Origin: Mucidula mucida
Lineage: Eukaryota; Basidiomycota; Agaricomycetes; Agaricales; Physalacriaceae
Direction of reading: 5' to 3'
DNA: 64,000 nucleotides
NCBI GenBank assembly: GCA_015501055.1
Contig: JADNYV010000164.1
Coordinates: 1 to 64,000 of the forward strand
In this document: in pieces, positions 1 to 64,000 of the stretch
Layout: every line of letters starts with the position of its first letter
Numbering within the stretch: the first letter of the stretch is position 1
Notes under the pieces: model-generated
Seen by the model: only the letters and a program-made list of their open reading frames with translations
Database searches by the model: none
What the model was told of the DNA's origin: nothing
Program-made: the position numbers and the translations under genes

Positions 1-2460
1 GGGACATCTCGTTCGTAAGGGATGTGCCGACAGGAAGAGGGATAGAGTGGAGGGGAATATTTTTGAGCTTGTGTTGCCTGAAGACTTTCTCGAAATATCT
101 GCGCTGGGAGAGGGAGATGGTTCCGTCGTTGAACTCCTCGAGGATGGTCATACCAAGTAGACGTTCTTCATCAAAGACGTTGTGAATGTCCCAGATCCTG
201 CCAATCTCTGCCTTCCTCTTCTCTGCCTTGAATGGTGAGGCCAACGCGCCTAGCACATCATCTGTGTAGGTCGCTGTAAGTGTATACTCACCATCTTCGC
301 CCTTCCTAACCCGCACACAAGGATCCGCCCTTGAGGTCTTGTAATCCAAATCGTTGTAAGTTACCTGCAACGTCCCCGCCCAATCATGACCACCCTGCAT
401 AGTTCCATAAATTGTCTTCTTCAATCTACACTTCTCGTCCTCGCGTCCTTTCACCTCGTAACCTGATGGTTGCTGCATCCAAATCTCTTCCTTTGTGTTG
501 CTGTTTAGGAACGCCGCTTCGAAATTGACCTGCCATACATGAAGACGTTCAGCAACTGCGACAGCTGCCATCATGCGAATAGATTGTTGATGGAGATCTA
601 TTTCAACATCCATGGCGGCGGCTCAGTGTTTGGTGTCAAGAGACATAGCCTTGTTGTACGTCTTGGGTTTGTAAGTGTCGTCAACTTCGGCGGATGCGGC
701 ATTGGCCGTTGGGTGATTGACTGCCCAGTCTTCACCAGCGGCTCGGGCGAGTTCTTTGCGTTTCTCGTAGGCTGTGTTTTCGAGGGACGCGCGCATGGGC
801 ACTGGGATACGGGAGAAGCATCGTGGTTCGGACTGAGAAGGTGTATTGTTAGCCGAGGGAATCAAAGACGAAGAAGATGAGGTAATAGAAGGAGTAGAAG
901 ATTCAAACTTTGCTTCGTCACCTGGAGTGACCACCAAATTAGGTGGGGCACTATTGAATGCATCCGTGTGCACCGGCGTTTGAAGCTCGTTCTCGTCCTC
1001 ATCCCCAAAAATTCCTTCACCTCCTCCATCTCTACGACGTGTCTCGTCAAACTTAACATTACGGCTGACAAACTGAACGCCGCGGTCATCAACAAGGACA
1101 TAATTTCCCGCACCAACTCCGTACCCAATCAGAGTGGCGGGGATTCTGTGGTCGTCCAACTTGCTCGCTCCGTCCACCCTGGCACCATTGACAACTGGCG
1201 CCTTAGCCTTACAACAACTCCCCCATACACGGAAATGTGTGACGCTCTGTCGCTGCCCCAGCATCTCCTCTGCAGGAATCTTCCCAGGATGCCTCCTCGT
1301 CGGCATAGAGTTCCTGACATGGATACTCGCCGCCGCTGCTGCCGCCCAGAATTTATGCGGCAAACCAGAGTCGTGAAGACTGGTACAAATGTCTTTGATG
1401 ACAGTTCGTAGTGCCCGTTCTGCCAGCCCGTTCTGTGCAGAAGAGTATGGCGCTGTGGTTTTATGGATGATACCGTGAGTTTTGAAGTACTCGGTCCATG
1501 CATGCGAATTAAACACATTATCAGTCCGGACGTGTTTAATCTTTCGCCCAGTCTGCTTCTCCACCAGGACCTTATAGGTATCAAAGGCCACAATGGTTGA
1601 CTTGTTGCTCTTGTCCTTGAGGAACTCGCCATGCTTGTGCAAGGTCCCCGCATCAACGATGATCATCATATAGATATTTCCCCCGACGGACGCTGTGCGC
1701 GACGGACCCCACAGATCCATTGCAACCAGGTGGAGGGGGGATACGTTGGGATTGGTAGGATTGTCGAAAGGACGTGTGTGTTGATGGCCACCCTGACAGT
1801 CTGGGCAACGTCCATCGACAGTGAGGTTGGTTATCTTCAAATTGTCAACCAAACCCTTCGTCGCCATCTCGCGGATATGTTCCGTGTCAGAGTGAGCAAA
1901 GTGACGATGCCACATCTGGAGATCGACCGGTGAAGAAGTTGACAGCATGGCGATACTGGAGGAGGAGTCAATGACATACATCCCCGACGACCCTCTACCA
2001 CATAGAATCGGCATTCCTCCAGGACCTTTTGTGATTACAACTTTCCCTCCACCAAAGAGAGAGTAGTAACCACTGCAATCGAATTGGCTAACAGATATGA
2101 GATTTGCGGAAAGCGATGGAGCGTGAAGCGCATTCTTGAAGGTAAGCGTGACTTTCTTGCCTCCAACATTGTACGTCTTGGTATCAGTTCCTTTTCCCAC
2201 TATAGGAAAGTCACCCCCGTACAATAGGGTAGCAACTCGTACTCGGCAAAGTCAGTCTGGTCGCGAAAGAAATGGTCGCTGGCACCAGAGTCAAGGAAGG
2301 TGAGGGATAAGGACAACCTAATGCCTTCAAATGTGCGACTATCGGTTGCTGTATCAGCCACAGGCGCGTCTACGACGTACACAACAGGGCAAACACACGA
2401 AGATGGTAGGGTTAGGGTTACACCACCTTCATCCACCTCAGATTCTATAGGGCATAATGG
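1..2460 (-). pseudogene. copia pol: protease, integrase, start of reverse transcriptase (disrupted, partial)
   Basis: The minus strand encodes an aspartic protease (FLDSGASDHFF, about 2300), then after a one-base frame change near 2220 a 533-residue frame (623-2224) with the GAG-pre-integrase motif (MWHRHFAHSD...CPDC) and the integrase core, including DLWGP, an HVRTDN segment and the TTAPYSSAQNGLAERALRT block. An in-frame TGA stops it at 623. The frame then continues to position 1 with reverse transcriptase sequence, including NFEAAFLN and the catalytic TYTDD. Between the stop and NFEAAFLN the usual N-terminal part of RT is missing, so there is a nonsense codon plus an internal deletion. Enzyme identities follow from family motifs. 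Confidence 0.85.
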
Positions 2461-2685
2461 AGGTGGATTGTCGTCATCAACACCGTCAATAGAGACAGTA
2501 ATCGACGAGTCTGAGTTACCGTCGCCTGCCCAGGCAGCGAGAACGGTGTGAGATGTAGACGGGGTTGTGGCGGGCGTGTTCGAAGAGGTCTGGTTTGCCT
2601 GTGCTTGTGCCTGTCGTCCCCTCTGCCCAAAATTAGCAGGAAACTATCCTTCTTTCCCTCCTCCTTCCCAGTAGCAGTCAATGAT

Positions 2686-3421
2686 CTAGTGACTACCACG
2701 GTCTTTCGCCTTGCACTTAGGGTTCGTGCAGCGATGTTTCCCCATTCCGGCCGCAAAGGCAGTAGACCCACCAGAGGGAGTCTTGGGGAGTTTGATTGTC
2801 GCTGCGTACGTCAGGATGGCACCCCAGACGTCTTCGGCGGTGGCATATGGGAAGAGTTGCGCGATGAGCGGCAACCACTGGGGATTTGTGGCTGGGAGGG
2901 AACAGATCAAGACGCCTTTGAGATCCTTGTCGGTGACGGCCTTGCCAAGGGAGCGCAAAACCGCGACTTGGGCGTTAAGACTAGCCCAGTGAGCGTCAAG
3001 CTCATCCGTGGAACTGCCAGTGAACGCCGTGGAATTGAACGTGTTTTCAGCATTCGACAACACCACATCGCTCTTGGGGATACAGAGGCGTTCAAGACGG
3101 GTCCAAATCTCGGCAGACGTTCCCTCAACGTTGATCCGGGTTGATGATGTTCTGGACAATGAGTGCTGTGGCGCACCCATCACAGAAGTCCCATTCATCA
3201 CGGGATGGCGCCTTGGAGTAGAAGGGGGTGGTAGGCTCGGTTTGTCCGGTGCTGAGGACGACGATAGGGGGTCGACTGATGGCACCGTCAATTTATCCCT
3301 TGAGACCCGTTCGAGTTGCAGACTGCTCGATTCGGATCTTGTAGGAGGGCCAGTTGGATTTATCGTTTTTGAGCATAAGCTCGTAAACGAACTGAGGAAT
3401 GGCGACGGTTCCAGACGACAT
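2686..3421 (-). pseudogene. copia gag (UBN2-type) with zinc knuckle, disrupted
   Basis: Gag coats the retrotransposon RNA in cytoplasmic particles. The minus-strand frame opens at 3421 (MSSGTVAIPQF...) and continues with typical copia gag sequence, but meets a TAA near 3297. The same frame continues after it to about 3140, where coding moves to another frame (EGTSAEIWTRLERL onward) and ends at the zinc knuckle, CTNPKCKAKDRGSH. A TAG follows directly, after which the frame continues with further cysteine-containing knuckle sequence. There are thus at least two stops and one frameshift. Whether the downstream knuckle part is in frame with protease is uncertain. Confidence 0.8.
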
Positions 3422-3548
3422 AGGGGGTAGTGTGTGTGTGTGGGTATTTGTGGTGTAGGCAGTGGGGTGTGGGTAATGTGGGTGTGTGAGTCGTACGTGG
3501 GTACGGGTATGTTGTGTGCTTAATCGACTTGAATGAGATTACGCTGCG

Positions 3549-3560
3549 GGGCCCATAACC
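3549..3560 (-). other. Candidate primer-binding site (initiator-Met half-tRNA type)
   Basis: The minus-strand 12-mer GGTTATGGGCCC is complementary to the anticodon-stem region of eukaryotic initiator methionine tRNA (GGGCCCATAACC). Copia-type elements are known to prime from an internally cut initiator tRNA. It lies between the LTR-like block and gag, where a primer site belongs. The host tRNA sequence is not available here. Confidence 0.5.
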
Positions 3561-3717
3561 TAAAGTAAGGAAACAGTTACGGTAAGCTTCTCAGTCGGGC
3601 ACAAGTAGTAGAAACGACTGAGGTGGTATGAAACGATCGGAAGGTTTAAGTAGGTACGTATAGGAGTCCATAGATATAAAAGGAAATCACCGCCCGTCGT
3701 CGGGTCTCCTTCCAACA
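3561..3717 (-). repeat. Probable 5' LTR of the copia element
   Basis: This block of about 157 bp lies between the presumed primer site and the point where homology to the A-family kinase genes resumes. On the minus strand it begins TGTTGG, a common start for copia LTRs. The 3' LTR is outside the window, so the boundaries cannot be confirmed by pairing. A TATAAAAGG stretch at 3675-3683 on the plus strand lies inside it, about 50 nt before the first ATG of the adjacent kinase-like gene. Confidence 0.5.
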
Positions 3718-3727
3718 GAACATTCCC

Positions 3728-4868
3728 ATGATTATTATGAAGGAGTACGGCGACCGCAACTACCTACAGAGGAAATATGAGGATGCACTCAAACGTCACA
3801 TCTCTTCCAGGTGGTCGTTCACCAAAGTCATCGAGAAACTCTCAATAGAGTCGGCCCCCAATAAGCGTCCCATCCCGTCGTTTGCTTTAGATGGTGGCGA
3901 ATATTGTTTTCAATTGATCAGCGCTCCCAAGCCAGCGTCATTTGCGGAACCGGAGAGCGCCCAGAGTTCCCAAGTCTGGGTAGCGAATGTATTCAAAACC
4001 GACTCTTGCGGCCCCACCGTCCAGCAGAGCCAGCCCGAGCGTGTCATCTTGAAGATTCTTCAGCCCTCCATGCGCCCGTTCCCGGATGACAGAGGGATTC
4101 GTCTGGGATCACCTGCGCATCAATTGGCTTACTCCGAAGAAATTCTCTATAAGCATCTGCGGCCGTTACAGGGACCTCACATTCCCTACTACTTCGGCAC
4201 CTTCCTGGTAAGTTATCGCTGCAGTGCACACTTCGGCGACTGACTCCACGACTAAGGTGACTCTTCCGAACGGAGAAGATGCTTATATTCTCATCCTGGA
4301 ATATATTGAGGGCGAGCTGCTCCAAGAGTGGCTAAAGAAATATGACACGAACGAAGACCGCGCAATCACACTGCTTCCCGTCATGGTACGTTCCATCACG
4401 ACTTGCACGCAATCGTTGAATGGGATCTAGATTCACTCCCTCATTGATACTTTTCACGCCATCCATGTAGCTTACGTAGCACACACTGATATGGTTCAGA
4501 ACCCCTTCACCAACATTATTGCTCGTCTTGACGCAACGGTCGTTATTCTTGATTTTGCACAATGTGCGATACTGGAAAATCCTGTGGATACAGAAAAACT
4601 TGTTCGTGCAATGTCGCGCGGCAGTGTCAACCAAGGCTACCGTTGTGTCCGCACGCTCTTGCGCTGCTGCCTGGCCTGTGCGAGGGAACCGGCTAAAGTT
4701 AGGCTCAAGGAATGGATCAGTATGCCAGGTAATGTACCTGCCGAGGTCCAATATCCCGACGGACCACTCATAGATTCTGGTCCGAGTCATGATAGCCAAG
4801 ACAACGATGATGATGGTGATGATGATTTTTACGACAGTGACACTCTGACGGATTCTGATGAAGATTGA
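3728..4868 (+). CDS. Kinase-like protein, subfamily A copy 1 (5'-truncated)
   Basis: Three exons, 3728-4207, 4257-4385 and 4431-4868, give 348 residues; both introns (49 and 45 nt) are phase 0. The protein has an N-lobe with RVILKILQPS (presumed ATP-binding lysine), a hinge-like LILEYIEGELLQEW, a degenerate catalytic loop HTDMVQNPFTN and ILDFAQC in place of DFG. An acidic tail ends FYDSDTLTDSDED. Other A members begin MPATSCPAY...; here that start is lost because the copia LTR ends at 3717, about eleven bases before the ATG used. Upstream transcription signals would come from the LTR. Function is unknown and activity doubtful because HRD and DFG are altered. The spliced frame is otherwise open. 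Confidence 0.7.
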
Positions 4869-5226
4869 AGCTTGGGCGCATCGTCTGATACCTGTATTGT
4901 ATTGTACTACTTTTCACTCAAGAGAAGAAATTTACGACGATTGTCGTACTTCACCGCTCAGATTTCATTGAACATCTCAGAGACTTTAAGTCGTCCGGAC
5001 GGCAACACCGCCAGTACGTACAGACTACATTGGACTGTCCTTTCCCATGCCTGCGCCATTTAGCGAAGGTCATCTCTCTTAATGACTGAGCGGTTCACGT
5101 ACTCATCCGAGACAACGAGAGATAGAAAGACCCAAGTCACACGTTAAGCGAATCATTAAGGCACCGAATTAAAATTCCGCCAAATCCACATCCGCGTATC
5201 GTGAGCAGATTGTGCCGTGTATCGAC

Positions 5227-5254
5227 TTCCTTCCTTCCTTCCTTCCTTCCTTCC
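5227..5254 (+). repeat. (TTCC)7 microsatellite upstream of subfamily B copy 1
   Basis: Seven uninterrupted TTCC units end 13 bases before the ATG at 5268. The equivalent leader of copy B3 lacks the array. Confidence 0.95.
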
Positions 5255-5267
5255 TAATCCCCCTTCA

Positions 5268-6445
5268 ATGCCAATCTGCGACTTAACTTCAGAGATAGTC
5301 AGCATTTCCCCTTCGTCCTTTGGGCTGGTCCTGGATCCTACGCCTACGGACGGCGAAGAAATCGACCAGTTGGCGGAGGAGATTCGTCGGCATCAGCAGG
5401 CAGAACTAGAACGCCCTCTGGCGGTGACGAGGAATCCTATTTCGGACTTCATGGATACGATCCTTCTCCGCAGGCGCGAGAAGCCTTTTGATGGTAGAGA
5501 ATTACCGGCATTCATGCGCGGTGGTGGAGATCAGGAGTGTACGTTGAAGCTCGTTGAGCCGATTCGACATGCTTCGCAAGCGGTCTCATCGCACAGGATC
5601 CTGGACAAGATCGAGGGCGAACACTCAAGGATTTGGAAGGCTCGGCTCATCCCAGTCGATAACTCGACCGATGGCGAGATCGTTGTGCTGAAGATCTTCC
5701 AGCAATCCGCAATGCCGCTGCCGACTGCCGGAGAAAGACCTCTCCAGGACTTCTTGTTTGCGCACGAGGCTGCCGATGTAGAATGCCGTGCATATCACAG
5801 ACTGCGCGATTTGAAAGGACGGATCATTCCCTACAAAGGACGGATCATTCCCTACAATTTTGGCACGTACAAGGTAGATTGTTATACAGCGTTGTCGTTA
5901 TGAAGACTAATGTATCGTTTTCAAGATGGTCCTTCCTCATAAGGAGGAGGCGTACGTACTGATATTGGAGTACATCCAAGGCGAAACGATTGTCCAGTGG
6001 CTGTCTCCCCTGCCGAACACCGATGACCTAGGCGAAGAATACACTGAACATCTCGAATCCTACGAGAGAGTCGTGAGTGTAGATTGCACAAGCGATTCGC
6101 AGAAGCTTACATCCCCTACAGATCAATTCTTGTTTGCAGATGATGGACACCCTTCATTTCCATAATATCGCGCATGGCAGCCCACTGGGCCAGAATATTA
6201 TGATCACGACATCTACGCCCGGATCTGGATCGTCAGGTCTTCCATTGATCTTTGACGTCCAACGTTTCGGCGTGGTATTCATCGATTTCGGAGACTGCAG
6301 GTTCCTTCAACGTTGTGAAGAGAGAGAAAGAGCCGAGGCGAAGAAAAAGGATAAGGAGTGGCTGATGAATGATTTGCTGTGCTGCACCTCCCATGACACG
6401 ATCGTTTACAAGATAGCCACGGAACAGGCGATTAAAATGTATTAG
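5268..6445 (+). CDS. Kinase-like protein, subfamily B copy 1
   Basis: Exons 5268-5873, 5926-6072 and 6140-6445 encode 352 residues; both introns are phase 0. I chose the ATG at 5268 (MPICDLTSEIV) because it matches copy B3 and excludes the upstream TTCC array. The protein has IVVLKIFQQS, an AADVECRAYHRL helix suited to the alpha-C glutamate, a hinge-like LILEYIQGETIVQW, a catalytic-loop position HGSPLGQNIMI and an intact FIDFGDCR. The catalytic aspartate of HRD is replaced (HGS), so it is probably a pseudokinase. Exon 1 carries a 21-bp tandem duplication (KGRIIPY repeated) absent from B3. Substrate and role are unknown. Confidence 0.75.
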
Positions 6446-6975
6446 GAGGAGTATTAGCCACGAGACTGGTCATTGAGATATGGTAGGAAATGTGTACTCA
6501 GTGTCATTCGCCAATGGTCGGATTGACGCGACGGCAAACGGAGCACGCGCGACTGTGTTGGCGTTTCTGTCAGCAGAATACAAAGCCACAAATTGTTGGA
6601 CGCCCCAGACTTCTGTGATTTTGCCTGGGCGTCTAGGACATCCCACAGTGGTCGGGTAGCCTGATGAGTACGACAAAGTTAGCACTGTGATAATATAAGC
6701 AGTTCGTTAAGACCGTGCCTTTCCTTCTTCCTTTCCTCGTGAATTTCAAAGCGAAAGCTCGATGTATTCTGCGACAAAGATAGCGGCTACTAAACTGCCA
6801 GGACGCGCGTCCATGATGGGACACGGAAGGAACCGAATTCAAACTCCGTCAACCATCGTGAGTACAATCATAATATTGAGGCCACTCTGCGAAGTAACTT
6901 TGGTTCTTAGACGTTGTGAGGAAAGTTACCCTCGGTTGACCGGTACCCCTGCACTCTGGCCATGCGTTCCTGATT
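6446..6975 (+). repeat. Duplicated intergenic block between B1 and C1 (also 24932-25458)
   Basis: No gene is supported here. The block is nearly identical to the sequence between B2 and C2, so the B-C pair was copied with its spacer. Inside it, at about 6800-6860, is a stretch (CAGGACGCGCGT... AAATTCAAACTCCG-like) matching the region just upstream of gene B3 (about 37590-37640). It looks like an orphan B-type promoter region with no coding sequence after it. Confidence 0.7.
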
Positions 6976-7038
6976 ATAAAAGCAGGCCGTTGCGGAGATG
7001 AACTTTCCATCAACCACAACGACGTCCCTTGTAGCCTT

Positions 7039-7296
7039 TTGCCTGCTGCCCTGAAGCTCGAGCTTCATCGCCCGAGGGCCCTTACACGGGTCCATGTGAA
7101 CCCACTTTCACTCCGCCTGCTTGCATCGATATTACGAAACCTGCCTCCGTGCTCCAGTACTGCGAGAAACTTGCTGACGACGCGATCAAGGCCCGTCTTC
7201 AGCCTCTCCATGTTGGATGGTCCTTTGAGGCGGAAATCAAGTAACATGCTCGCGCTGGCGCGCCACCACCTAAATGTCGTCGCGTGCCGCCTCTGA
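7039..7296 (+). pseudogene. Subfamily C kinase-like copy 1, 5' remnant
   Basis: The sequence matches the first part of C3 exon 1 (about 85 codons, through the EKLADDAIKARLQPLHVGWSFEAEIK segment) and its TATA-bearing leader (TATAAAAG near 6976). The start codon position is changed (TTG), a TAA follows the EIK codons, and homology stops at 7296 before the ATP-binding lysine. No kinase core remains. It follows B1 in the same order as B2-C2, so it is a truncated duplicate. Confidence 0.85.
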
Positions 7297-9229
7297 GGCG
7301 TCGGCGCCCCAGGAGACTGAACTTCAAAGTCAGGCTGGCCATACCCGAGCATCGCAGCTTCGATGAGAATTGATCTAAACACCATGAGCACCAGAACCCG
7401 GTATTCGGCAGTGAAATGACGCACGCAGTTAACCCGAAAACGGGCTTTGTCCCCCCCGCTTCCCGCCCTGCGAGGAACGAGTGTATGCGGTATTGCCTAC
7501 GACGCCGTCTGGACCTGCACGGTGGTCGTAGTCTTGATACGTATGATATGGAACCTCCAGCGCGTCTGGTTCTTGAGAGAATGACGATTCGGAAGATAGG
7601 AAACCTTTCAAAGGGGGGAGAGAATATCAATGCAACTTCGGCTGTATTGAGGATCGGCTGAGCAGGATTGGTTTAGAAAACCGACAGTGAGTTTCAGAAC
7701 ATACACGAATAGTGTTGTCAACGATGAGAACGACGACACTGAGTAGATGTCATTAATAAAAGATCATGAAAAAGAGGAAAATACGTACGGAGTGACGATG
7801 AGCTGGTTGGACGCCAGAAATGGCGGCATTACACAAAGCAGAGGCGCTTTTCGTTTGTCTGGAGGTAAGCCTATCTGATGTGCGCGTCGTTGATTAGAAT
7901 GTTTGCAGGACATTACATGAGATATACCTCTTCAGATGCTTCGCGTCTCTTCACAGAGGGTGAGCGCACTTCGAGAAATATTGTGGCAGGTTACAAACGG
8001 CGGTATCTTCAAACGTTCTGTCTTGTGATGCAACTTTTCCGGCGGGAGAGACGTATCGCCAGCATAGCTTCGGAGCGTAGCAGCGCGTCTTTCATGCCCT
8101 CAGCATCTTGTTACGAACAAATGCACGTCATGCTCACCTATTGAGCAGAACATACAGGTCACCAGAACGGCCTACGAACAGTGCAACCAGTACGGCCGCA
8201 CATCTAGACCGAGGAAATTTCATGCGTGGTTTTTGCGAGCGATACGAAGCTAGAGTTCGTAAACATCTTGCAGAAGTTTACCGAAATTGTTCATGTTACT
8301 AGGGTGAGATCGAAACGCGTACCGTCTGGACTCCTTTGTCAGGACGGGCACTCGGTCTTTACTCAAACGTACTTTAGGCCTGTGGTATTTAAGCAGATTT
8401 ATGGGTTTAGGACCGCGATTGCGGGGTGGACGCGACGACATGATGGGAGGTCACAAACACGGCAAAGCCGGGATCGTACTATCACGTGCGCACCATCTGC
8501 TCCTTTATGGCCTTGCAATAACCGCGCACGCGACTCTTCGCGTTATTGAATTTAACCACCACAGTTACCTCCCTCGTCCAGTAGAATCTGTGCTCGAAGC
8601 CCTCTTGCAGAAATAAGATTCAATGTGCTTTTCGCCGCCACGACCATAATGCAACTTCGAGAATAAGGGAGCATCCCCCTCCGGAATGATTCTCTTCACT
8701 CGTTGTCGCTCCTTGTTATTTTCCTGGATGACAGATTGTGGCTCGAACATCTTGGAGAACAAGCGATGTGATCATTGATCGCTATTGTTGTTCCCCAGAA
8801 GGATGAAGACCAAAAGGTCAAAGCCATACTTACTGTTCATCTTCTTCGAGTAGTGATAGATATAAGTCCAGATGATCATGATATCGAGCCTCATTCCCAG
8901 TGGGCCTCCTGCCATGGTATCATCTATCGTAATGTCTTCTCACTCTAGGCATCCTCACTTCGTGTATCCGACACCACCATCGACGGCCTCCACTGTCGGA
9001 AGTAGTGGGAGAGCAGCCGACAATGCGTCGTACAGGAGCACGCCGCCTCTCATCCCAGATCTTTCATCTACTTCCAGTACAAGCAACGTCAGGTCGTCAA
9101 ACTTCCAGCCATATATTAGCGCTAGCCCTGTGGGTCGAGCTGTCATCCCACTCCTGCCTGGTAGTCCATATGATCCCGATGTCTGTCCTTCTAAAGCCTT
9201 CATTACATCAAATGCTCCAGGAAGCGGCG
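7297..9229. other. Gene-poor interval, no supported gene
   Basis: I find no family motif or convincing exon series. Overlapping frames on both strands at 8872-9240 (about 100-120 residues, Ser/Pro-rich on plus) are open, but neither is recognisable and the minus frame starts inside the MITE at 9232. Nothing else is supported. Confidence 0.6.
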
Positions 9230-9231
9230 TA

Positions 9232-9475
9232 CTGTAGTGTTTCAACCGCAAATTCACATAACGGGTCACGGGGGTCTTTGAAGTGAAGCTATATATACAT
9301 CATAACGGGTCACGGACCACTTTGGTCAGGCACGAGCCTCCAAATAAGGAAATTTCAGGTCCCGCTATAAGCGGAACTGTCCAAAAAAGGCAATTTAAGG
9401 GTCTGTGAAGCTGTTCGCTGTAACTTCAGACCATAATGGGTCACAGGCTGTGAAGTTACGGTCGAAACGCTACAG
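9232..9475. mobile_element. MITE-1, uninterrupted copy (244 bp, TA target duplication)
   Basis: The ends form an inverted repeat, CTGTAGTGTTTCAACCG at the left and CGGTCGAAACGCTACAG at the right, flanked by TA at 9230-9231 and 9476-9477. The body contains short CATAACGGGTCACGG-type repeats. A second copy in opposite orientation lies at 62096-62738 and is split by another element. The TA target suggests the Tc1/mariner (Stowaway-like) group. It has no coding capacity. Confidence 0.85.
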
Positions 9476-9590
9476 TAGTACCGCACGCGCGTGTAAATTT
9501 TGCCATCGCGTCAGAGCCATCCGCAATACAATCTTCTCAACCCATTATTCCTTGTCGACTACTCCTGCCGATCCATAAATCATCCTCATG

Positions 9591-10303
9591 TCCCAGGAAA
9601 CCCCGGAACATACGCACTTCTCCATGTCAACTCCTCCATAATACCTTTGCCTCAAACTCCATAGGAAACCATCATACTCTGAATCCGCCCGCCCTCCACA
9701 ACGAACTCCTTCGCAAAGCCCGCTTCAACAGCACAGATGGTGCCGCCACCCGCTTCGCCTGCCTCCGATGGGACATGCGTTTCCCGCCCTCACACTCATT
9801 CGGTCGCGATCGATGTCGATATTATATCTTGCATTACCACCGCGGACAAGCACCTCTCCTCACACTTTCCAGTCCCCGACTACTACGCAGACGCTTTCAT
9901 CGTTCAGCCTTTGACTCAGCTTTTGAGATTGAAGTCGAGCGACAATACAGTCCAGCCTCTGCTGAACGTGAGCCCCGCTTGGAATCAAGTTGGAGCGAGA
10001 TGCAGTGCTCACTGTGCAGGAGCTCCTGAAGAAGCTCTTTGAGTATCTCAATACGTCTTTGTAGGCTGCTGAGCGACGGAGGCCTGTCCATCCCGCTGAT
10101 GATCTTCATTTAAAGAGAACATGCGCGAGGAGAGTGAACAATGTTGAGGTGGCAGCATTGAGGTAAGGACAGAGTCTGCCGAAGAACTTGGGGGAGACGT
10201 ACAGGCTTGATTCGTTGGGTGTTAACCATGGTTTCTACGGGTTCGAGTTGAAGTATGGGAAGACGCAGGCGGAGCTTGTTTTGAGCGTTCCAAAGCTATG
10301 ATA
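9591..10303 (+). other. Possible degraded gene, unrecognised
   Basis: The plus strand has protein-like stretches in more than one frame: one containing NELLRKARFNSTDGAATRF and MRFPPSHSFGRDRC at about 9700-10029, and a separate terminal segment reading DSLGVNHGFYGFELKYGKTQ, ending TGA at about 10303. I could not join them into one spliced frame and recognise no family. It may be a multi-exon gene or a remnant. Confidence 0.2.
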
Positions 10304-10450
10304 CGAGAATGAATATTCTGAAAACTAGAGATTAGATTGTATGTGTTCATTTGTTACATTGGTAACTGTTCATAGTAATATCGTTATACAAGTACTAAAA
10401 GGCGTAGACAGTAAATAACCCTTGATCAGGTTCTTAGCTGGTTCTATGTA

Positions 10451-11690
10451 TCAGTTAGACATTGTTCCGTGGGCGCCATCTACGGGGCTCACATTCGATT
10501 CAACGATACGTTCCTCGATATCGGAGAGTACTGTATCATCAGAACTCCCCGGGCCTATGATCGACATTCTATCAATAAACTCGCCCTCTAGGAAGCGCGT
10601 CAATCGTTCGGATTCTTCCTTGAAGTCCTGCTCCGAAGCCTTGAGGCTGGCACGATCGAAATCTATGATGAAGACTTCGCCGCGTTCATTGCACATCGTA
10701 ATCCAAGAGCGAAGATCACGATGAAGGATACCCGCTGAATTATATCCTTAAGCATTTTCTTCAGAGACGACCTAACACGCTCTTCAGCGACTGGGTTTGA
10801 TTCTAGAGAACGACGTACTTCTCTGCGCCAGAGAACTTGATCTTCTTGTCACTGTCCATTCGTCGACCTACAGGTTTTCCAACGTCGTTCATAACAAGCG
10901 CCCCGATCCCACGAACATCGTCCTGGTAGTAGCCAAAGATGTAGGGGATCCCACGAACGCCAGCGTCTTGGATGTGACGGTACACATCGTATTCGTGGCG
11001 CAAGGACACAAGGTTGTCTTCAGTGGTCGCCACTTTGACCACCAATCGGCTGCATGGTAGATCATCGTAGCCCGCTCCCAAGATCGCTGTATATGCTCTT
11101 CCCGTGGCGCCGTGATTAATGGAAGACAGATCTTGGCTTTGTAGATGTCGGACCGCGGTTGGTCGGGTGAGAGGAGGACTTCTGGGGTTGGAGAGTTGTA
11201 GTCTCCGAAAAAAAGGTAGATGGCGAGTACAGGATGGGTTTTGAAATACTGATGTGTGCGCTGAAGTTCGATGATTCAGGATGTCGTGCGTGGAGATGAC
11301 TAGCAGACTTACAAGACGCAGATCATCAGAACCTTGACGAGCGCTCCTATAGAGACATTTATGACTACGTGGCAGTGACGGGCGAGATGTTGCTTGACGC
11401 TGTTTGAAAAATCACCAATAAACAGCTTACACAGGAAAGTCATAACTCACCGCGACGTGTCGAGAAGCCATTTTTACGGTACGTGCATGTTTACATGATC
11501 TTGCATCAATATCCTGGCCGCCACGTCTTTTTTCCGAACCGGAGGAGCCTTCATAAGCACTGGACTCATCCGGTGTTTTTGGCGCACTTGACGGTCGCAA
11601 ACGTTCAAAGGCGTCGTGAAATATGCACAGATGTATACCAAGCATGAGCTTACTCTAATACGATTCAAGTTCACCGACATCGACAATAGG
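10451..11690 (-). pseudogene. Kinase-like gene E, distant from A-D, frameshifted
   Basis: Minus-strand segments read, in order, SDIYKAKICLP near 11130, a glycine-loop-like NHGATGRAYTAILGAGYDD, RLVVKVATTEDN with the presumed ATP-binding lysine, EYDVYRHIQDAGVRGIPYIF, a hinge-like ALVMNDVGKPV, and, after a break, SAGILHRDLRSWIT followed by VFIIDFDRASLKASE. HRD is present, but the loop asparagine is Thr and DFG is DFD. Frame changes are needed near 11122 and 10735. The N-terminal exons, up to about 11690, are uncertain. A protein-kinase fold is clear; function is not. Confidence 0.6.
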
Positions 11691-11811
11691 CGTCAAGTAA
11701 AGCGTTTGGGTTTGCCTGTGGCGAATACCAATTCGGAGCAAATTTCCGCAGTCAAGGAAGATGACGGAAACATCAAGTCGGACAGCTTTATACCACGCCT
11801 GATGGCATACT

Positions 11812-12772
11812 TTAGTGCTCAACTATACAACGGTTCACTAGGCTCACCCTTTGAAGGAGCTCTCTAGCGCCTGGGGGATCTCGAGAAGGCGCTGGTCGAT
11901 TATCTTTCGGCTTGACGTGATTTGGCGCCGAGTATTTGAAAGATTTCGATGCGTCGGTAACCCCAGGGCGCGGGTCGTAATTTTGTGGTCTCGGTGAAGT
12001 ACGAAGTGTGGATGTCGTTGAAGGAGCGATGTCGGGTAAGTGCCATAACGAGTTTTCAGCATCCGGAGGACGTATAGCGCTGGGTATCGGTGGGTGTCCC
12101 GCAGGGTACGAATTGACGACCCAAGGGAAGCCGACCACTTGATTGCCCGCACCAGGAAGGGGAACAAGCTCATCTATTTGCTCCAGACACCATTCACCAT
12201 TCGGGCAGAGAAGTATTGCCAATGCGAATACCGGAAACTGATCCATGAGGGGTTGAACTCGGTCCTGCGAAGAAGTCGGCGAGATCTTTTTCGGCGAAAT
12301 CCATCATTTTGAGAATGAAATCCTCGTCGTGAAAGGGCGCGTTGTAGTTAGTGTGCGGATATGGGTTTGGCCGCCAGCCAACGATCCGGGCCTTGTAGGG
12401 GTCATCTGGGTGTATAAGGATGCCAGAGACAAGGTGCAGCGATGCCGAAGCCATTCCAGTCGCGTAGGGCTTTCGGACATTGTCTACTCTGTAGTTGTTG
12501 TTCCTTTTTGGATACGGCATGCGGGAGAAATTGTACGTCGCATCTTTGAAAGCAATTTGAGCTCGGAAAGGGAAGAGGGTATCGACGGAGTGAAAGATAT
12601 CTTTGATGAGGGACGGCGGTACAAAAATACGCTTCAAGATCAAATGTTCGTCCAGGTGCGTATTAGGAAAATGTAAGAAAGATTCTGGTTGAGGATAGCC
12701 TGGATCACGGAGGTAATAAGGAGGTGGAACGAAGCCGAAGAATTGTTTTGCGTAGCGCTCTTTGGGTGGCAT
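11812..12772 (-). CDS. Hypothetical protein H, probable single frameshift
   Basis: From the ATG at 12772 a 192-codon frame (MPPKERYAKQFFGFVPPPYY...) shows normal coding character through DFAEKDLADFFA, then coding shifts frame near 12268 and continues as DRVQPLMDQFPVFALAILL...CLEQIDELVPLPG to about 11812. No GT donor lies near the change, so a one-base deletion or sequencing error fits better than an intron. Proline is common in both halves. I recognise no domain, signal peptide or membrane segment. Confidence 0.5.
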
Positions 12773-12805
12773 CCTGTGAATGTGGCGGGAAGTGGTTAAG
12801 GGGTT

Positions 12806-14185
12806 CTATAGGTGCCGGTGATGGTCATCAACAGTCACAATAAGACCATTCACCCGATTTGGTACACAGAGACTCTCAGCCCAGGCTTGATTGGAGGCAA
12901 ACCTAACCCGGAGTGGCCAGGTCGACTGGCGTACAGGATCGACACTGGAAGACATTAAATGTGCCCTGTTGGCCCATGAACGTAGAGAGGAAACGTGATC
13001 GTGCCATGAGAGTTGTTTGACCGTGTATGGCTCGCCGTCTTGACCACGTATAACGATCTCGTCTCCAACACCGGTGAGGGTTAGCGGCCATCGCTCCACA
13101 ACGTCTCTCTTCGTCGAGATCGACTTCGCTATTGACTCTGGCAACGAGGTTACCCACACGGTCGTCTGTTTTCACAAGCCTTGTATGTCTCAGGTAAAAT
13201 TTCTCCTAGCACGGACTATTGTATATCCTCACCGCACGACTAACTTCTTCACTGATGATGAGCGGATACCGACGCGACTTTGCAGACCGAGCGATGATCG
13301 CGTCAAGATCGAGTACATATCCGAATATCTTGCTACCCCCAGCGGAGAAGAAAGCCGAGACTCTAGAGCCTATCTCTATTACGCCACATGACTCGTACGT
13401 AAATGAGTACTCTGCAAATCGATGAATTGTATTTTCTTCTACCTCTTCTTCGTCTTCCCACCCCTCCAAATACGCACGTATTGAGGAGGTATATCGCTGG
13501 AAGGCGTCGAGCGCAGCTACAACTATTCTTGCAGTAACGGCGTGTCAGGTGTACGGGCCCAGTATTGTGATAGAAGGGATCCTGCGGCATCAGGTGTCAG
13601 GTGATGTCCGCAGAGCCACTGTAACGATCCGCGCAAGGGGCAACGTGGAACCTCTTTAAGAGTCGGTGGGAGAAGGAGCACGCGATGCCGTGGAAGAGCA
13701 CGGGCGCGCATTCGCGAGATTGAGACAGGCAGGGCATCTGACGAGTAGTCCAGGTCGATTTCCCAAGATAGTTGGCGCGATGCCGCCTGCATCAACAAAA
13801 GTCAGGAAGAAATAACTCGGCCAGAAAACAACGAACCAGTATCCCGCTCCAAGCATTGGACGCTCCACGAATTTGTCGAGCCGCTGTCATCATCGTGTGG
13901 GCATCCCAAAATGTTGATATGATAGTCGTCATCGCGCAGCGCGACGTGTCCTCCCGAGTAATCCCGCTGGATACCGAAGACTACATGTAAGTGCACTGCC
14001 GTGTAGGGTGACCGTCCAGCAGCATCAAACAGTAAGGACAGCAGGGATGCAGGATTCTCAGGGAAATGAGGACGTGCAGATTGGAAAACGCACCAGAAGC
14101 GCCTCTCAGCGCCGTCCAAGATATCTCCGTGGTCGTCATTGTCGTTGTCAGAACAGATCGCCATTTGAGCAGCGTCGGCGTGCAT
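12806..14185 (-). CDS. Hypothetical multi-exon protein I
   Basis: The first exon frame starts at about 14185 (MHADAAQMAICSDNDNDDHG). Later exon pieces include ILGCPHDDDSGSTNSW, a WEIDLDYSSDALPVSISRMR stretch and RIVVAALDAFQRYTSS leading into EGWEDEEEVEENTIHRFAEY. The last junction is well supported: a donor gtgagg after the Ser-Arg-Ala codons and an acceptor at aaaacag restore the frame into TTVWVTSLPESIAKS, which runs to a stop at 12806. Middle splice sites are unresolved. No family recognised; no kinase motif seen. Confidence 0.4.
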
Positions 14186-14575
14186 CGCAAATGGTTGTCC
14201 GGTGAGTGAAGCGGCGGTGCAGGGGGGCGACTCGGTGTTGGATTATTTTTTGGATGGAGAGCCCAGCGATCTTCGTTTCTGTTGACGTTTTGATTAGCAG
14301 GCTACAAACCTTTTGATTGGAGAACGCACTAGGCTACAGCTGTCCATAAAGCAGGTATATCAGACAGACAATTCCCATTGGCGAGCAGAAGCCATAGCGC
14401 TATTCTGGTAGTCATACAGGCGTAATACGGATGCACGTCGTGTGGCCAGCCGTTGTCTTCGTCACGGAATAGATCAAGCCGATATAGGCTGAAAATAACA
14501 TGCGCAAACAACTTTGACATCGCTCTTTTCTTTCGCGTAGGTTTCCGCTCCGGAAGTATCTTTCCCCCCGTCGAC

Positions 14576-15791
14576 ATGCCCGCTACGTCCTGCCCTGGAT
14601 ACAAGCTATACTCCCACATTCCTACCGCTCTTATGACGGAGTCTCACGACCGCGACTATCTAGAGAGGAAATATAACGCTGCACGCAAACATCGCATAAC
14701 TCCCAGGTGGTCGTTCACCGAAGTCATCGAGAAACTCCCAATAGAGCCGACTCCCAATAAGCGCCCCATCCCGTCTTTTGCTCTAGATGGTGGCCAATAT
14801 TGTTTTCGACCGATTAGCGCTCCCAAGCCAGCGTCATTTGCGGAGTCTCAAAGCGCCCCGATGTCCCAAGTCTGGGTAGCGAAGGTCTTCAAAGCCAATG
14901 GCGGCACCACCGTCCAGCAAAGCCAGCCCGAGCGTGTCATCTTGAAGATTCTCCAGCCCTCCATGTGCCCGTTACCCGATGGCAGAGGGATTCGTCTGGG
15001 ATCACCTGCGCATCAATTGGCTTACTCTGAAGAGATTCTGTATAAGCATCTGCTGCCATTACAGGGCTCTCAAATTCCCTACTACTTCGGCACGTTCCTA
15101 GTAACTTATTATTGCAGTGCACTTTTCGTCGACTGACTCCTCGACTTAGGTGACTCTTCCAAACGGAGAAGATGCCTACGTTCTCATCCTGGAATACATT
15201 GAGGGCGAGGTGCTTGAAGAATGGGTCGATGAATATGACACGAACGACACCCACGCACGCGAACTACTACTTCCCGTTATGGTACGTTATACCACGACTT
15301 ACCCTCAGTCGTTGAATGTCTTTCAGATTCACTCCATCATCGATACCTTTCGCGCCATCCATGGAGCTTGCGTAGTACATACAGATATGGACATGGACTT
15401 CACCAACATTATTGTTCGTCCCGACGGAACAGTTGTTATCATTGATTTCGCACAATGCGCGCTCCTGAAAACTCCAGCAGAGACAGAAACACTGGTTCGT
15501 AAGAGGGTGCGCGGCAGTGACAACCAAGCTTACCCTTGCGTCCGCGCGCTCTTGTGGTGCTGTCTGCGCAATGCGGGGGAACCGGCTAGAGCTAGGCTGG
15601 AGGATTGGGCGAATACTCCAGGAAATATACCCTCTGAGGTCATGTATCCAAACGGACCACCCAGGCCCGTTGACAGTGACGAAGAGGGCGACAATGAAGA
15701 GAGCGATGACGAGGAGAGCGACGAGGAAGAGAGCGACGAAGATTCTTCTTCTTCTTACAAAAGCGATGTGACGGAATCTGATGAAGATTGA
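14576..15791 (+). CDS. Kinase-like protein, subfamily A copy 2
   Basis: Exons 14576-15100, 15150-15281 and 15327-15791 give 373 residues starting MPATSCPGYKLYSH. Motifs are RVILKILQPS, the hinge-like LILEYIEGEVLEEW, the altered catalytic loop HTDMDMDFTN, and IIDFAQC for DFG. The tail is long and acidic (EESDDEESDEEESDED), ending SYKSDVTESDED. Intron 2 (45 nt) keeps the frame and has no stop, unlike the other A copies whose intron 2 ends in an in-frame TAG; its retention would add 15 residues. The copy is intact. Catalysis is doubtful because of the motif changes; role unknown. Confidence 0.8.
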
Positions 15792-16505
15792 GGATTCGGT
15801 GCATCCTTCGTTACCTGTTCTGTATCGTACTACTTTTAATAAGGAAAGCAATTTACAGCGCTGGTTGTACTGCTCAAAACGTCATAACACGCTTTCCTAA
15901 GCAAGTCAAACCGTTGGGAGGAAATCAGAAGGCGAATGAAGAAGGCTTGAGACGGCACCAAATTTCAATGTCGCTTGAAGTCTTTGCGTCCGTCTGTGCT
16001 ACCAACGTAAACGCATCGCGTATGCTCGTGACTCAACAACTTCGGAAACTATATCGTAAATGGAGAGTGTTCGCCATGTACTACGGGGTACGATATCATC
16101 ATCCGCTTACGACCTGGACGCGACTGATACTTCATGTAGATTGAACCGTGGGGAGAGGCTGTACAACTTCTTCGGCGCGTTTCCTCCAGACGTAGGAGAC
16201 ACGGCGGATTATGTCGGGGGGATTGGCCATAATGGTATACAGATGGCACAAACTCAGGCTGGTCTGAATCGGCTTTTGTGAGTCCTCAATTAAGCTACGA
16301 TTCTGGTAGCTTACGTTCACACACTGGCAGCTTTGACAATTTCAATGGTAACGGATCTTGTCATGCTAGTACCGGGGAGTGAGGTCCTTCCCATCGGCCT
16401 GGTCAGGCGGCGACATATCCTTAAAACATATACCGCTACTTAGAATCTTAGACGGATCGCTATTCACTAGACGTTTGATTCCCTATTTCACTTCAATGCA
16501 TAACA
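15792..16505. other. 3' flank of A2, no gene seen
   Basis: The first 100 bases resemble the 3' flanks of other A copies (a GTACTACTTTT-like stretch). The rest holds only short overlapping frames on both strands with no family signal. Confidence 0.6.
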
Positions 16506-18347
16506 TCATTCATAGCTGCATGTCGACTGTTCCGAATCAAAGAAACAGACCCCGTTGGTAGTAACCGTCATGCTTGGAAACGGTACTTTCCAAGACACCC
16601 AAAGAACGTCTTTCGGATACTCCTGAAGACATTTGTCGTCGACGTGATACACTTGAACGGGCAAGTGTTCCTCTGTGAAATCGATAGCGAGTCGTATTTC
16701 CTGGAGCTCGAGTTCGGGATGACGTTTAAGATATTCCACCCGGCGTTCCGCTATCGCAGTCCTTCGAGGACTGCTGAAGACTTCGTATCGGACGAGATGC
16801 TCGATTACAGCAACTTGATAACTGCCCTCCAGGAACGCGATGGAGGAACCGACTGAGGACGTGCTAGTTAGTCTTCTAACGGAGAGCACGCCAAGGTACT
16901 TACATCGGTAGGAATTACTCCTAGAGCTATCTCGACACTTGCTTCGATGTGAGAGCCAGTCAGCTTTCTGACAGATGCGTGAGCAATAGAAGTCATTCGT
17001 GCAATTACTGCACGAGTACAAGCAATAACTTCTTTGACACTGTATGGTGGTTGAAGGTCAAGTAAAACCTTATCAAGATTGAAAAAGACACTACCTGAGA
17101 GAACGAGCACAAGCGGAACTATCAGACATCGAGGTGTGTCATGACACTTCTTCTTGCAAGAAGAAGTATATAAGCATGGCAAGCTTCTTCCGGGACCAGG
17201 CTTGGATCGATGCAAGTCGCTTTTAGAACCTGGTCTATGCGTCAAAAGATGTATGGGTCGATGCACTTCATAGAGAGTGTTGTGAACACTTTAAACATGC
17301 ACATCGAGAGGCCATAGGTAACCGGATTCGGCGGTAGCAGCAAGCTTTCGAGTACAGTACGGTTGAATGGTAGGTTCCGATCCGATTCGTTGAGTCCTAG
17401 ATTGAGATAGGTCGCACAAATACGGGGTATGTCCTCCAAGCTAGGAGGAGGATGACGAGCTAGGTAGCACAAGAGTTTGAGGACGGTAGTCATAGTTCCA
17501 TGGTGAAATAACACCACGCGGAACATGGCAGGGGCAGAAGCCGTGATCACCAGAAATTGGAGTGTCGCCACAACTGTTGTCATATCCTTCCGACGAGCAG
17601 CGCGAAGGATAGATTTGACTCGATGAGAGCAGGACACGGCCATGTCTTCGGGATTAGACTGAAAAAGGGAAACATATTGTTTGCTGGAGCCCTCAGCCTT
17701 TTTGTCCATGTGCATTGGCGTCGCCAGACATTGGTTCATGCTGCAGTGTGCCCCGGCGCCGTATGATTCAACACGACTAAAGATCTTTATCCACGACTTC
17801 AGCATGGAATTGAGCACGAGATCAGACATAAGTGTCTTGTAGAACCCTCCTTTCGAATCCATGACGGGGTTGGTCATGTCGCCAATGATCAAGGACAGCG
17901 GCTCGAGTATAGCGGGGATGTATTCGGGAAGCGTGAGGTCGTTGAGATCAGACGAGAACTCGGAAAAGAATCTCGCAGCGTAGTCGACTATGACAGGCCA
18001 TAGATCGGATACACGGCGGCGGACGGACAAGCCACCTTCTCGACTCATATACATGTAGTCCTTGAGTCCTCGAAGACAAGCTGCTTCAACGTTAAGCTCT
18101 GTAGGCTCGAGGGATAGAAGTAGCACGTCTGGTGAAGCGGCACGGCGAAGCCAGAACGAGATGATCTCCGCAAGGTGCGAAAAGTAAGCTGTATGTCGAA
18201 TCACAATGCCCGTTGCACGAGGTATAGCATCAAGCGCTTCAGAAGGAGAAGAAAGCGCAGCTCTCTTTGAATCATGAAGATACATACTCATGGAGAGTAC
18301 CCCACACGTACCTTGAGCGCTTCGATGTTGAGGGAACCCGTCTGCAT
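16506..18347 (-). pseudogene. Family F copy 1: helical-repeat protein with C-terminal MYND zinc finger (possible nonsense)
   Basis: A short exon 18312-18347 (MQTGSLNIEALK) joins in phase 0 to exon 2, starting at 18264, a long leucine-rich stretch of the armadillo/HEAT-like kind. At 17242-17244 the frame meets TGA where copy F3 has CGA (Arg), then continues open for about 40 codons. A later exon beginning near 17048 reads CQRSYCLYSCSNCTNDFYC...CQKADWLSHRSKC, a good MYND zinc finger (a protein-interaction module), followed by a C-terminal domain to 16506. The junction before MYND is not fully resolved. One nonsense mutation or base error separates it from an intact gene. Confidence 0.6.
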
Positions 18348-18815
18348 GGGAGGCTTTGGTTCGGGATGGAGGTCAGAAGGTGGTGCAAGGTGAGAGTGGC
18401 TCCATGAGGGTCGGCGATGAGCTCTATATATCCTGTCGTGATGCACAGCACCTTGTCCTCTAATAACAATTAGACACAATAAATACCTTTGTTCCTATTG
18501 TGATTGCGCTGGTTCGAAGGTGTTATTGCCGACGACCTTTGATGGGGCGGAGGTCGGCCCGAATGACCGAGCCTTGACTCTCTCTCCTCACGCTTGATTA
18601 CTGCCCATTTCAGCTAAAGACATACAAGAAAGAAATGGGGCTTTGCTGCATTGTAAATGCAGGGCGCGTCGGCGGAGACGACGGGACGGTGAGCCGCAAT
18701 GGAAGCTTCCTTCTGTTGATGCAGTATATCCTTTCCTAATGGGAACGATGCGTGTGAGATTGTTTCTTCATACTCCATTAGTATTCAGCGTTCTCCCTAA
18801 GTTGTTGAGTAAAAA

Positions 18816-20045
18816 TCAGTCTATATCTAAATATCTACGCGCCCTCAATGTCTTCATCGCCTCGTATTCGTTCCTTTCCGTCTCTGGACCCTCATCCGAG
18901 ATATCGTAGTTGAAGAAAAACGCTGCCAGGACCATTTCCAGCATACCGCGCCCCCGCAACCATCTACCGACCATTCGTTTATGAGCGTCGCAACATTCGG
19001 TAACATGCCAAAGTAATCGACATGTGTCCCAGTCCGACAAGCCCTTCATTGATTCGCCCTCTCTGAGTGTATCTTCGGGAATTGCCGTTTGAAAATCAAC
19101 AAAGACCACACCTGCACCAGAGTCCGTGAGGAGTACGTGATCTGGGTCATCGAGATCACGGTGAATAACACCGTTATCGTGAAGTATGGTGATCGCTTTC
19201 AGTAACCGTGGAAGCTAAGGGGTATAAGAATACATGACAAGTTCATCGTACGCTGGACTGACCATTGGTGCACGCTTTATGAAATAATCTGTCAGAACCG
19301 CAGATGGGATAGGTGGCTCAGGATGAGCGTTCTCCGACATCCATGCACCGAGTGTGCGACCTTCAATGTATTCAGTGATGAGGATGTATGCGTCCTCGTC
19401 GTTTGGCATCTTGATCTGTTGTACCATGTGAGATTTTCATCTCTCTACCCAACGCACAACGACACACCTGATGAACCCATAACAGTAAGGAATGACTCCC
19501 CCTTGAAGGCGTTGAAGTTTTTCGGCCACGAGGTAGTCGTGGGCGACGAAAGTGATAGCATGGGAAAGGTGGACTTTAGAAATGTCCTGCTTAGGGTCAG
19601 AGGTATCTGGGATAAACATATTGGACTCTTGAGCAATCTTCAGCACGACGCGTCCCACAGAAGTCTGAGAGTCCGGGTCGCTGATCCCAACCACATCAGC
19701 AAGCCAGGTATGCGGCTTTACATGCTTCTCGTCTCCCAGAGGCCGCACAAGGACCAACATCCCGTCAAGCGTTCTCTCACTTCGATTGGCGTTTAATCGT
19801 AGAAGTGGGGGAGGCAGGCGAAACCCTGTAGCGACGTCCTCTGGAGAAGGGCACCCCTTCAAAGGCAACGTCACTACTGACTCGAGGCGCAATGACTCCT
19901 CCAGCGGACAAAATAGGTCCTGGCGCTGCTGGTAATCCCGCCATTTCTGACAGTCGCGGAGCAAGTCCTGGTACGATTGATATACAATGTCCGGGGAACA
20001 CATCATTTCATTGATGGTGGCGGTAGAAAGTAAAGAGGAAGGCAT
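18816..20045 (-). pseudogene. Kinase-like protein, subfamily D copy 1 (one-base frameshift)
   Basis: Minus-strand exons are 19468-20045, 19263-19415 and 18816-19214. Exon 1 starts MPSSLLSTATINEMM and contains GRVVLKIAQES with the presumed ATP-binding lysine. Exon 2 has KMPNDEDAYILITEYIEG, the hinge. Exon 3 has VIHRDLDDPDHVLL and VFVDFQTA. HRD is kept, the loop asparagine is Asp, and DFG is DFQ. Relative to D4 (TACGGGCTTCATCAG) the end of exon 1 reads TATGGGTTCATCAG, one base short, which breaks the frame at intron 1. Exons 2 and 3 are open. A TATA box lies 51 nt before the ATG. Confidence 0.75.
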
Positions 20046-20095
20046 GGTGAGTCGTTCAGAACGAGGAGGATGAGGCTGGATTGGGTGTGGACGTA

Positions 20096-20104
20096 GTTTT
20101 TATA
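20096..20104 (-). promoter_or_regulatory. TATA box of D1
   Basis: TATAAAAAC on the minus strand, 51 nt before the D1 ATG. D3 and D4 carry the same element (for D4 at 45371-45378); D2 has the weaker TATGAAAAG. Confidence 0.55.
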
Positions 20105-20291
20105 CTTCTCGGGTAGCGGAGCTTCAACCTGAAACAGAAGCTACGCGCTGCATCAGCCATCAGTCAAGAAACAAGGAGGCTGACTGTACAGTGTACACAC
20201 GATGCACTCGAGGGCCGGCCAAGACACTCCCGAGGACTATAAAAGCAACAGGAATCTGAGGGCTTTCCCTCCCCTTCCAGGAGGCACATAA

Positions 20292-21325
20292 TCATATCAA
20301 CTTGCCTGGAGCAGACACGGCGGAAGGAAGCGAAAGAAATTTTACCGCAAAAATCAGAGTGTGAGCCCCATTTTCATTTTTGGCTGTCGGACCTTGTAAA
20401 GACAGCCTCGGCGTGGCGCAGATCTGGAGACGCATCAGAGATTGTTGAGGGGTTCTGAATACGAACGGGGGTGCCACGGCCTCTGTGACCCATACGTTAC
20501 CGCCACCTACAGGACTGACTCGAAGTTGAGGTACGAGGTGGAGGGTCTCACCTGAGAATAGCATCGAATGGAGTGAGTAGACGCTATGAATGCAGGTCTG
20601 CTTGTGATCGCGACATGACTCCGACAACGCGTCGACACGATGCCACAGGTGGATGGCTTTCCAAAATGACCTTTGAAGGCTGCCTGGGTTTGATGTGCGC
20701 GCTTAAACACGAATGCAAGAGCGCGATTCAGGGGATAATACGAGAACGTGTTTGAGTCATTTTTGTAATAGTACATACACGCGTACCATTCTCGATCTAA
20801 CTCTGTCGGCACCATAACGCACACTTTCGTCGCTTACATTCCAGGTAGATCAACGCCATTGTTGAGCCTCCAACATGCGTGTCAAGCTGTGCCATCGCTA
20901 CAAGAGTAGAACATCAGTTTCTTGCACGTCAATGAAGGCATACATGTATCAAACGTAGACATAGTGCGCGCACCGACAGCGCGCCTCGCGACATGGCTGT
21001 GCCGAGGAAGAAAGGGAGAAGTCTCACCCTCATACCGATAGGCAAAGAGACGAGAGCGCATTTCCCAACACCAAATCTATGGCATCCGTAGAGCGCGATT
21101 CGGTAGACGTCCATAGAACTAGACAGGTAGTGGATTTTTGGAGAGAAGGGATGGATGCTAGGCCCCTTGCATCGGGCGTTGAACCTATTCCAGACGGGTT
21201 CGGAGACGGTAATGGGCCATGACGATGAGACGGTGCTGATAAACACGGACAGGCAGGACGTGTGAAGGGACAGTAGATCGCGTCTGGAACACTAGTCGTC
21301 CGAGTTTCGTAGAGTCCATAGCGCG
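20292..21325 (-). CDS. Hypothetical multi-exon protein K
   Basis: Minus-strand coding-like segments include MDSTKLGRLVFQTRSTVPSH near 21325, VSEPVWNRFNARCKGPSIHP, SSSMDVYRIALYGCHRFGVG with a donor gtgaga after PIGM, MAQLDTHVGGSTMALIYLE with a donor gtaagc near 20835, LDREWYACMYYYKNDSNTFS to about 20550, and a last frame ending near 20292. Several junctions need frame changes I could not place. No domain recognised. It separates D1 from F2/D2. Confidence 0.3.
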
Positions 21326-21960
21326 TGTTTTTTGCCTGTATTAGCTGCAGTCAGAGAAAGGAATACAGCACGTAGCGAACGAACTGGAGTACGTTAATAT
21401 GATACGTAGGCGCCCTTATCACGACAAGCACCTCCTGCAAGGATAAGGGCGGATATGGCCGTTAAATAGCAAGTGTAGTAGCATTTGGAATTTACTGTTC
21501 GGAGGACCTGCGCTGGATCGGTATAATGTGAATGCCGCTTGTTGACGGTCCAGCGAGAATGCGGAAAGAATGGCGACCGCGGTGGGTTTAAGCGCGGTCG
21601 TTTCAAATGAAGCAGTGAGCAGGCGCGCGCCTGTCGAAATTTTTATGAGAAGGGTACAAGCCTGCGGATGTGTAAACGCACGAGGCTACTGTCTTCGGCG
21701 GCAAGCATAGCGCTACAATCCCTCGACGCAGTCTTGGTAGACGTCCTCAGCCGAATCTGGGGATCAGGAGGGTATAAGGCTATCAATCCAGAAACGCACC
21801 ATTGGCCGAAAAAGTATTTCCGCGACTTCGCGCTATTAGTACAGTGCTGGTGGGATTGGTGTCCGGGGTGTTTCGCCATGAAATACCACTGAGGTAGTGG
21901 TAGAAGGGAACATGTCTCAAATCAACAGGCGCAAACAACCGCGCCTTTGTGGAGATAGAA
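21326..21960. other. Intergenic, no supported gene
   Basis: Only short overlapping frames are present, with no repeat of other parts of the window that I can see. The family F fragment begins at its right edge. Confidence 0.5.
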
Positions 21961-22145
21961 TGAAGAAGGGAAACATATTGTTCGCTGGTGCCCTCAGCCT
22001 TCTTGTCCATGTGCATTGGCGTCGCCAGACATCGGTTCCTGCTGCAGTGTGCCCCGGCGCCGTATGATCAACACGACTAAAGATCTTGATCCACGACTTC
22101 AGCATGGCATTGAGCACGAGATCAGACATGAGTGTCTTGTAGAAG
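21961..22145 (-). pseudogene. Family F copy 2, internal fragment
   Basis: About 185 bp match F1 around 17665-17850, covering the MSDLVLNxMLKSWIKIFSRV segment and the MHMDKKAEG segment downstream. Small indels put the two parts in different frames. The fragment ends where the 3' flank of D2 begins (GACGGGACGGTGAGCCGC), so most of F2 was deleted between D2 and this remnant. Confidence 0.8.
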
Positions 22146-22292
22146 CGGCGGACACGACGGGACGGTGAGCCGCAATGGAAGCTTCCCTCTGTTTATGCAA
22201 GTATATCCTTTCCTAGTGGGAACGATGCGTGTGAGATTGTTTCATCATACTCCATTAGTATTCAGCGTTCTCCCTAAGGTGTTGAGTACAAA

Positions 22293-23525
22293 TCAGTCTA
22301 TATCTAGATATCCACGCGCCCTCAATGTCTTCATCGCCTCGTATTCGTTCCTTTCCGTCTCTGGACCCTCGTCCGAGATATCATAATTTCGAAAAAAATC
22401 TTCCGCCGACATCACTTTCAGCATGTCGTGCACCCTCATCCATCTACCAATCATCCGCATATGTGCGCAGCAACATGCGGGAACATGGTCAAGCAATTCT
22501 GTGATTTCCCATGCCATCAGGCCCTTCATTGTTTCGCCCTTTTGGAGTCTATCCTCGGTGACTGCCGAATGGAGATTAAGGAAGACCACACCAGCTCCGA
22601 CCGAGTCCGTGAGGAGTACGTGATCCGGAACGTGGAGATCACAGTGTATAACATCGTTCTCGTGAAGCGTGGTGATCGCTTTCAGTAGCCGTGGAAGCTA
22701 AGGGGTATAAGGATATATGTGCAGTTAAGAACACGTAGACTGACCATTGGCGCACGCTTCATGAAATACTCTGTCAGAACCGCGGATGGGATAGGTAATT
22801 CCGCAGGATGAGCGTTCTCGGACATCCATTCAGTGAGTGTGCGACCTTCAATGTATTCCGTGATAAAGACGTATGCGTCCTCGTCGTTTGGCATCTGGAT
22901 CTGTTGTACCATGTAAGCTTTTCATTTCGCCCGAATGCACAGCGACGTACCTGATGAAGCCCGTAAGAGTATGGAATAATCCCCCTTGAAGGTGTTCAAG
23001 TTTTTCAAACATGAGGAAGTCGTGTGCGACGAGAGTGATATAATGCGGAACGCGCAGTCGAGAAATGTTCCTGTTACGGTCAGAGGTATCTGGAATCACC
23101 ATGCGGGACTGTTGAGCAATCTTCAGCACGACACGTCCCACAGAAGTCTTGGAGTCCTGGTCATCGACCGCCACCATGTCAGCAAGCCAGGTATGCGGCC
23201 TTGCAAGCTTCTCGTCCCGCAAAGGACGCGTAAGAACCAATTTCACGTCCAGCGTTCTCTCACTTCGGTCGGCGTCTAATCGTAGAAGTGGGGGAGGCAT
23301 GCGAAAACCTGCAGCAACGTCCTCTGGAGACGGACACCCCTTCAAAGGCAATGTCACTACCGACTCGAAGCGCAATGACTCCTCCAGCGGATACACTTCC
23401 TGGTGGTTGTGGTACACCCGCCACTTCTGACAGTCGAGGAGCAAGTCCTGGTACGATTGATATACCCTGTCCGGAGAACGCATCAGATCTTTGACAGTGG
23501 CAGTAGAAAGTAAGGAGGGAGGCAT
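22293..23525 (-). pseudogene. Kinase-like protein, subfamily D copy 2 (one-base frameshift)
   Basis: Minus-strand exons are 22951-23525, 22745-22900 and 22293-22697. Exon 1 (MPPSLLSTATVKDLMRSPDR) contains GRVVLKIAQQS; exon 2 the hinge VFITEYIEGRTLTEW; exon 3 the catalytic-loop position HCDLHVPDHVLL and VFLNLHSA in place of DFG, so two catalytic positions are changed. A G-run at the HLQGG codons has five bases here and six in D4, which shifts the end of exon 1 (LFHTLTGFIR instead of the expected IIPYSYGLHQ). The homopolymer position makes sequencing error a real alternative. Otherwise complete. Confidence 0.75.
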
Positions 23526-23851
23526 CATGAGTCGTTCAGAACGAGGAGGATGATGCTCGGTTGGGCGTGGACGCAGCTTTTCATACCTCTCGGGTAACGG
23601 AGCTTCGACTCCTTTCGGCCAATGGCATAATTCGCTAGGACCACTGCCTGTCCGCGTGGGCATCCCTGACCAACTGTTATGCAGGAGTCTGGCGACTATG
23701 ACCATGTACAGATGAGAGCCGATGTTTCACGCAAACATCGCATGTCTTCCAGCTGGTCGTTCACCGAAAGCACGTAGCGTGGGTATAATATTAAAAGATT
23801 GCCTCGTGTTGTCCAATGAATTATAACTCCGCCAGCCCTACCCTACCTTCG

Positions 23852-24931
23852 ATGCCTCTGCAACTTGGCTGCAGAGAAAGTCAATATTTCCCCGTCGTCC
23901 TTTGGACTGGTCCCGGGTCCTACGTATACGCCGACGGACGCCAAAGGAGTCAACCAGTTGGCCGAGGAGATTCGTCCGCATCAGCAGGCAGACTCAGAAC
24001 GCCCTCTTGCGGTGACTAGAAATCCTATTCTGGACTTCACGGATACGATCCTTGTCCGCGGGCGCGAGAAGCCTTTCAATGGGAGAGGATTACCTGAATT
24101 CCTGCGCGGTGGTGGAGATTATGAACGTACGTTGAAGCTCGTTGAGCCCATTCCACATGCTTCCCAAGCGGTCTCATCGAACAGGATCCTTGACAAGGTT
24201 GAGGGCGGGCATTCAAGGATTTGGAAGGCTTGGCTCATTCCAGTCAATAACCCGACCGTTGGCGACATCGGCGTGCTGAAACTTTCCAGCAATCCGCAAT
24301 GCCACTTCCAACGGCCCGCGAAAGACGTTTCCAGGACTTTTTTTTGGCGCACGAGGCGGCTGATCGTTATACAGCGTTTGTTTCGATGAAGACTGACGTA
24401 GCATTTTCAAGATGGTCATGCCTCATGAGGAGGAGGCGTACGTACTGATATTGGAGTACATCCAAGGCGAAACGATTGTCCAGTGGTTGTCTCCCCTCCC
24501 GAACGCCGATGACCTAAGCGAAGAATACACTGAACATCTCGAATCCTACGAGAGAGTCATGAGTGTAGATTGCACGAGCGATTCGCAGAAGATTACATCC
24601 CCTACAGATCAATTCTTGTTTGCAGATGATGGACGCCCTTCATTTGCATAATATCGCGCATGGCAGCCCACTGGGCCAGAATATTATGATCACGACATCT
24701 ACGCCCGGAGCTGGATCGTCAAGTCTTCCACTGAACATCGACGTCCAACGGTTCAGCGTGATATCCATCGATTTCGGAGATTGCAGGTTCCTTCAAGGGT
24801 GTGAAGAGAGAGAAAGAGCCGAGGCGAAGAAAAAGGATAAGGAGTGGCTGATGAATGATTTGCTGTGCTGCACCTCCCATGACACGATCGTTTACAAGAT
24901 AGCCACGGAACAGGCGATTGAGATGTATTAG
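23852..24931 (+). pseudogene. Kinase-like protein, subfamily B copy 2 (frameshifts, lost splice donor)
   Basis: The start ATG at 23852 is shifted by one base from the conserved frame (SPSSFGLV...), a further base is missing in the VLKIFQQS region near 24280, and about 95 bp covering the end of exon 1 and the intron-1 donor are deleted near 24362. Exon 2 (24412-24558, MVMPHEEEAYVLILEYIQG) and exon 3 (24626-24931, HGSPLGQNIMI, SIDFGDCR) remain open. The gene cannot give a normal B protein. It is paired with C2, as B1 is with C1. Confidence 0.85.
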
Positions 24932-25458
24932 GAGGAGTATTAGCCACGAGACTGGTCATTGAGATATGGTAGGAAATGTGTACTCAGTGTCATTCGCCAG
25001 TGGTCGGATTGACGCGACGGCAAACGGAGCACGCGCGACTGTGTTGGCGTTTCTGTCAGCAGAATACAAAGCCACAAGTTGTTGGACGCCCCAGACTTCT
25101 GTGATTTCGCCTGGGCGTCTAGGACATCCCACAGTGGTCGGGTAGCCTGATGAGTACGACAAAGTTAGCACTGTGATAATATAAGCAGTTCGTCAATACC
25201 ATGCCTTTATTCTTTCTTTCCTCGTGAATTTCAAAGCGGGAGCTCGATGTATTCTGCGACAAAGATAGCGGGTACTAAACTCCCAGGACGCGCGTCCATG
25301 ATGGGACACGGAAGGAAGCAAATTCAAACTCCGTCAACCATCGTGAGTCCAATCATAATATTGAGGCCACTCTGCGAAGTAACTTTAGTTCTTAGACGTT
25401 GTGAGGAAAGTTACCCTCGGTTACCGGTACCCCTGCACTCTGGCCATACGTTCCTGAT

Positions 25459-25466
25459 TATAAAAG
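25459..25466 (+). promoter_or_regulatory. TATA box of C2
   Basis: TATAAAAG lies 64 nt before the C2 ATG. The same box at the same spacing precedes C3 and the C1 remnant. It sits almost exactly at the left edge of the large duplicated segment. Confidence 0.6.
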
Positions 25467-25522
25467 CAGGCCGTTGCGGAGATGAACTTTCCATCAAGCA
25501 CAACGACGTCCCTTGTAGCTTC

Positions 25523-26642
25523 ATGCCTGCGGCCTCCATAGCTCCTGAAGCTCGAGCTTCATCGCCTCAAGACAGCGAGGGCCCTTACACGGGTCCATTT
25601 GAACCCACGTTCACTCCGCCTGCGGGCGTCGATATTACGAAACCTGCCTCCGTGGTCCAGTACTGCGAGAAACTTGCCGACGACGCGATCAAGGCCCGTC
25701 TTCAGCCTCTCCATGTTGGATGGTCCTTTGAGGCTGAAATCAAGCCACATGCTCGCGCTCGCGCGCGACCACGTAATATCGTCGTGTGCCGCCTCTGCTG
25801 CAGCTCATGCAGAAAACGACATTCAGGTTTGAGCTACATCGCGCCCTGCAGCCATACAATCCTAGAGCCGGTGCTCAATGGTCCCAAGTATGGGTCGCTG
25901 CCCTTACGGATCGCGAAATCACAGACGCGGAACGTATCGGTGTCGTCCTCAAAATCATCCAGCCTTCCCTACTGCCCCATCCACGATATGACGACGAGAC
26001 GCTCAAACATTATCGCTTTCCGGAGCACGTTGCGAAAGCCGAGGATGTCATTTACCAGAAAGCCTTGGCCAATGTTCAAGGGGGGCCCGTGCCTTATTAC
26101 TTCGGCAAGACGAAGGTTCGTTCTTGATTTCTTTGCCTAGCCACGTCTTCAAATGCATATTCTAGGTCATCATGCCCAGCGGCGAAGAAGCTGACGTTCT
26201 AGTCTTCGAGGCCATCGGTGGGGAGACTGTGCAATCTTGGGTGCAACGGTTTGAAGCTGCCTCAAAGAAGGACGCCGACTTGATGATTGCACAGCTTCCC
26301 AGACTCGTAAGTGGCCATCTGCTGCTTGTAGCAGCTATCCTTCTTGACTAATTCCACTCATAGACTCATGCCATTACTCACTCTTATCGCCGACTAGGGG
26401 AACGTCTTGTTCTTCATCGCGACGTCTGCCTGGAGAACATGATCTGGACAATCGTTGACTTTGGAGACAGCTGTCTCCGAGTTTCCGAATCGATCTTGGA
26501 CGATGAGGACGAAGGTTGGAATGCTGGCGCGTTTGTCATTGGACACTGTCGCCTCGCTTATCCATCATTCAAGGTTTGGGCTGCGAATGAAGGAAAAGCC
26601 ATGATTGCTGAGTTCCACATGGAAGGCTGGGATACCAAATAA
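25523..26642 (+). pseudogene. Kinase-like protein, subfamily C copy 2 (frameshift, 18-bp deletion)
   Basis: Exon positions by comparison with C3 are 25523-26115, 26166-26306 and 26364-26642. Exon 1 lacks one base near 25772 (CCACGTAATATCG against CCACCTAAATATCG in C3), which moves the ATP-lysine region into another frame. Exon 1 also has a 12-bp in-frame insertion. Exon 3 keeps the canonical HRDVCLEN but lacks 18 bp (TAKGNVI region) immediately before VDFGDS, removing the strand between catalytic loop and DFG. Left-most gene of the first large-duplication copy. Confidence 0.8.
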
Positions 26643-27073
26643 ATTTAGCACTTAGTACCAATTTACCTGTAATTTGTGAAGGGCATTGAGCATGCACTTA
26701 ATCTTCTGCGACCTGTCTACTGTCTCCGCACCAACTTCCTAGTCGTCATGAGGTTGTTTCCAGCGTATTGGCACCCTTTCGTTGTTCAAACACAGCGCCG
26801 TGCATTCGGTTCCTTGGTTCTAAGCACCGAGTTCCCTTGAGTTTATCGGTCGTTACAGTTGTCGCTGCCAGTATGTCACCCAGGACGATGTCGACGAAGC
26901 ACCCGATGCCGAGCGACCCATCACGCAAGCTGGATGAGCTCGGATGAGATGCTTGTTGCTGCCAATTCAGACGCCCATCAACAAACCGACATCATAGCCT
27001 TGTGAGCCCGTGGCTTAGCTGTCATATGCATTCGTGTCGACTGGTCTCCCTAAGGCGTAAAATAAAAAACAAA
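26643..27073. other. C-D spacer, no gene
   Basis: Convergent 3' flanks of C2 (plus) and D3 (minus), duplicated at 43702-44121. No open frame with support. Confidence 0.6.
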
Positions 27074-28252
27074 TCAATCTTTATCTAATTGTCCACTTGC
27101 CGCCAATGCCTTCATTGCCTCGTATTCATTCCTTTCCGTCTCTGGACCCTCGTCCGAGAGATCGTAATTCAGAAAAAATGCTTCCGGGACCATTTTCAGC
27201 ATGTCGCGCCCCCGCAACCATCTACCAATCATTCGTTTATGTGCGGCACAATATTCGGGAACATGCCAAAGTAATCGACTTGTGTCCCAGTCTGTCATGT
27301 CCTTCATTATTTCGTGCGGTCTGGGATCCTCCTCAGGGACTGCCGAATGGCAATTAATGAAGACCACACCCGCTCCCGAGTCCGTGAGCAGTATGTGATC
27401 CGGGATATGGAGATCACAGTGAACAACGCCATTTCAGTAGCCGTGGAAGCTAAGGGGTATTAGAATTTGTGTGCAGTTCAGAATATGTAGACTGACCATT
27501 GGTGCACGCTTTATGAAATATTCTGTCAAAACCGCGGATGGGTAGGTAATTTCGCAGGATGAGCATTCTCCGACATTCATGCACCGAGTGTGCGACCTTC
27601 AATGTATTCAGTAATGAAGACGTATGCGTCCTCGTCGTTTGGCATCTTGATCTGTTGTATCATGTGAGATTTGGATTCGCCCGAATGTACAGCGACGTAC
27701 CTGATGAAGCCCATAAGAGTATGGAATAACCCCCCTTGAAGGCGGTGAAGTTTTTCAAAACGAGAAAGTCGTGAGCGACGAGAGTAATAGGACTCTCGAA
27801 ATGTCCTGTGACGGTCAGAGGTATCTGGAATGTCATGCGGGACTGTTGAGCAATCTTCAGCACGACGCGTCCCACAGAAGTCTCGGAGTCCCGGTCATGA
27901 TCCCACCACGTCGGCAAGCCAGTATGCGGCCGTGCATGCTTCTCGTCCCGCAGAGGCCGCGTAAGAACCAATTTCCCTTCCAGCGTTCTCTCACTTCGGT
28001 TGGCGTCTAAACGTAAAAGTGGGGAGGCATGCGAAGACCTGCAGCGACGTCCCCTGGAGAAGGGCACTCCTTAAAGGCAACGTCACTACTGAATCGAGGC
28101 GCAATGACTCCTCCAGCGGATACTTCCTGGTGGTTGTGGTACACCCGCCACTTCTGACAGTCGAGGAGCAAGTCTTGGTACGATTGTTATACCCGGTACG
28201 GAGAACGCATCAGATCTTTGACAGTGGCAGTAGAAAGTAAGGAGGGAGGCAT
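27074..28252 (-). pseudogene. Kinase-like protein, subfamily D copy 3 (multiply frameshifted)
   Basis: The minus strand retains D sequence from MPPSLLSTATVKDLMRSP (ATG 28252) to the C-terminal EAMKALAASGQLDKD at 27074, but small deletions interrupt exon 1 repeatedly: AGTGGGGAGG for AGTGGGGGAGG, CTTAAAGG for CTTAAAAGG, and two bases near 28120, among others. A 23-bp deletion just before the catalytic loop (between CTGAAA and the CACTGTGAT codons) is shared with D4, so it predates the segmental duplication. DFG is replaced by NCH. Clearly non-functional as read. Confidence 0.85.
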
Positions 28253-28592
28253 CATGAGTCGTTCAGAACGAGGAGGATGATGCTCGGTCGGGTGTGGACG
28301 CAGCTTTTTATACGTCTCGGGTAGCGGAGCTGACAGATAGACCACGGTATAGGATGGAGAGCCCGGCAATCTGACTAGAGCAGTGGCATGCCTGGCTCTG
28401 TTGCAGTCTTTGCCAGCCGTCTACAGCTCTGCGGAATCAAGAACACACCGCCTGCAGTTGTCCAACTTCCGGTGGTGGGCGTCATGTATGAGTCAGCCGA
28501 GGTTGGCTGAAAATAACATGCGCAAGCAAGCTTGACATCGCTTTCAAAGACTACTTTCTTTCTCGTAGATTAAGCATCTTTCCCGCGTCAAC
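28253..28592. other. Divergent intergenic region D3 / A3
   Basis: Contains the D-type TATA box (TATAAAAAG on minus, near 28311) and the A3 leader. It is almost identical to 45318-45668 apart from a short replaced stretch just before the A start codon (28568-28590). Confidence 0.6.
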
Positions 28593-29835
28593 ATGCCCGC
28601 TACATCCTGCCCTGCCTACGAGATAGACGAGGACATTCCCGTCACTCTTATGGAGGAGTATGGCGACCGCGACTATCTACAGAGGAAATATGAGGATGCA
28701 CGCAAACGTCGCATCTCTTACAGGTGGTCGTTCACCGAAGTCATCGAGAAACTCCCAATTGCACCAACTCCCAATCAGCGTCCAATCCCGTCGTTTGCTT
28801 TAGATGGTGGCCAATATTGTTTTCGACCGATTAGCGCTCCCAAGCCAGCGTCATTTGCGGAAGCGGAGAGCGCCCAGAGTTCCCAAGTCTGGGGTGCGAA
28901 TGTCTTCAAAGCTGACTCTTGCGGCCCCGCCGTCCAGCAGAGCCAGCCCGAGCGTGTCATCTTGAAGATTCTCCAGCCCTCCATGCGCCCGTTCCCGGAT
29001 GACAGGGGGATTCGTCTGGGATCACCTGCGCATCAATTGGCTTACTCTGAAGAGATTCTGTATAAGCATCTGCGGCCATTACAGGGCTCTCATATTCCCT
29101 ACTACTTCGGCACGTTCCTGGTAACTTAGTATTGCAGTGCACTCTTCGTCGACTGACTCCTCGACTAAGGTGACTCTTCCAAACGGAGAAGATGCCTACG
29201 TTCTCATCCTGGAATACATTGAGGGCGAGGTGCTCCAAGAATGGGTCACGGAGTATGACACGAACGAAACCCGCGCACGCGAAGTACTTCCCGTTATGGT
29301 ACGTTCCCTCACGACTTACACACAGTCGTTGAATGTTTTCTAGATTCACTCCCTCATTGATACCTTTCGCGCCATTCATGGAGCCTACGTAGCGCACACC
29401 GATATGCACATGGACTTGACCAACATTATTGTTCGTCCCGACGGGACAGTCGTTATCATTGATTTTGCAGACTGCGCGATATTGGAAACTCCCCAGGATA
29501 CAGAAAGACTTGTTCGTACATTGGCGTGCGGCAGTGACAACCAAGGCTACTATTGTGCTCACAGGCTCTTGAACTACTGTCTATACAATGCGGGAGGACC
29601 GGCTAGAGCTAGGCTGCAGGATTGGGCGAGGACTCCAGGAAATATACCCGCTGAGGTCATGTATCCAGACGGACCACCCAGGCCCGTTGACAGCGACCAA
29701 GAGAGCGATGGCGACGATTCTTCGTTTTACAAAAGCGACGCGACGGACTCTGATGATGCATTTTACGAAAGCGATGCGACGGCCTCTGATGTTTCGTTGC
29801 ACGAAAGCGATGCGACGGACTCTGATGAAGATTGA
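28593..29835 (+). CDS. Kinase-like protein, subfamily A copy 3
   Basis: Exons 28593-29120, 29170-29298 and 29344-29835 encode 382 residues (MPATSCPAYEIDEDIPVTL start). Introns of 49 and 45 nt are phase 0. Motifs: RVILKILQPSM, hinge-like LILEYIEGEVLQEW, catalytic loop HTDMHMDLTN, and IIDFADC for DFG. The tail has three tandem units of about 12 residues (FYKSDATDSD, FYESDATASD, LHESDATDSD) before the final ED; A1 and A2 show one. The copy is intact and nearly identical to A4. HTD for HRD, two extra residues before the loop Asn, and DFA for DFG argue against ordinary kinase activity. Confidence 0.8.
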
Positions 29836-31027
29836 AGCTTCGGCGCATTGTTTGATACCTGTACGGTACTGTACTACTTTTCAGTAAAGGAAAGCAGTTT
29901 ACAACAATTGTCATACTTCATTGTTCGGAAATTTCATTGAACGTCTCTAGGGACGATGCTATCGCAAATGGACTGAGAGTAAACTTTCGGCGTCGGCGGA
30001 AAGCAAGTGAGATGGTATTTCTGTCACTTCTTAGCGCTAACCCGTCTAGGCGAGCTTGGGTAACGAGGCTCCGGCAGTATCAAGTGACACGAATGCTCCC
30101 ACTGATGGCTTGATCGAATCCCCTGCAACTCTGTCAGTAGCTGCCTCTTAGGCAGTCGGTCTGGTATATTCCTAGGACCGTCAGCTAACATATACATGTG
30201 TTGAGCGTCCAGCACCGGTGAGTACTACGGCGCGTTTTGTTATTCCTCGTGAAAGGACAAGCGACGACAGCCCTCTCCCTCATCAAACATTTCATGTCCA
30301 TCAATGACACTTTGCATGCAGAACCCGAGACCCCCTACCCCATACGCATCTACCGAGAAGCGGTAAACTCCAAAGCATTGTTATCCTTCCTTTAAATAAA
30401 ACTTCTGGAAGGGTTCACGTAAATCCCTCTGCGTCTCTCATCCCCGTCCCCGCGTTAATGCCAACCTGTGTCCTGGCGAAGCCTCATCGCTACCCGACTG
30501 GGCTTAACGAAAAAGTATACGTCAGCATGCACGGATACCCTTCCTACAAGTCATGGCATTTACAGCCTCATACCCTCTTCACGCGCATCAGACTGCGCCA
30601 CCTCGGATTCTGTCGAGGTTGATGCGATTCCTGGAATCATTACTGGGCAGCGCAGCCGCCGAATATTCTTCATTGTCCTAGCCCAGCAGAGAGCCGTTGA
30701 AGGCACAAGTCAACCGAGCTGCACAGGAGAAGTTCCATGGAGAGCATCAGGCGGTGGGACAGAATTCGGGGATGTAACGAGAGGCCGAGGTAGTGGCACA
30801 GGCATAAGCTGTAGATGGAGCCAATCGATATAAAGGCTACTAGTATCCCTCTTCCTTCTTCGTTCGGGTCGCCTCACTTTAGTTAAGATCACATTGTTTT
30901 CGTATCGTACATAGAAATAACTGGATAGGTAACTGCATAGCAAGACATAGTAAGGTAGAGAGTAAAATACAAAGCATTAATCACAACATGAGAGCGTGTC
31001 AGAGCGGCGGCTCCGGGGAGATCAACG
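29836..31027. other. A3 3' flank with a small unrecognised plus-strand ORF
   Basis: From about 30459 a frame beginning MPTCVLAKPHRYPTG is open briefly, then coding-like sequence continues in another frame (SLIPSSRASDCATSDSVEVD...) to near 30833. The same arrangement is at 47537-47856. A TTTAAATAAAA box lies about 70 bases upstream. It may be a small gene of about 105 codons with one frame change; no family recognised. Confidence 0.3.
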
Positions 31028-31940
31028 TCAAGGACAATATTTCCTTCGATGTCCTTCAATCGTTAAAGGGAGGGCTCTCTGCCTCCGATCAAACAACTCA
31101 ATCCACAGCCGCATCATCTTTTTCCATAAGCCACCGTTCCTCCTCCACTCTCCCTCAAGGCCACTGACAATGACATCCGCGAGGTAGATGTCCTTTCCCA
31201 AATCAGCTCCTGACAATGAAACATCTTGTCCCCCTCCGGCGCGTTGAGGTCGTACTTCGCGTTAGGTAGCGGAAATCCTTCACGGAACCACTATACAAGC
31301 CCAATTGCTCGCGTGAAACGACCGTGATAAACGGTTCAATGAGGATACCCTGTAGCGTAGGAGAGGAAAGGAACGCTATGAGGAGTTCGGCAAGCGCTCT
31401 GTACATGTCGTGTTTTTCATTGACTACCGTGAGGTCGTGGAGGAGTATGTGGACAAGAAGCGGGAGGAATGAGCGCCGGATAAGAAATGGAACGGATTCG
31501 TGAATGTCGTACCGACGATCAGAGAGCGATCTAGGAGATACCGCACAATCGTGTTGACTGGGGCGACCGTATCATCGCTGATCATGGAAATGTTCAGCGG
31601 GATGACTTCTCGTCATATCCACCGTCCGTACCAGGAGCCCGAGAAAATCCATGATGCTCAAGTCCTGTTGAACAACCCGATCCAGGTCGTCGAGGAACTG
31701 GAGCAGTTCCCAGCGCGCGTAATGTTGCTACTGCCCAAAGCAGCTCCGGAAGAGCTCGTGATGCTTTGCACCTTCACTCCGGAACTCCTCGAGAGCCGCC
31801 ATATAATCCGGAGGCGATGAAGCAGGCGCTTTCGACGCGCGAGTGGCGTCGGTGAGACTGGAATCGCTGTTACTTCTCGTCCGTCGGGGGTAATGTTCGT
31901 GAAATTCCTCCAATCCCGATGGAGGGAGAATCGCAGGCAT
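31028..31940 (-). pseudogene. Hypothetical protein G, copy 1 (many single-base deletions)
   Basis: Homologous over its whole length to the intact 307-codon frame at 48111-49034. In this copy at least eight one- or two-base losses interrupt it, for example AACCACTATACAAG for AACCACTTATACAAG and GACTTCTCGTC for GACTTCACTCGTC. Differences are dominated by deletions rather than substitutions, which may be pseudogene decay or uncorrected consensus errors. Function unknown. Confidence 0.75.
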
Positions 31941-32666
31941 TTCATCACTGTAATCATCGTCCCATAAGTCCGAGTAGTGAGCTGCTAGAAAGAACGATAT
32001 ATTAGTACGTGTCAAGCCATTGTGGAAGCGCGTGTACATGACTCGGGATCTCTGAAACTTGTCGGAAAAACTTCGTCGTCATGGCTCCAGGCTACCGAAA
32101 GAAGAAGAAGGAGGATCAATAGGAGACGGTGCATAGGGAGTTAGACGCACAAGAAGATTCTTCGGACGCGGACGAAGTCGACCTCGTAGTCGACGTCCAT
32201 TCAGGACCGAAGTCAGCAGAAGCTGTAAAGTATTAAAACGTTCCGCTGATGCTGGTCAGCTAGAATTACATACAGCGAGACGATTTCTCGGAGCTCGCGC
32301 GTTCTAAAGAGCCTCGTCAACAAAGCTTACAGGTTCCGAAGGAGAACGGGGTCATACCGTAGCGAAGCGTGCCCGAGTGCCGCTGAAACTTTGCCTGTTC
32401 AATGCTACCGCCATACGGCGGCGGCTTAGGGACTGGCATGATGATAGCAGAAAGACAACAGCAGCTTGCACTGGAGGGTATTTAAATACGGTGCCGGCTG
32501 TGCGCGACACAGCGACTCATATCAGAGCACCTGGGGTATAGCTGTGAAGTGCCACGCCCTGACTCATACCGCCCTTCGTCGTGTGAATAGATACGAACAT
32601 GACAATGTACATGTGCTACGACTGATGCAGAGATCATGATGGACACACATTCGGCGTGATGGGCGC

Positions 32667-33215
32667 TTAAGGTTCAAGGTATTCAAAACCTTGGTATGTC
32701 GTACATTGTCTAATCGAAAACGTTAGTTGAGCGGGTACCCAATATAGAACGTGCCTGAATGTATACATACCTACACAGGCGCCCCGGCGATAGTCAAAGC
32801 GGTAGTCCACGATGCACGTTCTGAGAAAAGAAACGATAGACGTGTAGATTTTATGTAGCGGTCCGGAAAAGGGCGGTCCGTCCTTCAACCGAACATTGAT
32901 AGAAACATTACAAAGCGCATACACGTCCGTACGTTTGTAACGCAACATGAGATGATGAGCATCGGTCCTGTAAAATGTCAGGGGATGAACAAGGCATCTA
33001 GTTTAGAAAGTCTCTGACCTTCGCAAGTACTTGTGGGGTATCTCAATGATGGTATACCGCTGCAAGAGAATCATCTACAACGAGTCACTTGGTGGAGATA
33101 GAGGCAGCCGTACCCACAAACACGCCACAGTGAGTGTCATGACTTGTTCATGACCGTTCGAGAAGAAAAGGTGTGATCGGTGGCTGTGCCGATGCGATTG
33201 TGATCAACTAAGTAC
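32667..33215 (-). CDS. Hypothetical small protein O, copy 1
   Basis: Minus-strand coding-like sequence (MLRYKRTDVYALCNVSINVR...RLKDGPPFSGPLH) runs to a donor gtaggt near 32770, and a further segment upstream resembles the 50067-50309 frame of the second copy (PLSPPSDSLEMILLQRSTII). The first part is open here but broken in the second copy; the upstream part is the reverse. No family recognised. Confidence 0.25.
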
Positions 33216-33450
33216 ATGCACGTCGTCTTTTATTTCCAATGCTTCGACTAACTCGTGAATACTCGGTTTCCCTCCCTCCGCCCCACTATCCCTGATCTCC
33301 ATCGTTGCAATGCGGTTGTACATTTCTCTAAGCGCACTCCATCAAGTTGGAGATGGTTCAGAATAAGCAACCGCTCGACCTTTCGGAGTTGGAGAGAAGA
33401 TACTATTGGTTATAGTTCAATGACATTTACATTTATATTTACTCTATTGT

Positions 33451-33889
33451 TCAAGCATACACCTTCTCTTTGAAGCCGGGTAAGATGATCGCCGTCTTAT
33501 CCGCCACACTCTCCCTATACCCCGCGTGCCTCTGCCATTTTTGCTTCGCGAACGTCCATTCTACGTCCGCGACATTAGCACCAAGTCATGATTCCAAGGG
33601 AATACAAACGTACCCTCCATAGTTGGGACAGGATTGCCCCTCTTCTCAAAGCCATCCTCTGGGTACTCTTCGCGCTGAAGGACAGGCGACTCTTTTATCG
33701 TGGCAAGAACGACATCGTTGTGCGGTCTTGAGAAATACAGGAGACCTAGTCGATCGACGTGTTGATGGTCTTTCGGTGGGATAGTCACCCTGCGTTGAAG
33801 CCCGTTCAGCTTCAGATACACCTGGTTAGATAGACACTCACCGATGAATAGTACTCTTCACATAGCCACCAGTCAGAAACTGCAGCGCA
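33451..33889 (-). pseudogene. 2OG-Fe(II) dioxygenase, 3' fragment left at the duplication edge
   Basis: The minus strand matches exons 8 and 9 and the last bases of exon 7 of the complete gene at 50450-51967 (RRVTIPPKDHQHVDRLGLLYF, then ...FKEKVYA ending TGA at 33451). Everything upstream, including the iron ligands, is absent: at about 33890 the sequence changes to the 3' part of family F copy 3. The fragment lacks the active site. Confidence 0.9.
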
Positions 33890-35026
33890 TCGCAAGCGGG
33901 ATCAAGCTTGGATCGATGAAAGTCGTTTTAAAAACCTGGTCTACGCGTCGAAAGATATACGGGTCGATGCACTTCATAGAGAGCGTTGTGAACTCTTTGA
34001 ACATGGACATCGAGAGGCCATAGGTAACCGGATTCGGCGGTCGCAGCAAGCTATCGAGTGCCGTACGATTGAATGTTAGGTTCCGATCCGATTCGTTGAG
34101 TCCTAGATTGAGATAGGTCGCACAAATATGGGGTATGTCCTCCAAAAAGAAGGAGAATGACGAGCTAGGTAGCACAAGAGTTTGAGGACGGTAGTCATAG
34201 TTCCATGGTAAAATAACACCCACGCGGAACGTGGCTGGGGCAGAAGCCGTGATCACCAGAAATTGGAGTGTCGCCACAACGGTTGTGATATCCTTCCGAC
34301 GAGCAGCGCGAAGGATACATTTGACTCGATGAGAGCAGGACACGGCCATGTCTTAGGGATTAGACTGAAAAAGGGAAACATATTGTTCGCTGGAGCCCTC
34401 AGCCTTTTTGTCCATGTGCATTGGCGTCGCCAGACATCGGTTCATGCTGCAGTGTGCCCCGGCGCCGTATGATTCAACACGACTAAAGATCTTGATCCAC
34501 GACTTCAGCATGGACTTCCTTGCGAATCGACGACGGGGTTGGTCATGTCGCCAATGATCACGGACAGCGGCTCAAGAATAGCGGGGATATATTCGGGAAG
34601 CGTGAGGTCGTTGAGATTAGACGAGAATTCGGAAAAAAATTTCGCAGCTAGTCGACTATGACAGGCCATAGACCGCCGAACGGATAAGCCGCCTTCTCGC
34701 CTCGAATACATGTAGTCCTTGAGTCCTCAAAGACAAGCTGCTTCAACGTTGAGCTCTGTAGGTTCGAGGGACAACAGCACCACGTCTGGTGATCTGTGAA
34801 TGATGAAGATACATATTCATGGAGAGTACCCCACACGTACCTTGAGCGCTTCGATGTCGAGGGATCCCGTCTTCATTGGAGGCTTCGGTTCGGGATGGAG
34901 GTCAGAAGGTGGTGCCAGGTGAGAGTGGCTCCATGAGGGTCGGCGATGCGCTCTATATATCCTGTCGTGATGCACAGAAGCTTGACCTCTAATAACAATA
35001 AGACACAAAAAATACCTTTGTTCCTA
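33890..35026 (-). pseudogene. Family F copy 3, truncated at both ends
   Basis: The minus strand reads exon 1 (MKTGSLDIEALK, donor gtacgt as in F1), then exon-2 sequence lacking about 125 bp at its start, an internal deletion near 34515 and several frame changes, and ends IDPYIFRRVDQVFKTTFIDP at the junction with the dioxygenase fragment. The MYND exon is missing. At the position of F1's TGA this copy has CGA, which shows the ancestral residue was arginine. Confidence 0.8.
34988..35026 (-). repeat. Direct repeat flanking the D5 insertion (partner 35591-35625)
   Basis: TCTAATAACAATAAGACAC... ACCTTTGTTCCTA here is repeated, slightly diverged, at 35591-35625 on the other side of the D5 fragment. 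F1 has a single copy (18459-18497). The pattern is that of an insertion that duplicated about 35-39 bp of target. Confidence 0.75.
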
Positions 35027-35590
35027 CTACCCCCTTGAAGGTGTTCAAGTTTTTCAAACATGAGGAAGTCGTGGGCGACGAGAGTGATATGATGCGGAAC
35101 GCGCAGTCGAGAAATGTTCCTGTTACGGTCAGAGGTATCTGGAATTATCATGCGGGACTGTTGAGCAATCATCAGCACGACGCGTCCCACTGAAGTCTCG
35201 GAGTCCCGGTCGTTGATTCCCACCACGTCGACAAGCCAAGTATGCGGCCTTGCATGCTTCTCGTCCCGCAGAGGACGCGTAACAACCAATATCCCATCAA
35301 GCGTTCTCTCACTGCGGTTAGCGTCTAAACGTAAAAGTGGGGGAGGCATGCGAAAACCTGTAGCGACGTCCCCTGGAGACGGACACCCCGTCAGAGGCAA
35401 TGTCACTACCGCCTCGAGGCGCAATGACTCCTCCAGCGGATACACTTCCTGGGTGTGGTACACCCGCCACTTCTGACAGTCGCGGAGCAATTCCTGGTAC
35501 GATTGATATACCCTGTTCGGAGAACGCATCAGATCTTTGACGGTGGCAGTAGAAAGTAAGGAGGGAGGCATTGTGACGCGTTTTTGGTCG
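35027..35590 (-). pseudogene. Subfamily D kinase-like copy 5, exon-1 fragment inserted upstream of F3
   Basis: The fragment begins a few bases before the D start codon (MPPSLLSTATVKDLMRSPNR) and stops inside exon 1 at the LEHLQGG codons, so only the N-lobe through the ATP-lysine region is present. Exon 1 is open (the region disrupted in D3 and D4 is in frame here). Reading continues without a stop into F3 leader sequence to about 34873, giving a 242-codon fused frame. The C-lobe is absent, so no kinase can be made. Confidence 0.8.
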
Positions 35591-35625
35591 TCTAAAAACA
35601 ATAAGCAATCAAACCTTTGTTCCTA

Positions 35626-36096
35626 TTGTGGTTCGAAGGCGGACCTTCGGGATGTCGGCCCGTAACACCGAATTCCCCATGCCTGCTTAAGACTTCTCGT
35701 CTCACGACTTCCACCTCTCGCCGCCAGTTCAGCTATAGACACAAGCGCATCAAGCCTGGTATATAAAAATCAATGTGGGCAAGAAACTACGGGCGACTGT
35801 TAACAAGAGCAAAGCGAATCCAGCCGAAATGCGCGAAGACGAAGGTTATTCTCCCCGGACCTGGCCTCTCAGCTATCTAATTCTTATCTTTGCTATAGTA
35901 GATGCATTTACGTCCTTACATTCCCACCGCCCTTATTCACACTCTGCACTGCGTGCTGTTTGGCTCGTGGTCTTCCAGGATGTGCGTATAACTGAGGGAA
36001 CTCCATGAAGCAGAATGATGCCGACTCTAACCTAGTGGACACTGTGTTCTCACACGAGACCTGGTCTTATACATTATGTATCTACTGGGACTACTC
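35626..36096. other. Former F3 upstream region, no gene
   Basis: The first part matches sequence upstream of F1 (GGTTCGAAGG, GTCGGCCCG). No supported gene in the rest. Confidence 0.5.
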
Positions 36097-37388
36097 TCAC
36101 TTACACACTGCCTCCCAAAGCTCCTCGTTCATATCACGGAAGCACTGACATGCTGAGAAGAATAGCATGGCGCGGGGGTCGGAGTGACCATCAAGACTGT
36201 GATTCGGTTGATACCAAATCTCCCGGCACGTCGTCCCGGATCTGTAACGAAGTCGACGCTCACCAATCCGATTGATTGCTGGACAGCTGACTTTCGTCAA
36301 GACGTTGTTGTTGAAATCCGATAATATAAAATATGGACAGTTTGTAAGTTCAGAGTACCTGAAGGAAGTCAGTCTTCGCGAGGTCAGAGATGGGAGGAAC
36401 AAACTTTGCAATTTGGGCGCTCATGATGCGCACGTTGCGCAGCGCCGTCTCGTGCCTCTTGACCCTTTCTCCTACCCGCGAGGCTGCCACATCCCACGCT
36501 GAGGTATCTATTGTTCCTGGTTTCTTTGCACAACGTCAGCCCGGCGACTCGTAATGCCTAAAATACTGTAGGCGTACCTTGAGCTCAATCACATTGAGAA
36601 CCATCCTCGGAAACTTCTTCTGGTCTGTGTTTTTGAACCGGTTGTTGATCTGGCCGTCGGGCTTACCGCCTAAGATGTTGGTAGCCAATTCCGAAATCGT
36701 CTCGCAGAACCGAGCAGGGCTCAGCCAATCTGGGTTGCTCTCTGGTAGGGCTGTACCCTCGAAGAATGGTTCCAACGTGGTCATGATATCGATTCGATAT
36801 TCGTCCGCACCTACGGTTGTGATCGTCAACAAACGAAGGCGAAGGTCAAAGTCTACTTACTATCTCCCAGAGTGACTTCTGTGCGGCGGTCCACTCTATA
36901 GTTAGCCATCTTCATAATTTGTGCGATTTGTGTATGTCTCAAAGGTTTTGGAGAGTCCTTGTAGATATTCTCGAGGCGGTTTATAATCAGAGAGTTGAGC
37001 GCAGTGCCACTCTCCTCCCACACAATTGTTGAGAACATTTCCCTGGTAGTTGAATAATTAGCTCCGCTATTCGGCAGGAATTGAGAAGCACGTACATTGC
37101 GGCTTGTTCATTCTCCAGCATCTCCCTAAAATCAACCGAGGGCAGCAGTTTCTGTTTCACGTGTTGGCGGCGGACGGATCGGATCAGCTTCTTAAGAACC
37201 ATCGTGTGGTCAACAACCGGAAGTGCAATATACGTTGTCGTGGGATCGTAGAATCGGATAGTCGCTCCCCGATGTGTAGAGAAAATTCTGCCTGCAGCGG
37301 TGGTTGGACATTTTACAATATTGGGTTCTGACAGAAACTGCCACCACTTGAATATCTTTGTAGAGTCAGCTTCGATCGAGTAGCTCAT
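36097..37388 (-). CDS. Hypothetical multi-exon protein L
   Basis: From the ATG at 37388 (MSYSIEADSTKIFKWWQFLS) coding runs to about 37045, changes frame near 37040 (FSTIVWEESGTALNSLIINR...), crosses a clear intron (donor gtaagt at about 36861, acceptor ccgtag), continues as ADEYRIDIMTTLEPFFEGT...VLNVIELK, and has two further exons (WDVAASRVGERVKRHETALR, then SCPAINRIGERRLRYRSG) to 36097. Two junctions need a one-base correction, so it may be a pseudogene or contain errors. No domain recognised. Confidence 0.4.
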
Positions 37389-37633
37389 GGTCAAGGTAGG
37401 GGGTGAATAAAGATGGGACTTGTAGAGTGACAGTCATGATCCTTTTATATCGCACCGAAAATCGATTATCGAGAATATTCTCGATTCCTACACGTAGTGA
37501 TTAGCCTCGAGGCAGACACGTTGTAGACGCACCTTGTCCACCGTGGGTACAATGCAGTGCGTGCTGCGCTTAAAGTTAGACGCCCAGGACGCGCGTTGAT
37601 GCGACACGGAACCAAATTCAAACTCCGCCAACC

Positions 37634-37640
37634 TATAAAA
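37634..37640 (+). promoter_or_regulatory. TATA box of B3
   Basis: TATAAAA, 47 nt before the ATG and directly after a conserved block (AAATTCAAACTCCGCCAACC) whose relatives lie at about 6840-6860 and 25320-25342. Confidence 0.6.
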
Positions 37641-37680
37641 CGCGGGTTTCACAGGTAGTGCACTCACAATCCTCCCTTCA

Positions 37681-38832
37681 ATGCCACTCCGCGATTTGAC
37701 TTCCGAGATAGTCGAAATTCCTCCTTCGTCCTTTGGACTGGTCCTGGGTCCTACTCCTACGGACCCCACAGAAATCAGCCAGTTGACTGAGAAGATTCGT
37801 CGGCATCGGCACGCAGAACTAGAACGCCCTCTGGCAGTGACCAGAAAGCCTTTTTCGGACTTCGAGGACACGCTCCTTGTCCCCAGACGCGAGATGCCTT
37901 CCGGTGGGAGAGAGTTACCTGCATTCCTGCGTGGTGGCGGAGATCACGAGTGTACGTTGAAGCTCATCGAGCCCATTCGACATGCTTCGCAAGCGGTCTC
38001 ATCGCACAAGATCCTCGACAAGGTTGAGGGGGAGTATTCAAGGATTTGGAAGGCTCGGCTTATTCCAGTCGATAACTCGACTGGTGGCGAGGTCGTTGTG
38101 CTGAAGATTTTCCAGCAATCCGCAATGCCACTCCCAGCTGCCGACAAAAATCCTTTTCAGGACTTTTTGTTTGCAAACGAGGCGGCCGACGTAGAATGCC
38201 GTGCCTATCACAAACTGCTCGATTTGCAAGGCCTGATCATTCCCTACAACTTTGGGACGTACAAGGTAATTCCTTATACAGCGCTCGTGATGTAAACTAA
38301 TGTATCGTTTTCAAGATGATCATGCCTCATAATGAGGAGGCGTACGTACTGATGTTGGAGTACATCCAAGGGGAAACGCTTGTCCAGTGGTTGTCTCGCC
38401 TCCCGAACGCCGATGAACTAGGCGAAGAATTCACTGAACACCTTGAATCATACGAGAGAGTCGTAAGTATAGGTCTAAATGAGATATTCGGATGAACTCA
38501 CATCTTCACAGGTAACGTCATGCTTGCAGACAATGAACGCCCTTCATTGGCATAATGTCGCGCATGGCAGCCCACTGGGCCAGAATATTATGATCACGAC
38601 ATCTACGCCCGGATCTGGATCGTCAATTCTTCCATTGAACATCGATGACCAACGTTTCAGTGTTATATTCATCGATTTTGGAGACTGTAGGTTCCTTGAA
38701 TGTTTCGAAGCGAAAGAAAGAGCCCAAGTGAAGAAAAGGGATAAGGATTGGCTGGCGAATGATTTGCTGTGCTGTACCTCCCATGACAGAATCCTTTGCA
38801 AGATAGCCACGGAGCAGGGCATTGAGATGTAG
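37681..38832 (+). CDS. Kinase-like protein, subfamily B copy 3
   Basis: Exons 37681-38265, 38316-38462 and 38530-38832 encode 344 residues (MPLRDLTSEIVEIPPSSFG start); both introns are phase 0. It has EVVVLKIFQQS, AADVECRAYHKL, hinge LMLEYIQGETLVQW, VAHGSPLGQNIMI at the catalytic loop and FIDFGDCR. HGS replaces HRD, so the catalytic aspartate is missing while the loop asparagine and DFG remain: a pseudokinase pattern. This is the only B copy with no insertion, deletion or frameshift. Role unknown. Confidence 0.8.
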
Positions 38833-39097
38833 TAGCCATGTAATCAAAGAGCTTCTGTTAGAAAACGTACCCGTTGGTGTTGTTTATACCATGATGCTTA
38901 GGAAAATTCAGCGCTGAGGTCTGAGACTCATCGGTCATGTAGCGTGAGCTTGGCATATCGGTCTTGATCTCGTTCCCTCAACGTGCTTACGGAAGGATTT
39001 GCCGGAACGTGGGAATGCTAATTGAAACTCCGCGCACTTCTCTGCCGCCTCTTCCCCCTCTGCCGCCGTTAGTCACCTGGGACTCGCCGCTTATCGG

Positions 39098-39562
39098 GTG
39101 GCGTTCACGAAACTGATGTTTTCCGATTATCCTTTGGCGTTTGAGGTGCTGCGGCGAAGGACACGATACCGGCCGGATGGCGTTCCAAGAGCGTGGCGGC
39201 TTTGTCGCTTCTGTGAAGAGGAGGTCGAAACCGTGGATCACGTCTGTTTCGGATGTGAGTATGATGATAGGTTGATGGTCTTGAGGGAGAAATTGTTGGA
39301 GGACGTTTGGGCGTTCCATCCCGCTCTGCGCGAGCGAATCCTGTCTCGGTGTCATGGACAAAGACCTACTCGTGACACTGGCGCTCGAACCGTCTTTCGC
39401 TCGGCGTTTCGAACGTATTTTGTCGGACATCTTTCACTTACGTTGAAGAGTATCATATGTACGGTCCCCCGTCTGATGTATAGTTTGCATGCTGATGGTA
39501 AAAAGAAAACACTCCTGGATTGGTTGCCCTGGCTTGCTTCGTGGTGGGGGTACACGAAGTAG
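39098..39562 (+). mobile_element. LINE-type retrotransposon, 3' remnant (RT-associated zinc-binding domain)
   Basis: The frame reads RLCRFCEEEVETVDHVCFGC, a CX2C...HX4C zinc-binding motif as found C-terminal to reverse transcriptase in LINE-like elements, followed by LREKLLEDVWAFHP and a basic C-terminus. Open sequence continues upstream to about 39070 (HLGLAAYRVAFTKLM). No RT core or endonuclease is present, consistent with the usual 5' truncation of such elements. Confidence 0.55.
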
Positions 39563-40913
39563 GTAATGCCGATTGGTGTCCTAGCATGAGGTTGATTTCT
39601 CTATGGGATCAGTGCACAGCGCAGGATAGCGATCGGCCTGGACGCGTGTGAGATGGGCACACACGTGGTCCGAAAACCTGTCGTCTTAACCATAAGGCGA
39701 GGTTTATCCTTCCACCACCACCACCTCGACCAAAATCTAGAGCGAAGGATGACAAAGCTTCGGCAGACCTGCAGCCTGTTGCCGATCTGGTCTGCAAGAA
39801 CATGGTACTTATCCCTTGACTTCGCCTACCGACGCCGTCCGAAACGGCTGCCGGTGCATCAAGACTTAAATGCCGCCACAATACTCTGCGCCCCAATACT
39901 CTGAAAGGAGACCGTCTTGGTCTACCACCGCAGCCACAATTTAGTACGCCGATACAGCATATTTCTGGGTGGCCAGGACTGAATTTGCTCTCCAGATCAG
40001 ACACGATCATAAGTACACGACTCGCTCGCCAAATGAAACCGACAAATTGTCTTAATCCAATTCGAGTCCTTTGCGCGAACAGCGCAGTGGTGTCTGCTGT
40101 ACGCGCACAGGCTCTGGAAAGCTCCCCTAGGACCGGCGGACCACCTCAAATCCGCCACACATCGCGGAGGATGTCACGCCACGCCAACTCGCGTTTCTTG
40201 GCTTCTTTTGGGTCCCCCGCTTTTCCACAACTCATTTTTACATTCACAGTCATCCCACCAGCCATTTCCGCACTTTCTGAGAGCAGTAGTCGGCTCCGGG
40301 GCAAATTTTACCCTCAGCCGCCTTGTGACCTGTGAAATCCGCCAAATCCGCCGGCATTTCCTTCATTTTGGCCTCGAATACGCAACTTTTCGCCGTCAAA
40401 ATGCATTTTTAGGACTCCCAAATCCGCCACAATTGCCGCAGTCCGCCAACGCGCACCTCATGATCTACCTCGGCGCCTACTGTGCAGTGTATGCCGTATA
40501 GTGTGGCGCCAATGCTAGCACCGTAATAGCATTTCCTCGATCCAGATGTAGTTTCGAGATATGTAGAACATTCTGATACTACCATGTCGTGGTCTCACTT
40601 TTCGAATCGAGACAAATGATGTTGTGGCGTGATCCGGGTTCGTTCTATCGACGGGATCTGGGAGCGTGCCGCACTATGCAAGGAGGATGGCTTTGTCTGC
40701 TATCGCCAACAAACGGGTCAATGTTACCGATGATTGATCAATCGTTGTCACTGCTTGTCAATTCATCAATGGTGGAGTTCTGCATGTAACATCGCCGCAA
40801 TATATTCTACATTCTCGCTTTTAGGTGATAGCCAACTCCATTCACGTATTCATGAGTTAACTAGAGTATGTATCTGCTTACTGGAGTCTCTGTACCGAAA
40901 TACATGCTTATAT
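39563..40913. other. Long interval without a supported gene
   Basis: No coding signal is convincing. A cluster of TCCGCCA-type motifs lies at 40130-40460. The remainder shows only short frames. Confidence 0.55.
40130..40460. repeat. Cluster of AAATCCGCCA-type motifs
   Basis: CAAATCCGCCAC, GAAATCCGCCAAATCCGCCGG, CAAATCCGCCACAA and CAGTCCGCCAAC occur irregularly within about 330 bp. This is not a clean tandem array; it may be the edge of an unidentified transposable element. Confidence 0.4.
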
Positions 40914-42269
40914 TCATCCCAGGCTACTGTAACCTTCATCGTCGGAATATTCATCATCGGAATCTGTGGCACTCCGATAACTTGTTATGCCGTCCTGAGG
41001 CTCATCATCGTTAATGCTCTCCGAAAGACTTGATGCAACCTGTGTGATTGCTCCCATCAAACTTAGTTGCTTGATTCCAATTGCAAAAAGGAAAAATCGA
41101 GGCATTGAGCTGTCAGTTAGACTATCCACAGAGATTTTTGCTCGTGATCCCTGTAATGTCCTGGTGCAGGCCTTATCAATCCGTAGAAGTAAAGTCGTCA
41201 CATAGTCAAACAAGACAACAATGTTGCAATGGATGTCTTCCGAGTAACTAGGTAGCAGTTAGCTTCCCTCTCAGGGAGTGCGGAATGAATGTGCACCCTT
41301 TAATCTGAGGAAGAATTCGTTCAACGGCAATAGCACCCATGTCTCCCTCTTGAATGCGAAGCTTGTATCCAGGTCGCCATGCAGACTTCACAAGAGCCCC
41401 GGCAGACTGTGTGTTCACCTCAATGAGTACTGCATGTCACGCATGCCATAGGTGATAGCCGAGCGTACCTTTTCCTCCACAATAAAGAGCGCAATCTTTG
41501 GCAGATCGAGGCGAACATTCTTTACAGAGCCATCCGCTTCACTGTCTTGTGAGTCCGTCGTAGCTTCACCCTCGTCTTCACTTTCGTTATCAATCTCAAT
41601 GACAGCATGACGAAATTCCTCCATAGTGCAACACCACTGTTGGATTTTCTTATCCGACTTCGATGCTGCCAGACCAATGACATGATCTATCCGGGAAGCA
41701 CCTAGTACCGCATGGTCAGAACACTGTTCATCCAGAGCGGTGTTAGAGACAAACCTTTGTCGACAGAATCCTTGTAGTAATGCTGATAAAATATCTGCAC
41801 TGTATAATCATGTTTTCGCAAGGCTTTGCGAAAGTCGTTGTCCGTCGAGGAGGGAGTCGAGAGATTATCACCGTCGAGTTCGTCTTGTAGATGCATATTG
41901 AGATGGTTGACCACAGGAACAAGGAGCTTTGAGTGACAATTGAGGCTGGTAGCGATTATTAGAGCTACTGCTATCACTGCATGAGAGAAGAACACACGCT
42001 ACCGATGCCTCGTTGTGTAAAGTAACAGGCCCACTAGGAATGCACTCCCGAACGTCGGGCATTTCTTTCAGTACGTCATGACATCGACTGGCTAGGTCGT
42101 CATCAATTATGGCTACCTCTGGCACTATGTCGGTTATCCGACTCAGCGTTGCCTTTGCACTGGGATGAGTGGCTTTTTTATCCTCGAACGCCGGCTGAAG
42201 ACTCAGAGGCAACTGAGAGGAGAAAAACTCGTCCGGGGTAATAGGCACAGTATTTTCGAGTGCAACCAT
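40914..42269 (-). CDS. Hypothetical multi-exon protein M with acidic C-terminus
   Basis: The start is probably the ATG at 42269 (MVALENTVPITPDEFFSSQL). Coding-like segments follow: CHDVLKEMPDVRECIPSGPV, VNHLNMHLQDELDGDNLSTP, ASRIDHVIGLAASKSDKKIQ continuing into MEEFRHAVIEIDNESEDEGE near 41623, then AWRPGYKLRIQEGDMGAIAV, and a last exon MFDYVTTLLLRIDKA... ending with an acidic tail (DSDDEYSDDEGYSSLG) at 40914. Exon joins are partly unresolved. I recognise no catalytic motif. Confidence 0.45.
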
Positions 42270-42510
42270 GAGTATGAGTTGGATAGTGTACCAAAGGCAG
42301 AGAAACAAGTGTGTGTGTGTAAAATGCAGGCAAAAAGTGCGACTATTTATACTTGGGTCGGAGTGGGGTGAGCTGTCAGGCGCTAGCATTTTTCCCACTG
42401 CGGAAGGGTGTACTGCCTTGAGAAGGCGTGTAAGCATCATGGATTGGGCGCTTACTGGGCGCTTAATGCCAACGTGTGCATGAGGTGCATGCTAGGCACG
42501 TGATCTAGGT

Positions 42511-42518
42511 TATAAAAG
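42511..42518 (+). promoter_or_regulatory. TATA box of C3
   Basis: TATAAAAG, 64 nt before the ATG. A CACGTG palindrome lies about ten bases upstream, outside the duplicated segment. Confidence 0.6.
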
Positions 42519-42574
42519 CAGGCCGTTGCGGAGATGAACTTTCCATCAACCACAACGACGTTCCTTGTAGCTTC

Positions 42575-43701
42575 ATGCCTGCTGCCTCCATAGCTCCTGA
42601 AGCTCGATCTCCCTCGCCCCAAGCCAGCGATGGACCATATGAACCCACTTTCCCTCCGCCCGCGGGCATCGATATTACGAACCCTGCCTCCGTGGTCCAG
42701 TACTGCGAGAAACTTGCCGACGACGCGATCAAGGCCCGTCTTCAGCCTCTCCATGTTGGATGGTCCTTTGAGGCTGAAATCAAGCCACATGCTCGCGCTC
42801 GCGCGCGACCACCTAAATATCGTCGTGTGCCGCCTCTGCTGCAGCTCATGCAGAAAACGACATTCAGCTTTGAGCTACATCGCGCCCTGCAGCCATACAA
42901 TCCTAGAGCCGGTGCTCAATGGTCCCAAGTATGGGTCGCTGCCCTTACGGATCGCGAAATCACAGACGCGGAACGTATCGGTGTCGTCCTCAAAATCATC
43001 CAGCCTTCCCTACTGCCCCATCCACGATATGACGACGAGACGCTCAAACATTATCGCTTTCCGGAGCACGTTGCGAAAGCCGAGGATGTCATTTACCAGA
43101 AAGCCTTGGCCAATGTTCAAGGGGGGCCCGTGCCTTATTACTTCGGCAAGACGAAGGTTCGTTCTTGATTTCCTTGCCTAGCCACGTCTTCAAATGCCTA
43201 TTCTAGGTCATCATGCCCAGCGGCGAAGAAGCTGACGTTCTAGTCTTCGAGGCCATCGGTGGGGAGACTGTGCAATCTTGGGTGCAACGGTTTGAAGCTG
43301 CCTCAAAGAAGGACGCCGACTTGATGATTGCACAGCTTCCCAGACTCGTAAGTGGCCAACTGCTGCTTGTAGCAGCTATCCTTCTTGACTAATTCCACTC
43401 GTAGACTCATGCCATTACTCACTCTTATCGCCGACTAGGGGAACATCTTGTTCTTCATCGCGACGTCTGCCTGGAGAACATGATCTGGACAGCGAAGGGA
43501 AATGTTATAATCGTTGACTTTGGAGACAGCTGTCTCCGAGTTTCCGAATCGATCTTGGACGATGAGGACGAAGGTTGGAATGCTGGCGCGTTTGTCATTG
43601 GACACTGTCGCCTCGCTTATCCATCATTCAAGGTTTGGGCTGCGAATGAAGGAAAAGCCATGATTGCTGAGTTCCACATGGAAGGCTGGGATACCAAATA
43701 A
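42575..43701 (+). CDS. Kinase-like protein, subfamily C copy 3 (canonical catalytic motifs)
   Basis: Exons 42575-43156, 43207-43347 and 43405-43701 give 339 residues; introns of 50 and 57 nt are phase 0. It has IGVVLKIIQPS (ATP-binding lysine), VAKAEDVIYQK (possible alpha-C glutamate), a hinge-like LVFEAIGGETVQSW, and, unlike A, B and D, both canonical motifs: HRDVCLENMIW and VIIVDFGDS. It is therefore the member best suited to real phosphotransfer. The C-lobe after DFG is short (about 60 residues), lacks an APE motif and is shorter than in a standard protein kinase, so a small-molecule kinase activity is also possible. The only complete C copy. Confidence 0.8.
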
Positions 43702-44121
43702 ATTTAGCACTTAGTACCAATTTACCTGTAATTTGTGAAGGGCATTGAGCATGCACTTAATCTTCTGCGACCTGTCTACTGTCTCCGCACCAACTTCCTA
43801 GCCGTCATGAGGTTGTTTCCAGCGCATTGGCACCCTTTTGTCATTCAAACACAGCGCCGTGCATTCGGTTCCTTGGTTCTAAGCACCGAGGTCCCTTGAG
43901 TTTATCGGTCGTTACAGTTGTCGCTGCCAGTATGTCACCCAGGACGATGTCGACGAAGCACCCGATGCCGAGCTACCCATCACGCAAGGTGGATGAGCTC
44001 GGATGAGACGCTTGTTGATGCCAATTGAGACGCCCATCATCATAGCCTTGTGAGCCCGTGGCTTAGCTATCATATGCATTCGTGTCGACTGGTCTCCCTA
44101 CGGCGTAAAATAAAAAACAAA
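43702..44121. other. C-D spacer, second copy
   Basis: Matches 26643-27073. No gene seen. Confidence 0.6.
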
Positions 44122-45317
44122 TCAATCTTTATCTAATTGTCCACTTGCCGCCAATGCCTTCATTGCCTCGTATTCATTCCTTTCCGTCTCTGGACCCTCG
44201 TCCGAGAGATCGTAATTCAGAAAAAATGCTTCCGGGACCATTTTCAGCATGTCGCGCCCCCGCAACCATCTACCGATCATTCGTTTATGTGCGGCACAAT
44301 ATTCGGGAACATGCCAAAGTAATCGACTTGTGTCCCAGTCTGTCATGTCCTTCATTATTTCGTGCGGTCTGAGATCCTCCTCAGGGACTGCCGAATGGCA
44401 ATTAACGAAGACCACACCCGCTCCCGAGTCCGTGAGCAGTATGTGATCCGGGATATGGAGATCACAGTGAACAACGCCATTTCAGTAGCCGTGGAAGCTA
44501 AGGGGTATTAGAATTTGTGTGCAGTTCAGAATATGTAGACTGACCATTGGTGCACGCTTTATGAAATATTCTGTCAGAACCGCGGATGGGATAGGTAATT
44601 TCGCAGGATGAGCATTCTCTGACATTCATGCACCGAGTGTGCGACCTTCAATGTATTCAGTAATGAAGACGTATGCGTCCTCGTCGTTTGGCATCTTGAT
44701 CTGTTGTATCATGTGAGATTTGGATTCGCCCGAATGTACAGTGACGTACCTGATGAAGCCCGTAAGAGTATGGAATAATCCCCCCTTGAAGGTGTTCAAG
44801 TTTTTCAAACATGAGGAAGTCGTGGGCGACGAGAGTGATATGATGCCAAACGCGCAGTCGAGAAATGTTCCTGTTACGGTCAGAGGTATCTGGAATCACC
44901 ATGCGGGACTGTTGAGCAATCTTCAGCACGACCCGTCCCACAGAAGGCTTGGAGTCCTGGTCATCGACCGCCACCATGTCAGCAAGCCAGGTATGCGGCC
45001 TTGCAAGCTTCTCGTCCCGCAGAGGCCGCGTAAGAACCAATTTCACGTCCAGCGTTCTCTCTCTTCGGTTGGCGTCTAAACGTAAAAGTGGGGGAGGCAT
45101 GCGAAGACCTGCAGCGACGTCCCCTGGAGAAGGGCACTCCTTAAAAGGCAACGTCACTACTGAATCGAGGCGCAATGACTCCTCCAGCGGATCTGGTGGT
45201 TGTGGTACACCCACCACTTCTGACAGTCGAGGAGCAAGTCTTGGTACGATTGATATACCCGGTACGGAGAACGCATCAGATCTTTGACAGTGGCAGTAGA
45301 AAGTAAGGAGGGAGGCA
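44122..45317 (-). pseudogene. Kinase-like protein, subfamily D copy 4 (two deletions)
   Basis: Minus-strand ATG at 45317 (MPPSLLSTATVKDLMRSPYR). A 7-bp deletion near 45193 breaks exon 1 after about 45 codons; the remaining exon-1 sequence is open with GRVVLKIAQQS and a correct end (GIIPYSYGLHQ before donor gtacgt). Exon 2 has VFITEYIEGRTLGA. Exon 3 carries the 23-bp deletion shared with D3 just before the HCDLHIPDHILL loop, and DFG is NCH. It is a useful reference for exon-1 frame but not a working gene. Confidence 0.85.
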
Positions 45318-45668
45318 TCATGAGTCGTTCAGAACGAGGAGGATGATGCTCGGTCGGGTGTGGACGCAGCTTTTTATACGTCTCGGGTAGCGGCGCTGAC
45401 AGATATACCACGGTATAGGATGGAGAGCCCGGCAACCTGACTAGAGCAGTGGCATGCCTGGCTCTGTTGCAGTCTTTACCAGCCGTCTACAGCTCTGCGG
45501 AATCAAGAACACACCGCCTGCAGTTGTCCAACTTCCGGTGGTGGGCGTCATGTATGAGTCAGCCGAGGTTGGCTGAAAATAACATGCGCAAGCAAGCTTG
45601 ACATCGCTTTCAAAGACTACTTTCTTTCTCGTAGATTTCCGTTCCAAAAGCAGCTTTCCCGCGTCAAC
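45318..45668. other. Divergent intergenic region D4 / A4
   Basis: D-type TATA box at 45371-45378 (minus) and the A4 leader. It differs from 28253-28592 mainly in the last 25 bases before the A start codon, where A4 resembles the A2 leader (GTAGATTTCCGTTCC). Confidence 0.6.
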
Positions 45669-46911
45669 ATGCCCGCTACATCCTGCCCTGCCTACGAGAT
45701 AGACGAGGACATTCCCGTCACTCTTATGGAGGAGTATGGCGACCGCGACTATCTACAGAGGAAATATGAGGATGCACGCAAACGTCGCATCTCTTACAGG
45801 TGGTCGTTCACCGAAGTCATCGAGAAACTCCCAATTGCACCAACTCCCAATCAGCGTCCAATCCCGTCGTTTGCTTTAGATGGTGGCCAATATTGTTTTC
45901 GACCGATTAGCGCTCCCAAGCCAGCGTCATTTGCGGAAGCGGAGAGCGCCCACAGTTCCCAAGTCTGGGGTGCGAATGTCTTCAAAGCTGACTCTTGCGG
46001 CCCCGCCGTCCAGCAGAGCCAGCCCGAGCGTGTCATCTTGAAGATTCTCCAGCCCTCCATGCGCCCGTTCCCGGATGACAGGGGGATTCGTCTGGGATCA
46101 CCTGCGCATCAATTGGCTTACTCTGAAGAGATTCTGTATAAGCATATGCGGCCATTACAGGGCTCTCAAATCCCCTACTACTTTGGCACGTTCCTGGTAA
46201 CTTATTATTGCAGTGCACTCTTTGTCGACTGACTCCTCGACTAAGGTGACTCTTCCAAACGGAGAAGATGCCTACGTTCTCATCCTGGAATACATTGAGG
46301 GCGAGGTGCTTGAAGAATGGGTCACGGAGTATGACACGAACGAAACCCGCGCACGCGAAGTACTTCCCGTTATGGCACGTTCCCTCACGACTTACACACA
46401 GTCGTTGAATGTTTTCTAGATTCACTCCCTCATTGATACCTTTCGCGCCATTCATGGAGCCTACGTAGCGCACACCGATATGCACATGGACTTGACCAAC
46501 ATTATTGTTCGTCCCGACGGGACAGTCGTTATCATTGATTTTGCAGACTGCGCGATATTGGACACTCCCGAGGATACAAAAAGACTTGTTCGTACATTGG
46601 CGTGCGGCAGTGACAACCAAGGCTACTATTGTGTTCACAGGCTTTTGAACTACTGTCTATACAATGCGGGAGGACCGGCTAGAGCTAGGCTGGAGGATTG
46701 GGCGAGGACTCCAGGAAATGTACCCGCTGAGGTCATGTATCCAGACGGACCACCCAGGCCCGTTGACAGCGACCAAGAGAGCGATGGCGACGATTCTTCT
46801 TTTTACAAAAGCGACGCGACGGACTCTGATGATGCATTTTACGAAAGCGATGCGACGGCCTCTGATGTTTCGTTGCACGAAAGCGATGCGACGGATTCTG
46901 ATGAAGATTGA
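45669..46911 (+). CDS. Kinase-like protein, subfamily A copy 4
   Basis: Exons 45669-46196, 46246-46374 and 46420-46911 encode 382 residues, nearly identical to A3. Motifs: RVILKILQPSM, LILEYIEGEVLEEW, HTDMHMDLTN, IIDFADC, and the same three-unit acidic tail. Intron 2 starts GCACGT instead of GTACGT, giving a GC-AG intron; the exonic ATG before it is conserved, so splicing is still plausible. If it fails, the TAG at the intron end truncates the protein before the catalytic loop. Otherwise intact. Confidence 0.8.
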
Positions 46912-48110
46912 AGCTTCGGCGCATTGTTTGATACCTGTACGGTACTGTACTACTTTTCAGTAAAGGAAAGCAGTTTACAACAATTGTCATACTTCATTGT
47001 TCGGAAATTTCATTGAACGTCTCTAGGGACGATGCTATCGCAAATGGACTGAGAGTGAACTTTCGGCGTCGGCGGAAAGCAAGTGAGATGGTATTTCTGT
47101 CACTTCTTAGCGCTAACCCGTCTAGGCGAGCTTGGGTAACGAGGCTCCGGCAGTATCAAGTGACACGAATGCTCCCACTGATGGCTTGATCGAATCCCCT
47201 GCAACTCTGTCAGTAGCTGCCTCTCAGGCAGTCGGTCTGGTATATTCCTAGGACCGTCAGCTAACATCTACATGTGTTGAGCGTCCAGCACCGGTGAGTA
47301 CTACGGCGCGTTTTGTTATTCCTCGTGAAAGGACAAGCGGCGACAGCCCTCTCCCTCATCAAACATTTCATGTCCATCAATGACACTTTGCATGCAGAAC
47401 CCGAGACCCCCTACCCCATACGCATCTACCGAGAAGCGGTAAGACTCCAAAGCGATTGTTATCCTTCCTTTAAATAAAACTTCTGGGAAGGGTTCACGTA
47501 AATCCCTCTGCGTCTCTCATCCCCGTCCCCGCGTTAATGCCAACCTGTGTCCTGGCGAAGCCTCATCGCTACCCGACTGGGCTTAACAAAAAAGTATACG
47601 TCAGCATGCACGGATACCCTTCCTACAAGTCATGGCATTTTACAGCCTCATACCCTCTTCACGAGCATCAGACTGCGCCACCTCGGATTCTGTCGAGGTT
47701 GATGCGATTCCTGGAATCATTATTGGGCAGCGCAGCCGCCGAATATTCTTCATTGTCCTAGCCCAGCAGAGAGCCGTTGAAGGGCACAAGTCAACCGAGC
47801 TGCACAGGAGAAGTTCCACGGAGAGCATCAGGCGGTGGGACAGAATTCGGGGATGAAACGAGAGGCCGAGGCAGTGGCACAGGCATAAGCTGTAGATGGA
47901 GCTAGTCGATATAAAGGCTACTAGTATCCCTCTTCCTTCTTCGTTCGGGTCGCCTCACTATTAGTTAAGATCACATTGTTTTCGTATTAGTACATAGAAA
48001 TAACTGGATAGGTAACTGCATAGCAAGACATAGTAAGGTAGAGAGCAAAATATAAAGCATTAATCACAACATGAGAGCGTGTCAGAGCGGCGACTCTGGG
48101 GAGATCAACG
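46912..48110. other. A4 3' flank with a small unrecognised plus-strand ORF
   Basis: Second copy of 29836-31027. The frame MPTCVLAKPHRYPTGLNKKV starts at 47537, with continuation in another frame (SLIPSSRASDCATSDSVEVD) ending 47856. Evidence for a protein is weak. Confidence 0.3.
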
Positions 48111-49034
48111 TCAAGAATAATATTTCCTTCGATGTCCTTCAATCGTTAAAGGGAGGGCTCTCTGCCTCCGATCAAACAACTCAATCCACAGCCGCATCAT
48201 CTTCTTCCATAAGCCGACCGTTTCCTCCGCCACCTCTCCCTCAAGGCCACTGACTATGACATCCGCGAGGTAGATGTCCTTTCCCAAATCGAGCTCCTGA
48301 CAATGAAACATCTTGTCCCCCTCCGGCGCGTTGAGGTCGTACTTCGCGTTAGGTAGCGGAAATCCTTCACGGAACCACTTATACAAGCCCAATTGCTCGC
48401 GTGAAACGACCGTGATAAACGGTTCAATGAGGATACCCTGTAGCGTAGGAGAGGAAAGGAACGCTATGAGGAGTTCGGCAAGCGCTCTGTACATGTCGTG
48501 TTTTTCATTGACTACCGTGAGGTCGTGGAGGAGTATGTGGACAAGAAGCGGGAGGAATGAGCGCCGGATAAGAAATGGAACGGATTCGTGAATGTCGGTA
48601 CCGACGATCAGAGAGCGATCTGTGAGATACCGCACTATCGTGTTGACTGGGGCGACCGTATCATCGCTGATCATGGAAATGTTCAGCGGGATGACTTCAC
48701 TCGTCATATCCACCGTCCGTACCAGGAGCCCGAGAAAATCCATGATGCTCAAGTCCTGTTGAACAACCCGATCCAGGTCGTCGAGGAACTGGAGCAGTTC
48801 CACAGCGCGCGTAATGTTGCTACTGCCCAAAGGCAGCTCCCGGAAGAGCTCGTGATGCTTTACACCTTCACTCCGGAACTCCTCGAGAGCCGCCATATAA
48901 TCCGGAGGCGATGAAGCAGGCGCTTTCGACGCGCGAGTGGCGTCGGTGAGACTGGAATCGCTGTTACTTCTCGTCCGTTGGGGGTAATGTTCGTGAAATT
49001 CCTCCAATCCAGAAGGAGAGAGAATCGCAGGCAT
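48111..49034 (-). CDS. Hypothetical protein G, copy 2 (intact)
   Basis: An uninterrupted frame of 307 residues (MPAILSPSGLEEFHEHYPQR start). After a Ser-rich N-terminus, residues 60-250 are leucine-rich and probably helical (AVELLQFLDDLDRVV, LLVHILLHDLTVV, LAELLIAFLSS), suggesting an armadillo/HEAT-like fold, followed by a C-terminal KKMMRLWIELFDRRQR stretch. In-frame sequence (AHYSDLWDDDYSDE) continues upstream, so a short 5' exon may be missing. No enzyme motif, signal peptide or membrane segment. Function unknown; it resembles family F in fold impression only. Confidence 0.55.
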   Translation of the reverse strand: MPAILSPSGLEEFHEHYPQRTRSNSDSSLTDATRASKAPASSPPDYMAALEEFRSEGVKHHELFRELPLGSSNITRAVELLQFLDDLDRVVQQDLSIMDFLGLLVRTVDMTSEVIPLNISMISDDTVAPVNTIVRYLTDRSLIVGTDIHESVPFLIRRSFLPLLVHILLHDLTVVNEKHDMYRALAELLIAFLSSPTLQGILIEPFITVVSREQLGLYKWFREGFPLPNAKYDLNAPEGDKMFHCQELDLGKDIYLADVIVSGLEGEVAEETVGLWKKMMRLWIELFDRRQRALPLTIEGHRRKYYS

Positions 49035-50449
49035 TTCATCACTGTAATCATCGTCCCATAAGTCCGAGTAGTGAGCTGCTAGAAAGAACGATATATTAGT
49101 ACGGTGTCAAGCCATTGTGGAAGCGCGCGTACATGACTCGGGATCTCTGAAACTTGTCGGAAAAACTTCGTCGTCATGGCTCCAGGCTACCGAAAGAAGA
49201 CGAAGGAGGATCAATAGGAGACGGTGCATAGGGAGTTAGACGCACAAGAAGATTCTTCGGACGCGCACGAAGTCGACCTCGTAGTCAACGTCCATTCAGG
49301 ACCGAAGTCAGCAGAAGCTGTAAAGTATTAAACGTTCCGCTGATGCTGGTCAGCTAGAATTACATACAGCGAGACGATTTCTCGGAGCTCGCGCGTTCTA
49401 AAGAGCCTCGTCAACAAAGCTTACAGGTTCCGAAGGAGAACGGGGTCATACCGTAGCGAAGCGTGCCCGAGTGCCGCTGAAACTTTGCCTGTTCAATGCT
49501 ACCGCCATACGGCGGCGCTTAGGGACTGGCATGATGATAGCAGAAAGACAACAGCAGCTTGCACTGGAGGGTATTTAAATACGGTGCCGGCTGTGCGCGA
49601 CACAGCGACTCATATCAGAGCACCTGGGGTATAGCTGTGAAGTGCCACGCCCTGACTCATACCGCCCTTCGTCGTGTGAATAGATACGAACATGACAATG
49701 TACATGTGCTACGACTGATGCAGAGATCATGATGGACACACATTCGGCGTGATGGGCGCTTAAGGTTCAAGGTATTCAAAACCTTGGTATGTCGTACATT
49801 GTCTAATCGAAAACGTTAGTTGAGCGGGTACCCATATAGAACGTGCCTGAATGTATACATACCTACACAGGCGCCCCGGCGATAGTCAAAGCGGTAGTCC
49901 ACGATGCACGTTCTGAGAAAAGAAACGATAGACGTGTAGATTTTTTTAGCGGTCCGGAAAAGGCGGGTCGTCCTTCAACCGAAATTGATAAGACATTACT
50001 TCGAAACGCATACATGTCCAACATTTGTAACGCAACATGAGATGATGAGCATCGGTCCTGTATATGTCAGACGGGGATGAACAAGGCATTTAGTCTAGAA
50101 AGTCTCTGACCTTCCAAGTACTTGTCGGGTATCTCAATGATGGTAGACCGCTGCAAGAGAATCATCTCCAACGAGTCACTTGGTGGAGATAGAGGCAGCC
50201 GTACCCACAAACACGCCACAGTGAGTGTCATGACTTGTTCATGACCGTTCAAGAAGAAAAAGGTGTGATCGGTGGCTGTGCTGATGCGATTGTGATCAAC
50301 TACACGCATTATCCCGAAACCTACCCAAAACTTAGCGTGATAGCAGGTGCAGGTCTACCAGACGTGGCATGCGCCCAACGACCGAGAGCTTATCGAGTGA
50401 AGAGACATTGCAAGAAAATGAGTAATGACATTTACATTTACATTGTTGT
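49035..50449. other. Second copy of the O region, mostly non-coding
   Basis: Homologous to 31941-33450. The frame corresponding to 32667-32948 is broken here, while 50067-50309 (minus) is open. No supported gene. Confidence 0.4.
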
Positions 50450-51967
50450 TTAAGCATAGACCTTCTCCTTAAATCCGGGCAAAATGGTCGCCGTCTTGTC
50501 CTCCACACTCTCCCTATACCCCGCCTTCCTCTGCCACTTTTGCTTCGCAAATGTCCATTCTACATCCGCGTCTTTAGCATCAAGTCCATAATTTCAAGGG
50601 AATAAAGACGTACCCTCCATAGTCGGGACGGGATTGCCACTCTTCTCAAAGTCGTTCTCTGTGTACCCTTCGCGCTGAAGGACAGGCGACTCTTTCACCG
50701 TGGCAAGAACGACATCGTTATGCGGTCTCGAGAAATACAGGAGACCTAGTCGATCGACGTGTTGCTGGTCTTTCGGTGGGATAGTCACCCTGCGTTGAAG
50801 CCCGTTCAGCTTCAGATTCGCCTGGTTAGATAGACACTCACCGATGAATAGTACTCTTCACATAGCCACCAGTCAGAAACTGCAGCGCATCACAGGCATT
50901 CACCGTCAACGTCGCGTCTTGAGGCTGCACCCACTTCCACTGGTCAGTGTCGTGGTACCGGATCTGTAGGCCAGCGACAGGTTGCCGGAAGAGCAGCGTG
51001 AAGCTCCCGAGATCGGTATGTCCTGGAACCCAGGATTTGAGAAGGGCAGTTTCCGCTTCCGTATATTTGCTGTATTTCATGTAGCGAAGATGATCCTAGC
51101 AGGCATATTTACGATGGCGAAGACAGAGCAAGGAAGGGGCACATACCTCGCTCTTAACTTGATATTGATGTAATTTAGTGAAGTAATCTTCGGGAAGTTC
51201 CAGCGCGATAGCGAGAAGAACTAGGAGCGGGTCGAGGACTTCGGAATGGAGGGCCTGATGAATGTGTAGGTGTATGAAATGTACGATTGCTCTTGAAGAG
51301 ACGTACGCGAGCAAATTCTTCAACCTCACCGATATTTTCTTGGATAACGGTGGGATGGTTCTGCGAAAAGTCTCCGTTGAACTCTGCGGGTACCGTTAGG
51401 ACGCCGGGACGGAATGGGATAAACACGCACTGGGAATGTTGTATACCTCAACGCGATCGCGAAGCCCAGTCTCTGGATCCAGACTATCGTCGACATCAAC
51501 TTGGTTCCTACGTACAAACCGAGGAAGTCACCCACATTCTCCGTCCAGCAGGAACGTATCCGTTGAACTTTCCCTGGTCTGAGTTCATCGTCAACTCAAC
51601 TCCTAAGAATGTGTGAAGTTTAACGCACCAAGCCCCTCCGGCACATATTTCAACTTCTCCTCCAAGGGAAGTTCATAGAACCGTTTCCCCAAGTGAAACT
51701 GCCTATCCACGCGTGCTTGAGAGATATTGAAGTTTTTGACGTAGAAGAAGCCTTTCTCGCGGACGGCATTAATGAGCGTTTTCGCGAGGTCCTTGCGTCC
51801 TTCTGGGGTGGAATAGAGGCTTAGGTCGATAGTGATGAGGTCCGCCCAATCGAGGGGCTCCTACGCATGCGGACCAGAAGTCAGTAACCACAGGAGACCA
51901 GAAGAGAATATGAAAGACGAACTTTGGTCTCGCGGACATAATCGAACGATCCAAATTGGGCTACCAT
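50450..51967 (-). CDS. 2-oxoglutarate/Fe(II) dioxygenase, isopenicillin-N-synthase-like family
   Basis: Nine exons on the minus strand (51923-51967, 51629-51860, 51536-51578, 51431-51507, 51307-51383, 51147-51254, 50842-51095, 50614-50789, 50450-50571) join in frame to 377 residues. The N-terminal DIOX_N-type part has GFFYVKNFNI and FYELPLEEKLKYVPEG. The catalytic jelly-roll has DHLRYMKYSKY, then GHTDLGSFTLLFRQPVAGLQ (iron ligands His and Asp), NACDALQFLTGGYVKSTIHRV (third ligand His, then the R of HRV) and LLYFSRPHNDV. Members oxidise small molecules in the cytosol with O2 and 2-oxoglutarate; this substrate is unknown. Splice phases agree throughout and no frameshift is seen. Confidence 0.9.
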
Positions 51968-52086
51968 AATCAAAAGTTGGGGAAGGAGGAGGGGTCAATA
52001 AAGATGGGAGAGTTATATACTTGTGAGACGCGTCGGTGATGATAATGATAAGCACGAGGATCGATAATGCGATGAGGTCATCCGAG

Positions 52087-53156
52087 TACCGTTGCCGAGA
52101 CGTTCATGGTCTGTGTTCGGCGACATTACCTGGGCCTGCCGTCCGGAGACCCAGCTGTCCCGCCAACCCCAGTGCCAACCCAACGCCAACCTCAGTATAA
52201 TCGGGCGCCAGTCCAATGAACGCAGGGCGCGCCGAGGTGTTTCAAACGTGTTGAGATCTCCTACCACTGGGTGACCTTGATGCTCAACCTATTCCAGTCA
52301 GTGCCCACGGCGCGTCCTGTCCTCTCATGAGTGGCGTTTTCTAATTTCCACGCTCTCTTCATTCCACATCCTCAACGCGTATCGGCATTGTACTATTTTG
52401 TGGCTATGTGTTCTTAACCTTTTTCTAGCACTTCACATATATGTACTATAGCTTAACCTCCTTATTGTTTGACTGAGAGTTTCTCTGATTGTTGAGTTTA
52501 TGCAAGGATGACTGTTAAGTGAGTGCATATAATCCTCTTACTAAACATACTGGCAGCACTCACACATCTCCACCTTACTGAGGTTAGAAATAACATGTTG
52601 TGTCAAGGACTCGAGGCTAATCCTCTTCGAGTGGCTTTAATCATGTGAGTGTTTCTCTCTTGCATTCACGATATCGCGTGCGCGCGTCTTTGGCGCTCAT
52701 CTTACCTGTCTTTGGCGCTTTCTCATTCCGTGGACGCGACACGGATCTTCCTGGAGTGTCCTCGGCGTGTTTGCTATGCATACTCAGCATACTCCGTTGC
52801 TGTATGTTCTTCCAGTGCTGCCCCAAACTTGAGACAACTCACAAGCACGTTGTCAAGACCCGCCCATCGTAGTACTTACTTCGTCTCACCTTGTCTCTCT
52901 AGAAGATGCTCTCCTTTCCTTTGTTCAATTTCTTCATCCACCCTTGCGAAACAAGTCTGTCACAATGTATTGGTATGGAGGATGTATGGAGGAGAGCTTG
53001 TTTTTGTCCTGCTCTGAATGCAAGACATTCATTTCTTGATGTTCAGTCGTGCGGGATGGCGGGGCTTGGGCGGGGGCCATGCGCATTACCTAGGGTCCGG
53101 ACGGTAGGCCTAGGTAATGTCGCCGAAAACAGACCATGAACGTCTCGGCAACGGTA
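52087..53156. mobile_element. Non-autonomous inverted-repeat DNA element, 1.07 kb
   Basis: The first 60 bases (TACCGTTGCCGAGACG...) and the last 63 are inverted repeats with about five mismatches, flanked by TCCGAG at 52081-52086 and 53157-53162. If the ends are trimmed by one base the target duplication could be 8 bp with one mismatch (ATCCGAGT / ATCCGAGG), as for hAT elements. The interior has no transposase. It lies about 120 bp upstream of the dioxygenase start and may affect its promoter. Confidence 0.75.
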
Positions 53157-53162
53157 TCCGAG

Positions 53163-53930
53163 GTCGGTATGGTGTTAGATGTTTTTCGTTCGAAGAAGCG
53201 TCTATGGCGTGCGTGTTCATATGACTGCAGATAATGTTTATGAATTTGTCTGGAACTGGACGAACGAAGATAGCACGACCGTGTCCGAGATCTCCGCATG
53301 ATTGATAGGCAAAGAAAGTGGGCATTGGAAAGTCGAGAGATATATCGTGGAAAATAGCGGTATGTCGAGCTGTACGAAGACCAGTTCGCGTTCGTTTTGA
53401 AGACAGCCGCGGCAGATCATAGTGGTCGCAAACGAACGCGTCCATCACGTGCAGAACACGCACAAACAGTACGCGCCTGGACCTGCTTGGTTAATCAGGT
53501 CGCCGTTTCTTTGCGATACTCGAAAGACTAGAAAGTCATGATCACATCATAAGTCTTTGTGCGGTCGCCATTCCCAGCGTTGATGACGCCACAGGGTCAA
53601 AGGGACTGCTGAATCAGAGCAAGCCGAGGAATCGGTGATACCTAAGAGTGCGAGTACGCGGTCTTTCGCACATAGTCACTGTCAATTGCACGCCCTGCAC
53701 GAGACGGATATCAGGCGGAGATATCGCTGCATTTCTGTTATTATGACGCGTTGCACTCGTGTAGCACCGTCAACGGTCAGAATGAGACGGCAGACGTGGG
53801 TATCGTCAAGTACGTCTGGAAGACCATCGTTGAACTAAAGGTCACTCTCTACCATGGCCTAATTCGCGTTCTTCGTTTCGTTTTCGCACGCTCCGATTTC
53901 CATTTAACGATGATATATTTTTAGTCACTT
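53163..53930. other. No supported gene
   Basis: Short frames only. A minus frame at 53163-53463 (MDAFVCDHYDLPRLSSKRTR) is open but unrecognised and runs into the inverted-repeat element. Confidence 0.5.
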
Positions 53931-54580
53931 CTACACAGGCACCTTCAGCTCTTGCGCATGCCATCGATAAATCTCTAAAATCGAGGCGCCCCGTCTATCT
54001 ACCTTCCCAAGCTGGTTGTCCAAAATATTAAGAACAGCGGGGATATCGGCCTCCATGTTGTTGCCGTTTACTGCTGGTAGAAGGAGGTTCGCATACACCT
54101 GCCCAAGAATCGAGGCCTCCTCCCAGAACATGAGAGACGTGAAGGTCTTTGGCATCATCTCAAGAACGAGTGTATCCCTCCCTGCCCTGCGTAGGTACCG
54201 TGGGTTCAGTAAACTGAGAGGCGGGCAGGCGAAGAAGACTCACCAACGATGATTGAAGAGCGCCCCGCCGTGAGGACCGATAATTGCACGAACGTTTTCG
54301 TGGAACCAATGAATCAAGGCTTGCTGGGACTGGAATGTCTTCTCATGGAAAAGGACGAGTTCTTCGCCTTGTCCACGCTCCTCCAGCTTCGCTTCAATGG
54401 CGACAAGAAGCTCGTCTTCGTCGATGACACGTCGGCCACCGTTGGAGACGCCGCCGTGAGAGCGACTAGCGTAAACAATCTACACAAAGTATGTCAATCG
54501 GGCCTCCGGCGAGAGCAGTGTTCTCACTTTTTTACGCTGATCAAGTGGTATTGACTGCCCCAATCCAAACGTCTCGAGTG
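53931..54580 (-). pseudogene. GT61-family glycosyltransferase, 3' part (split by insertion)
   Basis: Minus-strand exons are the end of exon 3 (54528-54580, TFGLGQSIPLDQRKK), exon 4 (54244-54479) and exon 5 (53931-54186). Exon 4 reads IVYASRSHGG, GGRRVIDEDELL, ELVLFHEK and AIIGPHGGALFNHRW; exon 5 reads RDTLVLEMMPKTFTSLMFWE. The GPHGxxL and NEDEL-like motifs mark family GT61 (DUF563), Golgi/ER transferases that add sugars such as GlcNAc or xylose. Splice phases agree. The 5' part lies at 56850-57986 on the other side of the insertion. Confidence 0.9.
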
Positions 54581-54593
54581 CGGCCCCGCAATT

Positions 54594-54990
54594 TGGCCGT
54601 GGCCGCTACCGTGCATGCACGGTAGCGGCTCACGGCCGCACGGTAGCACAGCCACAGCCCAAGTTGCGCCACCTTCCACGTCCCCAGGAGCATCTATTTT
54701 CAAGCGGATGAGTTATGCGTCGGCTATAAAATGTATCAATGAACACATCTTGGTAGCAAAACTTTGTGTGGTCAGACCAAAAATCACCAAGAATGAGCAA
54801 AGTTTTTCTGGTGGCCGCTACCGTGCGCACGGTAGACCCTGCACGGCCCACGGTTGCACGGTACTCACGGCAGCGGCCACGGTCGTCTGCACGGTAGCGG
54901 CCACGGTACTCTTACGTCACGCACGGTAGCGGCAGTAATGCGAACACGGTAGCACGGTAGCACGGTACTCGCACGGTAGTGCTCACGGGC
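54594..54990. repeat. GCACGGTAGCGGCCACGGTA-type array, left end of the insertion
   Basis: Irregular units built from GCACGGTAGCGGC and its inverse occupy 54594-54662 and 54811-54990, separated by about 150 bp of other sequence. Many units are palindromic (ACCGTGCATGCACGGT). Related units lie at the right end of the insertion. Confidence 0.8.
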
Positions 54991-55259
54991 GTGACAAGCG
55001 CGTGACAGCATGTTACACCTGCGTTACCGTTTGACTTTTGGATCTTCCTAGAATTACTCGTTGATGGTCCTACATCAATGAATATATGTCCAGGGATATG
55101 TATACCGCTGTTTGATACTCCGAATGTCACGAAGAAATCTCCGCTATTCCCTCCGGAGTTCTAATGTCCTTTTAATCGTTGGGAATGCTCCTGGCAGACT
55201 GGTTAGATCCAATCCGGACCCTCCGTATGCCTTAATCATTCCTGATACTACGGATTCCA

Positions 55260-55890
55260 CTCACATGTCGCCCCCCGCTTCCATTTGCCAACCCGCTGCC
55301 GGTGGCACCAATTGCACGTACTTACTGAAGGAATCAGAGCCTGACACATGTGTCCGATGATCCATGCTTTTTGGCCAGCTTCTTCGGCAGCTTGGAGTTT
55401 TTGGACTGCAAAGGCCATTATGCCATTGGGGTCAGGACTGGTAGTGACGTTGAGAACAGCGTAAATTGATACAGGCATGCAACAAGGTACTGCTGCTCGT
55501 CCGAGTCGTATATCCAGAGACTAAGGATGAGGCATCAACGGCCAGGACAAGGGAATACGAGGGAAAGCTGGCTTTAGATTGTACCAGTACACGGTATTCA
55601 GCGAAATTATACTTTATCGCAACTCAGTCAGACGATGACGAGAAGAGGAACTAAAGATATACCCTAAATTTGTTCCTGGTGCGACCACAGAGTAGCTTCC
55701 AGAGTGATACTTCAGCTGCTTGGCGGCCGTGGCGTTGATCCAAGGCGCCCACTCGGAACTCGCTGCCTCAAAAACATATTGTGCATCGTAACCCGTCGCA
55801 TCAGCAGCTGGGGTGTCACTTGTTGAGAAGTTGTTTGCTGGAGCAGCCTCACTGGTAGTCAAATAAGTAGCCACAAATGAAACAATCACT
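55260..55890 (-). pseudogene. Acid-sphingomyelinase-like phosphodiesterase, captured internal fragment
   Basis: The minus strand reads EAAPANNFSTSDTPAADATG, DAQYVFEAASSEWAPWINAT, YHSGSYSVVAPGTNL, then after a short intron ISLNTVYWYNLKP, and after a further gap SPDPNGIMAFAVQKLQAAEE and GQKAWIIGHM. These are the central motifs of acid-sphingomyelinase-like metallophosphoesterases, secreted or lysosomal enzymes that hydrolyse phosphodiesters. The upstream GD and GNH metal-binding region and everything after GHM (normally followed by a proline-rich metal-site segment) are missing. It lies wholly within the Mutator-like insertion and in the orientation of GT61. Confidence 0.8.
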
Positions 55891-56415
55891 GTCACTTACC
55901 GTAGTAACAAGTTGTCTCAAAGGACAAGAAATATAATAATCGGGAGACAAGGGATCACAAGCTACAGACTCAGTTTTGGCAACTAACACGTGAAAAGCAT
56001 AACCAGGATATGAGACACCCCGACCGGCGACAAGCGCTCTCCAGTCCGTGGTGTCCCGCCTCATATCGGCGAGCCATTGATGCCAACCATGCGCGACCCA
56101 GGCATAGCCTGCACATGGATCCGTCTGTATCCCGCTTGTATGTACTTCCGCACCTTGATTTCTGATCGCCCACCCGGGGATCGCGCTTGCTCTTGCGCTC
56201 GCGACTTATGCTGCAGGCTGTGGAATATCAGGATCAGCATTGGCGTGGTGGAGTCTCACCCACAGCAGCAGGAGAGAGGGTACGTGAAGGCTCCCATGAT
56301 CGGTGGAGCAGAGCAGGACCAAGTTGATGGAAAGGAGACCTTTCATCTCTGTCTGGTGCGTGTGAGGGCGGCGGCAGATAGAAACTTGGTCCTGCTGGAG
56401 CGCCGAGAGCATTTA
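55891..56415 (-). other. Protein-like sequence upstream of the captured fragment, unrecognised
   Basis: The minus strand has an open coding-like stretch (AIPGWAIRNQGAEVHTSGIQ, GYAWVAHGWHQWLADMRRD, GYAFHVLVAKTESVACDPLS) ending at a good donor gtaagt near 55896, with a hydrophobic LLLLWV frame about 100 bp further upstream. It might be a second captured fragment spliced to the phosphodiesterase part. No family recognised. Confidence 0.35.
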
Positions 56416-56715
56416 ACGAGTTCGTATTTTACGAGGGTGACCTTGCGGCAGTGCGTTACATCGCCGAGAACAGTAGAAGACGTGCTTGCAATGGTACGGG
56501 TGGAACCGAGGGGACTTGCAATGGAAAATACCATATTAAAATTAGAGAAGAAAGCTATGCTGTATGCACCACAGGCTAGTAAAGAAGGAAACGAGATATA
56601 TCCAAGGTGTTAATAGACGTGTCGTGATAGATGCTGGCGAGTGAGAGTCAAGACGGGATCGCCCCATAACAGTGTTACGCCTTCAAGTCACAGTGTGACC
56701 ACATCTTCGTAACGC

Positions 56716-56834
56716 TGCGTGCCACGGTAACAGGGTCCATCACGGCAGTGATGCACGGTAATGATGCACGGTAGCGGCCACGGTAACGGTAGCGGCCACG
56801 GTAGCGTGCACGGTAGCACGGTAGCGGCCACGGC
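56716..56834. repeat. GCACGGTAGCGGCCACGGTA-type array, right end of the insertion
   Basis: Units such as CACGGTAGCGGCCACGGTA are repeated irregularly up to the right inverted repeat. They match the left-end array in opposite sense, consistent with long degenerate terminal repeats. Confidence 0.8.
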
Positions 56835-56849
56835 ACTTTTGTGGTGCCC

Positions 56850-57986
56850 TCTCGAGTGTCTTCAGAGATAGCCAGGGATGAACAAGCGGCGCCCGACAAG
56901 AGAAAATGACCATCTGAGCTCCAAGGTCGTGTTGATTGTGATGCATCCGCTCGGCCTCGTAGCCCAGCATCTTCCACATCTCCAATATGGGGCCGCTAGG
57001 CTTCCTACCCGTAACAACATCGCCATGAGACCCTAGTAAAAGATGCGAACCTTGACCGACGATATGCCTGATTTGATTTGAATATCAGACGCAAGGAAAT
57101 TGTTGCATACACACGTGACACGGTCGAGGAAGTGCTGAAACGACCAAGAATCCGGGGAAGTCGCGATGAGCAGTGTGTCAATGGGATACGCCGTTTCGTA
57201 CTCCTCGTGAGTGAGCTCTGTGCGGTTTGACAGAATCTCCAAGCCAGACGTGGATACACCGTCGCTCATGCATGCTAGGTCGTTCCAGGAATCGGCTGGA
57301 GGATCACCTCTATACGTGGCATTGCCGATGATCTGATATCATAATGAATAGAAGCAGCCGGCAAGTTGGAAAGAGAAGGTACTACGTACGATATTCTGGC
57401 CCGTTTGGCCGCGATAGCAGACGAAGTCTTCCTCTTCGCATAGTGCGGCGCGTTCGCGGATCCCGTCGACAAGGCGAACCCACTGTTTGGCGTCGCTAGC
57501 TCGCAAAGGCGAAAAGATGGGCATACGGAGGCGGAAGTCTGGGTAGAGCAGTTCCTCGCCATAAAGAGCTCCGTAGGTGCGTTGAGCGACGCAAGGTGCA
57601 TAGTATTGAGGCGTAGTTGGATGGCATTCGGTGATCGCAGAAGGAGTCCATCGTGGTGACTCTGCCGCTTCGCGCGACGGGCTCATTACCCATATGAGAT
57701 CCCGAAGAGCATCCACCGATGTCGGTTGCGTTTCAAAGTACTGATAATGCAGGTCATGGATCCGCTGTCGTGTCGCCCGGTCGAGTCCAGCTCTGAGGGA
57801 AAGTGTAAACAGAACGACGATGATGAAGGCAGAAATAAAGTAGATTGAGAGGCGCCGTCTGCCACTCCGCAATTGGAGATTGGACCGAATAGCAGCCTCT
57901 GAGGCTGATTCGCTGAAGTAGATAGATTTGTATGCGTGCACCGTTCGAATCCATGGCCAGGGAGTAGTGGACCGAGAAAGCATCAT
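56850..57986 (-). pseudogene. GT61-family glycosyltransferase, 5' part (split by insertion)
   Basis: Minus-strand exon 1 (57390-57986) starts MMLSRSTTPWPWIRTVHAYK and has a membrane segment near residue 50 (IYFISAFIIVVLFTLSL), giving a type II Golgi-membrane topology, then ECHPTTPQYYAPC. Exon 2 (57115-57332) contains PDSWSFQHFLDRV, a GT61 signature. Exon 3 begins at 57067 (HIVGQGSHLLLGSHGDVVTG) and runs through ILEMWKMLGYE and FSCRAPLVHPWLSLKTLE, where the insertion starts. All splice phases fit. The gene was intact before the insertion; now transcripts would read into the element. Confidence 0.9.
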
Positions 57987-58860
57987 GATAGTGTGTATGA
58001 GAAGTGAGGCGGTCAGCACTGAACGCACTTTTTGTCGTTATCGTGAAGCCCGGCATCAGACTACGCCATCATACGCGTCCACAACGATAATCCCCGTTTT
58101 CTTGCACTGCCTGGCGTAGAATGAAAACATCAAGGGACCTCAGACCTGACCATCTAAACGGTTTCAAGACACCGAAGGTGCAGTCAGTCAAATTAGTTCA
58201 AGTTCGCGTTCGAGGTGGTTGCTTTCTTCGGTGTACGAGTATCCGCCAAGGAGCGGGAGGTTCGTACCGTCGGATAGCACAGGAAGCGCGAGCCTCGGAG
58301 AACTTAATGCAAAGGGAAGACGCGGTCACGAATAACCGCAGGCATCGCAAAGTGCATAGGATTCATCACCGACGAGATGATGGAAGTAGTTACTTCCAGG
58401 TAGCAACTCGTCTGGACATCTTCTGGTAGTCATCAAGTTTCCCTCACGCCGTAGATGGCCGGGAGGGCGATCCCCTAGATCCAAGGCCTGGAGCTAGCAG
58501 AAGAGAATGTAGTCGCATCTTATCGAAGCGTAGTCGTATGTTGCGACGTCTCATGATGAAGCATAGAAAGAGAAAGAGTGGATCTGCATAATAGTGGGAA
58601 CGTGCGAAAGAAATATCTATTTGCTCGTGTTATTTTTGGTTGCCTAATCTCCTTATCTTCAGCGTCTGTGTATGCTGGCTTGCCACCTGACTGTCCAAAG
58701 GTACAATTACTTTATGATGGTCCATGGCGGTGCCATTGGGGAAGCTACATCTTATAATTAAAGAGTCGGGCGCTGAGGGCTAAATGTTTTATTGAACGCG
58801 CATATGCGTACGTGAGTGGCGACTACATCGTCTAGCTCCCTGCTCTTGACTACGTGGGGA
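57987..58860. other. GT61 upstream region, no gene seen
   Basis: A plus frame at 58121-58429 is open but unrecognised and Arg-rich. Nothing else stands out. Confidence 0.5.
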
Positions 58861-59613
58861 TATTTTGACTGAGAAATGTCCTAAGTGAATCTGGAACCGT
58901 ATCGCACGTTTGTTCGCCATGCGCGTCCCAGACCAAGTCTTGATGAAGATTAAGTTCGAGATGCTCAGACAGGCTGTTTCCCAACTCATGAAACGACAAC
59001 TTCACCTCCGGCGAATTCTCCGGCGTCGCGACCAATCTAACTTCGTGACCCTCGAAACATAAAGTTGATAGCGCAGTGCCGCAAAGATGACCGCAGAACA
59101 TGGCCATCTCAGTCTACCATCAAGTGTCCCAAGAAGTTCAAAAGAGACTCTCACATCAGCGGCTAAGAATTCTTAGTGAGTTCGGTTGCAGACATACTTA
59201 TGGAAAGAGAATGACAGACCCGGTTGAAATGGAGGCTCCTTCTTGTGACGTTCAATCGATAGCTGCATTAGCTGTCCGGAGGTAGGCTCGGCTTTCATTG
59301 TCAGCCAGCTAACACTAACACCAGGCCCCACAAGAGCGGTGTCTCGGATTTTGAGGGCAATCATTGACACGACACTCGACTGGCCTGTTTCGACTAATTC
59401 TGTACATATTGTCTTCATTGCATCGGAGAATTCTCGCCCATAGTCACCCAGACCAACTGGAACGTTCCCCACCAAGGGCTGAGTAGTCTGATGCTTCGTT
59501 CTATGAGCCAGATTGGCTGACGATCCGGTGCCAGTAGCATTGTACTGTAGACTACCAGATCCAGTTTCATCCATGGCCGGCGATTCGAGTAGAGGATAAG
59601 TTGATTGTTCCAT
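58861..59613 (-). CDS. Hypothetical protein S, probably two or more exons
   Basis: From the ATG at 59613 (MEQSTYPLLESPAMDETGSG) 146 codons are open to 59173, including FSDAMKTICTELVETGQSSV and IERHKKEPPFQPGLSFSFHK. A donor-like gtatgt follows that last codon. A second minus frame (MAMFCGHLCGTALSTLCFEG... LSFHELGNSLSEHLELNLHQ) ends at about 58850 and looks like a downstream exon, but the phases do not fit with the sites I can see. No family recognised. Confidence 0.4.
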
Positions 59614-60652
59614 GGTCAGAGCAATAGCGGATGTGGAAGGTGCTTTCTTCGTTGAACCGGGATCCTTTCATAGTTTGGACGCATAACCGCGCGCCTCTTT
59701 CCTGCATTCTACAGCAGTCGTCGCATTCTATCTACATAACCTCTCATCACAATAAGCCTCGAGGCCAGTAAGCGCTTGTCCATCAAAACGACAAGGCAGT
59801 GGCGTAACGGCTACGCATCACTGTCTCAATGGTCTGCGTTCTGAGAAACGGTAGGAATGAGAATAATTTTGACTCGCTTGTGGTAACTGATGTCACAGTG
59901 TTTTACATGGAATTGAGGTGTTGTACGAACAGAAATACATCTGCAGTGGAGAAACACCATTACGATGATCTTGGATGGCGCCACACTGTCTGGCATAGGA
60001 TCCAGGATGGCATAAGAGACGTCTTAGTAGCCACGAAAGACCTTCACCATCGAAAAAATGAAGACCACCGGCGTCCGCGAAAATCACTGTTCCTCACGCG
60101 CCGCCTGAAGTAAGTGATTCCATTATTGAAGGATTCTATTCAAATAGGGGCATCAGGGCCCTGTATAACCGCGGTCAACGTCGAAGAACGAACAACAAAA
60201 ATTGCACATACTGCTCTTCGCCTATGAGCTGCGTAGCGCGATCAGTAGTGGCCGCCAGAAAGATGAGTTAATGGCGTATGAATGGCTGCAGTGGTCATCC
60301 TCTGTGTAATGTGTCCGACCCGTAAAGGCATCCGGTAAAGGTGATACAGGCCCAGCAACAGCCGTTTCGCGGGACGGTGTCCTGAGTACGAACAGGCGAA
60401 CGGTTTCCTACGGCGCTACCGTCTGGGTATCCACGTTCCTGCGTAGCCTAGCTGAGTCTAACTCCAGAAAGGAAAGCCTGATGACAATGAGTGGTCGTGG
60501 TGCACCACGTCCACTATCGATCTCGAGGTCCGGGTTTTCGTCGAGGTGGCTCAGAGAAGCGTAAGTAGGTGTGTTGTGATTGCGATGGCGGAGTTCTAAT
60601 GAACATTCCCACGTTCCGGCGGATCGTTCCGTGCCTCTGCCATAACCAACCA
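59614..60652. other. No supported gene
   Basis: Contains the short 5' region of D6 at its right end. Frames at 59829-60113 and 60408-60653 overlap on both strands without family signal. Confidence 0.5.
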
Positions 60653-61816
60653 ATGCATGGCCCCGAAAGTCTCGCCGCTAGCTCCCTACTATCTCCCGAG
60701 ACTATCACTCAACTCGTGCAGCAGTCGAAGACTGTTTACACGTCCCACGCCGATGTGAAAAATGATTATCAGAAATGGCTCAAGGGCAGAAAACTGCAGA
60801 ACAGGTATCCGCTAGGCAAAGGAATCACGTTAAAAGCTCCATTCGACATTCCCTTCAAGAAAAGCCCTTCACCACAGGCGCTTTCCTCTGGTTTCCGTCA
60901 ACCATTACGCCCTGCCGTAGATCAGAGCGTAGGAACTTTTGTTGGATACCTGACCTTGGGCCCGCGCTTGAGAGTCAACCGAAGCGGAAGGTCGGACATG
61001 TGGCTTGCCAATCTCGTCGACGAAGAAGGCTCTGCACAACGTCTCGTGTTGAAAATCGCCCAGGAGTCCTCCCAGAGCTTTCCGCAGCGCTATCTGGAAC
61101 GCAATGCCGATCTATCGAACGCGAAAATCGGGCACCCTATCGATCTTGTTGCTCCAGAGTTCTTCATTTATGAACGACTTCAACATCTACAAGGGTGGCT
61201 TCTGCCTTACTCATATGGGATTCACAAGGTCAGCGACAGGTTCCTGGATGATCTATGCGTTCTCACACCGTATTCCAGATCAAGATGCTAAACGACGAAG
61301 ATGTGTATGTCTTTATCACAGAGTTCATCGAAGGCCGAAACCTTCGTAAATGGAAAGCGGAAATTTCCACCCGGAAGACCCCGCACCTGTACCTCCAGCT
61401 CTCACGAACTATTTTGAGAAAGGTATAAAATGGTAAGATCCGAAAGGCGCATAAGAACGTTTACTGAAGTCTTCCAGATCCCACTCTTTATGGATGGTCT
61501 CGCGCTCCTCCATGCCAGTGGCCAAGGCATTGTTTGCATGCAGCTCCTTCACTGTCCAGACCATGTCATCCTTGTCGAGGACTCCAACTCGGAGGTGACG
61601 GGGGCTGTATTCGTCGAATTCCAGACATCAATCATGCTGAACGATCTTGTCGATGAGACCAGGCTCATGGAATTCGAAACGATGTGCCTGCTTTCTCATG
61701 TCGTACGTTGCTGCCCTATGCATGGACGGATGTTTGCCAAGTGGATGCAGGCGGAGAGAATCGTTGTGCCGGAGCATCTGTTTGTGGGCGTGGACCTCTC
61801 AGATCAAGACGTATAA
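60653..61816 (+). pseudogene. Kinase-like protein, subfamily D copy 6 (divergent, one frameshift)
   Basis: Exons 60653-61228, 61279-61432 and 61478-61816. Exon 1 (MHGPESLAASSLLSPETITQ) is open and contains QRLVLKIAQES and FIYERLQHLQGWLLPYSYGI. Exon 2 has KMLNDEDVYVFITEFIEG, then needs a one-base correction near 61360 to read NFHPEDPAPVPPALTNYF up to the conserved ATG at the donor. Exon 3 has VCMQLLHCPDHVIL where HRDxxxxN should be and VFVEFQTS for DFG, so no catalytic residue is left. The only D copy outside the 18-46 kb cluster and the most diverged; the shared introns confirm the relationship. Confidence 0.7.
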
Positions 61817-62095
61817 TGCTGGTGTTGTACTTCGTAGTCGCGCGTGATGTGTGCGAAAGAAACCTTAGTTGCTTGTCTTACTTTTCGTTACAATGTTACA
61901 AAATGGTTGCCCTGACACTGGAATCGCTGATGGAGCAAGGCCGAGGTCTATGAGTTGCCAATCCAAATATACAGGCAAGACGTACAAGAGGCGCTAATTT
62001 GTCTAACATTCCTTTGGATGTCGCGTCTTGACGCCTTAAGCCTCCACAAATGTCGACGTGTGGCAGCGGCTCCATTCCATTCGTGGTCAAGACTA
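61817..62095. other. D6 3' flank, no gene
   Basis: No frame with support. The TTTGCTGCTT-type coding character ends at 61816 and MITE-1 begins at 62096. Confidence 0.5.
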
Positions 62096-62738
62096 CTGTA
62101 GCGTTTTGACCGTAACTTCACAGCCTGTGACCCATTATGGTCTGAAGTTACAGCAAACAGCTTCACAGACCCTTAAATTGCCTTTTTTGGACAGTCCCGC
62201 CTATAGTGGGACCTGAAATTTCCTTATTTGGAGGCTTGTGCCTGACCAAAGTGGTCCGTGACCCGTTATGATGTATATACTATCCGTACCGGTGGAGCGG
62301 ATAATCACCTAGAAGCGGTTAATTCGAGTGTAGCTCTTGAACAAGGAAACCTTTTGGCCTCAAACTCTTGAGAAAATCAATTATGCATACTTGAACTACA
62401 TTTGTACCAATTTTCAGAAAGGAGGCGTCAATAAATGGCTTTGCGTAGACAGCATTCGAGTGGGTGATGAGAATGATGTCATCGTCTTGTTTCCCACACC
62501 TCTCGAGTTGTCTTTCCCGCATACCAACATTGTTCTGCCCAAGGAGCTGTCAGAAGGTGTATTCTATATGTACAATTCATGTTCTCAACAAGTTGGGAGG
62601 TAGAAATAACAGGAGAAATCATTCACCGTCATTTTAACCGCTTCTAAGTGATTATCCGCTTCACCGGTACGGATAGTATAGCTTCACTTCAAAGACCCCC
62701 GTGACCCTTTATGTGAATTTGCGGTCGAAACGCTACAG
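62096..62738. mobile_element. MITE-1, second copy, split by MITE-2
   Basis: Same ends as 9232-9475 in inverse orientation (CTGTAGCGTTTTGACCG ... CGGTCGAAACGCTACAG), flanked by TA at 62094-62095 and 62739-62740. Without the inserted 397 bp plus TA it is 244 bp, identical in length to the other copy. The shared interior includes the GACCCATTATGG and AAGTGGTCCGTGACCCG segments. Confidence 0.9.
62280..62676. mobile_element. MITE-2 nested in MITE-1 (397 bp)
   Basis: Ends form a 43-bp inverted repeat beginning CTATCCGTACCGG with two mismatches. TA flanks both sides (62278-62279, 62677-62678), and the other MITE-1 copy has the unduplicated site (ATATATA run at 9290-9297), which proves the boundaries. 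An 88-codon frame inside (62337-62603) shows no known domain. The TA target fits the Tc1/mariner group. Confidence 0.9.
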
Positions 62739-62740
62739 TA

Positions 62741-64000
62741 GATAGCAAAATCCGTGTCTTGATAGTCTCTTCAGACAGCACCACGTCAGCGGACATCACG
62801 GCTGGATATTGCATAGAAGAATTCTTTAAGACAGTGCTGCGTAACATGTTCTACGGACGAACTGTACGTGCTATGTCACCCAATGTTGAATGACCCGTAA
62901 CTCGGAGCACATCAGTAAATTCCCATCCATATGGTGGTGCATGGCGCAGTATGGCGTATGGCGCGGCATGGTGCTAGACATGCCATATGGAGCCAGACCC
63001 TGCAGCCATACATCGGCAGAGTTGCCATACTTACTTCTTGAAAGATAACCAAAGAGTCATTCAAAACACAATGTTTCCGCTCCAGTGTTATAGTGCTGAA
63101 GTTGTCAGTGGCCATTGCTCTCTCGTCGTTGAAGTCGGGATGATGGATCCGGTTATAGACCGGTCCGAGGTGCATGGTCTGTGCGTGAGCACGCAATCGA
63201 TCATGTGCATGTTGGTTTTAGTTTTTTGTTAAGTCTTTTCTTACCTTCCCCCATCACCCCCAATGCCATCTCACTAGATGATGCTTATATGCCTTCGCTC
63301 ACGCTAGTTTCTCCATTGCATGCATTGTCACCTACGGATCCCGTGCCCCATTGCGCGCAATTCTACTACTGGACAAATATAAATCGAGAACGGGCTGCAA
63401 GAACAATGATAGCGACGACTCCGAGGCGATGGGAGCACGGCAATCAAGATCCTATAAGGTGGCGATGATTTTAGCGAGGCGGACATGACCATTTTGAGGC
63501 GCGATAATACTACTGTTCTGACTACGATTCTGATGCAACATGGACAAACAAGCTGTGGCTACGAGGACCACAATGGTGACGCCTACGAGTACCACAATGT
63601 CGACAAGGACAATGGTTGTGACGATGGCAATGACACTGGATACTGAGACCAGGACGCGGATGAGGACCATACACAGCATCAACGAGAATTGAGGACCGTA
63701 AGGCGACCCAGGACGATAGGCACAGGACAATGGTACAACCAACTCGGAGGACAAGAATGACTTGCAGGAGGTCAGCAGTGAGGCAAAGGTCCCGAGTGCA
63801 AGTATGCAGTCAAGGTAAGGCCTCCCAGTTGCTGTTCCCCCGCTCTTATCTATCTGCAGGTACTTTCATGACCACCACTGGCGATGGGACACCCAGAGCA
63901 AGATTTTCCGCAAGCATGCGCCACCCACCCGCCATCCGCTTGAGCACCGCCGCACCCTCCCTGTGCATACTCTACCAGTTTACCAGTATGGCGCGTCACA
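62741..64000. other. No supported gene; low-complexity patches
   Basis: ATGGCG-type repeats and an inverted CCATATGG pair lie at 62927-62990. At 63530-63680 there is a degenerate run of ACAATGG/GACAATG units, whose minus-strand translation is an artificial hydrophobic stretch (VLVDIVVLVGVTIVVLV). No gene is supported to the window end. Confidence 0.5.

Follow-up and report, generated by a model that had tools for sequence, protein, structure and literature searches.

A GT61 glycosyltransferase gene of the agaricomycete Mucidula mucida is split by a 2,269-bp non-autonomous cut-and-paste DNA transposon with terminal inverted repeats, within which lies a fragment of an acid-sphingomyelinase gene that appears to have been captured, introns included, from genomic DNA. 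Transposons that capture gene fragments are familiar from plants; few descriptions exist from fungi. Here, a single genome holds the donor gene, the chimeric element, two insertions of it and an empty allele for one of them, which makes for a traceable intron-containing capture in a fungus. We hold with high confidence to the overall account of a gene-fragment-carrying non-autonomous transposon that arose by capture, was mobilised in trans and inserted into both the GT61 gene and a second locus on contig C960. The stretch of DNA analysed (the window, 64,000 nucleotides) lies on contig C121 of an assembly measuring 59.9 Mb in 1,047 contigs.

The insert splits the GT61 gene at positions 54581-56849 of the window. 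On re-reading of the sequence, its length, the duplication on either side and the 34-bp ends with 27 matches all lay where an earlier reading, made from the letters alone (the sequence-only reading), had placed them. The features of the insert are the following:

54572-54580, no strand: left copy of the 9-bp target-site duplication TCTCGAGTG, read from the sequence
54581-56849, plus strand: non-autonomous element, 2,269 bp, limits taken from the duplication and the sister copy at C960:24528-26796
54581-54614, plus strand: left terminal inverted repeat, 34 bp, 27 of 34 positions matching the right repeat
54866-54967, plus strand: left subterminal minisatellite-like stretch of CACGGTAGCGGC units, from repeat analysis and ACGGTA/TACCGT counts
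56059-56312, plus strand: second foreign stretch, ~70% identical to repeat-like DNA at C22 and C206
56741-56833, plus strand: right subterminal minisatellite-like stretch, units of ~12, 13 and 18 bp, reaching the right repeat
56816-56849, minus strand: right terminal inverted repeat, 34 bp, its 20-mer at 56829-56848 recurring genome-wide
56850-56858, no strand: right copy of the 9-bp target-site duplication TCTCGAGTG, read from the sequence

Within the insert, the outermost 18 bp of the left repeat and the outermost 17 bp of the right end are each found once. Its subterminal repeats are dense (ACGGTA/TACCGT was counted near the ends of 12 elements), and the tandem repeats at 56741-56833, with ~2 to 6 copies per unit, form a modest array. 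The interior contains no open frame longer than 199 aa, and the two interior frames compared with Pfam gave no match. The second foreign stretch corresponds to element positions 1479-1732, and the sequence ~70% identical to it forms the interior of a stretch bounded by ~125-bp inverted repeats at L047:3082-4018 (C22), with a matching contig, C206; this is perhaps a different small transposon.

The window holds other repeats besides. At 52087-53156 lies another repeat of ~1,070 bp with ~60-bp inverted ends (TACCGTTGCCGAGACGTTC...) and a possible 6-bp duplication, TCCGAG, of which at least 11 near-full-length copies exist elsewhere in the genome. Positions 28924-33210 and 46000-50302 form a 4.3-kb direct duplication at 98% identity, with shorter copies (83-85%) at 14904-15857, at 4011-4770 and outside the window on the same contig.

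The interrupted gene lies on either side of the element in two halves:

56859-57986, minus strand: 5' (N-terminal) half of the GT61 gene, three exons (limits read by eye), from the junction frame and protein homologues
53934-54571, minus strand: 3' (C-terminal) half carrying the PF04577 match, from the junction frame, Pfam and homologue alignments

When 81 and 72 flanking bases are joined, one of the three frames reads continuously as HPWLSLKTLE/TFGLGQSIPLDQRKK. A PF04577 match (E 2.4e-7) falls on the exon at 54243-54479, and the other five pieces of the gene gave no relevant match in Pfam. The N-terminal half matched 67 proteins, the best of them from Trametes, Auricularia, Lenzites and Irpex; PF04577 is present in 55 of the 67, and 60 of the 67 align to both halves. 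We considered a homologue informative when its second-half alignment begins within the first 3 residues, as is the case for 13 of these 60, and in all 13 the halves abut exactly at LE/TFGL (e.g., Trametes SLRSLETFGLDP). The remaining 47 begin later, mostly beyond an intron, and are uninformative, with extrapolation giving a one-residue gap in 2 and overlaps in 45. Joined flanks and contiguous homologues thus bear out the earlier claim that excision restores the frame LKTLE/TFGLG. Continued into the insert, the GT61 frame runs for 36 residues after LKTLE and then meets a stop, and the PF04577 part is consequently severed from it; judged from the reading frame, the gene would have lost its function through the insertion. 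That the junctions merely reflect a repeat misjoined into the GT61 gene during assembly is scarcely credible. The number of contigs (1,047), the haplotigs mixed in among them and the outcome at the GT61 site itself, where a search of the assembly for a second allele, empty or occupied, found none, could be read in favor of such an artefact; against it stand the continuous frame, the homologues that are contiguous at the junction and an exact 9-bp target duplication, which is not expected from a misjoin.

Between the inverted repeats, the sequence-only reading had also recognised an internal piece of an acid-sphingomyelinase-like gene with its introns:

55347-55880, minus strand: acid-sphingomyelinase gene fragment, exon parts and three introns, in the same sense as the GT61 gene, 95.1% identical over 534 bp to the donor

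Aligning the fragment to the intact gene, as that reading had advised, confirmed this and led to a single donor locus on two haplotigs (C937:487349-487882 and C499), at 95.1% identity over 534 bp. When 2,451 bp of the donor gene served as the genome query, four places matched, namely C937, C499 and two elements, both of which cover the same donor span. Among solved structures in the PDB, the donor exon finds sphingomyelin phosphodiesterases (E 2.5e-15), and three donor pieces compared with Pfam returned no relevant match. Donor and element have in common the exon pieces GTNL, ISLNTVYWYN, LWIYDSDEQQY and DPNGIMAFAVQ(E/K)LQAAEEAGQKAWIIGHM with introns between them, and all three introns are kept in both (exon limits read by eye), which points to genomic DNA as the substrate of capture. 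Across the captured span the two donor haplotigs are identical; of its 534 positions, 26 are mismatched to the donor in the window copy and 27 in the C960 copy, and mismatch at 26 of 534 positions indicates that the capture is not very recent. The breakpoints display no microhomology, as the bases flanking the ungapped block differ on either side, and the right breakpoint is soft, with a gapped alignment extending ~20 bases further at low identity. In functional terms, a Pack-MULE bears a host-gene fragment between inverted repeats without an internal transposase and captures intron-containing genomic DNA, and the element in the window presents both features. What is demonstrated is one capture and not a capture habit; the interiors of other elements have outside matches that are solely diverged or ambiguous.

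The ends of the element are far from unique to the GT61 site, so that the finding named in the sequence-only reading as its refutation, repeats and a duplication confined to this one place, did not materialise. The genome search proposed in the sequence-only reading recovered the right-end 20-mer (56829-56848) 19 times, 18 of them exact, against 0 occurrences of a reversed control pattern. Perfect 9-bp duplications flank nine insertion loci (the window, C960, C156, C180, C196, C71, C926, C223 and C667/C549, the last scored as one locus); the duplication at C505 is imperfect, keeping 8 bases and slipped by one, and no flanking duplication is present at C660, at C838 or at the two C736 copies. 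Compared without gaps, the 34-bp repeats match at 27 positions in 8 of 12 elements and at 14-26 in the other four. The left end of C190 is not intact, and for C793, C287 and C860 the right ends alone were observed, the interiors of C793 and C287 sharing sequence with C838. Beneath the shared ends lie several interior classes: the window and C960 elements; C505, C660, C71 and C736; C190 and C926 with C180; C838 and C196; and the long C156. There are also short members of 327 bp (C223) and 70 bp (C667/C549). The 70-bp member (L026:2025-2094 and L027:1909-1978) amounts to scarcely more than two back-to-back ends with its own 9-bp duplication, GTTCTTCGC, and suggests that the two ends could be all that movement requires, provided that this member did not become shorter once inserted; it would offer a compact substrate for a transposition assay. 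Two further copies are unusual in structure. One (L010, C660:135269-142829) encloses an apparent Ty1/copia retrotransposon, judging by its frames, and its outer flanks carry no duplication. The other (L015, C736) consists of two inverted copies, 99.9% identical, that share their flanks and lie together on a single contig of 17 kb, and represents either a palindromic duplication or an assembly artefact.

The sister copy at C960:24528-26796 is 99.3% identical to the window element, with 16 substitutions over 2,269 bp and no gaps. Nine of the 16 differences fall inside the captured fragment, the limits of which are the same in both elements. Since the two share the fragment and differ at 16 of 2,269 positions, the capture is older than the last movement. 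Moreover, the element with its sphingomyelinase piece is present on one haplotype at C960, and the other haplotype has an empty site with a single 9-mer, so the chimeric unit moved after capture. The assembly retains both haplotypes in places; C937 and C499, which are 99.3% identical over 6 kb, are probably haplotypes and not recent duplicates. Ten right flanks were searched genome-wide, of which eight had a second place and two (C156 and C926) had no match of useful length; with C223 left out because its flank matches several places, eight places were compared for seven loci. Empty alleles were found at four of these seven, cleanly and with the 9-mer present once for C960, C196 and C71, and near-cleanly for C505, where the empty allele lies in C182 and C118 holds a relative that has diverged further. 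For C180 and C838 the right flank alone matched, and for C660 both flanks matched but 64 bp apart. Alternatively to internal capture, two short family elements could have come to flank a sphingomyelinase piece after a local rearrangement, a scenario that would draw on the existence of the 327-bp (C223) and 70-bp (C667/C549) members and on the dense subterminal repeats. We regard it as very unlikely, given that the outer end sequences (18 bp left, 17 bp right) occur once each in the insert and likewise in the C960 copy, that each copy has a single outer duplication, and that both sites contain the entire 2,269 bp with identical fragment limits.

For the internally captured, non-autonomous element favored here, the sequence-only reading had called for a partner transposase, and one candidate family member was found. 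The C156 element measures 6,780 bp, has the same ends as the window element and a perfect 9-bp duplication, and contains the sole GCM-domain match in the genome. Three pieces of its gene together align with an Agrocybe protein of 1,426 aa, over residues 30-1424 of the latter; beyond a 738-aa first frame the gene crosses stops (possibly introns or damage). The candidate transposase combines a GCM domain with a ubiquitin-protease-like region. A PHD finger (PF00628) scores E 0.023 in the C156 gene and E 3.6e-4 in the Agrocybe homologue, both below the curated cut-off, and was not matched in seven other homologues, several of them partial. This GCM-domain enzyme is most likely the partner that would move the window element in trans. 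An ordinary MULE transposase of the genome could serve instead, as a PF10551 search found 15 places, 13 of them above the curated cut-off and several with open frames longer than 500 aa. We consider this improbable, because the two of the 15 whose ends were read (C594 and C704) terminate in the unrelated TGATTATGGGCAATCGCACCC, and because, among the copies fetched, a GCM transposase occurs in C156 alone, with exactly these ends. The C594 and C704 elements (L050:2203-5791 and L051:1957-5528) constitute a separate MULE family with TGATTATGGGCAATCGCACCC ends, 570-aa open frames and copies 98% identical.

The description of the insert as Mutator-like stands in part. A 9-bp target duplication, perfect at 9 loci with 1 near-match and 4 copies without, lies within the 8-11 bp of MULEs, but MULE transposase profiles match nothing here: the C156 protein and eight homologues gave no MULE match in Pfam, C156 was not among the places found by the PF10551 genome search, and a profile comparison of the C156 protein with the genome's own MULE transposases, made with shallow alignments, was blank. 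Rehavkus features fit in part, in that 9-bp duplications accompany inverted repeats within the 26-400 bp range and a minisatellite, albeit a modest array, precedes the 3' repeat at 56741-56833. Two other assignments were rejected, hAT on account of the 9-bp (not 8-bp) duplication, and Helitron because target duplication and terminal inverted repeats are both present. The absence of a Pfam MULE match and the blank comparison would also suit membership of a superfamily distinct from both Mutator and Rehavkus, with a transposase that produces 9-bp duplications, a reading that we judge somewhat unlikely. The label that fits best, and is partly supported, is Pack-MULE-like transduplication by a Rehavkus/Mutator-type element in an agaricomycete. 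More tentatively, and with a little less than even expectation, these elements may represent a distinct agaricomycete DDE clade related to Rehavkus/Mutator (GCM zinc finger, DDE core, ubiquitin-protease-like region, PHD finger, 9-bp duplications and subterminal minisatellites), one that is mobile now or was so until recently in a fungus with two haplotypes and that builds gene-fragment chimeras from genomic DNA, which would make it a fungal Pack-MULE counterpart outside the classical MULE clade.

We propose that a 534-bp stretch of the chromosomal acid-sphingomyelinase gene became part of an ancestral element, with repair synthesis or template switching within that element as the probable mechanism. 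The chimeric unit would then have moved by means of an enzyme supplied in trans, for which the GCM-domain transposase of C156 is the likeliest candidate. One copy entered the GT61 gene, generating the 9-bp duplication and severing the PF04577 part from the reading frame, and another entered the C960 locus on one haplotype only.

MULEs make target duplications of 8-11 bp, and the Pack-MULEs of plants carry host-gene fragments (PMC6446971; PMC6431247). The window element resembles the latter in being non-autonomous, in carrying a host-gene fragment flanked by inverted repeats, in its probable reliance on an enzyme supplied in trans and in a duplication within that range (PMC6446971; PMC6431247); it differs in its fungal host, in a candidate GCM/PHD-type transposase without a detectable MULE profile match and in one firmly traced capture in place of large numbers. 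Rehavkus, treated as an outgroup or sister of MULEs, is alike by description in its 9-bp duplication, 26-400 bp inverted repeats and minisatellite beside the 3' repeat, and perhaps in its PHD finger, for which the match here is weak, but it is described as restricted to insect and annelid hosts, in contrast to a fungus with a GCM domain and ubiquitin-protease-like region (PMC6446971). The Helitrons of Pleurotus ostreatus are likewise basidiomycete class-II elements carrying extra genes, yet they move by rolling circle without the target duplication seen here, and no intact Helitron of that fungus is reported to have carried fragments of host genes (PMC4289320). The supposed rarity of such capture in fungi is broadly right but not absolute, since hAT elements of ascomycetes carry and multiply histone H3 copies (PMC3538342; PMC6710886), the case in Pyrenophora tritici-repentis being presented as the earliest fungal example of transduplication by DNA elements (PMC3538342). 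In the Mycosphaerellaceae the hAT elements make 8-bp duplications, and capture of an intronless copy, from a transcript or retrocopy, was inferred (PMC6710886), whereas the present element has a 9-bp duplication and an intron-containing genomic fragment. As the fungal transduplication reports considered here concern hAT elements, one with an intronless copy, the case described here points to a DNA-level route of capture like that of plants.
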